Shown here: positions 1-64,000 of the stretch, in pieces
Numbering within the stretch: position 1 is the stretch's first letter
How the letters are laid out: each line of letters opens with the position of its first letter
DNA from: Rhodospirillaceae bacterium
Lineage (GTDB): Bacteria > Pseudomonadota > Alphaproteobacteria > Bin65
Reading direction: 5' to 3'
Assembly (NCBI GenBank): GCA_028819475.1
Contig: JAPPLJ010000025.1
Span: 62,001 to 126,000 of the forward strand
Length of the DNA: 64,000 bases
Program-made: the position numbers and the translations under genes
Notes under the pieces: model-generated
Seen by the model: the letters and a program-made list of their open reading frames with translations, nothing else
Databases searched by the model: none
What the model was told of the DNA's origin: nothing

Positions 1-144
1 GTGCTATTGTCGGAGGCGCAGAATATCAACGTTGTCGCGCTTTACCCCTGGTTGATGCTTCCGGTGGTGCCGGTCATCGTCACGGTGCTGACGTTCAATT
101 TCCTCGGCGACGGCTTGCGGGACGCCGCCGACCCCTACAAGTGA
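1..144 (+). CDS. ABC transporter permease, C-terminal fragment
   Basis: An open frame runs in from the left edge and stops at 142-144. It encodes the last 47 residues of an integral membrane protein. The tail has a hydrophobic segment followed by the motif NFLGDGLRDAADPYK, which is the typical end of DppC/OppC-type permeases of peptide/nickel ABC importers (FNxLGDGLRDxxDP). The start, and any partner ATPase or binding-protein genes, lie outside the window. The subfamily and substrate cannot be told from this fragment. Confidence 0.75.
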   Translation: MLLSEAQNINVVALYPWLMLPVVPVIVTVLTFNFLGDGLRDAADPYK

Positions 145-160
145 CGCCGGCCGGCCGGAA

Positions 161-1615
161 TCAGTCGGCGGTGAGGTAGAGTAGATCGACCGGCCCGGAA
201 ACGCCGGCAACATCGGAAGCCGCGGCACGCCGGTATCGCCGGGATGTCCGGAAGCCCTGGCGGACCGCGCAATCCATGGTCTCCACCGTCATAACGATAC
301 TGGCATTCAGGCTCTTGCCATGCTTGTCAAGCTTGGCCGCCAGGTTCACGGGATCGCCGATCACCGTGTATTCAAGGCGGCTCGCGTCGCCGACCGCACC
401 GAAGACGACAGGCCCCGCGGTCACCGCGACAGCCACCGGCAGCGCCGGTTTGCCCGCCGCCCGGCGCGCCGCGGTCCACTGAACGGCAGCGTCGGCAACG
501 GCTTCGGCGGCCCACAGAGCATCGGCCGCGTAGGTCGCCGCCGGCAGCGCGGCGCCGAAGGTTGCGAGAATTCCGTCGCCCATGAATTTGTCGATCGACC
601 CGTGGTGTCTCTGGATCTCCGGCACCAGACGGGACTGGTACTCGGTCAGAATCTCGATCACCTCGTTGGCCGGCAACGTCGCCGCCCGGTCTGTGAATCC
701 GCGGATATCGGTTGTCAGGATGGCGGCGTCGCGCTGCTGGCCCTCGCCGGCACGAATTTCTTCCTGTGCCTGGACGATCTGGTCCGCGATTTCGGGGCTG
801 AAGAAGCGCGCCAGCGACGCGGCCGCCGCATGCTCCTCCGCGCCGCGTACCAGAGTCCGGCGGGCGCGCATGATGGCGACCGCCAGAATCGCGGTGACCA
901 GCGCGATGGTGATGATCTTGTCGAATTCGGCGCCCAGCAAAATCCGGTTCGTCGTCAGGTATTCGACGTAGTCCCGGGTAACGGCGGACATGCCGCCGGT
1001 ATAGAAAATCGCGTAACCGATCATGAACATCCAGCCTGCGGCTGCCGCGCAGCCGGCCAGCAAGACGTAGCGCGAATCGAACCGGAGCGCGCGGATCGAG
1101 ATGAACAGGAACACATAGAGCAGCGTTGGCGCCTTCAGATAGAAGGCGGGCGGCTGGTTATAGTCGATGTGAAACGACCAGATGATACCCAGCAGCAACA
1201 GCATATCCGCCACGACGGAGAGGGCGAGGAACCAGGCGGGGAGCCTGATCCGGTAGGACAGGGTGAGTCGCAGAAGGGTAAACAGGAAATAGGCCAGCAG
1301 CGCCCAGCCGATCGGTCGTTCAAAAACTGCGGTTTCGTGGGTTTTCGGCGACAACAGGAACAGCACGCCCAGGCCGACGATCACGGAGAGCTGGATCCAG
1401 CCGATCAGGCGCTCGCTGGCGTCGCGCTGGCGATCGATCGCTTCGCGGATGCGCGGAGCGACGTCGGCTTCGCCGCGGCCCCTCAGTTGCGCAGTTGCCG
1501 ATCGGACCGCGGCAACGGCCCGCGATATCGGGCTCTGCGGCGCTTCCTGTCGATCCCATGAATGCTGCATACGCATTGAATCCAGTATGCTCTCTGAATT
1601 GGACGAGGGATACAT
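161..1615 (-). CDS. membrane-bound class III adenylate/guanylate cyclase
   Basis: A 484-aa protein from the ATG at 1615, which is preceded by a GGA-containing ribosome site. The frame stays open to 2056, but that part overlaps the upstream hydrolase gene and reads as shadow. About six hydrophobic segments (roughly residues 70-250) form a membrane sensor domain. A class III nucleotide cyclase domain follows from about residue 296. Metal-binding aspartates are visible in TTDIRGFT (D303) and KFMGDG (D347). The base-selecting pair K343/D421 favours ATP. The transition-state Asn is present (N424 in VNLAAK), but the Arg four residues later is Lys428. Such proteins convert NTP to cyclic NMP at the inner membrane. 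The gene is last in a leftward cluster with a response regulator and an MBL-fold hydrolase, 110 nt from the latter. Confidence 0.88.
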   Translation of the reverse strand: MYPSSNSESILDSMRMQHSWDRQEAPQSPISRAVAAVRSATAQLRGRGEADVAPRIREAIDRQRDASERLIGWIQLSVIVGLGVLFLLSPKTHETAVFERPIGWALLAYFLFTLLRLTLSYRIRLPAWFLALSVVADMLLLLGIIWSFHIDYNQPPAFYLKAPTLLYVFLFISIRALRFDSRYVLLAGCAAAAGWMFMIGYAIFYTGGMSAVTRDYVEYLTTNRILLGAEFDKIITIALVTAILAVAIMRARRTLVRGAEEHAAAASLARFFSPEIADQIVQAQEEIRAGEGQQRDAAILTTDIRGFTDRAATLPANEVIEILTEYQSRLVPEIQRHHGSIDKFMGDGILATFGAALPAATYAADALWAAEAVADAAVQWTAARRAAGKPALPVAVAVTAGPVVFGAVGDASRLEYTVIGDPVNLAAKLDKHGKSLNASIVMTVETMDCAVRQGFRTSRRYRRAAASDVAGVSGPVDLLYLTAD

Positions 1616-1725
1616 CCCGGATTCCGTCCGGGCGGTACGCGCCAAGGGGTCGATTCCCGCCTCTGTTTCTCGTCTCCCCTGGGGAATTCGATCCCGACAC
1701 TCTCCCCCGGCGCAGCACCGTCGCG

Positions 1726-2577
1726 CTACGGGTGCAGCACCAGTCCTTCGCGGGCGACGACCGTCGACGCAAAGACACCCTGCGCCTCGTCTGCTATCCG
1801 GTCCATATCGTCGTCGGTATGTTCCGGCGCATGGTGAAATATGACGTAGCGGCCGACACCGCCGCGCCGGGCGAGCGCAGCGCCGGCCTCCCATGTCGAA
1901 TGGCCCCACCCCTTGAAGGCCGGGTATTCCGCCGCCGTGTAGGTCGCGTCGTAGACGAAGAGGTCGGTGCCTTCGATCAGGCCGAGAATGTTGGTGTCGA
2001 TTTCGCCTTCGACATGTTCGGTATCCGTGACATAGCAGATCGACCGGCCGCCCCATTCGATCCGGTAGCCGGTCGCGCCGTTGGGGTGGTTGAGCGGCGC
2101 GGTAAGGATGGAAACGCCCGGGCGCAGGTTAAGCCGGTCGCCGGCGCGGAATTCCTCGAAGCTGATTTCCGCGCCTACAGCCTCCAGCGGCACCGGGAAG
2201 ATCGGCGCCTCGATCAAGCGAAGAAACACGTCGCGCAGGCGGACATCGTTGTCCCACAGGTGACCGGCATGGATGCGCAACCGGTTGCCGGTCTTGAACA
2301 GCGGGATGAAGAAGGGCATCCCCGCGATGTGGTCGATATGGGTATGGGTCAGCAGAATGTCGGTATCGACCGTCCCCGCAGCATCCAGCTCCGCCCCCAG
2401 AGCGCGCAGACCGGTGCCTGCATCCAGAATGAACAGGTGGCCCGCACAGCGGATTTCGAGGCAAGACGTGTTGCCCCCGTAGCGGGCGTACTCGGCGCCT
2501 GGACAGGCGACCGTGCCGCGGACGCCGCGGAAGCGGACGAAAAAGTCTTCGCGGCTCGTGGCGCTTGCTGCGCTCAT
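1726..2577 (-). CDS. MBL-fold metallo-hydrolase (phosphodiesterase-like)
   Basis: A 283-aa soluble protein from the ATG at 2577; a TTG at 2619 would add 14 residues. It carries the metallo-beta-lactamase metal-binding signature THTHIDH at about residues 77-83. Further ligands are a His in LNHPNG (about 164), an Asp in CYVTDTEH (about 185) and a His in IFHHAPEH (about 249). The N-terminal FRGVRGTVACPG followed by RYGGNTSCLEIR is typical of a lactamase_B_2-type subgroup annotated only as MBL-fold hydrolase, related in fold to PhnP and RNase Z phosphodiesterases. No signal peptide is seen. It lies between an OmpR-type regulator and a nucleotide cyclase on the same strand, so cyclic nucleotide turnover is an attractive but untested role. 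Confidence 0.85.
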   Translation of the reverse strand: MSAASATSREDFFVRFRGVRGTVACPGAEYARYGGNTSCLEIRCAGHLFILDAGTGLRALGAELDAAGTVDTDILLTHTHIDHIAGMPFFIPLFKTGNRLRIHAGHLWDNDVRLRDVFLRLIEAPIFPVPLEAVGAEISFEEFRAGDRLNLRPGVSILTAPLNHPNGATGYRIEWGGRSICYVTDTEHVEGEIDTNILGLIEGTDLFVYDATYTAAEYPAFKGWGHSTWEAGAALARRGGVGRYVIFHHAPEHTDDDMDRIADEAQGVFASTVVAREGLVLHP

Positions 2578-2635
2578 CGGTGCATGCGTTCTTTCGCGGG
2601 CCGGCGCCGGTTTCGGCAAACCACCGGGCCGCCGC

Positions 2636-3340
2636 TCAGGGGGCCAGCCGGTACCCGCCCGGCTCGGTCACCAGAATTTCGGCCTGGCCCGGGTTCTTTT
2701 CGATTTTCTGGCGCAACCGGTACACGTGGGTCTCCAGCGTATGGGTGGTGACGTTGGCATTGTATCCCCACACGTCGGTCAACAGCGTCTCGCGCGACAC
2801 CGTTTCTCCGTTGGCGCGATAAAGGAATTTGAGAATCGCCGTTTCCTTTTCGGTGAGTCTCACCTTCTGCCCCGTCTCATCGGCAACCAGAAGCTTCATC
2901 GCCGGCCTGAACGTGTAGTGGCCGATCGTAAAGACCGCGTCCTCGCTCGCCTCGTGCTGCCGCACATGGGCCCGGAGCCGCGCAAGCAGCACGCCGAGCC
3001 GGAACGGTTTGGTGACATAGTCGTTGGCGCCGGCGTCCAAGCCCAGAATGGCGTCGGCGTCGCTGTCGGCGCCGGTCAGCATGATGATGGGCGCCTTGAC
3101 CCCGTTGCGGCGCAACAGGCGGCATAATTCGCGGCCGTCCATGTCGGGCAGGCGAACGTCCAGCAACACGGCATCGTACCGCGCATCCTTGACCCTGCTC
3201 AGCGCCTCCTCCGCGCTGACCGCAACATCGGTCGCAAATTCCTCGTGCAGCCGGAATTGTTCAACCAGCGATTCCCGGAAGTCGGTATCGTCATCGACCA
3301 GGAGAAGTTGCTTACCGGGACCGGGCTGGCGTTTGTTCAC
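2636..3340 (-). CDS. OmpR/PhoB-family response regulator
   Basis: A 234-aa two-domain regulator. The receiver domain (about 10-125) has the acidic pocket LVDDD (D16-D18), phospho-acceptor D61 in LLDVRLPD, T89 in IMLTG and K111 in YVTKPF, so all switch residues are present. The C-terminal winged helix (about 135-234) ends with the usual HVYRLRQKIE and GGYRLAP motifs. No histidine kinase gene is adjacent, so it is an orphan here. It is first of three leftward genes; the MBL-fold gene starts 58 nt downstream. Control of that cluster, possibly autogenous, is inferred from position only. Confidence 0.93.
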   Translation of the reverse strand: MNKRQPGPGKQLLLVDDDTDFRESLVEQFRLHEEFATDVAVSAEEALSRVKDARYDAVLLDVRLPDMDGRELCRLLRRNGVKAPIIMLTGADSDADAILGLDAGANDYVTKPFRLGVLLARLRAHVRQHEASEDAVFTIGHYTFRPAMKLLVADETGQKVRLTEKETAILKFLYRANGETVSRETLLTDVWGYNANVTTHTLETHVYRLRQKIEKNPGQAEILVTEPGGYRLAP

Positions 3341-3497
3341 TGGCTAGGCCTGCAAATTCCGCTTATCGATCAGGTACGGGCGACCGCAGCCGCGCCGATG
3401 AATATCGGTTAACAAGATAGGCACGGAACCCCCTTCTGCACAATAAATTCCGGCGATATTGCGACCCCATTTGCCGACGTACTTCATATGGGAGGCA

Positions 3498-4181
3498 CTA
3501 CGCGGGGGCCGCCGGGCGCGGCGCCATTCTGGGACCGAAAATGGCGGTGCCGATGCGGACATGGGTTGCGCCCTGTTCGACAGCGGCGCCGTAATCGGCG
3601 CTCATGCCCATGCTGAGGCACGGCAAGGCCTGCACCCGGGCGAGATTGGCCAGAAGAGCGAAATGGGGCCCAGGCTCCTGGTCGACCGGAGGCAGGCACA
3701 TCAGGCCGGTGACGGACAGACCCAGGCCGCGGCAATGCGCGACGAACGACTCCGTTTCGCCTGGCTCGACGCCGCCCTTTTGCGGCTCTTCTCCGGTATT
3801 GACCTGAACGTAACAGCCGATCCGACGGTTCTGCCGCGCCTGTTCCCGGGCGATCGCCGCTGCGAGCCTCGGCCGGTCGACCGTTTCGATCGTATCGAAC
3901 AGCGCCACAGCGTCAGCGGCCTTGTTGGTTTGCAGGTGGCCGATCATGTGGAGCCGTATGTCTGGAAAGCGGCATTTCAGTTCGGGCCACTTGCCCTGCG
4001 CTTCCTGGACGCGGTTCTCGCCGAACAGCCGGTGGCCGGCATCCAGAACCGGCCGAATGGCCTCAGGACTCCACGCCTTCGTCACGGCAACCAGGGACAC
4101 CGCGTCGGCGGGCCGCCCGGCCTGCCGGCACGATTCGCGGATCGCGTTCAGGACGTCGACGAGATTTTCTCGAGCGCTCAT
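3498..4181 (-). CDS. yggS: YggS/PLPBP family PLP homeostasis protein
   Basis: A 227-aa single-domain TIM-barrel-like protein that binds pyridoxal 5'-phosphate and helps maintain B6 and amino-acid homeostasis; it has no known enzymatic reaction. The PLP lysine is K35 in SLVAVTKAW. Family motifs GENRVQEAQ, HMIGHLQTNKA, GLMCLPP, LSMGMSADY and RIGTAIFG are present in order, and the length is normal for the family. The gene is leftward and divergent from the rightward lipoprotein-leuS group. The 157-bp space towards the response regulator gene holds no convincing ORF. Confidence 0.96.
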   Translation of the reverse strand: MSARENLVDVLNAIRESCRQAGRPADAVSLVAVTKAWSPEAIRPVLDAGHRLFGENRVQEAQGKWPELKCRFPDIRLHMIGHLQTNKAADAVALFDTIETVDRPRLAAAIAREQARQNRRIGCYVQVNTGEEPQKGGVEPGETESFVAHCRGLGLSVTGLMCLPPVDQEPGPHFALLANLARVQALPCLSMGMSADYGAAVEQGATHVRIGTAIFGPRMAPRPAAPA

Positions 4182-4353
4182 CTTCCGGTTAGCTTGAAGC
4201 CGCCGGCTCCATAGTCAAGCGTGCAGCCGGAACGGTCCGGCATGGCGCCCGGACCGGACTTTGCCGCAAGTCGCGATATCGGATATACCGAGTGCGCCGC
4301 CGACCGCTGGATTGGCCGGCGGCGGCGATTTCCACCGCTTGAAAGTGAACGCC

Positions 4354-4863
4354 ATGATCGGACGCGGCACCCGTACCGAACCGAAAATTGCGGACAGGCC
4401 GGGGTTTTTGCCTGTGCGCCGCCTTTGCCCGGCCGCAGCCGTCGCCACGCTGTCTCTGGCCCTGCTTCTGACCGGGTGCGCCAAGGAGGAGCCGCGGACG
4501 GGCACTGCCGTGAATATTTTCGAGCGATACGCGCACGCCCGGGCGATCCGCCCCAACCCGGATCTGTGGGTCGCGGCCGATAACCAGCTCGGTTTCGTCC
4601 GGAAGAGAATGTCCGATCCGTTCGGCGGGGTGCTGGCGACGGACTGGTACAGGCCAAAAGATGCGCCGGGCGAACGGCTGCGCGTGACGATCAACATTCT
4701 CGGCCCGGACCTTGAGGCCAGGAATCTGCGGATCGCCGTCATCAGACAGGTGCGACGCGGCGGAGTCTGGCGCAACCGGCCGGTCAGCGCGTCCACTGTC
4801 GCCACGTTGCATACGACGATCATGCGGGCCGCGCGTTTCCGCGCTGCCGCAAAGGGCACCTGA
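4354..4863 (+). CDS. DUF3576 lipoprotein upstream of leuS
   Basis: A 169-aa predicted lipoprotein. The start is placed at ATG 4354; the frame is open back to 4261, and a GTG lies at 4345. A hydrophobic stretch leads to a lipobox, LLLTGC, with C42 as the lipidation site. The mature part matches the DUF3576 pattern I recall from alphaproteobacteria: a [12 protein letters not shown] core and a later [10 protein letters not shown] strand. The function is unknown. It is first in a rightward series; leuS starts 70 nt downstream, followed by lptE, so an outer-membrane location and a link to envelope assembly are plausible but unproven. Confidence 0.82.
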
Positions 4864-4933
4864 TTCGGCAGCATTCGCGGCGGCAGCAGTGGACGGGCCC
4901 GCCGGAAGGCCGACAAGCGGAGTTTCGCCGAAA

Positions 4934-7531
4934 ATGGCGCGCTACAGTTTCCGAGAGGCGGAGCCGAAATGGCAGAAGGCCTGGGACGAGGCCGGCTGTT
5001 TCGCGGCTGAGGCCGATCCCGGCAAGCCGAAATATTATGTCATGGAGATGTTCCCCTATCCGTCGGGGAAGATCCACATGGGTCATGTCCGCAACTACAC
5101 GCTGGGGGATGCCGTGGCCCGCTACCGCCGGGCCCGGGGGTATAACGTCATCCACCCCATGGGATGGGACGCCTTCGGCCTGCCCGCGGAAAATGCCGCG
5201 ATCGAGCGCGGCGTCCACCCGCGCGACTGGACCTACGACAATATTGCCACGATGCGGCGCCAGCTGAAGCGGATGGGGCTGTCGCTCAACTGGGACCGCG
5301 AAATCGCCTCCTGTCATCCCGGCTACTACGTCCACCAGCAGAGCATCTTCCTGGATTTTCTCGAAAAGGACTTGGCGTATCGCAAGGAATTCTGGGTCAA
5401 CTGGGATCCGAAGGACGGAACCGTTCTCGCCAACGAGCAGGTGATCGACGGAAAGGGCTGGCGTTCGGGCGCGGTCGTGGAGCGGCGCAGGCTGTCGCAG
5501 TGGTTCTTCCGCATCACCCGCTATGCCGACGAGCTGCTCGATGCGCTCGAATCGATGGAGCGTTGGCCGGAAAAGGTCCGGACGATGCAGGAAAACTGGA
5601 TCGGCCGGTCCGAAGGCGCCCGGGTCCGGTTCCCGATCGTCGGCCGGGACGGCGAGGCGCTCGAGGTCTTCACGACCCGGCCCGACACCCTGTTCGGCGC
5701 CTCTTTCTGCGCGCTGGCGCCGAACCATCCGTTGAGCGAGGAGCTGGCGCGGAACGATCCCGCGCTGCAGGCCTTTGTCGCCGAATGCCAGCGCATCGGC
5801 ACCAGCGAGGCCGCCATCGAGGCGGCCGAGAAAACGGGCTACCGGACCGCGGTCGAGGTCGAGCATCCGTTTGTCGAAGGCATGACCCTGCCGGTCTACG
5901 TCGCCAATTTTGTCCTGATGGAATACGGCTCAGGAGCAATTTTCGGCTGTCCGGCCCACGATCAGCGCGATCTGGAATTCGCCCGGAAATACGATCTGCC
6001 CGTGCTCCCGGTTGTCGCCCCTCTTGTCGAGGGCGAGGCGCAGCCCATCGAAATCGGCGGCGAAGCCTATCTCAGGAAGGACAGCGGCGCCGTTGTCGTC
6101 AATTCGGACTTCCTCAACGGTCTCGAGGTGCCCGCCGCCATCCGCGCCGCCATCGACCGGCTGGAAGCCGAGGGCACGGGCACGGGCACGATCCAGTACC
6201 GCCTGCGCGACTGGCTGATTTCCCGCCAGCGCTACTGGGGCTGCCCGATCCCGACGATTCATTGCGATGCGTGCGGCATCGTGCCGGTGCCGCGCGATCA
6301 ACTGCCGGTGATGCTGCCCGAGGACGTGACGTTCGACGCGCCCGGCAATCCGCTGGACCGCCACCCGACCTGGAAGCATGTCGACTGCCCGCAATGCGGC
6401 CGGCCGGCGCGGCGTGACACGGACACCATGGATACCTTCGTCGATTCGTCCTGGTATTTCGCGCGCTATTGCTCGCCGCGCCATGAAGGAGCGCCGGCCG
6501 ACAAAGCGGCGACGGATTACTGGCTGCCGGTCGACCAGTATATCGGCGGCGTGGAGCACGCGATCCTGCATCTGCTCTATTCGCGCTTTTATGTCCGCGC
6601 CATGTCCGACACAGGATCGCTGAACGGCCTCGAAGAGCCGTTCGCCGGCCTCTACACCCAGGGCATGGTCTGCCACGAAACCTATCGCGACAGGGCGGGC
6701 AACTGGCTGTACCCGGACCAGGTCGTCAGGGACGGCGAGACGGCGCGTCTCGCCGATTCCGGCGAGCCGATCACGATCGGCCGGTCGGAATCGATGAGCA
6801 AGTCGAAGCGGAACACCGTCGACCCGGAGGCCATCATCGAAACCTACGGCGCCGATACGGCCCGGCTCTTCATGCTTTCGGATACGCCGCCGGACCGGGA
6901 CATGGACTGGACCGAGGCCGGCATCGACGGTGCCTGGCGCTATATGAACCGGTTGTACCGGATGGTCGTTGATCCGCCCGTTGCGGTGCCGCCGCCCGGG
7001 ACGCCGCCGCCGGCAGCCTGGAGCGATGCTGCATTGGCGCTGCGCAGGGCGGCCCACAAGACCATCGCCGGCGTGACCGACGATTTCGAGCGGTTTCATT
7101 TCAACCGGGCGGTCGCCCGGATCCGCGAGCTGACCAACACTCTTGCCGACACCGCGCCGGCCGGCGGGGCGGCCGATGGCGCCGACATGGCCTGGGCGAT
7201 GCGCGAGGGACTGGAAACGGCGGTTCGCCTGATCGCCCCCATGACCCCGCATGTCGGCGAGGAACTGTGGCGGAGTCTGGGACACGAGACGCTGCTGGCA
7301 ACCCGCCCGTGGCCGGAATGCGATCCGTCGCTCACGGTCGACGACACGGTCACCATCGCCGTTCAGGTCAAGGGCAAGCTGCGCGGTACGATCGACCAGC
7401 CGGCCGGGGCGGACCGGACGGCGGTCGAAGCCGCCGCGCTGGCGCTGCCGGCGGTTGCCCGGCAGGTTGTGGGGCGCGACATCCGCAAGATCGTCGTTGT
7501 GCCCGACAGGATTGTGAATATCGTGGTCTGA
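4934..7531 (+). CDS. leuS: leucyl-tRNA synthetase
   Basis: An 865-aa class Ia aminoacyl-tRNA synthetase that charges tRNA-Leu in the cytoplasm. The HIGH signature appears as HMGH at 48-51 after MFPYPSGK, and the KMSKS loop as SMSKS at 620-624. Between them are the CP1 editing region (about 225-420, including the [12 protein letters not shown] element) and a Cys-rich segment with the pairs CDAC and CPQC. The anticodon-binding domain and a C-terminal appendix ending IVNIVV complete it. The start at ATG 4934 follows a GGAG and fits the family N-terminus ([14 protein letters not shown]). The frame is open upstream to 4712, but that part overlaps the lipoprotein gene and does not resemble LeuS. 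Confidence 0.98.
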
Positions 7532-7571
7532 TACCACGGTGCCGGCCCTGTCTGCCAGCGGGCGAAGGACG

Positions 7572-8129
7572 ATGGACGGAGTGAAATTGAGGACAACGCG
7601 CTGCCGCGTCGCCGTCGCCGGGTCGATCCCGGCAACGGTTCTGGCGATGGGCCTGGCGGGATGCGGTTTTGAGCCGCTCTACGCCGACAGGACGGCGCGC
7701 GGCGGCGTCTCGGCCGATGTTGCATCGGTCCGCATTGCCCCGATTCCGGACCGGACCGGACAGATCCTCCGCAACGAGCTGATCGACCGGCTCAACCCGT
7801 CCGGCGCGCCGGCCGATCCGCGCTTTACCCTGGATGTGCGCGTCGCTGTGGCCAAGCTCGAACTCGGCATCCGCAAGGATGAAACGGCGACCCGCACGAG
7901 CCTGCGTTTCCGGTCGACATTCCGCCTGCGGGACAGGAGCTCGAACGCAATAGTATTTTCCAGTCGTGCGGGCACCGTCACCTCCTACAATATCGTCGAC
8001 AGCGAATATGCCACGATCGCTTCGGAACGCGCGGCACGGCGGCGGGGCCTGGCCCTGATCGCGGACAGCATCGCCCTGCGCGTCGCGGCCTATTTCAACC
8101 GGTTGCGGTCGCTGCGCCGGCGCCAGTAG
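7572..8129 (+). CDS. lptE: LPS-assembly lipoprotein LptE
   Basis: A 185-aa lipoprotein from ATG 7572, which has an AAGGA ribosome site at 7564-7568; a GTG at 7539 is less likely. A signal peptide ends in the lipobox LAGC (C31), followed by GFEPLYA, the usual start of mature LptE/RlpB. LptE plugs the LptD barrel and helps insert lipopolysaccharide into the outer membrane. Sequence conservation in this family is low, so the call rests on the GCGF-PLY motif, the C-terminal basic helix, and the standard leuS-lptE-holA order, with a 40-nt gap before and 20 nt after. Confidence 0.92.
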   Translation: MDGVKLRTTRCRVAVAGSIPATVLAMGLAGCGFEPLYADRTARGGVSADVASVRIAPIPDRTGQILRNELIDRLNPSGAPADPRFTLDVRVAVAKLELGIRKDETATRTSLRFRSTFRLRDRSSNAIVFSSRAGTVTSYNIVDSEYATIASERAARRRGLALIADSIALRVAAYFNRLRSLRRRQ

Positions 8130-8149
8130 CCCGCACCGGGGCGTCGAAC

Positions 8150-9220
8150 ATGGAGGTCAAGCCTGCCGGGGCGAAGCGCTTCATCGCGAAGCCGCCGTCC
8201 GACATGCGCCTGTTTCTCCTGTTCGGGCCCGATGAAGGGCTGATCCGCGAACGCGCCGATGCGCTGGTCCGGCAGGTCGTTCCGGAACCCGGAGATCCGT
8301 TCCGGATCGCCGATCTGGACGGCGAAGCAGTCAATGCCGATGCCGCGCTGCTCTATGACGAGGCGACCGCGCTTGCCTTCGGCGGCGGGCAGCGGGCGGT
8401 CAGGGTCCGGCGGCTGACCGGCCGGATCGCTGAAGCGGTGATCGACATGGTCCGGGAACCAGCCGGGGAGGCGCGGATTGTCCTAGAAGCGCCCGGCGCC
8501 AACCGAAAGAGCGCGATCGTTGCGGCTGCAATCGGATGCGCCGCGGCAGCGGCGGTGCCCTGCTACCATGACGACGGCCGGGCGCTGCCGGATCTGGTGC
8601 GGGAAATCATGAAGGAGGCCGGCCTCCGGCCCGGACCCGGCGTCGTCGACTATGTCGCGGACCGCGCCGGCGGCGACCGCGCGCTGACACGGCGCGAAAT
8701 CGAGAAACTGGCGCTTTTCGTCGGCGCTGTCGCCGAAGAGCGGCCGGGCGCTGGATCGGGCGGCGGGCAGGCGGCGGAGCCGAAGCCGGTCGATCTCGCA
8801 CAGGCGCAGTCCGTGGTCGGCGATACGGCCCTGCTGACCCTCGATTCTCTGGTCGATGCAACCTTCGAAGGACGGATGCCCGATGTCGAGCGGATGCTCC
8901 AGCGGGTCCGGCAGGAGGGCGTGGCATCCGGGACGATCCTGAGGGCCATGGCGGGCCATGCGGTGCGGCTGGCGCGCCTTCGCGGCCTGGTGGGGACGGG
9001 CCTCGATCCGGTTTCGGCGGCCCGCCGGCTCAGGCCGCCGGTGCACTTTTCCCGCCAGGGAAGCCTGGCGCGGCAGGCGCGCATACCGCAGCGCGTGCTG
9101 GCTGCCGCGATGGAGCGCATTGCCGAGGCGGAACGGCTGACCCGGCGGTCCGAACTGCCCGATACGGCGGTCTGCGACCGGGTCCTGAGCGGAATCGCGG
9201 CGGCGGTGCGCCGGGGCTGA
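8150..9220 (+). CDS. holA: DNA polymerase III subunit delta
   Basis: A 356-aa clamp-loader subunit that opens the beta clamp. The N-terminal half has the degenerate AAA+ fold of HolA, with FLLFGPDEGLIRERA at about residues 22-36 and no Walker A motif, as expected for delta. A variable middle (about 205-225, rich in Gly, Ala and Pro) precedes the helical collar domain ending near residue 356. It lies 20 nt after lptE and is convergent with parB, whose stop codon is 20 nt away on the other strand. The matching tau/gamma subunit, dnaX, lies at the right end of this window. Confidence 0.94.
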   Translation: MEVKPAGAKRFIAKPPSDMRLFLLFGPDEGLIRERADALVRQVVPEPGDPFRIADLDGEAVNADAALLYDEATALAFGGGQRAVRVRRLTGRIAEAVIDMVREPAGEARIVLEAPGANRKSAIVAAAIGCAAAAAVPCYHDDGRALPDLVREIMKEAGLRPGPGVVDYVADRAGGDRALTRREIEKLALFVGAVAEERPGAGSGGGQAAEPKPVDLAQAQSVVGDTALLTLDSLVDATFEGRMPDVERMLQRVRQEGVASGTILRAMAGHAVRLARLRGLVGTGLDPVSAARRLRPPVHFSRQGSLARQARIPQRVLAAAMERIAEAERLTRRSELPDTAVCDRVLSGIAAAVRRG

Positions 9221-9240
9221 ACCCGCGCTCTGCGGCCGGC

Positions 9241-10172
9241 TCAGGATTTTCCGAGCAGCCGGGCGAGCAGATCGTCGAGCTGTTCGAGGGATGCGTAGCG
9301 GATCGCGACCTGGCCGCCGGGGCCCTTGTGGTCGATCGCGACGCCCAGGCCCAGACGCGCCTCCAGTTCGCGTTCGAGGGCCAGCGTATCGGCATCCTTC
9401 CCGTCCGGCGGCGCGGTCCGGCCAGCGGAACGCTTCGCGGATTTCCGGCGGCCCGATTGCGCCAGCCGTTCGGCCTGGCGCACCGACAGGCCGTCTTCGG
9501 CGATTGTTGCAGCAAGGGCATCCGGATCGTCGGCGGACAGCAGCGCCCGGGCATGGCCGGCGGTCAGGGCGGCGGAATCGAGCAATCGCTTCACCCCGTC
9601 GCTCAGGTTGAGCAGGCGGAGGCTGTTGGCGACATGGCTGCGGCTCCTGCCGACGATCTTGGCCAGCGCCTCCTGGGTATAGCCGAATTCGGCGATCAGC
9701 CGGCTGTAACCCTCGGACTCTTCCAGGGGCGTCAGGTCCTGGCGCTGGACATTTTCGACAATGGCGGCTTCGAGCGTCTCCCGGTCGGACAAATCGTGAA
9801 CAATTGCCGGAATGTCGTGCAGGCCGGCGCGTTGCGCGGCCAGCCAGCGCCGCTCGCCGGCAACGAGCTCCCAGCATCCCGCCTCATCGGGGTGGCGCCG
9901 CACGAGGACCGGCTGAAGCACGCCTTTCTCGCCGATTGACGCCGCGAGGGCCTGCAACTCTTCCTCGCCGAAATTGCGGCGCGGCTGAAACTTTCCCGGC
10001 CGGACATCGCCGATCGGCAGCCGGTGGACGCTTTCACCCGCCGCGCCAGGCGGCGCCCCGGGTGGTTCCGGCGTTTCCCGCTGGGCCCGGCCCGGCTCCT
10101 GCGCAAGCCCCTCGCTGCCGAGCAGCGCGTCGAGGCCGCGTCCCAGGCCGCGGCGGCGGCTTCCGCCCTCAT

Positions 10173-10176
<4 letters not shown>
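9241..10176 (-). CDS. parB: chromosome partitioning protein ParB
   Basis: A 311-aa ParB/Spo0J protein that binds parS and slides as a CTP-dependent clamp. The N-terminus, RRRGLGRGLDALLG, is the usual ParA-contact segment. The CTPase domain shows QPRRNF at about 64-69 and the GERRWLAAQRAG box at about 107-118. A helix-turn-helix follows (about 165-190) in a region containing FGYTQEALAKIVGRSRSHV. A low-complexity linker and a C-terminal dimerisation domain ending LLARLLGKS complete it. Its ATG overlaps the parA stop (ATGA), so the two are translationally coupled. Two perfect parS sites lie 1.4 and 3.5 kb away. Confidence 0.98.
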
Positions 10177-11034
<858 letters not shown>

Positions 11035-11048
<14 letters not shown>

Positions 11049-11682
11049 GGGCGATCCTTTCAATGCTCAGCAGGCGTCCGCCCGGATGGGTGACGCTGTC
11101 GAATTGCGTGATCGCCATTTTCCAACATTTAGTAGCTGAAATCAATTCTTTCTCAACATTTTGTCCCTTGAGGAGCAAAAACTGCGGGTTATCCACAGAC
11201 CAGCCGCTCGCCAGATCGAGCAGGTCCGGCAGCGGCGCCAGCGCCCGGGCGGTCACGACATCCGCTTCCGGCCGCGCCGGGCCCCGCGTGACGTCTTCGA
11301 TGCGCGCGGCGAGCACCGCGACATCGGCCGACAACTCCGCCGCCGTTGCCGAAAGAAACGCAGCCTTCCGCGTATCGGCTTCGATCAGCGTCACGTCCAG
11401 GTCCGGCCGCAGCAGCTTCAGGACCAGGCCGGGAAATCCCGCGCCGCTGCCGAGGTCGACGACGCGGCGCGCGCCCTTGCGCAGATGGACGGCGAGCTGG
11501 GCGCTGTCGGCGAAATGGCGCCGCCAGATATCGTCCAGCGTCGACGCCCCGACCAGGTTGATCCGGCGCTGCCAGCGACGCAGCGCCGTTTCGTAGCGGA
11601 CGAACCGCGCGCATGTTTCACGTGAAACACCGAACGCGGCGGCGAAGTCCTCCGGCCCGTAGCCGGTCCTGGGTCCGGGCAT
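11035..11682 (-). CDS. rsmG: 16S rRNA (guanine-N7) methyltransferase RsmG
   Basis: A 215-aa SAM-dependent methyltransferase (GidB) that makes m7G527 in 16S rRNA. The SAM motif VVDLGSGAGFPG is at about 74-85, with family motifs RRINLVG, WRRHFADS and FLLLKGQN in their normal places. It starts 37 nt after the mnmG stop and overlaps the parA start. Codons 19-23 are written inside a perfect parS sequence at 11614-11629, and an exact DnaA-box match lies at 11189-11197, so the gene body also carries replication and segregation signals. Confidence 0.97.
11189..11197 (+). other. exact DnaA-box match inside rsmG
   Basis: The nonamer TTATCCACA matches the DnaA consensus exactly and falls in the 3' part of rsmG, where it encodes part of SVDNPQ on the other strand. 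One exact match could arise by chance or from codon needs. It is one of only two exact copies I found in the window; the other is at 59710-59718. Confidence 0.4.
11614..11629. other. parS site within rsmG
   Basis: A perfect 16-bp parS palindrome, TGTTTCACGTGAAACA, identical to the Spo0J/ParB consensus. It is read through as codons for VSRET near the RsmG N-terminus. It lies about 0.6 kb upstream of parA and 1.4 kb upstream of parB, in the same operon. Confidence 0.96.
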
Positions 11683-11719
11683 TACCGGGCGCGGGACCGG
11701 GCGCGGGCGACGCGGCCGT

Positions 11720-13603
<1,884 letters not shown>

Positions 13604-13685
13604 TGCACCGCCGGCCGCGGAGTCAAGGACGGCGGCCGGTCCGACGCCGCGCCGCCGGCCGGGCCCGGACCACTGTCCGCCGCCC

Positions 13686-13701
13686 TGTTTCACGTGAAAC
13701 A
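13686..13701. other. parS site upstream of mnmG
   Basis: A second perfect copy of TGTTTCACGTGAAACA, intergenic, 82 bp upstream of the mnmG start and about 2.1 kb from the parS inside rsmG. The two sites bracket mnmG and are the likely nucleation points for ParB in this region. Confidence 0.96.
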
Positions 13702-13732
13702 CGGCCCGGCGGCGTCCTTCGACGCCATCGAA

Positions 13733-13752
13733 AATGTCATGAAATGTCATGA
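13733..13752. repeat. tandem AATGTCATGA repeat with dispersed copies
   Basis: Two head-to-tail copies of the 10-mer AATGTCATGA occupy 13733-13742 and 13743-13752. A third copy is at 14157-14166. A related TTGTCATGATC lies near 14277-14287. Three of the copies extend to GTCATGATC. The spacing and the position close to parS suggest a binding site, but no regulator is known for it. Confidence 0.6.
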
Positions 13753-14022
13753 TCCGCCGCCCCCGGCCGGCCCGGCTCACCAAGACAGACCGGTCTATAT
13801 TCTTGCATTTTTTTCGCCCCCGAGCCGCTTTCCCGGCCAAAAATCCGCAGAAATCCACCATTCCCGCCAGACGGCCGCGCGCAAGCGGCGAAGTCCTGTG
13901 CATAATTTCCCAGATCGCCACCATCAGACGGCCACGCGAATGGGGCAGCAAGGCCGCGGCGCCGGCGGGGCGGTTTTCGGCAAGCGTCGCGATTCGTCAT
14001 GTCCGGCATTTCCGCTCTTCTT

Positions 14023-14120
14023 GCCGCCCCGGACCCGATCCGGGCCCAAGTGACGACCCGAACGGCATCAGCCTGCGGGCCCTGGGCCCCGGATCGTCGC
14101 TGCGCTCCGTCCGGGGCGGC
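14023..14120. repeat. intergenic palindrome family 1, copy A
   Basis: Begins GCCGCCCCGGAC and ends GTCCGGGGCGGC, with inner arms GATCCGGGCCC and GGGCCCCGGATC around a variable centre. One of six copies in the window; the others are at 15895, 18353, 24133, 32673 and 38841. The right arm carries the extra block GTCGCTGCGCTCC common to the family. Confidence 0.85.
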
Positions 14121-14319
14121 ACAGGGGAGTGGCGGTGAGTCCGGAATGTGTCAGGAAATGTCATGATCCGTCATGTTGCTCCGTTTTCTGCCAAATTCCG
14201 GGCCTCAATGTGCCCCTCCCGCAAGGGAAAGGGGTTCGAGCGGCGCCCTTGGGGGATGCGCTGCAATGTCCTGTTTTGTCATGATCGGCCGCGATCAGCC
14301 GTCCGCTTCGCCCCAACCC

Positions 14320-14440
14320 GTCATTCCGACCGGAGCCGCCCACAGGGCGGTGAAGCGGAGGCATCTCGGCGCGATATCCTGGATCCTGTTGTCGGGATCG
14401 AGCCGAGATTCCTCCACTCGCTTCGCTCGGTCGGAATGAC
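14320..14440. repeat. intergenic palindrome family 2 (GTCATTCCGACC arms)
   Basis: Outer arms GTCATTCCGACC at 14320-14331 and GGTCGGAATGAC at 14429-14440 are perfect reverse complements. Inner segments (GGCATCTCGGC and GCCGAGATTCC) also pair in part. The RNA would fold into a long hairpin. Only one copy lies in this window. Confidence 0.75.
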
Positions 14441-14520
14441 GGCGTGGGGATTGCGCCCGGTCGCGATGACGGTCGAAGGGACGGGCGGTTGGGAAAACGG
14501 CGGTGACGGGACGGGAAAGC

Positions 14521-15717
14521 TCACGGTCCGGCAGGAGCCGCCGGCTCGCCCGCGGGGCCGGCCGGCGCAAGGCCGGCATCGCGGCCGGGCGCGCGGTCCA
14601 TTGCCCCGATCTCGGCCTGGGCGGCGGCGAACCAGTCGTCCTCGGGTGCGGCCGGCGGTTCGTCTTCCGGATCGTGCATCGCGTCGTCCGCCGGGGCCTG
14701 CGCCGCCTCTTCCGGCGCCGGATCGCCCCCGGCCGGTTCGTCCGCCGGTTCGTCCGCGGAGCCGGCCGGCGATTCGGCGGGCGGCGATTCGGCGTAACGC
14801 GCCTTGATTTCCTCGTCGATTGCCAGTTCCGCCTCGCTCCACGGGTCTGTCGGCCGGTCGCCGGCACGCATATCCTGCATCCAGAAGCTCTCGGACAGGT
14901 CGACTTGCGCATCGTCGCCCGGCTGGAGGTCCGGGCCGGTCCGCGGCACCGGGAGCCCGCCGCGCGCGTAGCGGTCTTCCGGCGGATCGTCGGCCACCGG
15001 CCCGGCTTCCGGCGCGGCGTCCGCCACGGCCTGCAACACGGTCGGCCTCGGCGCGGTTACGAGCGCGCGCCCGAGCGCCCGGCGGTCTTCGATGGCGTTC
15101 TCAAGAATCCGGTCGGCTTCCGCTTCGGGTCCGGCGTCGGCACTGAGCTCCGGCACCGGCAGGCCGGCGGCGATCCGGCGGCGCGCACGCTCGCGCTCCG
15201 CCCGGTCCCGCCCCAGGCGCACCGCGCCGGCCAGCGGCCCGTCCGGCAGGCCGATCCCCGCGGTGGCGTCGAGGTCGGCATCCGGCGTGCCCAGTTCGCC
15301 GAACTCGTCCTCGCAGGGCACCGGCCACAGCGCGCCCCGGTTGGCCTCGCCCCCGCCGCCCAGGCCCGAAAGCGCCTCCTGCTTCCGGATGACCAGATAC
15401 ATGAGCCAGGCCGAACCCCGGGCGGCGGCCGCATCCCAGGCCTGTTCGAGGCGCGCCAGCAGGATCCGCGCCTCCGCCCGCTCCGCCTCGCGCCAGAGCA
15501 TGCGGATCTGGCGCACCCGCGCGACGATATGGGGCCGCTGCAGCAGCGCGTGGCCGGTCTGCCGCGCCGAGGCCGGGGCATAGCCGGACCGGCGCGCGGC
15601 ATCGGCGGCGTTGCCGGTCGCCACGAAATGCCGGCAGAAGGCCTCCTGCCGGCTCGACAGGACGGGATAGCGCTCCTCCACCGGATCAATCTCAGGCACT
15701 GGATAGGGATGCGTCAT
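14521..15717 (-). CDS. terminase small-subunit-like DNA-binding protein
   Basis: A 398-aa protein from ATG 15717, which has AGAGGA seven bases upstream. Residues 19-72 resemble the helix-turn-helix of phage terminase small subunits (SSRQEAFCRHF, then [21 protein letters not shown] and HIVARVRQI). The rest is unlike phage proteins: a helical middle, then an acidic Pro/Ala/Glu-rich tail from about residue 230. No large terminase, portal or capsid gene is nearby. It may be a domesticated DNA-binding protein. It sits alone between the conserved genes mnmG and mnmE, behind a promoter region much richer in A+T than its surroundings. Confidence 0.75.
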   Translation of the reverse strand: MTHPYPVPEIDPVEERYPVLSSRQEAFCRHFVATGNAADAARRSGYAPASARQTGHALLQRPHIVARVRQIRMLWREAERAEARILLARLEQAWDAAAARGSAWLMYLVIRKQEALSGLGGGGEANRGALWPVPCEDEFGELGTPDADLDATAGIGLPDGPLAGAVRLGRDRAERERARRRIAAGLPVPELSADAGPEAEADRILENAIEDRRALGRALVTAPRPTVLQAVADAAPEAGPVADDPPEDRYARGGLPVPRTGPDLQPGDDAQVDLSESFWMQDMRAGDRPTDPWSEAELAIDEEIKARYAESPPAESPAGSADEPADEPAGGDPAPEEAAQAPADDAMHDPEDEPPAAPEDDWFAAAQAEIGAMDRAPGRDAGLAPAGPAGEPAAPAGP

Positions 15718-15736
15718 GATAATCCTCTGATTTTCG

Positions 15737-15783
15737 CTGTTTGTTCTATATCGGTAAGTACGCACTGTTTCCTATATTGTCAA
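15737..15783 (-). promoter_or_regulatory. candidate promoter with direct repeats, terminase-like gene
   Basis: On the minus strand a perfect -35 hexamer TTGACA (15778-15783) is followed after 17 bp by a weak -10, TACTTA (15755-15760). Two direct repeats, ATATAGGAAACAG (15765-15777) and ATATAGAACAAACAG (15737-15751), start 26 bp apart and flank the -10. This suggests a repressor operator, possibly for the gene's own helix-turn-helix protein. Confidence 0.5.
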
Positions 15784-15894
15784 GTATAATTTCTTTGATC
15801 AGGTAACAAAGTGCGCTGAAGCCCCGCCCCTTGAGGAATCCTCTGCGAAACGCCGCCCGGTGGGCGGCACAATCCTGCGTGCACCTTCATCCTT

Positions 15895-15998
15895 GCCGCC
15901 CCGGACGCCCCGGAGGGGCGATCCGGGGACCAGAGCCGACCCGAAAGCCTTCGGCCTGCGACTCTGGTCCCCGGATCGTCGCTCCGCTCCGTCCGGGG
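15895..15998. repeat. intergenic palindrome family 1, copy B
   Basis: Starts GCCGCCCCGGAC, ends GTCCGGGG, with inner arms GATCCGGGGACCAGAG and CTCTGGTCCCCGGATC. It fills much of the 411-bp gap (15718-16128) between the terminase-like gene and the secreted Cys-rich protein gene; nothing else in that gap is recognised apart from the candidate promoter. Confidence 0.85.
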
Positions 15999-16128
15999 AA
16001 GCAATAGAGGGCGGCTGGTGGGCCGTGCACGCCTGCGGCGTTCGCCGTTCGACGGCGCCGTTGCACGACGCGCGCCGATACCGCTACGGTTGCCGCAGCG
16101 GGAATGCGCCGATCGATTGACACGGAAG

Positions 16129-16977
16129 ATGAAGATGCTGCGAATCTGCGCCGCGCTGTCTGCGGCTCTGCTGGTTCCGGGGATGGCCTCCGCCAAGGAG
16201 TTGAAGCCGAAATTCGGCGATATCGACGGCGTCTACTACACCGACGTTGCCGAGAACCGCGAGGCCTGCCGGCAGGCGGTCCAGCGCAAAATTTACCTGT
16301 GCAGCCAGAACACGAGCTTCGTGAGCAACACGGAGGACCGGAAATATCCGGGCTGCCTGCCGCTCTTCCGGCGGCAGGCCGGGATCTGCGCGGACCATTT
16401 CCGCAGCGAGGCGTACAAGTGCCAGGGTGCCGGCTCCGTGCGGATCGCGGACTTCACCGGCTTCGCCTGCACGGTGACGGCGACCGTCGTCGAAGAGGGC
16501 GACGAGCCGGAGCGCCGCGAGCCGGAGGGCGGGACGGGCGCCCGGGAGCCGGCGCAGCAGGACCGCGGCGCGGTGGCGGGCCTGTCGCCGAAATGCGCGG
16601 GAATGGGCAAGGGCGCGAAGTGCTGGCAGGAGCTCGCCAACAGGCGTCGCTGCTACATATACAACCGCTTCAACGTTCCATCCGTACCGTTCACCTGGTC
16701 GGGCGCCTGTGAAGGCGGCGTCGCCGCCGGGCGGGGTACGCTAGTCCGGAAGAATCCCCGCTACTCCAATGAAGGCACAGGCAATCTCATGCGCGGCAAG
16801 AAGCACGGCCGGTGGGTCGAGCGCACCCGCGGGAGTAAGGCCTGGGACAAGGTAGTCTGGGAAATCGATTATGCGAATGGCGTGTATCACGGCCAAGTGG
16901 TCAGCCGCGAGGGCAGTTTTTGTCTGGTTACCCGGTACAGCCATGGGAAGAAGACATCCAAAACCAAGCCCTGCTGA
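16129..16977 (+). CDS. secreted cysteine-rich protein with MORN-like C-terminus
   Basis: A 282-aa protein from ATG 16129; ATG 16135 is an alternative, and GGAAG precedes both. A signal peptide of about 22 residues ends GMASA. The mature part has 12 cysteines, most in the first two thirds, with an acidic Glu/Arg/Pro/Gly-rich linker at about 125-150. The C-terminal 90 residues show spaced glycines and aromatics like MORN repeats: WSGACEGGVAAGRGTL, GNLMRGKKHGRWVER and YANGVYHGQVV. I do not recognise a named family. A periplasmic or extracellular, disulfide-bonded location is likely. It stands alone on the plus strand and converges on mnmE 22 nt away. Confidence 0.8.
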   Translation: MKMLRICAALSAALLVPGMASAKELKPKFGDIDGVYYTDVAENREACRQAVQRKIYLCSQNTSFVSNTEDRKYPGCLPLFRRQAGICADHFRSEAYKCQGAGSVRIADFTGFACTVTATVVEEGDEPERREPEGGTGAREPAQQDRGAVAGLSPKCAGMGKGAKCWQELANRRRCYIYNRFNVPSVPFTWSGACEGGVAAGRGTLVRKNPRYSNEGTGNLMRGKKHGRWVERTRGSKAWDKVVWEIDYANGVYHGQVVSREGSFCLVTRYSHGKKTSKTKPC

Positions 16978-16999
16978 CCGCGCCGCGGCCCCCGCGTGC

Positions 17000-18322
17000 C
17001 TATTTCCCGATGCAGAAATCCCGGAAGATCAGGTCGAGCAGGTCCTCGACGTCGGTGCGGCCGATCAGCCGGTCCATGGCGCGCAGCGCAAGGCGCAGGT
17101 CTTCGGCGGTGAGTTCCGCCCCGGTGGCGGCGAGCGCGCGCTCCAGCGCGGCTGACGCGTCCTCCAGGCATTGCCGATGGCGCAGCCGGGTCAGCGCCGG
17201 GTGTTCGGCCGCGCCCATCGCCGCCGTCACCCGGTCTTCGATCGCCGCCAGCAGCCGGCCGATGCCGTCGCCGGTGCGGGCGCTGACGCCGAGCGGCACA
17301 TCCGGCGGCGCGGGCGCGAGATCGGTCTTGTTGGCAACGGTCAGCACCCGGTCCGGACCCGCCCCGACATCCGCCGACGGCCCGGCGGCGGGCGCCGAGG
17401 CGTCGACGACGTGGAGCACCAGATCGGCATTGCCGGCCTGGAACCGGGCGCGGGCCATGCCCTCCCGTTCGATATCCCCGGCGGTTTCGTCGTCCCGCAG
17501 CCCGGCCGTATCGGCGAAGATGACGGCGTAGCCGGCGAGATCGGCCCGCACCTCGATCACGTCGCGCGTCGTGCCCGCGGTTTCGGCGACGATGGCGACG
17601 TCGCGCTGCGCGAGCCGGTTGAGCAGTGACGACTTGCCGACATTGGGCGCGCCGACGATGGCGACCCGGTAGCCCTCGCGCACCATGCGGCCGCGGTCCG
17701 GCGCGGCGAGCCAGCCGGCCAGCCCGGCGGCGACCGCTTCGACCGCGGGCCGGACCTGCGCCGCCAGGTCGTTCGGCAGCGCCTCGTCGGGAAAGTCGAT
17801 CGCCGCCTCGAGCCAGGCCAGGCTGCGGCGCAGCTGCGCGCCCCAGTCGGCGCAGCGCTCCGCGAACGCGCCGTCCATCTGGCGCTGGGCCTGGACGCGC
17901 TGGGCCTCGGTCTCGGCGTCGATCAGGTCGGCCAGCCCCTCGGCCTCCGACAGGTCCATCCGGCCGTTCTCGAAGGCGCGGCGGGTGAATTCGCCGGGCT
18001 CGGCGGGGCGGACGCCGTCGAGGGCGCACAGGACCGACAGCAGCCTGCCGACGACCGCCGGGCTGCCGTGGACCTGGAATTCCGCGACATCCTCGCCGGT
18101 GACCGAGCCCGGACCGGGTAGCCAGAGCACGAGCCCGCTGTCGACGGTTTCGCCCGCCGCGCCGTCGCGCAGTACGCGCAATGCCGCCCGGCGCGGCGGC
18201 ACGTCGGCGCCGGCGAGATGCCGGATACAGGCCGCCGCGCCCGGCCCCGACGCCCGGATCACCGCGATCCCGGCCTTCCCCGCCCCCGACGACAGGGCGA
18301 CGATGGTGTCCCGCGGAGTCAT
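17000..18322 (-). CDS. mnmE: tRNA modification GTPase MnmE
   Basis: A 440-aa potassium-dependent GTPase (TrmE) that works with MnmG on wobble uridines. The N-terminal tetrahydrofolate-binding domain runs to about 115. A helical domain holds the inserted G domain (about 215-365), with GAPNVGKSS, a DTAGL element and NKTD. The C-terminus is FCIGK, retaining the conserved Cys (C437). The ATG at 18322 fits the family N-terminus DTIVALSSGAGKAGIAVIR. The gene is leftward, 266 bp from the divergent DUF255 gene, with a family 1 palindrome between them. Confidence 0.98.
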   Translation of the reverse strand: MTPRDTIVALSSGAGKAGIAVIRASGPGAAACIRHLAGADVPPRRAALRVLRDGAAGETVDSGLVLWLPGPGSVTGEDVAEFQVHGSPAVVGRLLSVLCALDGVRPAEPGEFTRRAFENGRMDLSEAEGLADLIDAETEAQRVQAQRQMDGAFAERCADWGAQLRRSLAWLEAAIDFPDEALPNDLAAQVRPAVEAVAAGLAGWLAAPDRGRMVREGYRVAIVGAPNVGKSSLLNRLAQRDVAIVAETAGTTRDVIEVRADLAGYAVIFADTAGLRDDETAGDIEREGMARARFQAGNADLVLHVVDASAPAAGPSADVGAGPDRVLTVANKTDLAPAPPDVPLGVSARTGDGIGRLLAAIEDRVTAAMGAAEHPALTRLRHRQCLEDASAALERALAATGAELTAEDLRLALRAMDRLIGRTDVEDLLDLIFRDFCIGK

Positions 18323-18352
18323 GGTTGAGCGGCGGTGCCAAAAAACAACGAT

Positions 18353-18447
18353 GCCGCCCCGGACTTGATCCGGGGCCCAGGGCCGCCCCGTGCGTCCGTG
18401 CCGGGCGGCTCTGGTCCCCGGATCGTCGCTGCGCTCCGTCCGGGGCG
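18353..18447. repeat. intergenic palindrome family 1, copy C
   Basis: Starts GCCGCCCCGGAC with inner TTGATCCGGGGCCCAGG and ends GTCCGGGGC after the GTCGCTGCGCTCC block. It sits between two divergent genes (mnmE and the DUF255 gene), so it cannot be a shared terminator here. Confidence 0.85.
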
Positions 18448-18588
18448 ACAATTTTGCGTTATTCGAAGATACAGCGCTGCCATCCCGCATTCCCGCAGTC
18501 TGTCGCCCCCCAACATTGCCGGCGGCCGTTCCGCTACACCATATAGGCCGGACGCATCCCGCGCCCGCTTTCGCTGCCGACCGCCGCC

Positions 18589-20649
18589 ATGACCGCACCC
18601 GACCCTGCCGCCACCAACGCCCTCGGCGACGAGACCAGCCCCTATCTGCTGCAGCACAGGGACAATCCGGTGCACTGGCAGCCCTGGTCCGACGCGGCCT
18701 TTGCGGCGGCGAAGCGCGACGGCAAGCCGGTGCTGCTCTCGATCGGCTATTCGGCCTGCCACTGGTGCCACGTCATGGCCCATGAGAGCTTCGAGGACGA
18801 CGGCATCGCTGCGGCAATGAACCGCGACTTCGTCAACATCAAGGTCGACCGGGAGGAGCGGCCGGACGTCGACCAGATCTACCAGCACGCCCTGGCCCTG
18901 CTCGGCGAACAGGGCGGCTGGCCGCTCACCATGTTCCTGACCGCGGAGCGGGAGCCCTTCTGGGGCGGCACCTATTTCCCGCCCGAGGACCGCTGGGGCC
19001 GGCCCGGCTTTCCGCGGGTGCTCGACCGCATCGCGGCGATCTATCGCGACGAGGGCGACAAGGTGCGCGCCAACGCTGACACGCTGACATCCGCGCTCGC
19101 CGGCCTCGGCGTCAACCAGCCCGGCGGCGCGATCGCGCGCCAGACATTCCTCCAGGTCGCCGATTTCCTGCTCAGCCGGATGGACAACACCCATGGCGGC
19201 CTCGCCGGCGCGCCGAAGTTCCCGCAATGCGCCCTGTTCGACCTGATCTGGCGCGCGTACGCCGAGACCGGCAACCCGCAATACCGCAATGCCGTGCTGC
19301 TGCTGCTCGACCGCATGTCCCAGGGCGGCATCTACGACCATCTCGGCGGCGGCTATGCGCGCTATTCCACCGACATGTTCTGGCTCGCGCCGCATTTCGA
19401 GAAGATGCTCTACGACAATGCGCAGATTCTCGAACTCCTCGCCCACGCCTGGGCCGAGACCGGCGCCGACCTCTACCGCATCCGCGCCGACGAGACCGTG
19501 GCCTGGCTGACCCGGGAAATGCTTATCGAGGGCCGGGCCTTCGCCAGCGCGCTCGACGCCGACAGCGAGGGCGAGGAGGGCAAGTTCTACGTCTGGTCGC
19601 GCGCCGGGATCGAGGAGCTGCTGGGCGGCGACGCCGAGGCCTTCTGCGAGGCCTACGACGTGTCCGCGGACGGCAACTGGGAAGGCAAGGTCATCCTCAA
19701 CCGCTCCCAGCGGCCGATGCTGGGCGACGCCGGGCACGAGGCGATGCTCGAGCGCTGCCGGGCCGTGCTGCTCGACGCGCGCGCGGGGCGGCCGCGGCCC
19801 GGCCTGGACGACAAGGTGCTGGCCGACTGGAACGGCTACATGATCCACGCCCTGGCGCTGGCCGGGGCGATCATGGACCGGCCGGCCTGGATCGAACTGG
19901 CGGCGGGCGCCTTCGATTTCGTGCTGGACGAGATGACCCTCGATAAGGACTCGGGTGGCGACCGGCTGATCCACAGTTGGCGTGCCGGACGGGCGGCCCA
20001 TCCCGCGACCGCCGAGGACTATGCCAGCCTGATCCGCGCCGCGCTCACCCTGTTCGAGGCGACCGGCGAAGAGCGCTACCTGGCGCAGGCCCGGCGCTGG
20101 ACCGACACGATCGACCGGCATTTCCTCGATTCTGCCGGCGGGGGCTATTTCCTGGCGGCCGACGACGTGCCGGGCCTCATCGTGCGCGCCAAGTCCGTGC
20201 ACGACAACGCAACGCCGTCGTCCAACGGGCTGATGGTGCACAATCTCGCCCGCCTCGGCCTGCTCGCCGGCGATACGGCGCTGCTCGAGCGCGCCGACGC
20301 GCTGGTGCGGGCCTTTTCGGGCGAACTCAACCGCAACGCGCTGGCGGCCCCGCTGCTTGCCAGCGGCGCGCGACTGCTGGAAACCGCGCTGCAGACCGTG
20401 GTGGTCGGCCCGGCGGACGATCCGGACACGCAAGCGCTGGTCCGGGCGGCCTGGCAGGCTGCGGCGCCGGCGCGGGTCTTCCGCCGGATCGATCCGCAGG
20501 ACAGGCTGCCGGACGGCCATCCGGCGCAGGGCAAGGGCCTCGCCGAAGGCCGGCCGGCGGCCTATGTCTGCCAGGGCATGACGTGCAGCCTGCCGATCGC
20601 CGACCCGGCGGCGCTGGCGGAGCGGCTGACGCAGCGCAGCCCGGCCTGA
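18589..20649 (+). CDS. thioredoxin-domain protein, DUF255/YyaL family
   Basis: A 686-aa protein of the family that includes bacterial YyaL and animal SPATA20. The N-terminal thioredoxin-like domain (about 10-170) carries CHWC at 57-60 within [11 protein letters not shown], and the family sequences [10 protein letters not shown] and [10 protein letters not shown] follow. The rest is an (alpha/alpha)-barrel like those of six-hairpin glycosidases, with [10 protein letters not shown] and NATPSSNGL. The molecular role is unknown; redox or mannosidase-like activities have been proposed for relatives. It opens a run of five rightward accessory genes between mnmE and rho. Confidence 0.93.
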
Positions 20650-20722
20650 CGGCGGCGCCAGCCGCCTGACCGTCCGGCTGACCGACCGTTTGGCCGCGCA
20701 GGGGCGAACGAAACGGATTCCG

Positions 20723-21298
20723 ATGGCCGAAACGACCTATCGCAGCCCGCTGGGCCTCCTGCGCCTCCGCGAGGCCCATGGCCACATCACCCATCTCGAC
20801 TGGGGGCCGGCGGCGCAGCCCGGCCCGATCGGCGCGCCCGAGGAGCAGCCCGATCTGCACCCCGATTCGCATAGGGACGATACGCCGCTGCTCAACCGGG
20901 CCGTTCACCAGCTGAACGCCTATTTTTTCTGCCAGTTGCGCCAGTTCGACCTGCCGCTGGCGCCCCACGGCACCGCCTTCCAGCGCGCGGTCTGGCGGCA
21001 GATGCAGGCGATCCCCTATGGCGAGACAAGGACCTACGGCGAAATCGCCCGCTGGCTGCGCAACGCGCCGCGCGCGGTCGGCGGGGCGTGCGGCCGCAAT
21101 CCGATCCCGATCATCATCCCGTGCCACCGGGTCGTCGCCTCGGGCGGCCTCGGCGGCTATTCCGGCGACGGCGGGACCGACACCAAGACCTGGCTGCTGG
21201 AGCTCGAAGGCTGGTCCGCCCACGGCCCGCGGACCCTGTTCGACGCGCCGCCCGATGCGGAAATGGGGGACGCCGAACCCAGCCTCGGCTTGCAATAG
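20723..21298 (+). CDS. methylated-DNA--protein-cysteine methyltransferase family protein
   Basis: A 191-aa protein of the Ogt/MGMT family, which removes O6-alkyl groups from guanine in a suicide reaction. The active-site motif IIPCHRVV is intact, with C134. Upstream motifs FQRAVWRQMQAIPYGETRTYGEIA and the Asn/Arg pair CGRNP are as expected. ATG 20723 is preferred to an upstream start in the same frame. A poorly conserved 50-residue stretch precedes the catalytic domain. It is the second gene of the accessory run, 73 nt after the DUF255 gene. Confidence 0.92.
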   Translation: MAETTYRSPLGLLRLREAHGHITHLDWGPAAQPGPIGAPEEQPDLHPDSHRDDTPLLNRAVHQLNAYFFCQLRQFDLPLAPHGTAFQRAVWRQMQAIPYGETRTYGEIARWLRNAPRAVGGACGRNPIPIIIPCHRVVASGGLGGYSGDGGTDTKTWLLELEGWSAHGPRTLFDAPPDAEMGDAEPSLGLQ

Positions 21299-21407
21299 CC
21301 GCGCCGGTTTTCTAGGACATCGTCCGCACGCTTTTTCGCGGTTCAGACAACACGGCCGCGCGCGCCGCCTTGCGGGGGCCGCGGCCCGGCAATTCAGGGA
21401 GGAAACC

Positions 21408-22100
21408 ATGCCGGACATCACGATCAACGCCCCGGACGGGCAATTCATGGCCTATCGCGCCGATCCCGCCGGAGGGTCCGGCCCGGCCATCGTCGTCATC
21501 CAGGAGATTTTCGGCGTCAACCGGGTGATGCGCGATATCTGCGACTGGTGGGCCGGCCAGGGCTTCATCGCGGTCTGCCCGGACATTTTCTGGCGCCAGG
21601 AGCCGGGCCTCCAGCTGACCGATCAGACCGAAGAGGGCTGGGCGCGGGGCTTCGAGCTTTACCAGGGCTTCGACGAGGCCAAGGGCGTCGAGGATATCCA
21701 GGCGACGATCGACGCGATCCGCGGCGACGCCGCGTGCAGCGGCAAGGTCGGCGCGGTCGGCTTCTGCCTCGGCGGCAAGCTCGCCTATCTGTGCGCGACC
21801 CGCACGGATGCCGACGCCAGCGTCGGCTATTACGGCGTCAGCATCGGCAACAATCTCGACGAGGCGGACAACATCGCAAAGCCGGCCATGCTGCATATCG
21901 CCGAAGAGGACGGCTTCTGCCCGAAGGAGGAGCAGGCGCAGATCCACGCCGCGCTGGACGGCCACGGCAAGGTGACGATCCACGACTATGCCGGCATGGA
22001 CCACGCTTTCGCCCGGTCCGGCGGCGAGCATTACGACGCCGGCGCGGCGCAGGCCGCCAACGACCGCTCGGCCGCCTTCTTCAACGCCCACCTGCGCTAA
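21408..22100 (+). CDS. dienelactone hydrolase family protein
   Basis: A 230-aa alpha/beta hydrolase with a strong GGGAGGA ribosome site. The Cys nucleophile is C120 in VGFCLGGK. The E33 in QEIFGVN, the Asp in EEDGFCP and the His in GMDHAFAR give the complete Cys-His-Asp triad of dienelactone hydrolases. Those enzymes open dienelactone to maleylacetate in chloroaromatic degradation, but most genomic members lie outside such pathways, and no catechol genes are near. Its neighbour is a quinone oxidoreductase, so a general detoxification role is possible. Confidence 0.92.
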   Translation: MPDITINAPDGQFMAYRADPAGGSGPAIVVIQEIFGVNRVMRDICDWWAGQGFIAVCPDIFWRQEPGLQLTDQTEEGWARGFELYQGFDEAKGVEDIQATIDAIRGDAACSGKVGAVGFCLGGKLAYLCATRTDADASVGYYGVSIGNNLDEADNIAKPAMLHIAEEDGFCPKEEQAQIHAALDGHGKVTIHDYAGMDHAFARSGGEHYDAGAAQAANDRSAAFFNAHLR

Positions 22101-22177
22101 CCGGCCCGGGACCGCCGGCCGCAGGGCCGGCGCTTCGCGGCAGGCGCGCCCATCACCGAACTTCGAGGACGAATTCC

Positions 22178-23155
22178 ATGACCCATGCCATCGTCGTGCA
22201 CGAAACCGGCGGACCCGAAGTCCTGCAATGGGAGGCCGTCGAGGTCGGCGATCCCGGCGAAGGCGAGGTGCGCATCCGGCACACCGCCGTCGGCCTCAAC
22301 TATATCGACGTCTATTTCCGCTCCGGCCTCTACCCGGCGGCGGGCCTGCCCTTCACGCCGGGCTTCGAGGGCGCCGGCACCGTCGAGGCGGTCGGGCCGG
22401 GGGTCGCCGGCTTCGCCGAGGGCGACCGGGTCTGCTACGGCACCAGCCCGCCGGGCGCCTACGCCGAATCCCGCATCATCCCGGTCTCCCACCTGGTGAA
22501 GATGCCCGACGGCATCGACGACCGGACCGCCGCGGCGATGATGCTCCAGGGCATGACGGTGGAATATCTCATCATGCACACCTGCCCGGTCCAGGCCGGC
22601 CAGACCGTGCTGTTCCACGCCGCGGCCGGCGGCGTCGGCCTGATCGCCTGCCAGTGGCTGAACCATCTCGGCGTCGAGGTGATCGGCACGGTCGGCAGCG
22701 ACGAGAAGGCGGAACTGGCGAAGGCCCACGGCGCGGCCCACACGATCAACTACCGGACCGAGGATTTCGTCGAACGGGTCAAGGAGATCACCGGCGGCAA
22801 GGGCGTGCCCTACGTCTACGATTCGGTCGGCAAGGACACCTTCATGGGCTCGCTCGACTGCCTCGCGCCGTTCGGCACCCTGGCGACCTTCGGCAACGCC
22901 TCCGGGCCGGTCGAGCCGTTCAACCCGGCGATTCTCGGCCCGAAGGGCTCGGTCTACGTCACCCGGCCGACCCTGTTCACCCACGCCTCGGTCCGCGCGC
23001 GGCTGGAGGAGATGGCCGGCAACCTGTTCGACGTCGTGCTGAGCGGCGCGGTGACGATCGAGGTCAACCAGACCTACCCGCTGAAAGACGCCAGCCAGGC
23101 CCACGCCGACCTCGAAGGCCGCCGCACGACCGGGAGCACGGTGTATACGGTATAG
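22178..23155 (+). CDS. NADPH:quinone oxidoreductase (zeta-crystallin type)
   Basis: A 325-aa zinc-free medium-chain dehydrogenase with a GAGGA site before ATG 22178. The GroES-like domain shows GLNYIDVYFRSG and the entry motif PFTPGFEGAGTVEAVG. The nucleotide-binding domain carries AAAGGVGLIACQ. The family ending EGRRTTGSTVYTV is present. The length matches QorA, which reduces quinones with NADPH by one-electron transfer. It lies 77 nt after the dienelactone hydrolase gene. Confidence 0.95.
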   Translation: MTHAIVVHETGGPEVLQWEAVEVGDPGEGEVRIRHTAVGLNYIDVYFRSGLYPAAGLPFTPGFEGAGTVEAVGPGVAGFAEGDRVCYGTSPPGAYAESRIIPVSHLVKMPDGIDDRTAAAMMLQGMTVEYLIMHTCPVQAGQTVLFHAAAGGVGLIACQWLNHLGVEVIGTVGSDEKAELAKAHGAAHTINYRTEDFVERVKEITGGKGVPYVYDSVGKDTFMGSLDCLAPFGTLATFGNASGPVEPFNPAILGPKGSVYVTRPTLFTHASVRARLEEMAGNLFDVVLSGAVTIEVNQTYPLKDASQAHADLEGRRTTGSTVYTV

Positions 23156-23215
23156 CGGCGCCCCGGACTGCGGCGCCGGCCGGGCGGCCGTATCAGGGCG
23201 GCAAAGGAGATCTCA

Positions 23216-24013
23216 ATGACCGCATTCGGAAAACGCTTCGCCGCCCTGCTGATCGCGGGCCTGCTCGCCGCGCCCGGCGCGGGTGCCGAGACGCGCGCCG
23301 TACCCCTCGTCGAGTGGAGCTCCGGGGAAAGCGCGGAGCGGCTCTCCCGGTCCCGCCACAAGGCCGACTTCTTCCCGCTCAGCAACAACTTCGTCAGCCA
23401 GGACAACAAGATTTTCTGCGGCCCGGCCTCGGCGGCGACCGTGCTCAATGCGCTCCGGCTGCGGCGCAAGCAGAATCTTCCCCGGGACACGGCGTCGATC
23501 GCCGAAAGCGAACGCGCCTGGCTGCCCAAGGGCTTCAGCCCGTTCTTCGGCAAATACACGCCGGGCAACGTGCTCAACGACCGCACGAAGCGCCGGGTCG
23601 AGGTGCTCGGCAAGCCGATCGAGATCGGCGGCCGGCTGCGCCCGGATTTCGGCCTGCAGCTGCACCAGCTGGCGCAGGCCCTGCGCGTCCACGGCCTCAA
23701 GGCGGTCGTGCGGGTCGTGGACGATGGCGCCGATGCCGAGACCGTCCGGCGCGAGATCGCCGCGAACCTGGCGCGGCGGGACGACTATGTGCTGGTCAAC
23801 TACACCCGCAAGGCGCTCGGCCAGCCTGGCGGCGGGCATATCTCGCCGCTCGGGGCCTACGACGCGCGCACCGACTCCTTCCTCATCATGGATGTCAACC
23901 CGAACCGCGCGCCCTGGGTCTGGGTGCGCGCCGCCGACCTGATCGCCGCCATGCGCACCTTCGACACGGTCGAGAACCGCGGCTACCTCCTCGTCTCCGA
24001 CCCGCAATCCTGA
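23216..24013 (+). CDS. exported phytochelatin synthase-like cysteine protease
   Basis: A 265-aa protein with a signal peptide (about 1-24, ending GAGA). It has the papain-like phytochelatin synthase domain. The catalytic triad is visible as C68 in FCGPASAATVLNAL, H208 in GGGHISPLGAYD and D226 in LIMDVNPNR. Bacterial members lack the C-terminal metal-sensing domain of the plant enzymes, and usually hydrolyse glutathione to gamma-Glu-Cys rather than make phytochelatins. The signal peptide puts this one in the periplasm, where a glutathione-conjugate or metal-related role is possible. It is last in the accessory run and convergent with rho. Confidence 0.9.
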   Translation: MTAFGKRFAALLIAGLLAAPGAGAETRAVPLVEWSSGESAERLSRSRHKADFFPLSNNFVSQDNKIFCGPASAATVLNALRLRRKQNLPRDTASIAESERAWLPKGFSPFFGKYTPGNVLNDRTKRRVEVLGKPIEIGGRLRPDFGLQLHQLAQALRVHGLKAVVRVVDDGADAETVRREIAANLARRDDYVLVNYTRKALGQPGGGHISPLGAYDARTDSFLIMDVNPNRAPWVWVRAADLIAAMRTFDTVENRGYLLVSDPQS

Positions 24014-24132
24014 CGGGGGGGCGGGGGGCGGGGCCGACCGGCCGCCGCCGACCCAGAGGGGGGAACGCGACGGGGAGCGCGGTGTATGCGGTCTAGAGGC
24101 GACCAAGACGGATAAAGGCGCAATCCCATTGT

Positions 24133-24238
24133 GCCGCCCCGGACGGAGCGGAGCGGAGATCCGGGGTCCAGGGCCACAGGCACAGGCCCGTCGGGACGGC
24201 CCTGGTCCCCGGCTCTCCCTGCGGTCGGCCGGGGTGGC
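24133..24238. repeat. intergenic palindrome family 1, copy D
   Basis: Starts GCCGCCCCGGACGGAGCGG and ends GGCCGGGGTGGC, with inner GATCCGGGGTCCAGGGCC and GGCCCTGGTCCCCGG. Here the GGAGCGG block is also in the left arm. It lies in the 299-bp gap between the convergent phytochelatin synthase-like gene and rho, where it could act as a two-way terminator; nothing else is seen in that gap. Confidence 0.85.
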
Positions 24239-24312
24239 ATCTAGTATTTTGCCGCTGCGGCGGCGCGGTTTGTGACGCGCCGGCCCCGATGAATGTCGAG
24301 GCCCGTCCCCCC

Positions 24313-25578
<1,266 letters not shown>

Positions 25579-25884
25579 GGGCAAATCACCAGAAAAACGA
25601 AAAGGGGCAACGACGCTGGCCGGCGCGCCGGCGGCGCGGAGACGAAAGAGGGAAGCGGTTTTCCTGCGCGGAACGGCTGGGTGGGGAGATACGCCGGCGG
25701 CGCCGCAGCGCTCGCGCCGAAAGAAGGCGGCCGGTGTTCCGGGGGCGCCGTCTCGGGCGCCGTACCGCTTCCTTGGAAGGAGGGATTCCGAATATAGCAA
25801 CGCACGGCGAGAAAGTAAGGTGGCGCGAATGCCGCGCCGCCAAACGGGGCCAGACCCCTGTCCGGAGTCGCCTCCGGAGCCGGG
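25579..25884 (-). promoter_or_regulatory. rho leader region, no gene seen
   Basis: A 306-bp stretch between the hemJ stop and the rho start. The rho frame remains open through most of it, but the sequence does not resemble Rho. In other bacteria rho is controlled by Rho-dependent attenuation in a long leader, and this leader would suit that. I could not identify a promoter or terminator hairpin with confidence. Confidence 0.4.
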
Positions 25885-26313
25885 TCAAAAGGGTTTGACG
25901 ATCACCAGCACGACGATGAGGATCGCGAACAGCGCCGGCACCTCGTTCCAGACCCGGTAGAAGCGGGCGGACCGGGCGTTCTCGTCCCGCTCGAAATCCC
26001 TGCGCCAGCGGGCGCAGGCGTGGTGCAGCAGGGTCAGCGCGATCACGCCGAGCCATTTCGCGTGCATCCAGCCTTGGGTCCAGAATTCGCTGGCGACATA
26101 GAGCGCAATACCGGTGGCCCAGACGACGACCATCGACGGGTTGGCGATCCCGCGCAGCAGCCGGCGCTCCATGACCTTGAAGGTCTCGGACTTGTCAGAA
26201 CCCGGCGCGGCGTCGGCGTGATAGACGAACAGCCGCGGCAGATAGAGCAGCGCCGCCATCCAGGCGATCACCGAAAGGACGTGCAGCGCCTTGACCCAGG
26301 GGATCCAGTCCAT
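25885..26313 (-). CDS. hemJ: protoporphyrinogen oxidase HemJ
   Basis: A 142-aa membrane protein with about four transmembrane segments, of the HemJ/UPF0093 family that oxidises protoporphyrinogen IX to protoporphyrin IX. The conserved His11 in VKALHVLSVIAWMA, the family segment LLYLPRLFVYH, K-rich loops and WNEVPALFAI are present. The start is ATG 26313 with AGAG upstream; the open frame back to 26373 is rejected because it overlaps hemH. It lies 11 nt after hemH, so hemE-hemH-hemJ is a likely operon for the last steps of heme synthesis. Confidence 0.95.
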   Translation of the reverse strand: MDWIPWVKALHVLSVIAWMAALLYLPRLFVYHADAAPGSDKSETFKVMERRLLRGIANPSMVVVWATGIALYVASEFWTQGWMHAKWLGVIALTLLHHACARWRRDFERDENARSARFYRVWNEVPALFAILIVVLVIVKPF

Positions 26314-26324
26314 CGTCTCTGCGC

Positions 26325-27371
26325 CTATGCGCCGCCGGCCGCGAGCTGGCAGCCCGTCCGGTCCGCGGGGCACAGCCGGCCGCCGCTCTCCGCTTCGAGG
26401 CCGCCGCGCGCCAGGATGGTTTGCACCATGTCGGCAAGACCGCCAATGAAAGCAGGGTGGGTGCCGACCGCCGGTGCCCGGAGATAGGCCGGCACCCCGG
26501 CGTCTTCCGCCACCTTGCGGTATTCGATGTCGAGCTCGACCAGGGTTTCGGAATGTTCCGAGACGAAGGCGATCGGCGCAACCAGCACGGGCTTGCTCTC
26601 AGCGCCCGCACGGCGGATTTCATCTTCGGTCGACGGCCCGATCCATTTCAGCGGCCCGACCCGGCTCTGGTAGCAGACGGTGCTGTCGGCGGCGGCATCA
26701 CCAAGCGCTTCGGCAATCGCGGCAGCCGTCCGCTCGACCTGCCAGCGGTAGGGATCGCCGGCCGCGATCACCCTCTCCGGCAACCCGTGGGCCGAAAACA
26801 GGATGCGCGGCTGGTCTCCGTCATGGCCGGTCAGGGTTTCCGAGATCCTGTCCGCCATCGCCGCGATGAAGCCGGCGTTGACCGGGTAACAGCAGATGCC
26901 GCCGACCGCCGGGCCGAGTCCGGCCGAAGCGGCCGCGCCATTCCATTCCCGCACCGACGAGGCCGATGTCGTCGTCGAGAATTGGGGATAGAGCGGCAGC
27001 AGGACCGTGCGCCGGACGCCCCGCTGCGCCAGATCGCGCGCCACCGCCTCCGCTCGGCGGCCCCAATAGCGCATCGCGACATGGACCGACGGTGGCTCCG
27101 CCGCGCCGAACCGGTCCGCCAGCGCCGTTTCCAGCGCCGCAGCCTGGGCGTCGGTTTCTTCGTGGATCGGCGATTTGCCGCCGAGATGGACGTAGATGTC
27201 CTGCGCGACCGGCGCGCGGCGGCCCGCGATCAGCTTCGCCAGCAGCCAGCGCACCGGCTGCGGCGCGCCGACGATCGCCCGGTCGTTGAACAGGTTGAAC
27301 AGGAACGGCTTTACGGTGTCCGGCGCGGTCGGGCCGCCGAGATTGAACAGGATGACGGCAGTATCGCTCAC
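26325..27371 (-). CDS. hemH: ferrochelatase
   Basis: A 348-aa enzyme that inserts Fe2+ into protoporphyrin IX. It begins at a GTG (27371) whose GTGA overlaps the hemE stop. Family motifs are in order: VILFNLGGP, LLPLYPQFSTTT, the catalytic His in FSAHGLPERV, CYQSRVGPLKWIGPST and AFVSEHSETLVELDIEY. The C-terminal segment contains two Cys (GGRLCPADRTGC), as in some bacterial ferrochelatases that carry a 2Fe-2S cluster, but the full four-Cys set is not obvious. Confidence 0.96.
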   Translation of the reverse strand: MSDTAVILFNLGGPTAPDTVKPFLFNLFNDRAIVGAPQPVRWLLAKLIAGRRAPVAQDIYVHLGGKSPIHEETDAQAAALETALADRFGAAEPPSVHVAMRYWGRRAEAVARDLAQRGVRRTVLLPLYPQFSTTTSASSVREWNGAAASAGLGPAVGGICCYPVNAGFIAAMADRISETLTGHDGDQPRILFSAHGLPERVIAAGDPYRWQVERTAAAIAEALGDAAADSTVCYQSRVGPLKWIGPSTEDEIRRAGAESKPVLVAPIAFVSEHSETLVELDIEYRKVAEDAGVPAYLRAPAVGTHPAFIGGLADMVQTILARGGLEAESGGRLCPADRTGCQLAAGGA

Positions 27372-28396
27372 GCCGCGCCCCGCACGGCCGCTACCAGTTC
27401 CGCGACGTGATCCGGCGGCGTCTGCGGCACGATGCCGTGGCCGAGATTGAAGATATGCAGACCGCCGGCCAGGCCGGACACGATCTCCCCGATCCTTTCT
27501 TCGAGCGCCACGCCGCCGGCCGCCAGCAACAGCGGATCGAGATTGCCCTGGACCGGAACGGATTTCTGGATCGCCCGCGCCTGGGCGAGCGGGACGCCGG
27601 TATCGAGGCTGATGGCCGTGACGCCGGTCGCGGCGACGTAATCCCCGATCAGGCTGCCGGCGCCGCGCGGAAAGCCGATCACGGGCGCCGCCGGGTGCCG
27701 GGCGCGCAAGGCCTCGACGATCCGCCGGGTCGGGCCGACGACGTAGCGCCGGAACTCCGGCTCGGCCAGAACGCCGGCCCAGCTCTCGAAGATCTGCACG
27801 CAGTCCGCGCCGGCGTCGATCTGGCGCGACAGGTGCTCGACGGTTGCGTCCATCAGCATGTCGATCAGCCGCCCGAACCCCTCGGGATCGCGCCACATCC
27901 AGGCCTTGACCGTCTCAAAACTCCGACTGCTGCCGCCTTCCACGGCGTAGGTCGCCACCGTCCACGGGCCGCCGGCGAACCCGATCAGGGTCTTTTCCGG
28001 CGCCAGCGCCGCGCGGATCGCCGACACCGCCTCGTAGACCGGCGCACAATGCGCAACCGCCCGGTCCGGATCGAGCGCCGCCAGATCGCCGGCATTCCGC
28101 ACCGGGACGAGGATCGGACCGTGCCCGTCCTCGAAGCCGACGGTCATTCCCATGCCGTCCGGCACGACCAGAATGTCGGAAAACAGGATCGCCGCATCGA
28201 AATCGAAGCGCCGGACGGGCTGCAGGGTAATCTCGACCGCCAGGTCCGGCGTGTAGCACAGGTCGAGGAAGGACTCCGCGGATTGCCGCAAGCGCCGATA
28301 TTCCGGCAGGTAACGCCCGGCCTGGCGCATGAGCCAGACCGGCGCCGCCGCCGCCGGTTCGCCGGCCAGTACACGCATCATCGACTGATCGGTCAT
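27368..28396 (-). CDS. hemE: uroporphyrinogen decarboxylase
   Basis: A 342-aa enzyme that converts uroporphyrinogen III to coproporphyrinogen III. The signature PVWLMRQAGRYLPEYR is at about 20-35, with further family motifs ILFSDILVVPDGMGM, GFAGGPWTVATYAVEGG and FPRGAG. It is first of the leftward hemE-hemH-hemJ group and overlaps hemH. Its start faces the intergenic region proposed as oriC. In Caulobacter the origin lies directly beside hemE. Confidence 0.97.
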   Translation of the reverse strand: MTDQSMMRVLAGEPAAAAPVWLMRQAGRYLPEYRRLRQSAESFLDLCYTPDLAVEITLQPVRRFDFDAAILFSDILVVPDGMGMTVGFEDGHGPILVPVRNAGDLAALDPDRAVAHCAPVYEAVSAIRAALAPEKTLIGFAGGPWTVATYAVEGGSSRSFETVKAWMWRDPEGFGRLIDMLMDATVEHLSRQIDAGADCVQIFESWAGVLAEPEFRRYVVGPTRRIVEALRARHPAAPVIGFPRGAGSLIGDYVAATGVTAISLDTGVPLAQARAIQKSVPVQGNLDPLLLAAGGVALEERIGEIVSGLAGGLHIFNLGHGIVPQTPPDHVAELVAAVRGAA

Positions 28397-28889
28397 CGGG
28401 TCGGTCTGTCGGAATTCCGGTCGGGAGCCGTAACACCGCCGGGCGGTCCGTTACCCGGCGGCCAAGTTCATTATGAATCCCTTTATATAGAAAGGTTGTA
28501 GTTGTTTTTGTTGGGAAGGGGAGTCGCGGGGATTACTGGTTGATCACAGGCAACTGGATATCCCGCCCGGAAGCGCTGCCGCCGCGCGCCGATCCTGTGG
28601 AAAGCAGGGACAACCGGTCAACAGCCTGAAAGCGCCGGGAAAGGCGAGCGGCCGGCTGGGCATACTCCCGGTGCGGCGGGGGCGCCGGAGCCGGGAAAAG
28701 AAGATGCGCCGGGCAGGAAATCCACGCCGGGATTATCGGTCCCCAGCCGGAAATCCCGGTGGTGGTGACCGCGGTGTGCCGGGACAGAATTTTGCAGTCG
28801 CAGCCCGGCGGCGCCCGCGCGTATAACAGGCCCGGTTGCGCCGCAGTCCGGCGCCGCTTTTCCACAGGCTTGTCTCGCCCAATCCGACC
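28397..28889. other. candidate chromosomal origin of replication (oriC)
   Basis: A 493-bp gene-free region between divergent hemE and ppsR (the Rickettsia RP001 family), the same position as the Caulobacter origin. It has an AT-rich tract at about 28464-28513, containing the palindrome TTCATTATGAA and a TTTATATAG run, in an otherwise GC-rich setting. DnaA-box-like nonamers are TTTTCCACA (28858-28866, one mismatch) and weaker ones at 28596-28604, 28540-28548 and 28718-28726. Housekeeping genes point away on both sides for several kb. No exact DnaA consensus box is present, so the call rests mainly on gene context. Confidence 0.55.
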
Positions 28890-29789
28890 ATGAGCCGTCA
28901 CCACCTCTATCTGATCTCCGATTCGACCGGCGAGACGGTCCAGACTATCGGCCGGGCCTGCGCGGTCCAGTTCGAGCAGGTCGAGGTCGTCGAGCATCTC
29001 TGGCCGATGGTGCGCAGCCCGCGGGCCCTGGAGATCGTCATCGAGGAGTTGGAGGAGGAGCCCGGCCTGGTGCTCTATACCCTGCTCGACCGGACGCTCG
29101 CCGAAACCCTCGAAGACTATTGCAAGCGCCGGTCGCTGACCTGCGTCTCGGTGATCGACCCCTTCATCGAGATGATGGCCGCTTACTTCGGCGAAAAGAG
29201 CGGCGACATGCCGGGCCGGCAGCATGAGCTCGACGACGAGTATTTCCAGCGCATCGACGCCATCACCTATGTCATGCAGCATGACGACGGCCAGCATACC
29301 GGCAACCTCGAAGAGGCCGATGTCGTGCTGGTCGGCGTCTCGCGCACGTCGAAGACGCCGACCTCGATCTACCTGGCGAACCGCGGCGTCAAGGCGGCCA
29401 ACGTGCCGATCGTGCCGGATCAGCCGTTGCCCGAAATCCTCTTCGGCCTGACCCGGCCCCTGGTCGTCGGCCTGACCGAGGATCCGCGCCGGCTGGTCGA
29501 TCTCCGGCGCTCGCGCATGCGCCAGTCGCTCGGCGATACCGAAACCGACTACACGGATATCGATGCGGTCAGGAAGGAGGTCGCCGACGCGCGCCGGCTG
29601 TTCGGGCGCTACGGCTGGCCGGTCATCGACGTCACCCGCCGGTCGATCGAGGAAACGGCGGCGGCTATCCTGCGCCTGGTGCGCGACCGGGCCCGCCGCC
29701 TCGAGGAAGGCGCCGACGCCGACCTGCTCAGCCTGGGCCGGCCCGGTTCAGGCGCACCGGGGGGCGCACCGGGGGGCGGCGGTGGGTGA
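28890..29789 (+). CDS. ppsR: PEP synthase/PPDK regulatory protein (DUF299)
   Basis: A 299-aa bifunctional kinase/phosphorylase of the PSRP family. It switches phosphoenolpyruvate synthase or pyruvate phosphate dikinase by ADP-dependent phosphorylation and Pi-dependent dephosphorylation. The start motif HHLYLISDSTGETV and the P-loop GVSRTSKT at 149-156 are present. The C-terminal tail is Gly/Pro-rich and overlaps the maf start. It is first of a rightward run of overlapping genes (ppsR-maf-aroE-coaE-dnaQ), an order conserved beside alphaproteobacterial origins. Confidence 0.95.
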   Translation: MSRHHLYLISDSTGETVQTIGRACAVQFEQVEVVEHLWPMVRSPRALEIVIEELEEEPGLVLYTLLDRTLAETLEDYCKRRSLTCVSVIDPFIEMMAAYFGEKSGDMPGRQHELDDEYFQRIDAITYVMQHDDGQHTGNLEEADVVLVGVSRTSKTPTSIYLANRGVKAANVPIVPDQPLPEILFGLTRPLVVGLTEDPRRLVDLRRSRMRQSLGDTETDYTDIDAVRKEVADARRLFGRYGWPVIDVTRRSIEETAAAILRLVRDRARRLEEGADADLLSLGRPGSGAPGGAPGGGGG

Positions 29790-30423
29790 GGCGCCGGCCC
29801 TGACCCGGCCGGGCGCGCCGGCGCTGATCCTGGCTTCGGCGAGCCGGACCCGGGCGCGCATGATGGAAAATGCCGGCCTGGCCTTCGAAATCCTGCCGGC
29901 TGCCGTCGACGAGGCGGCGGTCAAGCGGCGCTTGGCGGCGGCGGGCGCGCTGCCCCGCGAGGTCGCCGACACCCTCGCCGAAACCAAGGCCGCCGAGGTG
30001 TCGCAGCGCATCGCCGCAGACCGGCCCGGCGCGCTCATTCTGGGCGCCGACCAGGTGCTCGAATTCGACGGCGCGATCTTGGACAAGCCGGCGGACCGTC
30101 CCACCGCCGCGGACCATCTGCGGCTGCTGTCGGGCCGGCGCCACCGGCTTGTCTCCGCGGCGGTGCTGCTCAGGGACGGACAGCGAATCTGGGGCTGCGA
30201 CGACCGGGCGAGCCTCGTCGTCCGGCCGCTGACCGACGGGTTCATCGCCGCATATCTCGATTGCACCGGCGACGATGCCTTGGACTCGGTCGGCGCCTAC
30301 CGGCTCGAAGGCCTCGGCGCGCACCTGTTCGCGTCGGTCGAGGGCGATTTCTTCACCATCCTCGGCCTGCCGCTGCTCCCGCTGCTCGATTTTCTGCGCG
30401 GCCACGGAGTTCTGGAGGCATGA
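29782..30423 (+). CDS. maf: Maf-like nucleotide pyrophosphatase
   Basis: A 213-aa protein from GTG 29782, inside the 3' end of ppsR. Maf proteins hydrolyse non-canonical or modified nucleoside triphosphates to monophosphates. Family motifs LILASASRTRARMM, the catalytic-region Asp in LGADQVLEFDG and DALDSVGAYRLEGLG are present. The ASRTR form and the length are typical of alphaproteobacterial Maf-2-like proteins. Its stop overlaps the aroE start (ATGA). Confidence 0.93.
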   Translation: MGEAPALTRPGAPALILASASRTRARMMENAGLAFEILPAAVDEAAVKRRLAAAGALPREVADTLAETKAAEVSQRIAADRPGALILGADQVLEFDGAILDKPADRPTAADHLRLLSGRRHRLVSAAVLLRDGQRIWGCDDRASLVVRPLTDGFIAAYLDCTGDDALDSVGAYRLEGLGAHLFASVEGDFFTILGLPLLPLLDFLRGHGVLEA

Positions 30424-31316
30424 CGGACCTGCCCAGCGGAAAGGCGGTCGTCGCCGGGGTCGCCGGCTGGCCCGTCGCGCATTCGCGCTCGCCCCGGCTC
30501 CACGGCCACTGGCTGAAACGCCATGGCATCGACGGCCTCTATGCGCCCTTCGCCATCGCGCCGGGCGATTTCGAGCGCGCCGTCCGGGGCCTTGCCGCGG
30601 CCGGCCTCGCCGGCCTCAACGTGACGCTGCCGCACAAGGAGGCGGCGTTTGCGCTGAGCGACCGGGCGGACGAGACGGCCCGCCGCCTCGGCGCCGTCAA
30701 CACGCTGATCTTCGGGCCGGCCGGCGCAATCGAGGGCCGGAACACCGACACTTTCGGCTTCGCCGAGAACCTCAAGGACGGCGGCCTTGCACGCGCCGCC
30801 GGAAGCGCCGTCGTCCTGGGCGCCGGCGGCGCGGCCCGGGCGGTCGTTCTGGCGCTGCAATCCCTCGGCTACGGGCCGATCCGGGTGAGCAACCGCACGG
30901 CCGAACGCGCCGAAGCGCTCGTTGACGCACTCGCCGGGGCGCCCGGGTCGGGCGTCGAGGCCGTGGCCTGGGCCGAACGCGCCGCCGCGCTCGCCGGGGC
31001 CGCCCTGCTGGTCAACGCGACCTCGCTCGGCATGGCGGGCCAGCCAGCCCTCGACCTGCCGCTCGACGACCTGCCCGACGGCGCGGCCGTCACCGACATC
31101 GTCTATACGCCGCTCGAAACGCCGCTGCTCGCCGCCGCGCGGGGCCGCGGCTGCCGGACGGTCGACGGGCTGGGCATGCTGCTGCACCAGGGCCGGCCGG
31201 GCTTTCACGCCTGGTTCGGGGTCGATCCGGCGGTCGATGCCGATCTGCGCCGCGCCGTGGCCAGTGATCTCCTGGCGGGCGATCTCCTAGCCGGCGATCT
31301 CCCGGCGGGCGGCTGA
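30420..31316 (+). CDS. aroE: shikimate dehydrogenase
   Basis: A 298-aa NADP-dependent enzyme that reduces 3-dehydroshikimate in aromatic amino-acid synthesis. The shikimate-binding [13 protein letters not shown] is near the N-terminus, catalytic K73 is in NVTLPHKEA, the Asp is in GRNTDTFGF, and the NADP motif is [11 protein letters not shown]. The extreme C-terminus carries a 15-nt unit repeated three times, giving [15 protein letters not shown]. This is absent from usual AroE and looks like local slippage. It overlaps maf upstream and coaE downstream (TGATG). Confidence 0.96.
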
Positions 31317-31972
31317 TGCGGATCGTCGGGCTCACCGGCTCGATCGGCATGGGCAAGTCGGCGGCCGCCGGTTATCTGCGGTTCCTGGGCGTGCCGGTCT
31401 ACGATGCCGACGCGGCGGTCCACGCGGTCTATGCCCGCGGCGGCGCAGCGGTCGGCCCGGTCGGCGCGGCCTGGCCGGAGGCGGTGCGCGACGGCGCCAT
31501 CGATCGCGACGCGCTCAGCGCGCTGATCGCGGCCGACCGGGCGGTCCTGCCCCAGCTCGAAAGCATCGTGCACCCCATCGTCCGGCGCCGGCAGGAACGC
31601 TTCCTCCTGGCGGCGGCGCTGCGCCGCGCGCCCGCGATCGCGCTCGATATTCCGCTGCTGTTCGAGACCGGCGGCGAGCGGCGCTGCGATGCCGTCCTCG
31701 TCGTCTCGGCCCCGGCTTTCGTGCAGCGCGCCCGGGTCCTGGTGCGCCCGGAGATGACAGCGGAAAAACTCGCGCTTATTCTGGGGCGGCAGATGCCGGA
31801 TGCGGAAAAATGCGCGCGGGCGGACTTCGTGATCCCGTCCCATCGCGGCTGGCGGGCGATGCTCGACAGCCTGCGCCGGGCGGTGCGGCGCACGCTCGAC
31901 GCGCCGGCCCGCCACTGGCCGCCCAATCCGCAGATGGCCCCGCCCCGCCCGACAGGAATGGACCATGCGTGA
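31316..31972 (+). CDS. coaE: dephospho-CoA kinase
   Basis: A 218-aa P-loop kinase for the last step of CoA synthesis. The Walker A sequence [11 protein letters not shown] is at residues 5-15. The Asp of VYDADAAVH, the LESIVHPIV lid-region motif and the IPLLFETG segment follow. The C-terminal 20 residues are Pro-rich and probably disordered. It starts on the aroE stop codon and overlaps dnaQ by 8 nt. Confidence 0.96.
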
Positions 31973-32651
31973 GATCGTGCTCGACACCGAAACCACCGGC
32001 CTCGACCCGGCCGCCGGCCACCGGATCGTGGAGATCGGCGCCCTCGAGCTGCAGCATCACCTGCCAACCGGCCGGGAATACCACGCCTATCTCGACCCGG
32101 AACGCGAGATGCCGGAGGATGCCTTCGCCATCCACGGCCTGTCCGACGATTTCCTTGCCGGCAAGGACAAGTTTGCCGACGTTGCCGATACCTTCCTGGA
32201 CTTCATCGGCGACGCGCCGCTGGTCATCCACAACGCGGCGTTCGACCTGAAATTCGTCAACGACGAGTTGAGGCGGGCCGGCCGCGACCCGATCGACGAG
32301 GCGCGCGCCATCGATACCGTGCTGATCGCCCGGCAGAAATTCCCCGGCGCCCGCGCCAGCCTCGACGCCCTGTGCCAGCGCTTCGAGATCGATCTCGCCG
32401 TGCGCGATAAGCATGGTGCGCTGATCGATTCGCATCTGCTGGCGGCGGTCTATCTGGAGCTGGTCGGCGGCCGCCAGCCGGGCTTCGACCTGGCCGCCGA
32501 TGCAGCCGGGCCGGGCACGGTCGACACCGCCGAGCGCCACCGCCGGGAGCCGCGCCGCCATCTGCCCGGCGCCGCGCCGAGCGAGGCCGAACGCGCCGCC
32601 CACCGGGCGTTCCTGGAGAAGCTCGACAACCCGATCTGGCTCGCCGAGTAG
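31965..32651 (+). CDS. dnaQ: DNA polymerase III subunit epsilon (3'-5' exonuclease)
   Basis: A 228-aa DEDDh exonuclease that proofreads for the replicative polymerase. ExoI is DTETTGLDP with D7 and E9, ExoII is HNAAFDLKF, and ExoIII is the His and Asp in [12 protein letters not shown]. The tail after about residue 175 is typical of the segment that contacts the polymerase alpha subunit. It is last of the overlapping ppsR-to-dnaQ run; a long palindrome follows. Confidence 0.96.
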
Positions 32652-32672
32652 CCCGCATTTCTCACAATACTT

Positions 32673-32850
32673 GTCGCCCCGGCCCCCGAGCCGGGGCCCA
32701 GAGCCTGGGGTAAAGCGACAGATACGGAGCCGGGCGACGGCAAAGACCCGCGGCGCGGGTTCGATTGCAGAGCTGCGGCATCTCTGCCCCGGTCTCCGGG
32801 CGCACCGCTTGTCGTGCGCTTCTGGACCCCGGCTCGGGGGCCGGGGTAAC
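32673..32850. repeat. long intergenic palindrome, variant copy E
   Basis: Outer arms GTCGCCCCGGCCCCCGAGCC and GGCTCGGGGGCCGGGG are near-perfect inverted repeats 178 bp end to end, related to family 1 but with different arm text and a longer unique centre. A small extra hairpin CACAA/TTGTG follows at about 32850-32863. It lies in the 320-bp gap between convergent dnaQ and secB; nothing else is recognised there. A terminator role for both genes is plausible. Confidence 0.8.
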
Positions 32851-32971
32851 ACAATCCTTTGTGCTAACCCATTATTGTGAAACAATTTTGAAGTAATTCC
32901 CCAACCCCCTCATCCCGAGCAGGCGCGCCAGCGCCGTATCGAGGAGGCGGCCCCGTTAGAAGCGGATGCGC

Positions 32972-33445
32972 TCAGGCGGTGCCGGCGCCCTGGAGCATCT
33001 GCGCCTGGACGATGGCGTTGAAATCGATCGGCTGCAGCATGAGCGGCGGCATGCCGCTCTCCGAGGTTGCCGACGCGATGATGTTGCGCGCGAAGGGAAA
33101 CAGGATCCGCGGGCATTCGACCAGCAGGATGGAGCCGATATATTCCTCGGGAATGCTGCTGTTCAGCTCGAACAGCCCGGCATATTTCAATTCGGCGACG
33201 AAGGCGGTTTCGTCGTCGACGGTGGCGCGAACCTCGACGAGCAGGACGACCTCGAACTCGCCGTCGCCGAGATCGTCCGGCTGGACGTTGATCTCGACCT
33301 CGATTTCCGGCTCGGTATTCAGCCGGCGGAAAATTTCCGGGGCGCCGGGAATCTCGAACGACAGGTCCTTGATATACTGCGCCTTGACGATCAGCGGCGG
33401 CGTGTCGTCGGCCTCGATGCCGGATCCGTTGTCGTCTGCCGCCAT
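32972..33445 (-). CDS. secB: protein-export chaperone SecB
   Basis: A 157-aa tetrameric chaperone that keeps preproteins unfolded for SecA. The family sequences AQYIKDLSFE, a long conserved beta-strand region with YAGLFEL, and LLVECPRILFPFARNIIA are present. AGGAG lies just before the ATG. Leftward, convergent with dnaQ. The secB position next to dnaQ is conserved in this group. Confidence 0.98.
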   Translation of the reverse strand: MAADDNGSGIEADDTPPLIVKAQYIKDLSFEIPGAPEIFRRLNTEPEIEVEINVQPDDLGDGEFEVVLLVEVRATVDDETAFVAELKYAGLFELNSSIPEEYIGSILLVECPRILFPFARNIIASATSESGMPPLMLQPIDFNAIVQAQMLQGAGTA

Positions 33446-33606
33446 CGCGGAATCTCCTGAAAGAGGGGTGCGGGCCTGCTGCCGGGCGCGCGGCCCGCGC
33501 CGGGGCTAGGGGTGTACGGCATGCGCCGCGCCGCGGCAACCGCGCCGGAGCCGGGCGCCGGCCCGCGCCGGTTTCCGGACGAAACGCCGCCGGCGCCGTG
33601 ACGGCG

Positions 33607-34110
33607 CTACCGCCTGCCGATCCGTGGCGCGTCGCCGGGCGTTTCCGGAGGGTCGGGGTCCGGCTCGACGGTTTCGAACTCGCCGTCGATCACCGTGTCG
33701 CGGCCACCGCCGCCGTCACGGCCGGGGCCGAAGCCCGCGACATGCACGGAGCCGCGCGCCTGCATCCAGGCCCAGAGCTGCGCCGCCAGCCAGCGGCGCG
33801 CCGCCGGCACCAGCAGGGCGAAGCCGACCCCGTCGGTCAGGAATCCCGGCGTCAGGAGCAGGGCGCCGGCGAGCAGCAGTCCGATTCCGTCCAGCAGGTC
33901 GGCGACCGGCGGCTCGCCGCGCCGCATCTTCTCCTGCGCCCGCGCCAGAACCCGCCGGCCCTGGGCGCGCAGCATGATCGAGCCGGCGACCGCCGTCAGC
34001 ACGACCAGCCCGATCGTCGGCCAGGTGCCGATCAGCCCGCCAAGTTCGACGAACAGGTAGATTTCGATCAGCGGCACGCCGATCAACAGGGCGAGCAGTA
34101 TCCAGCCCAT
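33607..34110 (-). CDS. fxsA: FxsA family membrane protein
   Basis: A 167-aa protein with two to three transmembrane segments. It matches FxsA in WILLALLIGVPLIEIYLF, the conserved RRVL-ARAQEKMRRGE loop and LLLTPGFLTDGVGFALLVP. FxsA relieves phage T7 F exclusion in E. coli when overproduced, and its normal role is unknown. ATG 34110 is chosen over a GTG at 34134. The last 40 residues are a polar Gly/Asp/Pro-rich cytoplasmic tail. It lies between secB and timA, the usual place. Confidence 0.93.
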   Translation of the reverse strand: MGWILLALLIGVPLIEIYLFVELGGLIGTWPTIGLVVLTAVAGSIMLRAQGRRVLARAQEKMRRGEPPVADLLDGIGLLLAGALLLTPGFLTDGVGFALLVPAARRWLAAQLWAWMQARGSVHVAGFGPGRDGGGGRDTVIDGEFETVEPDPDPPETPGDAPRIGRR

Positions 34111-34395
34111 GGCGATGCTCCGATCGCTCCGCACGGGCCGTCCCGGACACGCCGCCGGCGCGGCGGCCCGGCCCGGCGGGGCCGCTTGTTATCGGGAACC
34201 TGCCTGCCTATGTAGGAAAGGCCGCCGCCGGCCGCCAGTTCGGCTGCGCTCCGGTGCGGGCCGATCCGGTCCAATGCGGCGAAAAAGTGCGAAACAGGGC
34301 CACAACCCCGGCGATTCAGGTGTATAACCGAAGACATACGGCAAACGGCCGCAAGCCGGGCCCGTGGGCAATGTCCGGATAGCAACGCCGGTCCG

Positions 34396-35067
34396 ATGAA
34401 CAACGATCTGATCCTGACCCTGATTTTCGCGGCGGTCGCGGCCTTCGTGCTCTTCAAGCTGCGCTCCGTACTGGGCCGGCGCGAGGGCCACGAACAGCGG
34501 CCCCCGGACGTCTTTGCCGAAGCCGAGCGCAGCACGGCCGCCGACAACGGCAGCGACGCCGTCCTGCCGGCGCCGGGTCCGCAAGGCCGCGAAGCCGCCG
34601 ATGTCGATCCCGAGTCGCCGGCCGCGGCCGGCATCCGCGATATCCAGGCCGTGGACCGCGATTTCGATCCCGGCGCGTTTCTGGAGGGCGCCAAGGCGGC
34701 GTTCGACATGATCGTCGAGGCCTTCGCCCGAGGCGACCGCGACGCGCTCGAACCCCTGCTGGCGCCGGGCGTGTATGCCAGCTTCGAGGGCGCCATCGCC
34801 GAACGCGAACGGGCCGGCGAAACGCTGGAAACCACGATCGTCGCCCTCAACTCGGCCGAACTGACGGCCGCCGAAATGCAGGGGCGGGACGCCCGCGTCA
34901 CCGTGACTTTCGTTTCCGAACAGTCCAACACCGTCAAGGACGCCGAGGGCAACCTGGTGGACGGCGACCCGGCCGTCGTCGAAAAGATCACCGACATCTG
35001 GACCTTCGCGCGCGATACCCGCTCGCGCGATCCCAACTGGCAACTCGTCGAGACCGACGGCGGCTGA
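34396..35067 (+). CDS. timA: Tim44-like domain protein (TimA)
   Basis: A 223-aa protein with an N-terminal transmembrane anchor (about 4-24), an acidic Ala/Pro linker (about 35-75), and a Tim44/TimA domain from about 90 to 223. Conserved features include GAKAAFDMIVEAFARGD and WTFARDTRSRDPNWQLVET. It is the bacterial relative of mitochondrial Tim44, whose role in alphaproteobacteria is not firmly set. Rightward, divergent from fxsA with a 285-bp gap in which I see no gene. In related genomes it is often followed by mltA and smr; here lutABC intervenes. Confidence 0.94.
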   Translation: MNNDLILTLIFAAVAAFVLFKLRSVLGRREGHEQRPPDVFAEAERSTAADNGSDAVLPAPGPQGREAADVDPESPAAAGIRDIQAVDRDFDPGAFLEGAKAAFDMIVEAFARGDRDALEPLLAPGVYASFEGAIAERERAGETLETTIVALNSAELTAAEMQGRDARVTVTFVSEQSNTVKDAEGNLVDGDPAVVEKITDIWTFARDTRSRDPNWQLVETDGG

Positions 35068-35162
35068 AGCCGCGCCGCCGCCCACCCATAGCCGCCGTGG
35101 CCGCCCTTGGCCGACGCGGCGCTTTGGCGTAAATCCTTCGGGCCGCCGCAACCGGGCCCGCC

Positions 35163-35963
35163 ATGCCTGCCTCCCCGCCCGCCTCTTCTGCCGAACCGCC
35201 CGCCGTCGCCCTGTTCGTCACCTGTCTGGTCGACCTGTTCCGGCCGTCAGTCGGCTTCGCTGCGGCAAAGCTGATCGAACAGTCGGGCTGCCGGGTCGAG
35301 GTTCCGTCCGCCCAGGCCTGCTGCGGCCAGCCGGGCTACAACAGCGGCGACCGCAAGTCGGCGCAGGCCATTGCCAAGGGCGTCATCGCCGCCTTCGAGG
35401 GCTACGATTACGTCGTCGCGCCGTCCGGCTCCTGCGGCGGCATGATCGCGAAGCATTATCCGGAGCTGTTCGCAGACGATCCGGCCTGGCGGCCGCGCGC
35501 CGAGGCGCTTGCGGCGAAGACCCACGAACTGCTCGCCTTTCTGGTCGATGTCCGCGGCATGACAACGGTGGAGGGCCGGCTGGAGGCGGTCTGCACCTAT
35601 CACGATTCCTGCTCCAGCCTGCGCGAGATGAAGGTGCAGGCCCAGCCGCGCCGCCTCCTGCAATCGGTCGAAGGCCTCGCCCTGCGCGAGTTGGACACGC
35701 CCGAGGTCTGCTGCGGCTTCGGCGGCGCCTTCTGCGTCAAGTATCCGGACATTTCCAACGCCATGGTCGCCGACAAGACGGCGGACATCGCGCAGACCGG
35801 CGCCGACACCGTGCTCGCCGGCGACCTGGGCTGCCTGATGAACATCGCCGGCAAGCTGAGCCGCGAGGGCTCTGCGATCCGCGCCTGGCACGTCGCCGAG
35901 GTGCTCGCCGGCGTCGAGGCCCCGCCCATCGCGCAAGTCGAACGCCCGGATTCTGCGCGATGA
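35163..35963 (+). CDS. lutA: L-lactate oxidation complex subunit LutA
   Basis: A 266-aa cysteine-rich-domain protein of the LutA/YkgE/GlcF-like group. Two CCG motifs, QACCGQPGYNSGD and VCCGFGGAFCVKY, ligate iron-sulfur or related redox centres, with other Cys in GSCGGM, YHDSCSS and LGCLMN. With LutB and LutC it forms an L-lactate dehydrogenase system that passes electrons to the respiratory chain. First of three genes; its stop overlaps the lutB start (ATGA). Confidence 0.94.
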   Translation: MPASPPASSAEPPAVALFVTCLVDLFRPSVGFAAAKLIEQSGCRVEVPSAQACCGQPGYNSGDRKSAQAIAKGVIAAFEGYDYVVAPSGSCGGMIAKHYPELFADDPAWRPRAEALAAKTHELLAFLVDVRGMTTVEGRLEAVCTYHDSCSSLREMKVQAQPRRLLQSVEGLALRELDTPEVCCGFGGAFCVKYPDISNAMVADKTADIAQTGADTVLAGDLGCLMNIAGKLSREGSAIRAWHVAEVLAGVEAPPIAQVERPDSAR

Positions 35964-37399
35964 CCGAGCTGTCCCCCGCCCGGTTCAAGGAACAGGCCGC
36001 CGCGGCGCTGAAGGACGCGCCGCTGCAGCGCGCCCTCGGCAACATGCGCGTCGGCTTCATCGAGAAGCGCCGCAAGGCGGCGGAGAAGCTGCCGGAATTC
36101 GAGGATCTGCGCGACCAGGGCGTGGCGATCAAGAACCACACGCTCGCCCATCTCGACCTCTACCTGGAGGCCTGGGAGAAGAAGGTCGTCGAGGGCGGCG
36201 GCCATGTCCACTGGGCGCGCGACGCCGGGGAAGCCCGGCAGATCGTCCTCGATATCTGCAGCAGCGCCGATGCCCGCACGGTGACCAAGGGCAAGTCGAT
36301 GATCGGCGAGGAAATGCACCTCAACCCGTTCCTTGAGGCCAACGGCATCGAGCCGGTCGAGACCGATCTCGGCGAATACATCATCCAGCTGCGCCACGAG
36401 ACGCCGAGCCACATCATCGCTCCGGCGATCCACGTCAACCGCGACCAGATCGCCGACGCCTTCCGCGAACATCACGCCGACCTGCCGCCGGACCGCCCGC
36501 TCGTCGAGGGGCCGGACCTGCTGGCCGAGGCCCGCACCCAGCTGCGCGAGCGCTTCATCGCCGCCGATGTCGGCATCACAGGCGCCAATTTCCTGGTCGC
36601 GGAGACCGGCTCGTCGATCATCGTCACCAACGAGGGCAACGGCGACCTGACCCAGACCCTGCCCCGGGTCCATATCGTGCTCGCCAGCCTGGAAAAGGTC
36701 GTGCCGACGCTGGAGGACGCGACGACCCTGATGCGCCTGCTCGCCCGCTCGGCGACCGGCCAGGAGATGTCGGTCTACACCACCGTCTCGACCGGCCCGC
36801 GCCGCGGAGGCGACCCGGACGGGCCGGAGGAATATCACGTCATCCTGCTCGATAACGGGCGCAGCGCCCTCTACGGCACCGAATTCCAGGAGGTCTTCCG
36901 CTGCATCCGCTGCGGCGCCTGCCTCAACCACTGCCCGGTCTATGGCGCCATCGGCGGCCACGCCTACGGCACGGTCTATCCCGGGCCGATCGGCAAGGTG
37001 CTGTCGCCGGCGCTCATGGGCATCGACAAGGCCGGCACGCTGCCCAACGCGTCGAGCTTCTGCGGCCGCTGCGAGGAAGTTTGCCCGATGCGCATTCCGC
37101 TGCCGAAGCTGATGCGCCATTGGCGGGAAGAGGAATTCGGCGGGAAACACAATCCGGCGCCGGTACGCTGGGGCCTCGGCCTGTGGGCCTGGGCGGTGCG
37201 CCGGCCGGCGCTCTACCGCTTCGGCGCGCGCTTCGCCATCGCCGGCATGGCCTTCCTCGGCCGCAGGCGCGGGCACCTGAAATCCCTGCCGCTGGCCGGC
37301 GGCTGGACGGGGCACCGTAACCTGCCCGCGCCCCAGGGCGGCACCTTCCACGATCTCTGGCGACGCCGAAACGCCAGTGGGCGGAGGGCGGGCCGGTGA
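35960..37399 (+). CDS. lutB: L-lactate oxidation iron-sulfur protein LutB
   Basis: A 479-aa LutB/YkgF protein. The large N-terminal DUF162-like domain contains TKGKSMIGEEMHLN and ITGANFLVAETGS. Two 4Fe-4S motifs follow, CIRCGACLNHCP and CGRCEEVCPMRIPLP, at about 315-380. The C-terminal part (about 400-479) has a hydrophobic stretch and a basic end. The middle gene of lutABC, overlapping its neighbours at both ends, so the three are made together. Confidence 0.96.
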   Translation: MTELSPARFKEQAAAALKDAPLQRALGNMRVGFIEKRRKAAEKLPEFEDLRDQGVAIKNHTLAHLDLYLEAWEKKVVEGGGHVHWARDAGEARQIVLDICSSADARTVTKGKSMIGEEMHLNPFLEANGIEPVETDLGEYIIQLRHETPSHIIAPAIHVNRDQIADAFREHHADLPPDRPLVEGPDLLAEARTQLRERFIAADVGITGANFLVAETGSSIIVTNEGNGDLTQTLPRVHIVLASLEKVVPTLEDATTLMRLLARSATGQEMSVYTTVSTGPRRGGDPDGPEEYHVILLDNGRSALYGTEFQEVFRCIRCGACLNHCPVYGAIGGHAYGTVYPGPIGKVLSPALMGIDKAGTLPNASSFCGRCEEVCPMRIPLPKLMRHWREEEFGGKHNPAPVRWGLGLWAWAVRRPALYRFGARFAIAGMAFLGRRRGHLKSLPLAGGWTGHRNLPAPQGGTFHDLWRRRNASGRRAGR

Positions 37400-38082
37400 G
37401 CAGCCGCGACGCGATTCTGGGCGATCTGCGGCAGAAGCTGAACCGCGCTGCCGATGGCGGCGCCGGCGCCCAGGCCGTGGCGGAGCGCCTGGCCGCCCAC
37501 CGGCAGAACCTGATCCCGCAGCGCGGCCAGCTGGACCGGGCCCGCCGCATCGACCTGTTCGAGAACTACGCCGCCGGGGCGGACGCCACAGTGGCGCGGG
37601 TCGCCACGGCGGGCGATGTGCCGGCCGCGGTCGCGGATTTCCTCAAGGCGCACAACCTGCCGGCCAACCTGGTGCGGGCACCCGATGCAGACCTCGACAA
37701 CATCCCGTGGGACACGCAGCCGACCCTGACCCTGGAGGCGCGCAAGGCCGAGGAGCCGGATGCGGTCTCCGTCACCGCGGCGTTCGGCGGCGTGGCGGAG
37801 ACCGGCACCCTGGTCCTGGTCTCCGGCGACGACAGCCCGACGACCCTCAATTTCCTGCCCGAGAACCACGTCGTCGTGCTGTGGGCCGACCGGATTAGCG
37901 GCGACTACGAGGCCCAGTGGGCGGCGCTGCGCGAACGCTACGGCAGCGGCGCCCTGCCCCGCACCGTCAACCTGGTCACCGGCCCGTCGCGCAGCGCCGA
38001 TATCGAGCAGACCATCCAGCTCGGCGCCCACGGCCCGCGCCGGCTCCACATCGTGATCGTCGATGAGCGGCCGGAAGGATAG
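37396..38082 (+). CDS. lutC: lactate utilization protein LutC
   Basis: A 228-aa DUF162/YkgG-family protein from GTG 37396, which overlaps the lutB stop. Motifs include FGGVAETGTLVLVSGDDSP, LNFLPENHVVVL and the final TIQLGAHGPRRLHIVIVDE. LutC is a required part of the LutABC lactate oxidation complex and is not known to bind a cofactor. Its last 20 nt overlap smr, so the inserted operon is fused in translation to the conserved smr gene. Confidence 0.95.
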   Translation: MSSRDAILGDLRQKLNRAADGGAGAQAVAERLAAHRQNLIPQRGQLDRARRIDLFENYAAGADATVARVATAGDVPAAVADFLKAHNLPANLVRAPDADLDNIPWDTQPTLTLEARKAEEPDAVSVTAAFGGVAETGTLVLVSGDDSPTTLNFLPENHVVVLWADRISGDYEAQWAALRERYGSGALPRTVNLVTGPSRSADIEQTIQLGAHGPRRLHIVIVDERPEG

Positions 38083-38770
38083 CCGGGGCCGCAAGGCCAC
38101 TGCCGGCCCCGCCGGAAACCCCGCCGGTCCGGGCCGCGAAGACGACGATGCCCGCCTGTGGGAGAACGTCACCCGGTCGGTGAAGCCGCTGGCGCGCAAA
38201 GGCCGCCTGCCCGAGGTCGCGGCGCCCGCGCCGCCGGCCCCGCGCCGTCCGGCGGCGGAGAAGGCGGCAGCCCCAGAGCCGGCCGATGCCGGGCGCGATT
38301 CGGGAGCGGCGCGCCAACGCGTCGACATTTCCGGCCTGAAGATCGGCGCGCAGGGCCGCCCGCCCGCCGCCGGCACGCCCCGCGGACCCGCCGGCCTCGA
38401 CTACGGCGACGCGCCGGGCGTCGACAAGCGCACCGCGACCCGCTTCCGCCGCGGCCTGATGCCGATCGACGCCAGGCTGGACCTGCACGGCCACACGCAA
38501 AACAGCGGCCGCGCGGCGCTCGCCGGCTTCCTGCAGGCGCACCGGGCGGCCGGGCGGCGCTGCGTCCTGGTCGTCACCGGCAAGGGGCTGAAGGACGACT
38601 GGTCGGTCGGCGCCCTGCGCCAGGCCCTGCCCGGCTGGCTCAACAGCCCGGACCTGCGCCGCCTGATCCTCGCCTACTGCCAAGCCCAGCCCCACCACGG
38701 CGGCAGCGGCGCGGTGTATATCCTGCTGCGGCGGGAGCGCGGGAGGGGTGGCGCGCGCGAGGGCGATTGA
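38063..38770 (+). CDS. Smr domain protein
   Basis: A 235-aa protein with a disordered, Ala/Pro-rich basic first half (about 1-110) and a C-terminal Smr domain. The domain shows DARLDLHGHTQ at about 136-146 and the VVTGKG loop near 172-177. Stand-alone Smr proteins of this type have nuclease or nicking activity in vitro. ATG 38063 lies inside lutC. In related genomes smr follows timA-mltA; here it follows lutABC. Confidence 0.92.
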   Translation: MSGRKDSRGRKATAGPAGNPAGPGREDDDARLWENVTRSVKPLARKGRLPEVAAPAPPAPRRPAAEKAAAPEPADAGRDSGAARQRVDISGLKIGAQGRPPAAGTPRGPAGLDYGDAPGVDKRTATRFRRGLMPIDARLDLHGHTQNSGRAALAGFLQAHRAAGRRCVLVVTGKGLKDDWSVGALRQALPGWLNSPDLRRLILAYCQAQPHHGGSGAVYILLRRERGRGGAREGD

Positions 38771-38840
38771 GGCGGGCAGTTTTGCCGCTGCATTCCGGCC
38801 GCCCGCCGTTTGCAGAAACGTCGAAGAATCAAGAAACTTT

Positions 38841-38934
38841 GCCGCCCCGGACTTGATCCGGGGCCCAGGGCCGACCCGAAAGGCCCATGCCTGTGGCCCT
38901 TGGTCTCCGGATCGTCGCTCCGCTCCGTCCGGGG
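38841..38934. repeat. intergenic palindrome family 1, copy F
   Basis: Starts GCCGCCCCGGACTTGATCC and ends GTCCGGGG after the block GTCGCTCCGCTCC, with pairing inner arms GGGCCCAGGGCC and GGCCCTTGGTCTCC. Located between convergent smr and hslU in a 215-bp gap, where it could act as a two-way terminator. Confidence 0.85.
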
Positions 38935-38985
38935 AAACAATGGTTGGTTTTCGGCCGGAGGCGGAAAACGCCTTCCCGCCACCCC

Positions 38986-40314
38986 CTACAAAATAAACCG
39001 GCTCAGATCCGCGTCCTTCGCCAGATCCGCGACCTGGTCGCGGACGTAGTCGGCGTCGATGGCGATGGTTTCGCCGCTGCGCTCGGTGGCCGAGAAGCTG
39101 ATCTCCTCCAGGAGCCGCTCCATCACGGTGTGCAGCCGGCGCGCGCCGATATTCTCGACGCTGCTGTTGACCTCGGCGGAGTAGCGCGCGATCTCGGCGA
39201 TCGCCTCCTCGCTGAACTCCAGGGTCACCTCCTCGGTCTGCATCAGCGCCTTGTATTGCAGGGGCAGGCTGTTCTCGGTCTCGCTCAGGATGCGCACGAA
39301 GTCGTCGACGTCGAGCGCCTTGAGCTCGACCCGGATCGGCAGCCTTCCCTGCAGTTCGGGCAGCATGTCCGACGGCTTGGCGAGGTGGAAGGCGCCCGAG
39401 GCGATGAACAGGATGTGGTCGCTGCGCACCGGCCCGTGCTTGGTCGCCACCGTCGTGCCCTCGATCAGCGGCAACAGGTCGCGCTGCACGCCCTCGCGGC
39501 TGACGTCGGCGCCGCCGATCCGCTCCGACCGGCCGGTGATCTTGTCGATCTCGTCGAGGAAGACGATGCCGTTCTGCTCGACCAGGTCGATCGCCTCGGT
39601 GACGACCTGGTCCTCGTCGAGCAGGTTGTCGCTCTCCTCGGCCATCAGCAGTTCGTAGCTCTCGCCGACGCTCAGCCGCTTGGTCTTGGTCGCGCCGCCC
39701 AGCGCCTTGCCGAGCATGTCGTTGAGGTTGATCATGCCCATCTGTGCGCCCGGCATGCCGGGAATGTCGAAGGTCGGCAGGCCGCCGCCGCGGCTGTCGC
39801 GCACCTCCAGTTCGATCTCCTTGCCGTCCAGTTCGCCGGCGCGCAGCCGCTTGCGGAAGCTCTCGCGGGTGTCCTTGCGCGCGTTCTCGCCGACCAGCGC
39901 GTCGAGCACCCGCTCCTCGGCCGCCATCTCGGCCCGGGCGGTGACCGACTTGCGCAGCCGTTCGCGGGTCATGCCGATGGCGATCTCGACCAGGTCGCGC
40001 ACGATCTGCTCGACATCCCGGCCGACATAGCCGACCTCGGTGAATTTGGTCGCCTCGACCTTGAGGAAGGGCGCGTTGGCGAGGCGGGCGAGCCGGCGGG
40101 CGATCTCGGTCTTGCCGCAGCCGGTCGGGCCGATCATCAGGATGTTCTTGGGCAGCACCTCTTCCTTCATCGCGTCGTCGAGCTGCTGGCGCCGCCAGCG
40201 GTTGCGCAACGCCACGGCCACCGCCTTCTTGGCGTCTTTCTGGCCGACGATGAAGCGGTCGAGCTCCGAGACGATCTCGCGCGGGCTGAAGGCGGTCGGG
40301 GTATAGCCGGTCAT
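38986..40314 (-). CDS. hslU: HslU ATPase of the HslUV protease
   Basis: A 442-aa AAA+ unfoldase. The N-terminus [21 protein letters not shown] type is seen as [16 protein letters not shown]. Walker A is [15 protein letters not shown], followed by the pore motif GYVGRDVE. Walker B is [11 protein letters not shown]. The I domain spans about 110-230, and the C-terminal anchor that docks into HslV is DLSRFIL. It overlaps the hslV stop (ATGA), so the two subunits are coupled. Confidence 0.98.
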
Positions 40315-40859
40315 ACGCGCTCGATCACGATCTGGTCGTTGGTATAGATGCAGATGTCGGCGGCGATGCCCATGGCCCGGCGCGCGACCTCCTCGGCCGG
40401 CAGCTCGGTCTCCGCCATCAGCGCCTTGGCCGCCGCCAGGGCGTAGGGGCCGCCGCTGCCGATGCCGATCAGGCCGTCCTCGGGCTCCAGCACGTCGCCG
40501 TTACCGGTGAGCACCAGGGAGACGTCCCTGTCGGCCACCGCCATCATGGCCTCCAGCCGGCGCAGATAGCGGTCGGTGCGCCAGTCCTTGGCCATTTCCA
40601 CGCAGGCCCGGGTCAATTGTCCCGGATGCTGCTCCAGCTTGCCCTCAAGCCGCTCGAACAGGGCGAAGGCGTCCGCCGTGGCGCCGGCAAAGCCGACCAC
40701 CACCTTGCCGTCGCCCAGCCGCCGCACCTTGCGCGCGCCGCCCTTGAGCACGGTGTTGCCGAAGGTGACCTGGCCGTCGCCGGCCACCACGACGTCGCCG
40801 CCGCGCCGGACCGAGAGGATCGTCGTGCCGTGGAACAGGAGGGTGTCGGGATCGCTCAT
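40311..40859 (-). CDS. hslV: HslV peptidase of the HslUV protease
   Basis: A 182-aa proteasome-like peptidase. A propeptide is removed to expose Thr12 (HG/TTILSVR). The conserved [13 protein letters not shown] and the basic loop around K-R at about 44-47 are present, with [14 protein letters not shown] in the second half. The propeptide here is 11 residues, longer than the few residues of most homologues. It is first of the leftward hslV-hslU pair, divergent from hisB across 191 bp. Confidence 0.97.
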
Positions 40860-41050
40860 GCCGCCCTCTATGTGGCGAGACCGCGGCGCGGGTCAACATG
40901 GGCCGGATGCGGCCCCGTCCCGGTTGGGGCCTCGGCCCGCGGCCCGGGACGACCTACATTGGGGCGCGAGAGCCGGCGCGGCGCGCTTCAAACGTGGCCC
41001 GCCGGCCCGCCGGAATGGTATGAACGGGCCAGGACTGCCGGAGACCGACG

Positions 41051-41695
41051 ATGAACCAGGCCATCAGCCCCGAACCCGCCCCCGGAACCGTGGCAGCGCG
41101 CACCGCATCGGTCGCGCGGCGGACCAAGGAAACCCAGATCGAGGTGTCGCTCAACCTCGACGGCAGCGGCGACTACAGCGTCGATACCGGGATCGGCTTC
41201 CTCGATCACATGATGGAGCAGCTGTCGCGCCATTCGCTGATCGATCTCGAATTGAAGGCGGTCGGCGACCTGCACATCGATTTCCACCACACTACCGAGG
41301 ACACCGGCATCGCGATCGGCGAGGCGGTCAGCCGGGCGCTTGGCGACCGCAAGGGCATCCGGCGCTACGGCGACGCGCTGATTCCGATGGACGAGACGCT
41401 GACCCGGGTCGCGCTCGACTGCTCGAACCGGCCCTACCTGATCTGGAAGGTCGGTTTCTCCAAGCCCAAGCTCGGCGAGATGGATACGGAATTGTTCAAG
41501 GAATGGTTCCAGGCCTTCGCCCAGGCCGCCGGCATCACGCTCCATGTCGAGAATCTCTATGGCGAGAACAACCACCATATCGTCGAGAGCTGCTTCAAGG
41601 GGCTGGCCCGGTCGCTGCGCAGCGCCATCGAGCCCGATCCGCGCAAGGCGGACGCCGTGCCCTCCACCAAGGGGGTGCTGGGTGGTTCCCTGTAG
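41051..41695 (+). CDS. hisB: imidazoleglycerol-phosphate dehydratase
   Basis: A 214-aa manganese enzyme for the sixth step of histidine synthesis. Metal-binding motifs are intact: [24 protein letters not shown]-type GIAIGEA, and [13 protein letters not shown]. An unconserved N-terminal extension of about 18 residues precedes the core. It opens the rightward hisB-hisH-GNAT-hisA group, with hisH 24 nt downstream. Confidence 0.97.
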
Positions 41696-41719
41696 CGCCG
41701 CGGCGGACCGGAGGCCCTA

Positions 41720-42409
41720 GTGGCCGGCGGCGTCGCCATCGTCGATTACGGCGCCGGCAATCTGCGCTCGGCGGAAAAGGCCTTTATCCGCATGGCCGGA
41801 GAGACGGGCGCCGGCCTGACGGTCGTCGCGACCGGCGATGCCGACCGGGTCGCGCGGGCGAGCCATGTCGTGCTGCCCGGCCAGGGCGCCTTCGCCGACT
41901 GCCGGGCCGGCCTGCACGCGCTGGACGGCATGGTCGAGGCGCTGAGCGAGGCCGTTAAGGGGCGCGGCGCGCCCTTCCTCGGCATTTGCGTCGGCATGCA
42001 GCTGCTCGCCGACCGCGGACTGGAGCATGGCGAAACGCCGGGCTTCGGCTGGGTGCCGGGCGAGGTCGCGGCCCTCGAACCCGGCGATCCGGACCTCAAG
42101 ATCCCCCATATGGGCTGGAACGACCTGAGATTTCACGACAACGGTCGCGGCAGCAGTCACGACGGCGGGGCGAACCGCGGCGGCCATCCGGTGCTGGCCG
42201 GCCTGGCGGACGGCGACCATGCCTATTTCGTGCATTCCTACGGCTACCGATGCGCGGACGAGGCCGACCTGCTGGCGACCTGCGACTATGGCGGGCCGGT
42301 CGCGGCCATCGTCGGGCGGGACAATCTGGTCGGCACCCAGTTCCATCCCGAGAAGAGCCAGCAGGCCGGCCTGCGCCTGATCGCCAACTTCCTGGCGTGG
42401 CGGCCGTGA
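41720..42409 (+). CDS. hisH: imidazole glycerol phosphate synthase, glutaminase subunit
   Basis: A 229-aa class I glutamine amidotransferase that supplies ammonia to HisF. The nucleophile is C90 in [10 protein letters not shown], and the His/Glu pair is in QFHPEKSQ. It starts at GTG 41720 after GGAGG. A polar Gly/Asn/His-rich insertion of about 15 residues follows NDLRF, lengthening a loop compared with typical HisH. Its partner hisF is not in this window, which is unusual. The stop overlaps the start of the GNAT gene (GTGA). Confidence 0.96.
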
Positions 42410-43116
42410 GCGGCGCTTCGCGCAAGGGGCGGCAGAGCGGGCGCGCCGCCCGGCGCAGCGCCCCGCCGCCCGCCGGCGTCTTGCCCACCGGCCCGCCGCT
42501 CCCCGGCCCGCTGGGGCGGGTTGCGCCCAAGTCGATCCTCGGTGTCGAGGTCGTCACCCGCTTCGAACCGGGCGATCTGCACGATATCTGCGACGCCGCG
42601 GAGAGCGCGATCGACGCCGGCGGCGGCTTCGGCTGGCTGCGCGCACCGGAGCGCAACGTGCTGGAGAGCTATTGGAAGGGCGTTCTGGTCGTGCCCGAGC
42701 GCATCCTGATCGTCGCCCGGATCGACGGCACGATCTGCGGCGCGGCGCAGCTGGTCCGGCCGCCGCCGAACAACGAGGCGCGGGCCTTCGCCGTGCAGCT
42801 CGAACACGCCTTCATCGCGCCCTGGGCACGCGGCCACGGCCTCGCCCGAATGCTGATGGAAAAGGCCGAAGTGCTGGCGCGCAACGAAGGGTTCGACGTC
42901 ATCGCCCTCGATGTCCGCGCGACGCAGAAGCGGGCGATCCGGCTGTACGAGACCCACGGCTACGTCCGCTGGGGCCGCAATCCCTTCTACGCCCGGGTCG
43001 AGGGCAAGCCGGTCGCCGGCCTGTATTACTGGAAGGACCTGAACGCGGCGCCCGACGCGACACCCAACACGACCCCCGACGCGACATCCGGCGAAGGAAC
43101 CGGCGGGCCGGGATGA
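42406..43116 (+). CDS. GNAT-family N-acetyltransferase
   Basis: A 236-aa protein with an acetyl-CoA-binding GNAT core from about residue 60 to 205. It includes the motif A region [20 protein letters not shown] and motif B ending [21 protein letters not shown]. The first 45 residues are Pro/Arg/Gly-rich, and the tail is a Thr/Asp/Pro repeat, both probably disordered. The substrate is unknown. It starts at GTG inside the hisH stop and ends in the hisA start, so it is tightly built into the his operon. Confidence 0.88.
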
Positions 43117-43841
43117 TCCTGTATCCGGCCATCGACCTCAAGGACGGCCGCTGCGTCCGGCTGCTCAAGGGCGATTTCGCGCAGGAAACCGTCTTCAACG
43201 ACGACCCGGCCGACCAGGCGGCGCGCTTCCAGGCCCAGGGTTTCCGCTGGCTGCACGTCGTCGATCTGAACGGCGCCGCCGAAGGCCGGGCCGTCAACCG
43301 GGCGGGCGTCGAGGCGGTCCTCGGCGCGGTGTCGATCCCGGTCCAGCTCGGCGGCGGCATCCGCGACATGGCCGGGATCGAGATGTGGCTGGATCGCGGC
43401 CTGGCCCGGGTCATCCTCGGCACGGCCGCGCTGCGCGAGCCTGCCCTGGTGCGGCAGGCGGCGCGCGCCTTTCCCGGCCGGATCGCCGTCGGCATCGACG
43501 CGCGCGGCGGCCGGGTCGCCACCCAGGGCTGGCTCGAGACCTCCGACGTGACGGCGGTCGATCTCGCCCGGTCGTTCGAGGATGCCGGCGTCGCCGCCAT
43601 CGTCTATACCGATATCGAGCGCGACGGCGCGCTCCGGGGGGTCAACGTCGCGGCGACGGCGGCGCTCGCCCGGGCGGTCGGGGCGCCTGTCATCGCCTCG
43701 GGCGGCGTCGCCGGGCTGGGCGATCTCCGGGCGCTGAAGCAGGAAGCGGCGAGCGGCATCGCGGGCGTCATCTGCGGCCGGGCGCTCTATGACGGAAAAA
43801 TCGATCCGGCACAGGCACTTGCGCTGCTCGACGATACATAA
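43113..43841 (+). CDS. hisA: phosphoribosylformimino-5-aminoimidazole carboxamide ribotide isomerase
   Basis: A 242-aa TIM-barrel isomerase of histidine synthesis. Catalytic D8 in PAIDLKDG and the second Asp in YTDIERDG are present. The two phosphate-binding loops are QLGGGIRD and ASGGVAGL, with [11 protein letters not shown] near the end. Its ATG overlaps the GNAT stop. In many alphaproteobacteria hisF and hisE follow directly; here a 225-bp gap leads to a DUF2147 gene. Confidence 0.97.
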
Positions 43842-44066
43842 ACGAGCGAACATATAAAAAGAGCGATCCAGGACCGCGCCGCGGCTGCAGGCGCCGCGCG
43901 CTCGGATTTCCGTTTTTGTCGTCGGCCGGAATGCCTTATAACCGGAGGCCCCATAACCGGAGATTGTGCGCCGCCCCTCCCGCCTTCGTCGTGTCGGCGC
44001 CCCCCTGTCTTCGAGGAGCGGATCCGCCGTTCGGGCGGGCGGCTGCGATCCGAGGAGATACAGTCC

Positions 44067-44513
44067 ATGATGCCGGCAAGATATCTGCCTGCATTTGCGG
44101 CAGTTTTCTGCCTCGCTTTCGGCGCCGCTGCCGCAGCCGATCCCGGCGCGGATCCCAGAGGGGTCTGGCTCACCCCCGGCGGTAACTCGCATGTCGAGAT
44201 CGCGCCGTGCGGCGACAGGCTGTGTGGCCGGATCGTCTGGCTCAAGGAGCCGAACAACAAGAAGGGCCAGCCGCTGCGGGACGCCAGGAACGAAGAAGAG
44301 TCGCTGCGGTCCCGGCCGATCCTTGGGCTGCCCGTGCTGACCGGGTTCCCGCAGGAACCGACGGACGGCGTATGGGACGACGGCAAGATTTACAGTCCGA
44401 AGACCGGTAAGACCTTCAGGTCGGAAATGGAAATGAACGACCGCGATACCCTGAAGGTCAGCGGCTGCAAATGGATACGCTGCAAGTCCCAGATCTGGAA
44501 GCGGGTGAGGTGA
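44067..44513 (+). CDS. DUF2147 secreted protein
   Basis: A 148-aa protein with a signal peptide (about 1-24) and GAGGAG upstream. The mature part fits DUF2147: GVWLTPGGNSHVEIAPCGDRLCGRIVWL type beginning, then DGKIYSPKTGKTF and the ending [18 protein letters not shown]. Cysteines come in pairs, suggesting periplasmic disulfides. The function is unknown; relatives have a beta-barrel, lipocalin-like fold. The last 43 nt overlap the frame of the MFS transporter. Confidence 0.9.
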   Translation: MMPARYLPAFAAVFCLAFGAAAAADPGADPRGVWLTPGGNSHVEIAPCGDRLCGRIVWLKEPNNKKGQPLRDARNEEESLRSRPILGLPVLTGFPQEPTDGVWDDGKIYSPKTGKTFRSEMEMNDRDTLKVSGCKWIRCKSQIWKRVR

Positions 44514-45805
44514 CGGCCCGCCCGATCTGGACCGGCGGGCGCAAATCCGCCTTCGGCTGGGCGCTCTACGACTGGGCGAACTCGCCGTTTACCACTGTCG
44601 TCACGACCTTCATCTTCGCGGCCTATTTCGCCGGCGCCATCGCGCCGGACAAGACGACCGGCGCCTCGCAATGGGCGTTCACCCAAGGCGCGGCGGCCTT
44701 CGTCATGGCGATCCTCAGCCCGATCCTCGGCGCCATCGCCGATCACGGCAAGGGCCGCAAGGCCTGGATCGTGTTCTGGACTCTGGTCATGGTCGCCGCG
44801 TCGGCCGCGCTGTGGTGGGGCGCGCCGGGCGTCGACTCGACGGTCCTCGTGCTCACGGCGGCCTTCATCGGCGTGATCGGGTTCGAGATGGGCCTCGTCT
44901 TCTACAACGCCATGCTGCCCGGCCTCGCCCCGGCGAGCCATATCGGCCGGCTCTCCGGCTGGTCGTGGGGGCTGGGCTATATCGGCGGCCTGGCCTGCCT
45001 GGTCCTGCTGCTGTTCGTTTTCGTGCAGCCGCAGGTCGCGCCCTTCGGGCTCGACAAGTCTGCCGCCGAGCATATCCGGATCGCCGGGCCGATCGTCGCC
45101 GCGTGGGCGCTGGTCTTCAGCCTGCCGCTGTTCTTTCTCACCGCGGATACGCCGGGGGCAGGGCTGCCCATGGGCCGGGCGGTCGGCGCCGGGCTGCGCA
45201 CGCTGGGCAACACCCTGGCCAATGTCCGCAAGCACGCCAACATCGCGCGCTTCCTGATCGCCCGGATCTTCTATGTGGACGGACTGAACACGATCTTCGC
45301 CGTCGGGGCGATCTACGCCGCCACGGTCTTCGGCATGGGCACGGCGGAGGTCCTGATATTCGGCATCATCGTAAATGTCACGGCCGGCCTCGGCGCCTTC
45401 GCCTTCGCCTGGCTGGACGACCGGCTGGGCGCCAAGTCGACCGTGCTTCTGGGCGTCGCCGGCGTCACGGTTTGCGGCATCCCGATGCTGTTTGTCGGCG
45501 ACAAGACCTGGTTCTACGTCCTCGGCGGGATCATGGGCCTGTTTTTCGGCCCGGCCCAAGCGGCAAGCCGCTCGCTGATGAGCCATCTCGCGCCCCGGGG
45601 GCAGGAGGCCGAGATGTTCGGGCTCTACGCCTTTGCCGGAAAATGCACGGCCTTTCTCGGCCCGTGGATTTTCGGCGCCGTCACCCTGGCCGCGGGCCCG
45701 CGTTGGGGCATGGCGACCGTCGTGCCATTCCTGGTGATCGGCGCCGTGATCCTGCTGAAGGTCGATACCGGGAAGGTTGCGCCGGAGGAGGCGGTCCCGG
45801 AATAA
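44471..45805 (+). CDS. MFS transporter, UMF1/Atg22-like
   Basis: A 444-aa membrane protein with about 12 transmembrane segments. The N-terminal [17 protein letters not shown] is the signature of the UMF1 group of the major facilitator superfamily, which is related to yeast vacuolar effluxer Atg22. The loop-2/3 element is [16 protein letters not shown]. The substrate is unknown; amino-acid efflux is suggested by Atg22. The ATG at 44471 lies inside the DUF2147 gene; GTG codons near 44505-44510 are alternative starts. Convergent with purH, with 9 nt between stops. Confidence 0.92.
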
Positions 45806-45814
45806 CCGGCGCGC

Positions 45815-47392
<1,578 letters not shown>

Positions 47393-47483
47393 CGGTCCTC
47401 GGCCGGGAAACGGCGGGCGGAAAGGGGCACCGAATCTAACCCGGATTGCGCATTGCGGTCACGACCCCCATCGCCACCGACCG

Positions 47484-47612
47484 ATTCCCCCACCCCTTGG
47501 GGGAGGGGCTAGGGGAGGGGTCGTCAGCCGCCGCACCGACGTCCGATCCCGACGCAGCGTCAGGTTCCGCGGACCCCTCCCCCTAACCCCCTCCCCCAAG
47601 GGGAGGGGGAAT
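47484..47612. repeat. intergenic palindrome family 3 (C-rich/G-rich arms)
   Basis: Arms ATTCCCCCACCCCTTGGGGG and CCCCCAAGGGGAGGGGGAAT pair over most of their length, as do GAGGGGTC and GACCCCTC nearer the centre; 129 bp in all. It occupies the middle of the 403-bp gap (47393-47795) between the purH start and the sugar dehydrogenase start. I see no gene in the rest of that gap. The G-tracts on both strands could also form quadruplexes. Confidence 0.8.
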
Positions 47613-47795
47613 GCGTTGCTTTCTCTGTCGAATTCGGTTTGCAGCCATTTGCAGAAGAAGCCCTTGGAGAAAGGAGATCCGGCCAACGCGCCCGGCGAAG
47701 AAAATGCCGCACATGCCGGATGGCGCGGGCGGCGCATAACGGCTTTGGCCGCCGTGCGGCGGCCGCACCCTCGACGCAGGAGACGTTTCGCCAGC

Positions 47796-49061
<1,266 letters not shown>

Positions 49062-49118
49062 GCCGCCGGGCGCCGCAACTGCCCCGGCGGGAACCGACCC
49101 GCCGGAATTCACAGCGCG

Positions 49119-50780
49119 TCAGCGCCGCCGGATCGCCCAGCGCACGGAGCGGGGCTCCGCGCCGCGATATTCGCCGGACAGGACGATCTGGCGGGTCCGC
49201 TGCCGCTCGTTGCGCATGCCCTGGTAGAAGCTGTCCTCGACCCCGATCGTGACGCCGCTCTCGGTGTGGAATTGCCAGCTTCCCGCGCCCGGGCGGCTGA
49301 AATCGATGATCCGGCCGCCCTTTTCCCAGATCGACATCGAATCGATGGAAACGTCCGGGTGCAGATGGAAGCGGACGGCGAACTCGACATCCGCATTGCG
49401 GCGCGATTGCTCGGGGCGGGAGAGGATATCCTGTCCGCGGACATCCTCGCCGTTGGCCGAGACGTAAAGGCGCCGCCTGTGGACCACGGCGAAGGCCGGC
49501 GCATAGCCGTCATGGCTTCCCTCGATCAGGATGGCGCCCTGCAGGTCCTTCCGGTCGGCGTCAACCTTGGCCGGCCGCCGGCCCAGACCGCCGTTGCGGT
49601 GCAGTTGCGACGAATTGCGGTTCGCGACGACCAGCGTCGAATGGGCCGCCGAGATCCGCCCGGCGAAGGCCCAGTCGCTGTTGCGTTTCCAATAGCTGCC
49701 GCAATTGACGATCAGACGGGACCGCCCGGCGCTCATCTCGAAGCTCAGGAGGCCGGCATGGGCCAGATCGTCATGGCCGGGCGCCGGCGGCATGCCGGTG
49801 TCCATGACGACCATCGTGCGCCCCGCGATGACGCGCTGGAAGCCGGTATGGGGCGGATGCTCCGGCGGGTTCCCGGTCGAGCCGGACTGGTTCAGCGTCA
49901 TGTCGATCTGCCAGTCCTGCTCTTCGAAGCTGCCGTTGAACACGGCAAGCGCGCCGTCGCCCAGGCGCATGCCGCGCAGCATCGGCGCCGCCCGGTCGAT
50001 GGCGCCCTGAACCACGGGCGACGCGTCCTGATGGCTCGACGCCAGCACGCTGCGCACGTCGATCAGGTCGCGCAGGATTTCGTGCTGCAGGGTCGGACAG
50101 CGTTCGGCGACGCCGCCGTCGGCATGGATCCGGTGCTCGATTTCATGCTCCAGCAGCGTAAGGCCCCTGAACAGCCGGGCATGGGCGCTGGGCAGGCAGG
50201 CGCCGACATAGATCAGGCCCTTGGCGGCCCGTACCCTCCTGGCGCCGCGGGTCGTCTTGCGCGTCACGTTCGACAGATGCCTGGCCTGCCGGTGGACGCT
50301 CTGGAGAACCCGGTCGCGAAACCGGTCTTCCGCGCCCCGGCAGAAATAGTCGTACTGGCTCAGCCAGTTGATCAGCCGCTCGGCGGCGATATCGGCGCGC
50401 CAGCCATGATGGTGGTACCGGCCGAACCGGTCGATCCAGTCGCTCATCAGTTCGCGGCCCAGCCGGCGGCCGGCGTCGGACCCGGTCGCCCGCAGGTCGC
50501 GCAGCCATGCGAAATCGTGGGGCTCGAGCGGCAGTTCCTCGCCGCGCCAGATCCTGTCGTTCCTGAAATTGAAGGCGCCGCGCAGGATCGCCTTGCCGAC
50601 CTCCGAATCGCCGGGCCACGGATCGTGCGGCACCAGCAGGACCTGGGTCGCCCGCGTACCGCCGAGCCGCCACTGGTAGAGGGCGCTGCGGTACCAGGCG
50701 CCCGCAAGGTGCATGCGCAGGCTCTCGACGCCGCGCCGTACCGATATCGAATAGCCCCTGGCCACGAAGCGCCGCCGCAC
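49119..50780 (-). CDS. heparinase II/III-like protein
   Basis: A 553-aa protein when started at the GTG one base after the rpe stop; the frame is open to 50915 inside rpe, and later starts are possible. An alpha-helical toroid region (about 40-300; WIDRFGRYHHHGWRADIAAERLINWL) precedes the heparinase II/III beta-sandwich domain (about 310-553). That domain has QRVIAGRTMVVMDTGMPP, SFEMSAGRSRLIVNCGSY and AAHSTLVV. Such proteins may act on uronic-acid glycans, but the cellular substrate is unknown. No signal peptide is seen. The close spacing suggests translation coupled to rpe. Confidence 0.87.
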   Translation of the reverse strand: MRRRFVARGYSISVRRGVESLRMHLAGAWYRSALYQWRLGGTRATQVLLVPHDPWPGDSEVGKAILRGAFNFRNDRIWRGEELPLEPHDFAWLRDLRATGSDAGRRLGRELMSDWIDRFGRYHHHGWRADIAAERLINWLSQYDYFCRGAEDRFRDRVLQSVHRQARHLSNVTRKTTRGARRVRAAKGLIYVGACLPSAHARLFRGLTLLEHEIEHRIHADGGVAERCPTLQHEILRDLIDVRSVLASSHQDASPVVQGAIDRAAPMLRGMRLGDGALAVFNGSFEEQDWQIDMTLNQSGSTGNPPEHPPHTGFQRVIAGRTMVVMDTGMPPAPGHDDLAHAGLLSFEMSAGRSRLIVNCGSYWKRNSDWAFAGRISAAHSTLVVANRNSSQLHRNGGLGRRPAKVDADRKDLQGAILIEGSHDGYAPAFAVVHRRRLYVSANGEDVRGQDILSRPEQSRRNADVEFAVRFHLHPDVSIDSMSIWEKGGRIIDFSRPGAGSWQFHTESGVTIGVEDSFYQGMRNERQRTRQIVLSGEYRGAEPRSVRWAIRRR

Positions 50781-50781
50781 G

Positions 50782-51444
50782 TCAGTGACCGCGCAGGCGG
50801 CGGATGTTCGCCGCGTAACGCTCCGGCCCGCCCTCGAAAACGGCGGTGCCGGCAACCAGGACGCTGGCGCCCGCGGCAATCGCCAGCGGCGCCGTTTCGG
50901 CGTTGATCCCGCCATCCACCTGGAGGTCGATCGGCCGGTCCTGCCCCTCGATCATGCGGCGCAGCGTGCGCAGCTTGTCGAGCTGGGAGGCGATGAAGCT
51001 CTGGCCACCGAAGCCGGGGTTGACCGACATGACCAGGATCAGATCGACCATGTCCAGCACCGGCTCGACCGCCGCCGCCGGCGTGCCGGGATTGAGGGAC
51101 ACGCCCGCCTTCCGGCCCAGGCTCCGGATTTTCTGGAGGGTCCGGTGGAGGTGCGGTCCGGCCTCGGCGTGGACCGTGACGATATCGGCGCCGGCCTCGG
51201 CGAAGGCGTCGATGAACGGATCGGCCGGCGTGACCATCAGATGGACGTCGAAGGGCCTGTCGGAATGCGGGCGCAGCGCCTTCACCACGCCCGGCCCGAT
51301 GGTCAGGTTCGGTACGAAATGGCCGTCCATAATATCGATATGGATATAGTCCGCGCCGGCGGCGTCGATGGCGCGCACTTCCTCGCCCAGGCGGGCGAAG
51401 TCGGCCGAGAGGATCGAGGGGGCGATGAGCACGGGTTCTGCCAT
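50782..51444 (-). CDS. rpe: ribulose-phosphate 3-epimerase
   Basis: A 220-aa TIM-barrel epimerase that interconverts ribulose 5-phosphate and xylulose 5-phosphate. Family motifs are complete: [60 protein letters not shown] and [11 protein letters not shown]. Leftward, between rsmB (129 nt upstream) and the heparinase-like gene (directly downstream). Confidence 0.98.
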
Positions 51445-51573
51445 GACGGGCGCTTTCCCGGACGAGCCGGAGGGGAGGTCGCGGATTCCTCCTCTAATTG
51501 AATGAAGTGGCGGCGAAAATGAAGCGAATTGGCCCGGTGCGGTTCATGGCCCCGTCAACAGGCCGGATTTCGC

Positions 51574-52896
51574 TCAGGCGCGCCGCCTGAGCCGGGCGAT
51601 GAAGAAGCCGTCCATGCCGCCCGTCTGCGCCAGATGGCAGGGCAGGGTCTGCACGTCGCCCTCCGGCGTCGCGGCAGGGGCCATCGGGCCGAGCGCCGAC
51701 GCCTCGACCGGCACGCGCTCCAGCGCCGGGTTTTCGGCCAGCAGGCGGGCGATCCGGTCCGGCCCCTCCTCGGCTTCCAGCGAACAAACGGTATAGACGA
51801 GGATGCCGCCGGGCCGCAGTTGCGCCGCCGCGTTGGCGAGCAGCCCCGCCTGCACGCGGGCCAGCGCGGCGATATCGGCCGCCGTCTTGGTCCACGCGAC
51901 GTCGGGCCGGCGCCGCAGCGTGCCGGTGGCGCTGCACGGCGCATCCAGCAGGATTGCACCGACCGGCTCCGGATGCCGCCACGAAACGGCGTCGGCCGGC
52001 ACGATGTCCGCCTCCAGCCCGAGCCGGCGCAAGTTGTCGCGCAGCCGGTGCAGGCGCCGGGGCGACCGGTCGACGGCGACGACCCGCGCGCCCGAAGCCG
52101 CCAGTTGCGCCGTCTTGCCCCCCGGCGCGGCGCACAGATCGAGCACGAGGCCGTCTTCGGGCACCGGAAGCAGGCGCGCCGGCAGGGCTGCCGCGGCGTC
52201 CTGGACCCACCAGCCGCCCCCTCCGTCGTGGCCGCCCCCTCCGCTACGGCCGTCGCTGTAGCCGTCGAGGCTGGTGACCGGCCCGCTCGCCCGCCGCACC
52301 GTGTTGCCGGCCAGAACCGCGCCGCCCAGCCGCGCCGCCCAGCCCTCAGGGTCGCGGGCGACGCTGATGTCGAGCGGCGGTTCGGCGCGCAGGGCGCCGG
52401 CGATGCCGGCCGCGGCGTCCGGCCCGAACCGGTCGATCCAGCGCGCGGTCAGCCATTCGGGCAGCGCCGCGAACGGCGCGTCCAGCATCGCCTCGAGGCG
52501 GCCGCGCTCGCGCTGCGCCCGGCGCAACACGGCGTTGACCAGCGCGCGGTATTTGTCCAGCCGCAACGGGCCGGCCAGCGCGACGCTGCTGTCAACCGCC
52601 GCATGGTCCGGGATGTCGAGCAGCAGCAGCTGGGCGAGCCCGGTTTCGAGCAGAACGTGCACGCGATTCCGCCCGGCCGGCAACGGCCGGTCGAGCAGGC
52701 TGTCGACCGCGGCCTGCAGGATGCCGCGGTGGCGCAGAACCGTGAGCACGAGCCGGTGGGCGAAGCGCCGATCCCGGTCGTCGGCCAACCCGTCCAGGCG
52801 CGGCGCCAGCGCGCTGTCCAGCGGCAGCCGGCGGTGCAGGACATCGACCAGCGCCGCGTGGGCGCACAGCCGCGCCGGGTCTTCGCGCAGGTTCAC
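51574..52896 (-). CDS. rsmB: 16S rRNA (cytosine-C5) methyltransferase RsmB family
   Basis: A 440-aa protein with an N-terminal NusB-like domain (about 8-130) and a SAM methyltransferase domain. The GTG start at 52896 has AAAGGA upstream. Motifs are LDLCAAPGGKTAQLA, the two catalytic-site cysteines in LLDAPCSATGTLRR and VYTVCSLE, and FFIARLRRR at the end. A Gly/Asp-rich low-complexity insertion (about 210-230, with GGGG runs) lies just before WWVQDAAAALPA and looks like a local expansion. It methylates C967 of 16S rRNA in E. coli. Confidence 0.95.
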   Translation of the reverse strand: MNLREDPARLCAHAALVDVLHRRLPLDSALAPRLDGLADDRDRRFAHRLVLTVLRHRGILQAAVDSLLDRPLPAGRNRVHVLLETGLAQLLLLDIPDHAAVDSSVALAGPLRLDKYRALVNAVLRRAQRERGRLEAMLDAPFAALPEWLTARWIDRFGPDAAAGIAGALRAEPPLDISVARDPEGWAARLGGAVLAGNTVRRASGPVTSLDGYSDGRSGGGGHDGGGGWWVQDAAAALPARLLPVPEDGLVLDLCAAPGGKTAQLAASGARVVAVDRSPRRLHRLRDNLRRLGLEADIVPADAVSWRHPEPVGAILLDAPCSATGTLRRRPDVAWTKTAADIAALARVQAGLLANAAAQLRPGGILVYTVCSLEAEEGPDRIARLLAENPALERVPVEASALGPMAPAATPEGDVQTLPCHLAQTGGMDGFFIARLRRRA

Positions 52897-52944
52897 CCCG
52901 GTCCTTTCGAAGGGCGGCCCCGGCGATACGGCGGCCGCGGGCGT

Positions 52945-53820
52945 CTACCGCGTCGGGACGGGCGTATCGCCGGAATAGTCGTAGAAGCCGCGATTGACCT
53001 TGCGGCCCAGCCAGCCGGCCTCGACATATTTCACCAGCAGCGGGCAGGGCCGGTATTTCGAATCGGCCAGCCCGTCATAGAGCACCTGCATCACGGCGAG
53101 CGCGGTATCGAGGCCGATGAAGTCGGCCAGCTCCAGCGGCCCCATCGGGTGGTTGGCGCCCAGCTTCATCGCCGTGTCGATGGCTTCCACCGTGCCGACG
53201 CCCTCATAGAGCGTGTAGATCGCCTCGTTGATCATCGGCAGCAGGATGCGGTTGACGATGAAGGCGGGGAAATCCTCGGACTGGGCGACGGTCTTGCCCA
53301 GGTTGCGCGCCAGACTGGCGACCGTTTTGTAGGTTTCCTCGTTCGTCCCCAGGCCGCGGATCAGCTCGATCAGCTGCATCATCGGCACCGGATTCATGAA
53401 ATGCATGCCGATGAAACGCTCGGGCCGGTCGGTCACCGCGGCCAGGCGGGTGATCGAGATGGAGGAGGTGTTGGACGCGATGATCGCGTCATGCTTCAGG
53501 TTGCCGGACAGATCCTTGAGGATGGCGCGCTTGGTCGCCTCGTCCTCGGTCGCCGCCTCGATGACGATGTCGCATTCCTGCATCGCCTCGAGTCCGAGGG
53601 ACGGCACGATGCGCGACAGCGCATCGTCGATATCCCGGTCGGCGATGACCCCGCGGCGCAACTGGCGTTCCAGATTGCCCCGGATCGTCGCCATCGCCCG
53701 GTCCAGCGCGGCTTCGTCGATGTCGTTCAGAACGACGTCATAGCCGTTCAGCGCCGAGACGTGCGCGATTCCGTTGCCCATCTGGCCGGCGCCGATGACG
53801 CCCACTTTCTCGATTGTCAG
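52945..53820 (-). CDS. 3-hydroxybutyryl-CoA dehydrogenase
   Basis: A 291-aa NAD-dependent dehydrogenase of fatty-acid or butyrate metabolism. The Rossmann motif [17 protein letters not shown] is at the N-terminus. The catalytic His is in [11 protein letters not shown] and the Asn/Glu segment in [17 protein letters not shown], with [15 protein letters not shown] following. The family N-terminus falls at a CTG codon (53820) behind AAAGGA and AGGA; no ATG, GTG or TTG is nearby in frame, the next being a GTG at 53877. A CTG start is therefore proposed. It follows etfB-etfA on the same strand, 64 nt after etfA. Confidence 0.93.
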
Positions 53821-53884
53821 CGTCCTGATCCTTTCAACACCGCGGCCGCCCGCCCGTCGGGGACGGCGGCCGCGCACCGGAGCG

Positions 53885-54859
53885 TTACCTGCGCACCTCG
53901 ATATTGTCCAGTTCGGCCGATAATTCCGGCACCGCCTTGAACAGGTCGGCGACCAGACCGTAGTCCGCGACCTGGAAGATCGGCGCTTCCTCGTCCTTGT
54001 TGATCGCCACGATGACCTTCGAATCCTTCATGCCGGCGAGATGCTGGATCGCGCCCGAGATGCCGACGGCGATGTAGAGGTCCGGCGCCACCACCTTGCC
54101 GGTCTGGCCGACCTGGTAGTCGTTCGGCACGAAGCCGGCGTCGACCGCGGCGCGCGACGCGCCGACCGCCGCGCCCAGCTTGTCGGCCACCTCCTCCAGC
54201 ATCGGGAAATTCTCGCCCGATTGCATGCCCCGCCCGCCGGATATCACGACCCGGGCCGAGGTCAGCTCCGGCCGGTCGGATTTGGAAAGCGCCTGGCCGA
54301 CGAACTCGCTGCCTTCGACGTGGGCGCCCGCGTCGATCGTCTCGACGGCCGCCCCGTCCGTCATTGGGCCGCCCTCGGCGTCGGCAGCGTCGAACGCGGT
54401 CTGGCGCACGGTGACGACCTTGACGCCGTCGGTCGAGCGCACGGTCGCCATCGCGTTGCCGGCGTAGATGGGCCGGACGAAGGTGTCCGCGCTCTCGACG
54501 CCGGTGATGTCGGAAACCTGCTGCACGTCGAGCAGCGCCGCGACCCGCGGCATGACGTTCTTGCCGTGGGTCGTCGCCGTCGCAACCAGATGGGAATAGC
54601 CCCCGGCCCCATTGGCGGCCAGCCCGGCGAGCAGGGCCGCCAGGTCTTCGGCCAGGCCGTGCGCCAGATGCGGGCCGTCGGCGTGCAACACTTTGCCGAC
54701 GCCGCCGACGCGGGCGGCCTCTTCCGCAACGGCGCCGCAGGTTTCGCCAGCGACCAGCATGTGGATGTCGCCACCCATATCCTGCGCGGCGGCTACGGCG
54801 CTGAGCGTCGCGACGTTCAGGCTGGCATTATCGTGTTCCGCAAGGACGAGAACCGTCAT
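53885..54859 (-). CDS. etfA: electron transfer flavoprotein subunit alpha
   Basis: A 324-aa subunit that carries FAD and passes electrons from acyl-CoA dehydrogenases to ETF-quinone oxidoreductase. The C-terminal FAD-binding domain shows [47 protein letters not shown] and [18 protein letters not shown], all canonical. It lies 67 nt after etfB. The etfB-etfA-hbdA order ties it to beta-oxidation. Confidence 0.97.
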
Positions 54860-54926
54860 GTCCCGCCGTCTCCTTCCGTCCGCCGGTCCGGGCCATGGAG
54901 CGCCCCGCCGGCCGAAATCCTGCCGG

Positions 54927-55676
54927 TCAGATGACCTTCGCTTCGTTCTGCAGTTTGCCGATCAGTTCGGCCACGCTCTCGACCTTGACGCCGCCGGCGC
55001 GCTTCTCCGGCTCGACGACGCTCAGGACTTCCAGCCGCGGCGCGGTATCGACGCCGAGCTCCTCCGGAGTCAGCCGGTCGATCGGCTTCTTCTTCGCCTT
55101 CATGATGTTGGGCAGCGAGGCGTAGCGCGGCTCGTTGAGGCGCAGATCGGTGGTGACGACCGCCGGCAGGCTCGTTTTGATGGTTTCCAGTCCGCCGTCG
55201 ACCTCGCGGGTCACCGTCAGCCCGCCGTTTTCTGCCGTCACTTCCGAGGCGAAGGTCGCCTGCGGCCAGCCGAGCAGGGCGGCGAGCATCTGGCCGGTCT
55301 GGTTGGCGTCGTCGTCGATCGCCTGCTTGCCCAGGATCACCATGTCGGGATTTTCCTTCGCGACCGCGGCAGCGATCAGCTTGGCGACGGCGAGCGGCTC
55401 CAGCGGATCGTCGGTCACGACATGGATGCCGCGGTCGGCGCCCATGGCGAGCGCGGTGCGGATGGTTTCCTGGCACTGCTGGACGCCGAGGCTGATGGCG
55501 ACGATCTCGCTCGCCGCGCCGGCCTCCTTCATCCGCACGGCCTCCTCGACCCCGATCTCGTCGAACGGGTTCATGGACATCTTGACGTTCGCGAGCTCGA
55601 CGCCCGAGCCGTCGGATTTCACGCGGACCTTCACGTTGTAATCGATCACGCGCTTGACAGCGACGAGGACTTTCAT
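54927..55676 (-). CDS. etfB: electron transfer flavoprotein subunit beta
   Basis: A 249-aa subunit that binds AMP structurally. Motifs are [50 protein letters not shown] and [11 protein letters not shown], followed by the recognition loop with [18 protein letters not shown], where the Leu and Lys contacted by partner dehydrogenases lie. First gene of the leftward etfB-etfA-hbdA unit, with a candidate promoter about 150 nt upstream. Confidence 0.98.
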
Positions 55677-55819
55677 CGGCGGCTTTTCCGAAAGAGTGCG
55701 GCCGGTGCGGCGCCCCTTTGGGTGACGGGGTTGTCGCGCCCGGCGGCGTCCGTTGATCCGATCCGGTATGGCAGGAGGCCGGCTCCGGCATCCGGACCGG
55801 CCCCCGTTTTTCGCACTGC

Positions 55820-55849
55820 ACCATATTGGATGTTACGAAACGGAGTCAA
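55820..55849 (-). promoter_or_regulatory. candidate promoter for etfB-etfA-hbdA
   Basis: On the minus strand TTGACT (55844-55849) and TATGGT (55820-55825) are separated by 18 bp. They lie in the 331-bp gap between etfB and the divergent bioB (55677-56007), about 145 nt before the etfB start. No biotin-repressor operator or other clear site was found in the rest of the gap. Confidence 0.45.
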
Positions 55850-56007
55850 CGCGCGCCGCGCCGCTTCGTTTCCGGGCCCGGCTGCAACCGAGCGTCGCGT
55901 CGCCCGGGCAGTCGCGCCCGTCCCTGCGGCCCCTCCGGAATGCCGATTTCTTGACCCGGCGGGGAACGGCCCTATCCTGCCGCCGTTGCACCCTGAGAAA
56001 GCCGATC

Positions 56008-57003
56008 ATGGACGAAATCGGAGCGGTCTGCACGGACCCGCCGTCCGGGGCGTTACCCGGTCTCCGGCACGACTGGTCGGCCGAAGAGGTCGAGTCGCTC
56101 CTGGCGCTGCCCTTCGCCGATCTCGTCTTCCGAGCCCAGACCGTGCACCGCCGCCACTTCGACGCCAACCGGGTGCAGCTGTCGACGCTGCTGAGCGTCA
56201 AGACCGGCGGCTGCCCGGAGGACTGCGCCTACTGTCCGCAGAGCGCGCTCTACGACACCGGCGTCGCGGCGGAGAAGCTGATGCCGCTCGACAAGGTGCT
56301 GGCCGAGGCCCGGCGCGCCCGCGATGCCGGCGCGACGCGCTACTGCATGGGCGCCGCCTGGCGCAGCCCGAAAGACCGGGACCTGGAGGCGGTCGCGGCC
56401 ATGGTTGCCGGCGTCAAGGCGCTGGGCATGGAGACCTGCGCGACCCTCGGCATGCTGAGCGCAGCCCAGGCGGCGCGCCTCGCCGACGCCGGCCTCGACT
56501 ATTACAACCACAATATCGACACGTCCGAGGACTATTACGGCGAGATCGTCACGACGCGGACCTATCGCGACCGGCTCGAGACCCTGGCCCGTGTCCGCGA
56601 CGCCGGCATCCGGGTCTGCTGCGGCGGCATCGTCGGCATGGGCGAATCCCGGCACGACCGCGCGGCGATGATCGCCACGCTCGCCAGCCTGCCGGCCCAT
56701 CCGGAGAGCGTACCGATCAACATGCTGGTGCAGGTCGCGGGCACGCCGCTCAACGGCACCGATCCGCTCGACCCCTTCGAGTTCGTGCGCACGGTCGCGG
56801 CGGCGCGGATCGCCATGCCGCGTTCGGTGGTCCGCCTTTCCGCCGGACGCGAGCGGATGTCCGACGAGATGCAGGCGCTGGCCTTTCTCGCCGGCGCGAA
56901 TTCGATCTTCGTCGGGCCCGAACTGTTGACGACGCCCAATCCGGAGCGCGCGCGCGACGCGGCGCTGTTCGAGCGCCTCGGCATCGCGCCGATCCCGGCG
57001 TGA
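56008..57003 (+). CDS. bioB: biotin synthase
   Basis: A 331-aa radical-SAM enzyme that inserts sulfur into dethiobiotin. The 4Fe-4S motif is C69, C73 and C76 in [14 protein letters not shown]. The 2Fe-2S ligands lie in [19 protein letters not shown] and the Arg of [14 protein letters not shown], with [13 protein letters not shown] also conserved. ATG 56008 fits the family length; the frame is open upstream to 55753. bioB stands alone here, without bioF, bioD or bioA, and is convergent with pgsA. Confidence 0.97.
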
Positions 57004-57022
57004 TCCGCCGCCCCGCTCGGGT

Positions 57023-57592
57023 CTACCGGTCCATCTGGCGCAGGCCGGCGCGCAGATAGGCCGCGCCGGTGACGACGGCGAGCAGCGCGGCCAGCCAGAG
57101 CAGCGCCTCGCCCGCCACAGCGAGCGCCGCGCCATCGGCGAACGCGCCGGCGATCAGCAGCACGGCGATGGCGAGGAACTGCACCGCCGTCTTCCATTTG
57201 GCGAGCGGCGATACCGGCAGCGCCGCCGTGCCGGCAAGGAATTCGCGCAGGCCGGCGACCGCCAGTTCGCGCACCAGGATAATCAGCGCGGCGATGACGC
57301 CGGCGTCCGACAGCCGGTCCGTCGCCGCCAGCATGACCAGCGCCGCCGCGACCAGGATCTTGTCGGCGATCGGGTCGAGAAACCGGCCGAAGTCCGACAC
57401 CTGACCGGTGCGCCGGGCCAGCCAGCCGTCCAGCCAGTCGGTGACGCCGGCGAGCGCGAACAGCCCGAAGGCGGCCCAGTGGAGCGCCGGCTCGGGCAGC
57501 CAGAAGGCGGCGACGAAGAAGGGCACGAGGGCGATCCGGCCGAGGGTCAGCAGGTTCGGGGCCTGCAGCAGGGTCGATCGGGAAACGGGCAA
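57023..57592 (-). CDS. pgsA: CDP-diacylglycerol--glycerol-3-phosphate 3-phosphatidyltransferase
   Basis: A 189-aa membrane enzyme that makes phosphatidylglycerol phosphate. The CDP-alcohol phosphotransferase signature D52-WL-D55-G56-WL-A59-R60 then G69, D73 and D77 is complete, and about five transmembrane segments follow. There is no ATG at the expected place. A TTG at 57592 with GGAGAG seven bases upstream gives the family N-terminus (LLQAPNLLTLGRI at about 8-20). It lies 29 nt after the uvrC stop and is probably cotranscribed with it. Confidence 0.95.
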   Translation of the reverse strand: MPVSRSTLLQAPNLLTLGRIALVPFFVAAFWLPEPALHWAAFGLFALAGVTDWLDGWLARRTGQVSDFGRFLDPIADKILVAAALVMLAATDRLSDAGVIAALIILVRELAVAGLREFLAGTAALPVSPLAKWKTAVQFLAIAVLLIAGAFADGAALAVAGEALLWLAALLAVVTGAAYLRAGLRQMDR

Positions 57593-57621
57593 GGGCGGGC
57601 TCTCCGGCAGGCCGATGGCGC

Positions 57622-59583
57622 TCAGGCTTCGGCGTGGAACCAGTCGAACACGGTCCGGGCGACGGTCCGGCTGATCCCGTCGACGGTCTCGAGGTCGCTC
57701 AGGCCGGCCCGCTCGATATTGCGCACCGAGCCGAAATGGTTGAGCAGCGCCCGCTTGCGCCGGGCGCCGACGCCGGGAATGTCGTCGAGGGCCGAGCGGG
57801 TCCGGGCGTTGGCCCGCCGGGTGCGGTGAGCGCCGATAGCGTAGCGGTGCGCCTCGTCGCGCAGTCGCTGCAGGAAATACAGCACCGGATCGTTCGGCGG
57901 CAGGCCGAAGCTGCGGCCGTCGGCGGTATGAAAGGCCTCGCGGCCGGCGTTGCGGTCCGGCCCCTTCGAGACGCCGACCACGGGAAGATCGTCGATCCCC
58001 AGGTCGGCCAGCGCCGCCAGCGCGCTGCCCAGCTGGCCGCGGCCGCCGTCGACCAGCACCAGATCGGGCCAGATCCCTGTTTCGCGCGCCGGATCCTCCC
58101 GGATCGCCCGGCTGAAGCGGCGGGTCAGCACCTCGCGCATCATGGCGTAGTCGTCGCCCGGCGCCAAGCTCGTCGAGCGGATGTTTAATTTCCGGTATGC
58201 GGTCTTGATCAGCCCGGCGGGGCCGGCGGCGATCATGCCGCCGACGGCGTCGGTGCCGGAGACGTGGCTGTTGTCGTAGACCTCGATCCGCTCCGGCGGC
58301 GCGTCCAGGCCGAAGGCGTCGGCCACCCCGTCGAGCAGCCGGCGCTGCGAGGCGTTTTCCGACAGCCGGCGGGTGAGCGCCGCCTTCGCGTTGGCCAGCG
58401 CGTGCTCGATCAGCTTGCGCTTGTCGCCGCGCCGGGGCACGGCGAGCTCGACCTTCCGCCCGGCCCTGGCGCCCAGCGCCGCGGCGAGCAGCGCCTCGTC
58501 GGCGACCGGCAGACTGGTCAGGACCAGGCAGGGCGGCGGCTTGTTGTCGTAGAACTGGCCCAGGAAGGCGGCCAGAATATCCGCGTCGTCGGCGGACTTG
58601 TCGTGGCGCGGATAGTAGGCCCGGTTGCCATAGTTGCGGCCGGCGCGGAAGAAGAACACCTGGATGCAGCTGTGCTCGCCTTCGCGCCACACCGCGACGA
58701 CGTCGGCATCGTCCGGCACCGGGAGGTTGATGTCCTGGCGCGTCTGGATATGGGCGAGCGCCTGGATGCGGTCGCGCAGATAGGCGGCGGTTTCGAATTC
58801 CAGGGCCTCGGCGGCCTCCTCCATGCGCCCGGCGAGGTCGCGCTGGATCGCGCCGTCGCGGCCGGAGAGAAACGCCTCGGCCTGGGCGACCAGGGCGCCG
58901 TAGTCCGCTTCGCCGATCCGCCCGACGCAGGGCGCGCTGCACCGCTTGATCTGGAACAGCAGGCAGGGCCGGGTGCGCGACGAGAACATCGAATCGCTGC
59001 ACGAGCGCAGCAGGAAGGCCCGTTCCAGGGCGTTCAGCGTGCGGTTGACGGCGCCGGCCGAGGCGAAGGGGCCGAAATAGGACCCCGGCTCGCGCCGGCT
59101 GCCGCGGTATTTGGTGATGCGCGGCCAGCGGCCCGGCTTCTCCGGCGCGGCGCGCGGGTCTTTTTTGCCGATCCGGATATAGGGAAAGGACTTGTCGTCG
59201 CGTAATAGGATATTATACCGGGGGCGGAGCCGCTTGATCAGGTTCGATTCGAGCAGCAGCGCCTCGACCTCGGTATGGGTCTCGACGATCTCGAGCAGGG
59301 CCGTTTCCGCGACCATGCGGCGCAGCCGTTCCGGCAGCTTGGCCGGCGTCGCATAGCTGGCGACGCGGCGGCGCAGGTTGCGCGCCTTGCCGACATAAAG
59401 CGGCTCGCCGCGGCGGTCGATCATGCGGTAGACGCCGGGACTTGCGGAGAGCCGGGGCAGCTCGCCCTTCAGGTAAGCGGCGCCGGCGGCGAGGGAGGCG
59501 GGCACGGCCCGGTCCGGGGCTGCCGCAGGAATCACCGGTGCGCGTTCCTCCCGCGCCGCTTTCGGTCTGGTTTTCGACGCCAT
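57622..59583 (-). CDS. uvrC: excinuclease ABC subunit C
   Basis: A 653-aa nuclease of nucleotide excision repair that cuts on both sides of the lesion. It has an N-terminal GIY-YIG domain (PGVYRMIDRRGEPLYVGKA, about 48-66), a Cys-cluster region (CSDSMFSSRTRPCLLFQIKRC parts), a UVR domain, an RNase H-like domain (DNSHVSGTDAVGGM) and two C-terminal helix-hairpin-helix units (PGVGARRKRALLNHFGS). The first 40 residues are a basic, Ala-rich extension. Leftward, upstream of pgsA. Confidence 0.97.
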   Translation of the reverse strand: MASKTRPKAAREERAPVIPAAAPDRAVPASLAAGAAYLKGELPRLSASPGVYRMIDRRGEPLYVGKARNLRRRVASYATPAKLPERLRRMVAETALLEIVETHTEVEALLLESNLIKRLRPRYNILLRDDKSFPYIRIGKKDPRAAPEKPGRWPRITKYRGSRREPGSYFGPFASAGAVNRTLNALERAFLLRSCSDSMFSSRTRPCLLFQIKRCSAPCVGRIGEADYGALVAQAEAFLSGRDGAIQRDLAGRMEEAAEALEFETAAYLRDRIQALAHIQTRQDINLPVPDDADVVAVWREGEHSCIQVFFFRAGRNYGNRAYYPRHDKSADDADILAAFLGQFYDNKPPPCLVLTSLPVADEALLAAALGARAGRKVELAVPRRGDKRKLIEHALANAKAALTRRLSENASQRRLLDGVADAFGLDAPPERIEVYDNSHVSGTDAVGGMIAAGPAGLIKTAYRKLNIRSTSLAPGDDYAMMREVLTRRFSRAIREDPARETGIWPDLVLVDGGRGQLGSALAALADLGIDDLPVVGVSKGPDRNAGREAFHTADGRSFGLPPNDPVLYFLQRLRDEAHRYAIGAHRTRRANARTRSALDDIPGVGARRKRALLNHFGSVRNIERAGLSDLETVDGISRTVARTVFDWFHAEA

Positions 59584-59695
59584 GGCGCTAATGTTGCGCC
59601 CGAAACCGGCGGCGTCAATCGACCGCGGCGCCGCCCGATCGGGCTAGCCGATTGAATCGGCAACGATTTTTCGGTGCGGTACCGGGCGCCGGCGC

Positions 59696-59833
59696 TTGTC
59701 CACGAACTCTGTGGATAAGTCTGTGGGACAACCTTTGGCGGCGCGGAGATTCCGCAGAATCCCGCGTCGCGGAAATCATTGCCGGTTTATTGGGCAGAAT
59801 CGCCTAACGCATTGAAAATTAATATTTATTAGG
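59696..59833. other. DnaA-box cluster and AT-rich tract, oriC-like
   Basis: In the 359-bp gap between folB and uvrC (59584-59942), an exact DnaA box lies on the minus strand at 59710-59718 (TGTGGATAA on plus). It is flanked by TTGTCCACG at 59696-59704 (two mismatches) and TGTGGGACA at 59722-59730. About 80 bp further is an AT-rich run, TTGAAAATTAATATTTATTA (about 59813-59832). Beyond it are the palindromes CGTCGCGACG (59835-59844) and ACCGGTTCTAAACCGGT (59871-59887). No gene is seen. It could be an origin, a DnaA-titration or regulatory site for uvrC, or partly a folB terminator. Confidence 0.5.
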
Positions 59834-59942
59834 CCGTCGCGACGTCGCGGTTCCGTAACGAGACTGGCAGACCGGTTCTAAACCGGTACAGGCGGCGGCT
59901 TCGGACAGCGTGTGAACAAACGGCGTAACCCACGACGCCACA

Positions 59943-60392
59943 TCACTTTTCCGGCCGGCCGCGGCGCGGCCGTTCGATCTCGACGCCGACGGCGCCGGTG
60001 TTGGCGAAGACGTCGAGCTTCTCGACGCGGATGCGGGCGGCGCGCACGCGCGGGTCGTCCAGGCACATGGCCGCCAGCGCTTCGGCCAGCGTCTCGACCA
60101 GATTGTAGTGCCGGGCGTCGACAATGGCGCAGGCGCGGTCGACGATCTGCTCGTAGCTCACGGTGTCTTCGAGCCGGTCGGTCGCGCCCGCGGCGTCGTC
60201 GGCGATCGCCAGGTCGATGTTCAGCCGGACCCGCTGGGGCGCATCGCGCTCGTGGCGGTAGACGCCGATATTGCAGCTCAGGACCAGGTCGCGCACGAAG
60301 ATGTGGCGCTGCCCGCCCAGCGTGTCGGCGAGCCGCGGGGAATCGGAGCCCGAGGCCAGGTGCGGAACCATCGCTTCAAGCGGTCGCGTCAT
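59943..60392 (-). CDS. folB: dihydroneopterin aldolase
   Basis: A 149-aa enzyme that cleaves dihydroneopterin in folate synthesis. Motifs include HIFVRDLVLSCNIGVYRHERDAPQ (start of the fold), DTVSYEQIVD, HYNLVETLAEALA with the active-site Glu, and VRVEKLD-type RIRVEKLDVF, which gives the conserved Lys. About 28 extra N-terminal residues precede the core; an internal ATG would shorten them. It lies 53 nt downstream of a pteridine-reductase-like SDR gene. Confidence 0.95.
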   Translation of the reverse strand: MTRPLEAMVPHLASGSDSPRLADTLGGQRHIFVRDLVLSCNIGVYRHERDAPQRVRLNIDLAIADDAAGATDRLEDTVSYEQIVDRACAIVDARHYNLVETLAEALAAMCLDDPRVRAARIRVEKLDVFANTGAVGVEIERPRRGRPEK

Positions 60393-60445
60393 TGGATCCT
60401 GTCCATTCTATGAAATAAATCACATGAGAGAGGCGCCGGCGCGGA

Positions 60446-61228
60446 TCATTCCCTGTCTCCGCCGTCCTCGCGCGGCTGCGCCCAGCCCAGATGCTGGCCG
60501 CCGTCCAGGGCGATCATCTGGCCGGTCATCGACGGCATGGCGAGAATGAACCGGATCGCCGCGGCGATTTCCTGCGGTGTGCCGGCGCAGCGCAGCGGCA
60601 GCTTGCCGATCTGGCGGTCGAAGTCGGCCCGGCTCTGCCGTTTGCTCGGCAAAGTCGGCCCCGGCCCGATCGCGTTGACCCGGATGCGCGGCGCCAGCGC
60701 CAGCGCCATGGTCCGGGTCAGGGTCCACAGGGCGGCCTTGCTCACCGTATAGCTGACGAAATGCGGCGTCAGGTTCAGCACGCGCTGGTCGAGCAGATTG
60801 ACGATGGCGCCGTTCCGGCCGTCCGGCAGCAGCCGGGCCATGTCCTGCATCAGCAGCGCTGGCGCGCGCAGGTTGGTCTCGAGATGCAGGTCCCAGCTCG
60901 TCCGGCTCATGTCGCCGATTTCGTCGCGTTCGAATTCGCTGGCGTTGTTGACCAGGCAGCCGACCGGCCCGACGGTCCGGTGAACCGACGGCAGCAGCGC
61001 GGCTGCTTCGGCCTCGGCCGAAAGATCCGCCTGCACCGGCGCCGCCCGGCCGCCATTGCCGCGGATCAGGTCGACGACTTCGAGCGCCTCGCTCTCCGAG
61101 CGGCGGTAGTGGACCGCCACCGTCCATCCCTCGGCTGCCAGGCCAAGGGCGATCGCCCGGCCGATCCGCGTCGCCGCGCCGGTGACAAGCGCGGTCGTGG
61201 GGGCGATTTCCGGTCGGCTATCGGTCAT
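60446..61228 (-). CDS. SDR oxidoreductase, pteridine reductase-like (FolM type)
   Basis: A 260-aa short-chain dehydrogenase. The nucleotide motif is TGAATRIGRAIA, with the Arg at the variable position that marks pteridine reductases (PTR1, FolM). VNNAS, the catalytic YTVSK, and the C-terminal VNAIGPGPTLPS follow. Such enzymes reduce dihydrobiopterin, dihydromonapterin or dihydrofolate with NADPH. The pairing with folB downstream supports a pterin substrate. ATG 61228 is chosen; the longer open frame to 61435 has no family support. Confidence 0.88.
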   Translation of the reverse strand: MTDSRPEIAPTTALVTGAATRIGRAIALGLAAEGWTVAVHYRRSESEALEVVDLIRGNGGRAAPVQADLSAEAEAAALLPSVHRTVGPVGCLVNNASEFERDEIGDMSRTSWDLHLETNLRAPALLMQDMARLLPDGRNGAIVNLLDQRVLNLTPHFVSYTVSKAALWTLTRTMALALAPRIRVNAIGPGPTLPSKRQSRADFDRQIGKLPLRCAGTPQEIAAAIRFILAMPSMTGQMIALDGGQHLGWAQPREDGGDRE

Positions 61229-61272
61229 GGCGGCGTCGGAATCCGGTGTCGGGACGCGTGTCAGAGCCGGTG

Positions 61273-62256
61273 TCAGGCGGGCCGGTACATCGCCGGCATG
61301 GCCGACAGTCCGGTGAACTGGGAGACGATATAGGCGGCATAGCACAGCAGCATAATCGCGCCGATTGTCCGGCCCAGCCGGGGCGTTGCCCGGGTCAGTG
61401 CGATGAAGCCCAGGGTGACGCCGCCCATGACCCACAGATCGAAGGCGAGGATTTCTTCAGGGACGGCGAGCGGACGCACAAGGGAAACGATGCCGATGAT
61501 CGCCAGGATGTTGAATATGCAACTGCCGATCACGTTGCCGAGCGCCAGTTCGGTATGGCGGTTGCGCGCCGCCGCGACGGCGGTCGCCAGTTCCGGCAGC
61601 GAGGTGCCGACCGCGACCAGCGTAACGCCGATCACGGCCTCGGAAATGCCGAAATCGGCCGCTATTCCGGCTGCACCGAATACCAGCAGCTCGGCGCCGC
61701 CGATAACGCCGGCAAATCCGGCGATCAGATAGATCGCGATCCGCCGGGGTCCGTAATCGCCGCCCAGTTCGGCGACTTCCTCCTCGATCTCGCGGCGCGC
61801 CCGCATGTCCTTCCGGTCGAGGCGGTAGGACCGCCAGAGGTAGAGGCCCAGGCAGAGAATCATGAAAATTCCAGCCAGGCGGCCGATTTCGCCGAAGCTC
61901 GCCAGGGCGCAGAACACGACGGTGGCCGCGATCAGGACAGGGCCGTCCCACCGGATGACGCTCGTCCGCGCAACGACCGGCCAGATCAGCGCCGCCATGC
62001 CCAGCACCAGCAGAATGTTGGCGATATTGCTGCCGACGACATTGCCGATGGCGATCGCCGGCTTGTTTTCCCAGACGGAGATGAGGCTGACGAACAGTTC
62101 CGGCGCGCTAGTGCCGGCCGCGACGACCGAAAGGCCGATGACCAGCGGGGATGCGCCCGATCGGTTGGCCAGCGATACGGCGCCCCGGACCAGCCATTCG
62201 CCGCCGTAGTAAAGCAGGACAAGCCCGCCCGCCACCTCCGCGATCAGCAGAATCAT
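61273..62256 (-). CDS. calcium/sodium antiporter (CaCA family, YrbG-like)
   Basis: A 327-aa membrane exchanger with about ten transmembrane segments in two inverted halves. The alpha-1 repeat has VVAAGTSAPELFVS and GNVVGSNIANILLVLG. The alpha-2 repeat has GTSLPELATA and GNVIGSCIFNILAIIG. Both ion-binding Glu are present. An acidic/basic cytoplasmic loop (about 145-170, RREIEEEVAELGG) separates the halves. The ion specificity is inferred from the family only. ATG 62256 is preferred to an upstream start in the same frame. Confidence 0.95.
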   Translation of the reverse strand: MILLIAEVAGGLVLLYYGGEWLVRGAVSLANRSGASPLVIGLSVVAAGTSAPELFVSLISVWENKPAIAIGNVVGSNIANILLVLGMAALIWPVVARTSVIRWDGPVLIAATVVFCALASFGEIGRLAGIFMILCLGLYLWRSYRLDRKDMRARREIEEEVAELGGDYGPRRIAIYLIAGFAGVIGGAELLVFGAAGIAADFGISEAVIGVTLVAVGTSLPELATAVAAARNRHTELALGNVIGSCIFNILAIIGIVSLVRPLAVPEEILAFDLWVMGGVTLGFIALTRATPRLGRTIGAIMLLCYAAYIVSQFTGLSAMPAMYRPA

Positions 62257-62573
62257 GCGGCGGCCCGGAACGCCGGACCGGACGGCGAGGCGATGGGCCC
62301 GAACGGCGGCCCGGCCGGCATCTGTGCGCAAGTCTTCATGATTGCCCTTCGGGGTCGCCGGCGCTTTCCGGCGGGTCTGTCCAACAGCGTTTTACAGCGT
62401 TCGCGGCGGCCCGGTTTCCGGGGCGCGGCGCCCGGCGGAACCGGCTGTCGCCTGTTATATGGCCCGTTCCGGCACGATTTGAATGAATTTCGGTCCGCTC
62501 CGGCGCATATCCGGCATGACCGGTCCGGCATGAGGCGCGCGCCGCGCCCGCCGGGCGCCGGCGCAGTCTCCGC
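62257..62573. other. gene-free region between antiporter gene and ffs
   Basis: About 317 bp with no supported gene; the long minus-strand frame here is antisense to ffs and dnaX and does not resemble a protein. It must hold the promoter of the leftward antiporter gene. No repeat of the three palindrome families is seen. Confidence 0.6.
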
Positions 62574-62604
62574 TTGCGCCTTCGCGCCGGAAACCTGATA
62601 TACT
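62574..62604 (+). promoter_or_regulatory. promoter of SRP RNA gene
   Basis: A good -10 hexamer TATACT at 62599-62604 ends six bases before the first base of the RNA. TTGCGC at 62574-62579 is a candidate -35, though the 19-bp spacing is a little long. Confidence 0.65.
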
Positions 62605-62610
62605 CGATTC

Positions 62611-62704
62611 GGAAGACCGGCGCGGACGGGCGCCTCGCCAACCCGGTCAGGTCCGGAAGGAAGCAGCCGTAACGAGTTTTGCCCGGGTCGCTGTCCGGTC
62701 TTCC
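62611..62704 (+). ncRNA. ffs: signal recognition particle 4.5S RNA
   Basis: A 94-nt RNA with the universal SRP domain IV text GGTCAGGTCCGGAAGGAAGC at 62645-62664. The ends GGAAGACCGG (62611-62620) and CCGGTCTTCC (62695-62704) are perfect complements that close the hairpin. It pairs with Ffh to target membrane proteins. The place directly before dnaX is common in alphaproteobacteria and other bacteria. Boundaries come from the closing stem and the upstream -10. Confidence 0.96.
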
Positions 62705-62781
62705 ACCGTTTCCCTTCGCGTCCGCTCGACGGGCACCCTGGCCGGCGCGGCGCGGCAGCGCGGCGACGCCTCCGGAGTTCT

Positions 62782-64000
62782 ATGGCCGACAGTCCCGAAC
62801 CCGCAGAAACGGTTCCGCCGCAGGATGGTCCGGAATACCGCGTTCTTGCGCGCAAATACCGGCCCGCCACCTTCGATGAACTGATCGGCCAGGACGTCCT
62901 CGTCCGGACGCTGACCAACGCCATCCGGCTGAACCGGGTCCACCACGCCTTCATCCTCACCGGCGTGCGCGGCATCGGCAAGACGACGACCGCCCGGCTG
63001 ATCGCCCGCGCGCTCAACTGCGTCGGCCCGGACGGCACGGGCGGCCCGACGATCGAGCCGTGCGGCGTCTGCGTCCACTGCGTGGCGATCGCCGAGGACC
63101 GCGACGTCGACGTGCTGGAGATGGACGCCGCCTCCAACACCGGCGTCGACGATGTCCGGGAGATCATCGACAGCGCGCGCTACCGGCCGGTCGCCGCAAA
63201 GTTCAAGATCTATATTATCGACGAAGTCCACATGCTCAGCAGGAACGCTTTCAACGCCCTGCTGAAGACCCTCGAAGAACCGCCGAAGCATGTGAAATTC
63301 GTCTTTGCGACGACGGAAATCCGCAAGGTTCCGGTGACCATTCTGTCGCGCTGCCAGCGCTTCGACCTGCGCCGGCTCGACGAGGCCGAACTGGCCGCCC
63401 ATCTCGCCGATATCGCTGGCCGCGAGAGGGCCGCGGTTTCGGACGAGGCCATCGCCCTGCTCGCCCGGGCGGCCGACGGGTCGGTGCGCGACGGCCTCTC
63501 CCTGCTCGACCGGGTGATCGCGCAAACGAATGTCGGGCCGGGCGGCGAGCCGGACGGCGAACCGGACGGGGCATCCGATGGCGCAGCGGGTCCGGTCACG
63601 GCCGGCCGGGTGCGCGCGCTGCTCGGCATGGCGGACCGGTCCCAGTCCCTCGACCTGTTCGAACGGATCGCCGCGGGCGACGCCCCGGGCGCGATCGACC
63701 GCGCCGCCGGAATGTATCGCGACGGCGCCGCGCCGCTGCTCATCGTCCAGGACCTGATGGATATCGCCCACTGGCTGACGCGGCTGAAGCTGACGCCGGA
63801 TGCCGCGGCGTCGGGCGCCGGCGCGACGGCGACCGATGCGCAGCGCGCCGCCGCCCTGTCCGGCCGGCTGCAGATGGGCGCGCTGAGCCGGGCCTGGCAG
63901 ATGTTGCTGAAAGGCGCCGGCGAGGTTCAGCTGGCGCCGCAGCCGATGACCGCGCTGGAAATGCTGATCGTCAGGCTGTGTTATGCCGCCGAGTTGCCGA
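62782..64000 (+). CDS. dnaX: DNA polymerase III subunits gamma and tau, 5' part
   Basis: The frame from ATG 62782 (CCGGAG four bases upstream) runs off the right edge after 406 codons. It has the family start VLARKYRPATFDELIGQD, Walker A GVRGIGKT at 61-68, and a zinc module with the Cys in ALNCVG and PCGVCVHC. Walker B/DExx is IYIIDEVHML, and sensor-1 lies in FVFATTEIRKVPVTILSRCQ. A Gly/Asp/Pro-rich stretch near residue 252-270 is an insertion. Domain III begins before the cut; the tau-specific tail and any frameshift site for gamma are outside the window. Confidence 0.97.
   Translation, partial: MADSPEPAETVPPQDGPEYRVLARKYRPATFDELIGQDVLVRTLTNAIRLNRVHHAFILTGVRGIGKTTTARLIARALNCVGPDGTGGPTIEPCGVCVHCVAIAEDRDVDVLEMDAASNTGVDDVREIIDSARYRPVAAKFKIYIIDEVHMLSRNAFNALLKTLEEPPKHVKFVFATTEIRKVPVTILSRCQRFDLRRLDEAELAAHLADIAGRERAAVSDEAIALLARAADGSVRDGLSLLDRVIAQTNVGPGGEPDGEPDGASDGAAGPVTAGRVRALLGMADRSQSLDLFERIAAGDAPGAIDRAAGMYRDGAAPLLIVQDLMDIAHWLTRLKLTPDAAASGAGATATDAQRAAALSGRLQMGALSRAWQMLLKGAGEVQLAPQPMTALEMLIVRLCYAAELP

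Follow-up and report, generated by a model that had tools for sequence, protein, structure and literature searches.

The window analysed here is a 64-kb stretch of DNA (nucleotides 62001 to 126000 of contig C25, 69% GC) from a 4.48-Mb assembly consisting of 72 contigs. It includes a 493-bp gap between hemE and ppsR, two genes that are transcribed away from each other. The edges of the gap are exact: hemE starts at nucleotide 28396 on the minus strand, and the ppsR ATG, at nucleotide 28890 on the plus strand, is the start of the NCBIfam alignment. These positions bear out the limits of the gene-free region that an earlier note had considered the best candidate for the chromosomal origin of replication (oriC). 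The genes diverge over 4.1 kb to the left (hemE, hemH, hemJ, and rho) and over 3.8 kb to the right (ppsR, maf, aroE, coaE, and dnaQ), in agreement with the divergence over kilobases described in that note, and gene orientation is mixed further out. The features of this region, together with two parS sites located to its left, are the following.

11614-11629: parS site, exact, TGTTTCACGTGAAACA, identified by scanning the window
13686-13701: parS site, exact, TGTTTCACGTGAAACA, identified by the same scan
27368-28396, minus strand: hemE, the left boundary gene (TIGR01464, 398 bits)
28397-28889: hemE-ppsR intergenic gap, 493 bp, proposed oriC; the divergent flanking pair is kept class-wide and the gap holds the only match to the class module in the genome
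28464-28513: AT-rich tract, proposed DNA unwinding element, 72% AT
28475-28479: GANTC (CcrM) site GAATC within the AT-rich tract; many other alphaproteobacteria, and 6 of the 7 members of the genus, have a GANTC site in this region
28482-28535, plus strand: putative unwinding module (AT-rich end, triplet array, degenerate box 1, and box 2), matched by the R1 profile built from other genera
28496-28513, plus strand: triplet array TTG TAG TTG TTT TTG TTG, the putative DnaA-trio equivalent, which aligns with TNG arrays of other alphaproteobacteria
28518-28526, plus strand: degenerate box-1 equivalent GGGGAGTCG, which aligns with TGTGGATAA-type boxes of other alphaproteobacteria
28521-28525: GANTC site GAGTC within the box-1 equivalent, found in 7 of 7 genus members
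28527-28535, minus strand: box 2, CGGGGATTA (TAATCCCCG on the minus strand), in which GGGGAT is kept class-wide
28596-28604, minus strand: weak DnaA box CTTTCCACA, two mismatches, a 9-bp run invariant in the genus, found in 6 of 7 members
28818-28827, plus strand: conserved GTATAAC element, invariant in the genus
28858-28866, plus strand: DnaA box TTTTCCACA, one mismatch, at the right end of the gap, found in 7 of 7 genus members
28890-29789, plus strand: ppsR (COG1806/RP001 family), the right boundary gene (NF003742, 332 bits)

The AT-rich tract pointed out in the earlier note indeed has the highest AT content of any 50-bp segment in the window, and it overlaps the segment 28469-28508, which is second in a ranking of the least stable 40-bp segments. 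The one-mismatch DnaA box described at the right end of the gap is present and kept throughout the genus, and no perfect box exists between nucleotides 28397 and 28889. As for the weaker boxes mentioned in the same note, one was found, that at 28596-28604, but the number of boxes is near chance: at the rate found in the window, a length of 493 bp should contain about 0.34 boxes with at most two mismatches, and two are present, so that the gap is unremarkable by box count alone. Conservation across the genus, and not number, is what sets these boxes apart from chance. Of 66 gaps of the class, 24 have the hexamer TCCACA within the 90 bp that precede ppsR, as compared to 1.4 in shuffled sequences. 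Counting of consensus DnaA boxes was discarded as a means to find the origin because it has no discrimination, the number in the genome being equal to that of a reversed control pattern.

Other portions of the window include features of interest. The gap between uvrC and folB contains, at 59696-59718, a perfect TTATCCACA on the minus strand close to a weaker TTGTCCACG on the plus strand, in the vicinity of a second AT-rich tract (59786-59835); this pair of boxes is possibly a DnaA-regulated promoter. Another perfect TTATCCACA is located at 11189-11197 inside rsmG, about 0.4 kb from parS, and is retained at the equivalent position in each of the three genus contigs that were compared. No recognised family is encoded between mnmG and mnmE (13952-17000); this stretch varies in both its length and its content across three sister species, and it includes the most AT-rich 100 bp of the window (15714-15813). 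Dispersed short repeats, GC-rich and partly palindromic, are found at 14020-14135, 15918-16017, and 32895-32955, with 3 to 9 copies per contig in three genus contigs; they may be REP or MITE-like elements.

The location of the gap within the gene order is one shared by the class. Divergent hemE adjoins ppsR in nearly all the alphaproteobacterial loci examined, and in most of them the gap between both genes measures about 320-730 bp. The origin of Caulobacter has been mapped experimentally to the hemE-COG1806 gene pair, and that of Rickettsia has been placed there (PMC1914354), which agrees with the location between hemE and an RP001-family gene that the earlier note had given for Caulobacter. 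That note had also invoked parS sites 15-17 kb away; the two perfect sites lie 14.7-16.8 kb from the gap. parAB and parS are found within 20 kb of the gap, and in three genus contigs parS is located 12-20 kb from the module.

A side-by-side reading of alphaproteobacterial hemE-ppsR gaps permitted us to recognise a common layout near hemE, consisting of an AT-rich stretch that often includes AAGAATCTT, an array of TAG, TTG, or TGG triplets, CTGTGGATAAC or a variant of it, and CGGGGATTA. In the window the module, nucleotides 28482-28535, reads TTTATATAGAAAGG TTG TAG TTG TTT TTG TTG GGAA GGGGAGTCG CGGGGATTA. Within the genus, the 30 bp of the gap with the highest conservation are inside this module, and an 18-bp run that is invariant in the genus (28517-28534) includes part of box 2. 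A profile named R1 was built from 36 modules, all of them from other genera, and used to search whole genomes. It produced a single match in the 4.48-Mb genome, located in the hemE-ppsR gap (E 0.0125), and a single match, also in this gap, in each of three sister species (E 0.007-0.013 for these and the own genome). When the search was limited to the window only two matches were obtained, both in the gap, that of the module at 28482-28535 scoring 17.6 bits (E 0.00019). The relatives G185, G070, G156, G268, and G118, most of which contributed to the profile, have their R1 match only in the hemE-ppsR gap, and no R1 match was found in G024, whose hemE-ppsR gap is atypical. In three contigs of the genus (142-211 kb) an independent HMM ranked the site best, with about 13 bits versus 7.1 for the next one. 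Of the held-out gaps from other genera, about 93% had scores above the 99th percentile of shuffles; this figure is somewhat optimistic, since all sequences had been used to refine the alignment that supplied the held-out rows. With the HMM bus3 the result depended on the correction for composition bias: without it the site ranked first, and with it the array scored 2.8 bits and was not the top match in contig C25. The Infernal search with the R1 profile, which scored 150 of 281 first-look candidates, was given more weight than the bus3 HMM.

The basal unwinding system (BUS) consists of DnaA-trios adjoining DnaA boxes (PMC8287927; PMC10316083). We applied our version of the published trio rule to the module only, as at least three NAN trios and a DnaA box with at most two mismatches within 16 bp. 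Six of 61 alphaproteobacterial modules, and none of the seven from the genus, comply with it. The window array has fewer than three NAN trios, and the sequence that follows, GGGGAGTCG and then CGGGGATTA, provides no box with at most two mismatches near the trios, CGGGGATTA having three with respect to TGTGGATAA. On the other hand, the order and orientation are those of a BUS, with AT-rich DNA, trios, spacer, and box on one strand, collinear with the modules of other alphaproteobacteria. We have filed the window module as one that probably works like a BUS and not as a canonical member. The middle bases of the TNG triplets in the 61-module set are A in 73 cases, T in 60, G in 40, and C in 1 outside the genus, and T in 22 and A in 6 inside it. 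In B. subtilis the residue Asn187 of DnaA reads the middle adenine of the trio, and a T at that position impairs opening (PMC10721633). At the corresponding position, all 26 readable alphaproteobacterial DnaA proteins have Tyr or Phe; the genome under study has a single, intact dnaA gene, and its product has Tyr. This class-wide Tyr or Phe fits a relaxed trio code but is no proof of it. The existence of deviant DnaA-trios lacking the middle adenine had been suspected by Pelliciari et al. 2021 (PMC8287927).

GANTC sites in the Caulobacter origin have been noted before (PMC3973325). Of the 61 modules in our set, 22 have a GANTC site that overlaps the position of box 1. Without the modules of the genus the figure is 15 of 54, whereas independent shuffling of the columns predicts about 3, with the caveat that kinship inflates these counts. 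The titles and passages covered by an incomplete literature search yielded no report of this overlap as a feature of the class. A protein with a RAMA domain, a candidate CcrM-type methyltransferase, is encoded at contig C4:29760-30050, and no match to GcrA was found in the genome assembly; if GcrA is truly absent, CcrM would act here without its usual partner. We suggest, with less confidence, that methylation of GAGTC at 28521 by CcrM may affect box 1.

The earlier note had called for a search for conserved DnaA, CtrA-like, and IHF sites. The DnaA boxes are kept (7/7 and 6/7), but neither CtrA nor IHF sites can be clearly recognised. For the CtrA consensus (TTAA-N7-TTAA) the gap has a poor site with two mismatches at 28471, the counterpart of which is perfect only in the sister species G004 (L003). 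A consensus scan of the gap, in which IHF sites being degenerate must be kept in mind, revealed none with one mismatch or less; as these sites are degenerate and not universally required, their absence was not counted as a reason to withdraw the origin claim. The GTATAAC element could perhaps be the -10 region of a ppsR promoter, but this role is only a guess because a sigma-70 promoter scan found nothing, including no sigma-70 pair. An Rfam search gave nothing above threshold.

Analysis of GC skew and of skew at four-fold sites at the contig level in three genus members gave no signal, with the best positions scattered. Around the proposed origin the lineage has a near-zero GC skew; in three species its absolute value seldom exceeds 0.03 per 10 kb. 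Since the lineage has no usable GC skew, the skew test called for in the earlier note is uninformative there. In the complete genomes of the relatives G185 and G022, in which 1.2 Mb separate dnaA from ppsR, the sampled skew inflection is located 27-29 kb from ppsR, which is within the sampling resolution; in these genomes dnaA is rejected as the position of the skew switch and hemE-ppsR is favoured, i.e., the gene pair co-locates with the switch. The skew of G070 and G024 agrees with hemE-ppsR as well, but it cannot exclude dnaA because this gene is only 136-218 kb away.

The class module found once per genome and the skew switch of G185 and G022 support the gap as the best oriC candidate, and from the sequence data we consider it very probable that nucleotides 28397-28889 are the chromosomal oriC. 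By analogy with B. subtilis and Caulobacter, we infer that DnaA binding, strand opening, and initiation would take place at this gap. DnaA would bind the double-stranded sites to the right of the array, namely box 2, the two weak boxes (28596 and 28858), and perhaps also the degenerate box 1. Starting from this anchor, a DnaA filament would grow to the left along one of the strands of the array (28496-28513) and pull open the AT-rich tract (28464-28513), where helicases would be loaded and from which two forks would depart in opposite directions. Less firmly, the DnaA of this genus may read single-stranded TNG/TTGT repeats rather than strict TAG trios.

The gap could instead be only the promoter region of two divergent genes, with the conserved blocks acting as transcription signals and the origin located elsewhere. 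Divergent genes require promoters, and the GTATAAC element is conserved near ppsR. However, the promoter scan was empty, a class-wide module with the order and orientation of a trio array lies next to hemE once per genome, and the skew of the relatives switches at hemE-ppsR, all of which makes this explanation very improbable. In many bacteria oriC is found at dnaA, which in this case lies beyond the window on the same contig, some 46 kb to the right of the gap (C25:136955). An origin at that gene would represent this common arrangement, and the skew of G070 and G024 is unable to tell both places apart; nevertheless, that of G185 and G022 speaks against dnaA, and the region near dnaA in the own genome has no significant match to the module, leaving a still slimmer chance for this location. 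An origin at 59.7 kb, in the uvrC-folB gap, the alternative named in the earlier note, would account for the perfect TTATCCACA at 59710-59718 and the nearby AT-rich tract, in a region with 96% identity in the sister G001. There is no module match there, TTATCCACA occurs eight times in the genome and is no commoner than the reversed control pattern, and the G003 contig lacks an equivalent of this gap; the probability that this is the origin is close to nil.

A different question is whether the hemE-ppsR gap, taken as the origin, opens as that of E. coli does, with box-bound DnaA recruiting single-stranded TTGT motifs and the triplet register being irrelevant. The DnaA complex of E. coli binds TTGT/TTATT motifs (PMC10316083), and the genus array has 2-3 TTGT/TTAT motifs per 36 bp, compared to 0.3-0.6 expected from the rate in the gap. 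Against this possibility, the array is collinear with TAG-rich arrays that adjoin boxes in other families, and no DNA-bending IHF site was found. We regard such an opening as possible but rather unlikely; it concerns the mechanism only and is compatible with the identity of the gap as oriC. Returning to the trio-like opening, we tentatively propose, as one possibility for the Alphaproteobacteria, a relaxed code composed of TNG trios and a DnaA with Tyr or Phe, together with a fusion of box and GANTC that in many lineages might let CcrM gate the opening. The genus would be an extreme case, with few middle adenines and the trio-proximal box replaced by GAGTC.

These results place a probable origin in an uncultured genus with high GC content and with contigs devoid of GC skew, and the module profile should help with other alphaproteobacterial draft genomes. 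Natural trios free of the middle adenine, accompanied by a matching change in DnaA, make the specificity of this protein testable with existing assays. The overlap of box 1 and GANTC suggests a simple route from DNA methylation to origin opening.

The location of this proposed origin is the expected one for the group, as known from the textbook cases of Caulobacter and Rickettsia, and the version of the module is unusual. The Caulobacter crescentus Cori and the Rickettsia prowazekii oriC (PMC1914354) share with the window gap the flanking genes, an AT-rich element, DnaA boxes of mixed quality, and GANTC sites; the gap differs in having fewer and weaker DnaA boxes and no clear CtrA or IHF sites. 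The basal unwinding region of B. subtilis (PMC8287927, PMC10721633) has the same order of AT-rich DNA, array, spacer, and co-oriented box, and the trios of both have G at the proximal captured position. Unlike in B. subtilis, the middle base in the window is mostly T and not A, box 1 has been lost with GAGTC in its place, and the DnaA position of Asn187 is occupied by Tyr. With the unwinding element of the E. coli oriC and its single-strand TTGT/TTATT motifs (PMC10316083), the window gap shares repeated TTGT in the proposed single-strand target; it differs in that no IHF site was found in it and in having the triplet register and the collinearity of trio arrays.

Follow-up and report, generated by a model that had tools for sequence, protein, structure and literature searches.

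The DNA analysed here, referred to throughout as the window, is a stretch of 64 kb from a 4.48-Mb assembly in 72 contigs (G000:C25:62001-126000). In window coordinates the intergenic gap between uvrC and folB occupies 59584-59942 (359 bp), from the end of one gene to the end of the other. The genes and the features recognised in the gap are as follows:

57622-59583, minus strand: uvrC (excinuclease ABC subunit C; Pfam UvrC_RNaseH_dom, GIY-YIG and UVR), directly downstream of the site
59696-59704, plus strand: DnaA box I, TTGTCCACG, recognised by sequence and inverted relative to boxes II and III
59710-59718, minus strand: DnaA box II, an exact TTATCCACA, reading TGTGGATAA on the plus strand and starting 14 bp after box I
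59722-59730, minus strand: DnaA box III, the degenerate TGTCCCACA, reading TGTGGGACA on the plus strand and starting 12 bp after box II
59781-59795, no strand: inverted repeat GCCGGTTTATTGGGC, the window copy of a conserved TTGCCTA-(A/T)-GGCAA palindrome
59805-59817, minus strand: IHF-like site TTTCAATGCGTTA, matching 8 of 9 consensus positions
59815-59831, no strand: A+T-only tract, 17 bp pure, beside the IHF-like site
59911-59919, minus strand: distal DnaA-like box TTGTTCACA, recognised by sequence, reading TGTGAACAA on the plus strand and located 201 bp from box II
59943-60392, minus strand: folB (Pfam FolB), the upstream neighbour, which is not found in this place in all relatives

Boxes I to III all fall within 35 bp, and this core trio lies 113-147 bp before the uvrC start codon. 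The original prediction had pointed to exactly these three 9-mers between folB and uvrC, with the exact box on the minus strand, and the sequence bears it out; the palindromes that it mentioned are present as short ones. Its 20-bp AT run also exists, with the length corrected to 17 bp of pure A+T, or to 21 bp (59811-59831) if one G is tolerated, and the fourth box, TTGTTCACA, had been absent from its list. The boxes were further said to be of better quality than those of the hemE region, and this held, a single box with one mismatch being found within 1.5 kb of the genome's own hemE. The exact TTATCCACA occurs in 2 copies in the 64-kb window and in 8 copies in the whole assembly. A scan of 59500-60100 for promoters and terminators returned no sigma-70-like promoter and one terminator-like hairpin, at chance level. 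CtrA sites have the form TTAA-N7-TTAA, and none was seen by eye in the A+T tract of the gap. Over the whole window, ARAGORN found no tRNA, and the sole Rfam match at the gathering threshold was a bacterial small SRP RNA (RF00169, 63.8 bits; 62611-62707, plus strand) just upstream of dnaX.

The arrangement of the trio was compared with that of the DnaA-reactivating sequences (DARS) of E. coli K-12, whose regions were fetched and whose cores were recognised by their position and three-box arrangement. DnaA reactivation at DARS was worked out in E. coli, and the original DARS paper is reportedly that of Fujimitsu in 2009. The DARS1 core consists of TTATCCACT on the plus strand, then after 14 bp TTATCCACA on the minus strand and after 12 bp TAATACACA, also on the minus strand; in DARS2 the corresponding boxes are TTATTCACC (plus), CTATCCACA (minus) and TTCTTCACA (minus), again at 14 and 12 bp. 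The window trio is identical to both cores in its orientations and in its start-to-start spacing of 14 and 12 bp. A passage of one paper describes the DARS core as three boxes, with box I opposite to boxes II and III and with a spacing common to both DARS (PMC5742627), and a review section calls the head-to-head arrangement of boxes I and II a characteristic of DARS that is essential to their function (PMC10380432). The spacing was not imposed: of 43 distinct regions upstream of uvrC that contain an exact box II, 37 have GTGG at +15 relative to this box and 20 have CACA at -7, and every other offset of these tetramers occurred at most once. Because CACA is kept in 20/43 regions and GTGG in 37/43, box III is the weakest of the three boxes.

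Conservation in relatives, proposed earlier as a check on the boxes, was assessed upstream of uvrC. The gene is present in 40 of 41 genomes; 30 loci were retrieved and 29 used, L018 being dropped as its contig ends at the gene. An exact TTATCCACA lies no more than 1.5 kb before uvrC in 17/29 genomes, against 0.13 expected and at most 2 in 300 simulations, and a three-box score of at least 22 was reached at 21/29 loci; G014 and G022 scored 15, which is background level. A TTGTNCACN box ~200 bp further upstream is common among the 29 loci without being universal. All 7 members of the genus among the sampled genomes have a core score of 24-25, and the maximum in 400 simulated sequences was 19. 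The boxes are kept, which is the opposite of the non-conservation named earlier as the outcome that would speak against them. At 80 named loci of the class, an exact box was found within 1.2 kb of uvrC in 27. Scored at a cut-off of at least 22 in up to 800 bp (the largest of 400 simulated sequences being 19; less than 800 bp for L075, L084 and L095), the site is present at uvrC in 25/38 loci of Rhodospirillales-like bacteria, Acetobacterales and Rhodobacterales and in 0/42 loci of Rhizobiales, Caulobacterales, Sphingomonadales and Pelagibacterales/Holosporales, the latter count referring to the stretch before uvrC only. The orders were assigned by hand from record titles, with two MAGs titled Rhodobiaceae in the mixed group; the Caulobacter, Rhizobium/Agrobacterium and Sphingomonas loci examined are without the site at uvrC. 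A two-box spacing pattern formed by box II and the distal box was found in 81 of 385 genomes of the class (reversed control 6, counted by eye), and uvrC lies just downstream in 26 of the 30 loci fetched for it. In both sampled genomes of genus g209 (L228/L270 in G254:C42; G333:C142) this pattern occurs twice, at uvrC and elsewhere, and a second DARS-like site may be present in that genus. Upstream of the uvrC site, the neighbours at 10 loci were FolB (2), a short-chain dehydrogenase (2), peptidase M19 (1), and a nuclease/phosphatase (1), with no identity assigned at the other 4. The site goes with uvrC and is kept at this gene while the upstream neighbour changes.

A strict core pattern, CACAN3TTATCCACAN6GTGGA, was also searched, with the reversed pattern as control, the control counts being read from tables by eye. 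It is present in 70/385 alphaproteobacterial genomes, with 72 matches, and the reversed pattern in 0/385. As judged by distance and strand, 57 of the 72 matches are within ~0.7 kb upstream of uvrC and on its strand: tblastn placed 25 of 30 loci there, coordinates another 19, and the fetching of 23 further loci 13 more. The other 15 lie away from uvrC, and a Pfam search of 20 proteins neighbouring them revealed no recurring gene. One strict core, in G016 (L282), is near a CDP-alcohol phosphatidyltransferase; at L293 (G142:C2, ~773 kb) another is found ~190 bp after the end of the uvrB frame, with a similar second match ~76 kb off on the same contig. Across the phylum the strict core is present in 107/299 genomes and its reverse in 0/299, and the 29 phylum loci examined divide into 16 before uvrB, 2 before uvrC (both from this class) and 11 beside neither gene. 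Read as its reverse complement, the DARS1 core of E. coli fits the strict pattern. The search thus picks up the established DARS1 location in one lineage and the location at uvrC in the other, without being confined to these two.

Further elements became visible when 68 uvrC sites were aligned on box II, each selected for an exact box II with box I matched at +15. On the box-III side, an IHF consensus that begins near -99 is matched at 8 or more of its 9 positions in 48/68 sites, compared with at most 8/68 in same-strand control windows; in the window itself the IHF-like site is the best place in the region, the next best matching 6 positions. The palindrome TTGCCTA-(A/T)-GGCAA occupies the stretch near -79 to -62, where the Fis consensus is matched at 7 of 7 positions in 54/68 sites and in at most 3/68 in control windows; the Fis consensus was applied after the palindrome had been seen, and these counts describe the motif, not its binder. 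The window copy matches 6 of 7, a score also reached by three other places in its own gap region. An A+T-rich stretch is found at the matching place across the 68 sites. The genome encodes an IHF alpha subunit. No Fis was recognised in it: four HTH_8 matches fall in frames of 499, 481, 201 and 108 aa, the shortest of which reads by eye as a HigA-type antitoxin. In several two-box matches of the class, GTCAAG was seen by eye shortly after the distal box; its reverse complement, CTTGAC, resembles a -35 element pointing away from uvrC.

The gap had been proposed to be possibly the true origin of replication, and several observations are in keeping with this. Besides the three boxes and the A+T tract, the window contains parB, parA and rsmG, near 9-12 kb, as well as hemE at 27368-28396; the surroundings of this hemE contain only the one imperfect box, and orientation-corrected GC3 skew does not change sign between the site and parB in either of the genus members examined. 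Inside rsmG, beside parA and parB, lies the palindrome TGTTTCACGTGAAACA (11614-11629), the parS motif. The distance from the site to hemE is ~31 kb in G000 and ~30 kb in G001. Contig skew and orientation-corrected GC3 skew in the own genome are weak, with no clear switch at the site and with hemE unmarked too. The GC3 skew difference (plus minus minus genes) was +0.042 to the left and +0.066 to the right of the site in G001, and -0.039 and +0.012 in G000, where the errors are equally large. On both contigs (G000:C25 and G001:C33) the single sign extends from the uvrC site over hemE as far as parB, past which the skew fades, a course that clearly fits neither uvrC nor hemE as the origin.

GC skew was also sampled in 20-kb pieces in relatives whose copy of the site lies on one large contig (single contigs for G019, G177 and G308; G024 is in three contigs), with 17 samples for G177 and 20 for each of the others. 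In G019 (uvrC at 2.51 Mb, hemE at 3.60 Mb) the skew minimum was at or near hemE. In G024 (1.81 and 3.01 Mb) the cumulative minimum fell between 2.86 and 3.07 Mb; this genome has a weak skew, with values near zero in the samples around uvrC (1.80 and 2.02 Mb). In G308 (4.03 and 0.63 Mb) the sign changed from minus to plus across the hemE sample, and in G177 (3.19 and 0.04 Mb) the minimum lay between the hemE sample and 0.26 Mb. The site is 0.79-1.20 Mb from hemE on these four chromosomes of 3.74-4.36 Mb. G024 and G177 carry the strict core, G019 and G308 the two-box pattern only, G019 having a core score of 20. A fifth chromosome, G038, had a skew too flat to judge. In four of the five relatives' chromosomes sampled, the uvrC site is separate from oriC, G038 being ambiguous. 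For G019, G024, G177 and G308 we rejected an origin at the uvrC site on the sampled GC skew, which has its minimum at or near hemE and not at uvrC; the skew of the own genus was too weak to decide. That the uvrC site is the oriC of this genus appears very improbable to us: homologous sites lie inside a replichore in the four relatives, neither G001 nor G000 has a clear GC3 skew switch at the site, and the trio is in the DARS arrangement. The poor hemE boxes are not decisive here, the hemE locus of G308 being without an exact box although the skew flips there.

The remaining explanations differ in what DnaA would do at the site. The shortness of single 9-mers and the weakness of box III would suit a trio that arose by chance or survives as a relic, the latter having also been offered in the original prediction. 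We give this practically no credence: conservation refutes it, with 17/29 loci against 0.13 expected, the strict core in 70/385 genomes against 0/385 for its reverse, and core scores of 24-25 in 7/7 genus members against a simulated maximum of 19. The suggestion that the gap is a DnaA-titrating or repair-related control site for uvrC is right in its direction, but the anatomy is more specific, being that of the DARS three-box core. Overall the original prediction was confirmed in what it observed and partly supported in its interpretation, the origin reading finding no support in the relatives and the relic reading being rejected.

Two forms of control other than DARS activity have to be weighed. 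The boxes could belong to a DnaA-controlled uvrC promoter, repressing or tuning the gene and coupling nucleotide excision repair to replication without taking part in nucleotide exchange on DnaA. The placement of the core 113-147 bp before the uvrC start agrees with this, as do the constancy of the site at uvrC when the upstream neighbour changes (10 loci) and the repression of E. coli uvrB via the DARS1 boxes, reported in a passage of PMC6015884. However, a plain repressor needs no DARS triple geometry, IHF site, palindrome or ~200-bp distal box; moreover, the distance from box II to uvrC is variable (-56 to -306 of the alignment start), 15/72 core matches in the class are away from uvrC, and 59500-60100 contains no sigma-70-like promoter. 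We hold promoter control as the sole function to be unlikely, though by no means negligible. A datA-like or titration site, at which the stretch from the core to the distal box, bent by IHF, would collect ATP-DnaA and either hydrolyse the ATP or withhold the protein from the origin, seems to us improbable. The IHF-like site does lie between DnaA boxes, as that of datA lies between its boxes 2 and 3, and the site of the own genus is near hemE just as E. coli datA is near oriC (both from sections of PMC4585315); yet boxes I and II form a head-to-head pair, which the review section regards as characteristic of DARS (PMC10380432), and hemE is 0.8-1.2 Mb away from the site on each of the four chromosomes whose positions were resolved.

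Our preferred reading, which we consider rather likely, is that the folB-uvrC gap carries a control site of the DARS type, and such a site would probably serve the control of replication timing rather than act as the origin itself. This reading builds on four observations, namely the anatomy of the gap, its conservation, a geometry identical to that of DARS1 and DARS2, and the off-origin position in four relatives; from them we infer the binding of DnaA and IHF, the release of ADP and the effects on initiation and on uvrC. In the proposed mechanism, two DnaA molecules would sit head to head on boxes I and II, with a third on box III. IHF would bend the DNA at 59805-59817, and the palindrome at 59781-59795 would be bound by a factor in place of Fis. 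The bend, the palindrome and the distal box at 201 bp are envisaged to help assemble ADP-DnaA on the core, where it would release its ADP and be recharged with ATP for the next start at a separate origin. Given a core 113-147 bp upstream of the uvrC start codon, DnaA bound to it would probably also adjust the transcription of uvrC. DARS1 offers a parallel at the uvrB promoter of E. coli, which it overlaps and which DnaA represses, according to a passage of PMC6015884. Several points count against the DARS reading. Fis is not recognised in the own genome, the Fis-like match of the window is 6 of 7 and box III is poor. The core faces uvrC the opposite way to that in which DARS1 faces uvrB, 15/72 class matches are not at uvrC and 11/29 phylum loci have neither gene. 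Finally, the own-genus site is only ~31 kb from hemE, the skew of G024 is weak and G038 is ambiguous. The short distance to hemE in the own genus speaks against a strict need for a mid-arm place.

We are evenly divided on a broader proposal, that much of the Alphaproteobacteria may control DnaA by means of a third type of DARS with a fixed place before uvrC, in which a core of the E. coli type is combined with a bend made by IHF, a distal box and a palindrome to which a factor other than Fis binds. If this is true, the chemistry of DARS would be older than the Gammaproteobacteria, and uvrB in the gamma class and uvrC in the alpha class would be two parallel places at which the recharging of DnaA is linked to excision repair. 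This recharging could then be put to the test in a class in which the customary cell-cycle models seem to be without a site at uvrC, and the palindrome binder would be the factor to look for. Origin finders that rely on DnaA boxes could pick the uvrC site wrongly: no strong skew inflection was seen by the authors of the Rhodospirillum centenum genome (PMC2890560), and in a Rhodobacteraceae survey the choice among alternative origin predictions was made by hand (PMC6699656). The DARS2 core has been called specific to gammaproteobacteria related to E. coli in a passage of PMC4245941, and a review section mentions DARS-like sequences in many proteobacteria (PMC10380432). In excerpts of the open-licence PMC literature we found no alphaproteobacterial DARS or uvrC-linked DnaA site; an earlier mention is possible.

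Among the known systems, the alphaproteobacterial oriC at hemE likewise combines DnaA boxes with an A+T-rich stretch, and hemE lies in the same window, but it is there or nearby, and not at uvrC, that the four relatives have their skew minimum. In datA of E. coli, DnaA boxes flank an IHF site in non-coding DNA (as described in a section of PMC4585315), as they do here with the IHF-like site; datA is set apart by description, not by sequence, the DARS core being described for DARS and not for datA in the sections cited. DARS2, in the rppH-mutH region of E. coli, has the same core and, 197 bp from box II in the direction of box III, one more exact box. The distal box of the window is oriented as box II, whereas the 197-bp box of DARS2 is opposite. 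DARS2 needs its IHF and Fis sites, both in a regulatory stretch of ~400 bp (a passage of PMC5742627); these two sites are known here from the review's description, the sequence comparison with DARS2 covering the core and the box at 197 bp. DARS1, in the bioD-uvrB gap, shares the three-box core, its orientation and the 14/12 spacing, and it also precedes a UvrABC gene. In E. coli the adjoining gene is uvrB and box III is nearest to it, whereas in the window the gene is uvrC and box I is nearest, so that the orientation of the core relative to the gene is opposite in the two. The flank beside the last box is required for full activity of DARS1 (stated in a part of PMC4585315). DARS1 promotes ADP release without added factors, as a passage of PMC5742627 has it, whereas sites of the window type keep an IHF-like site and the palindrome.
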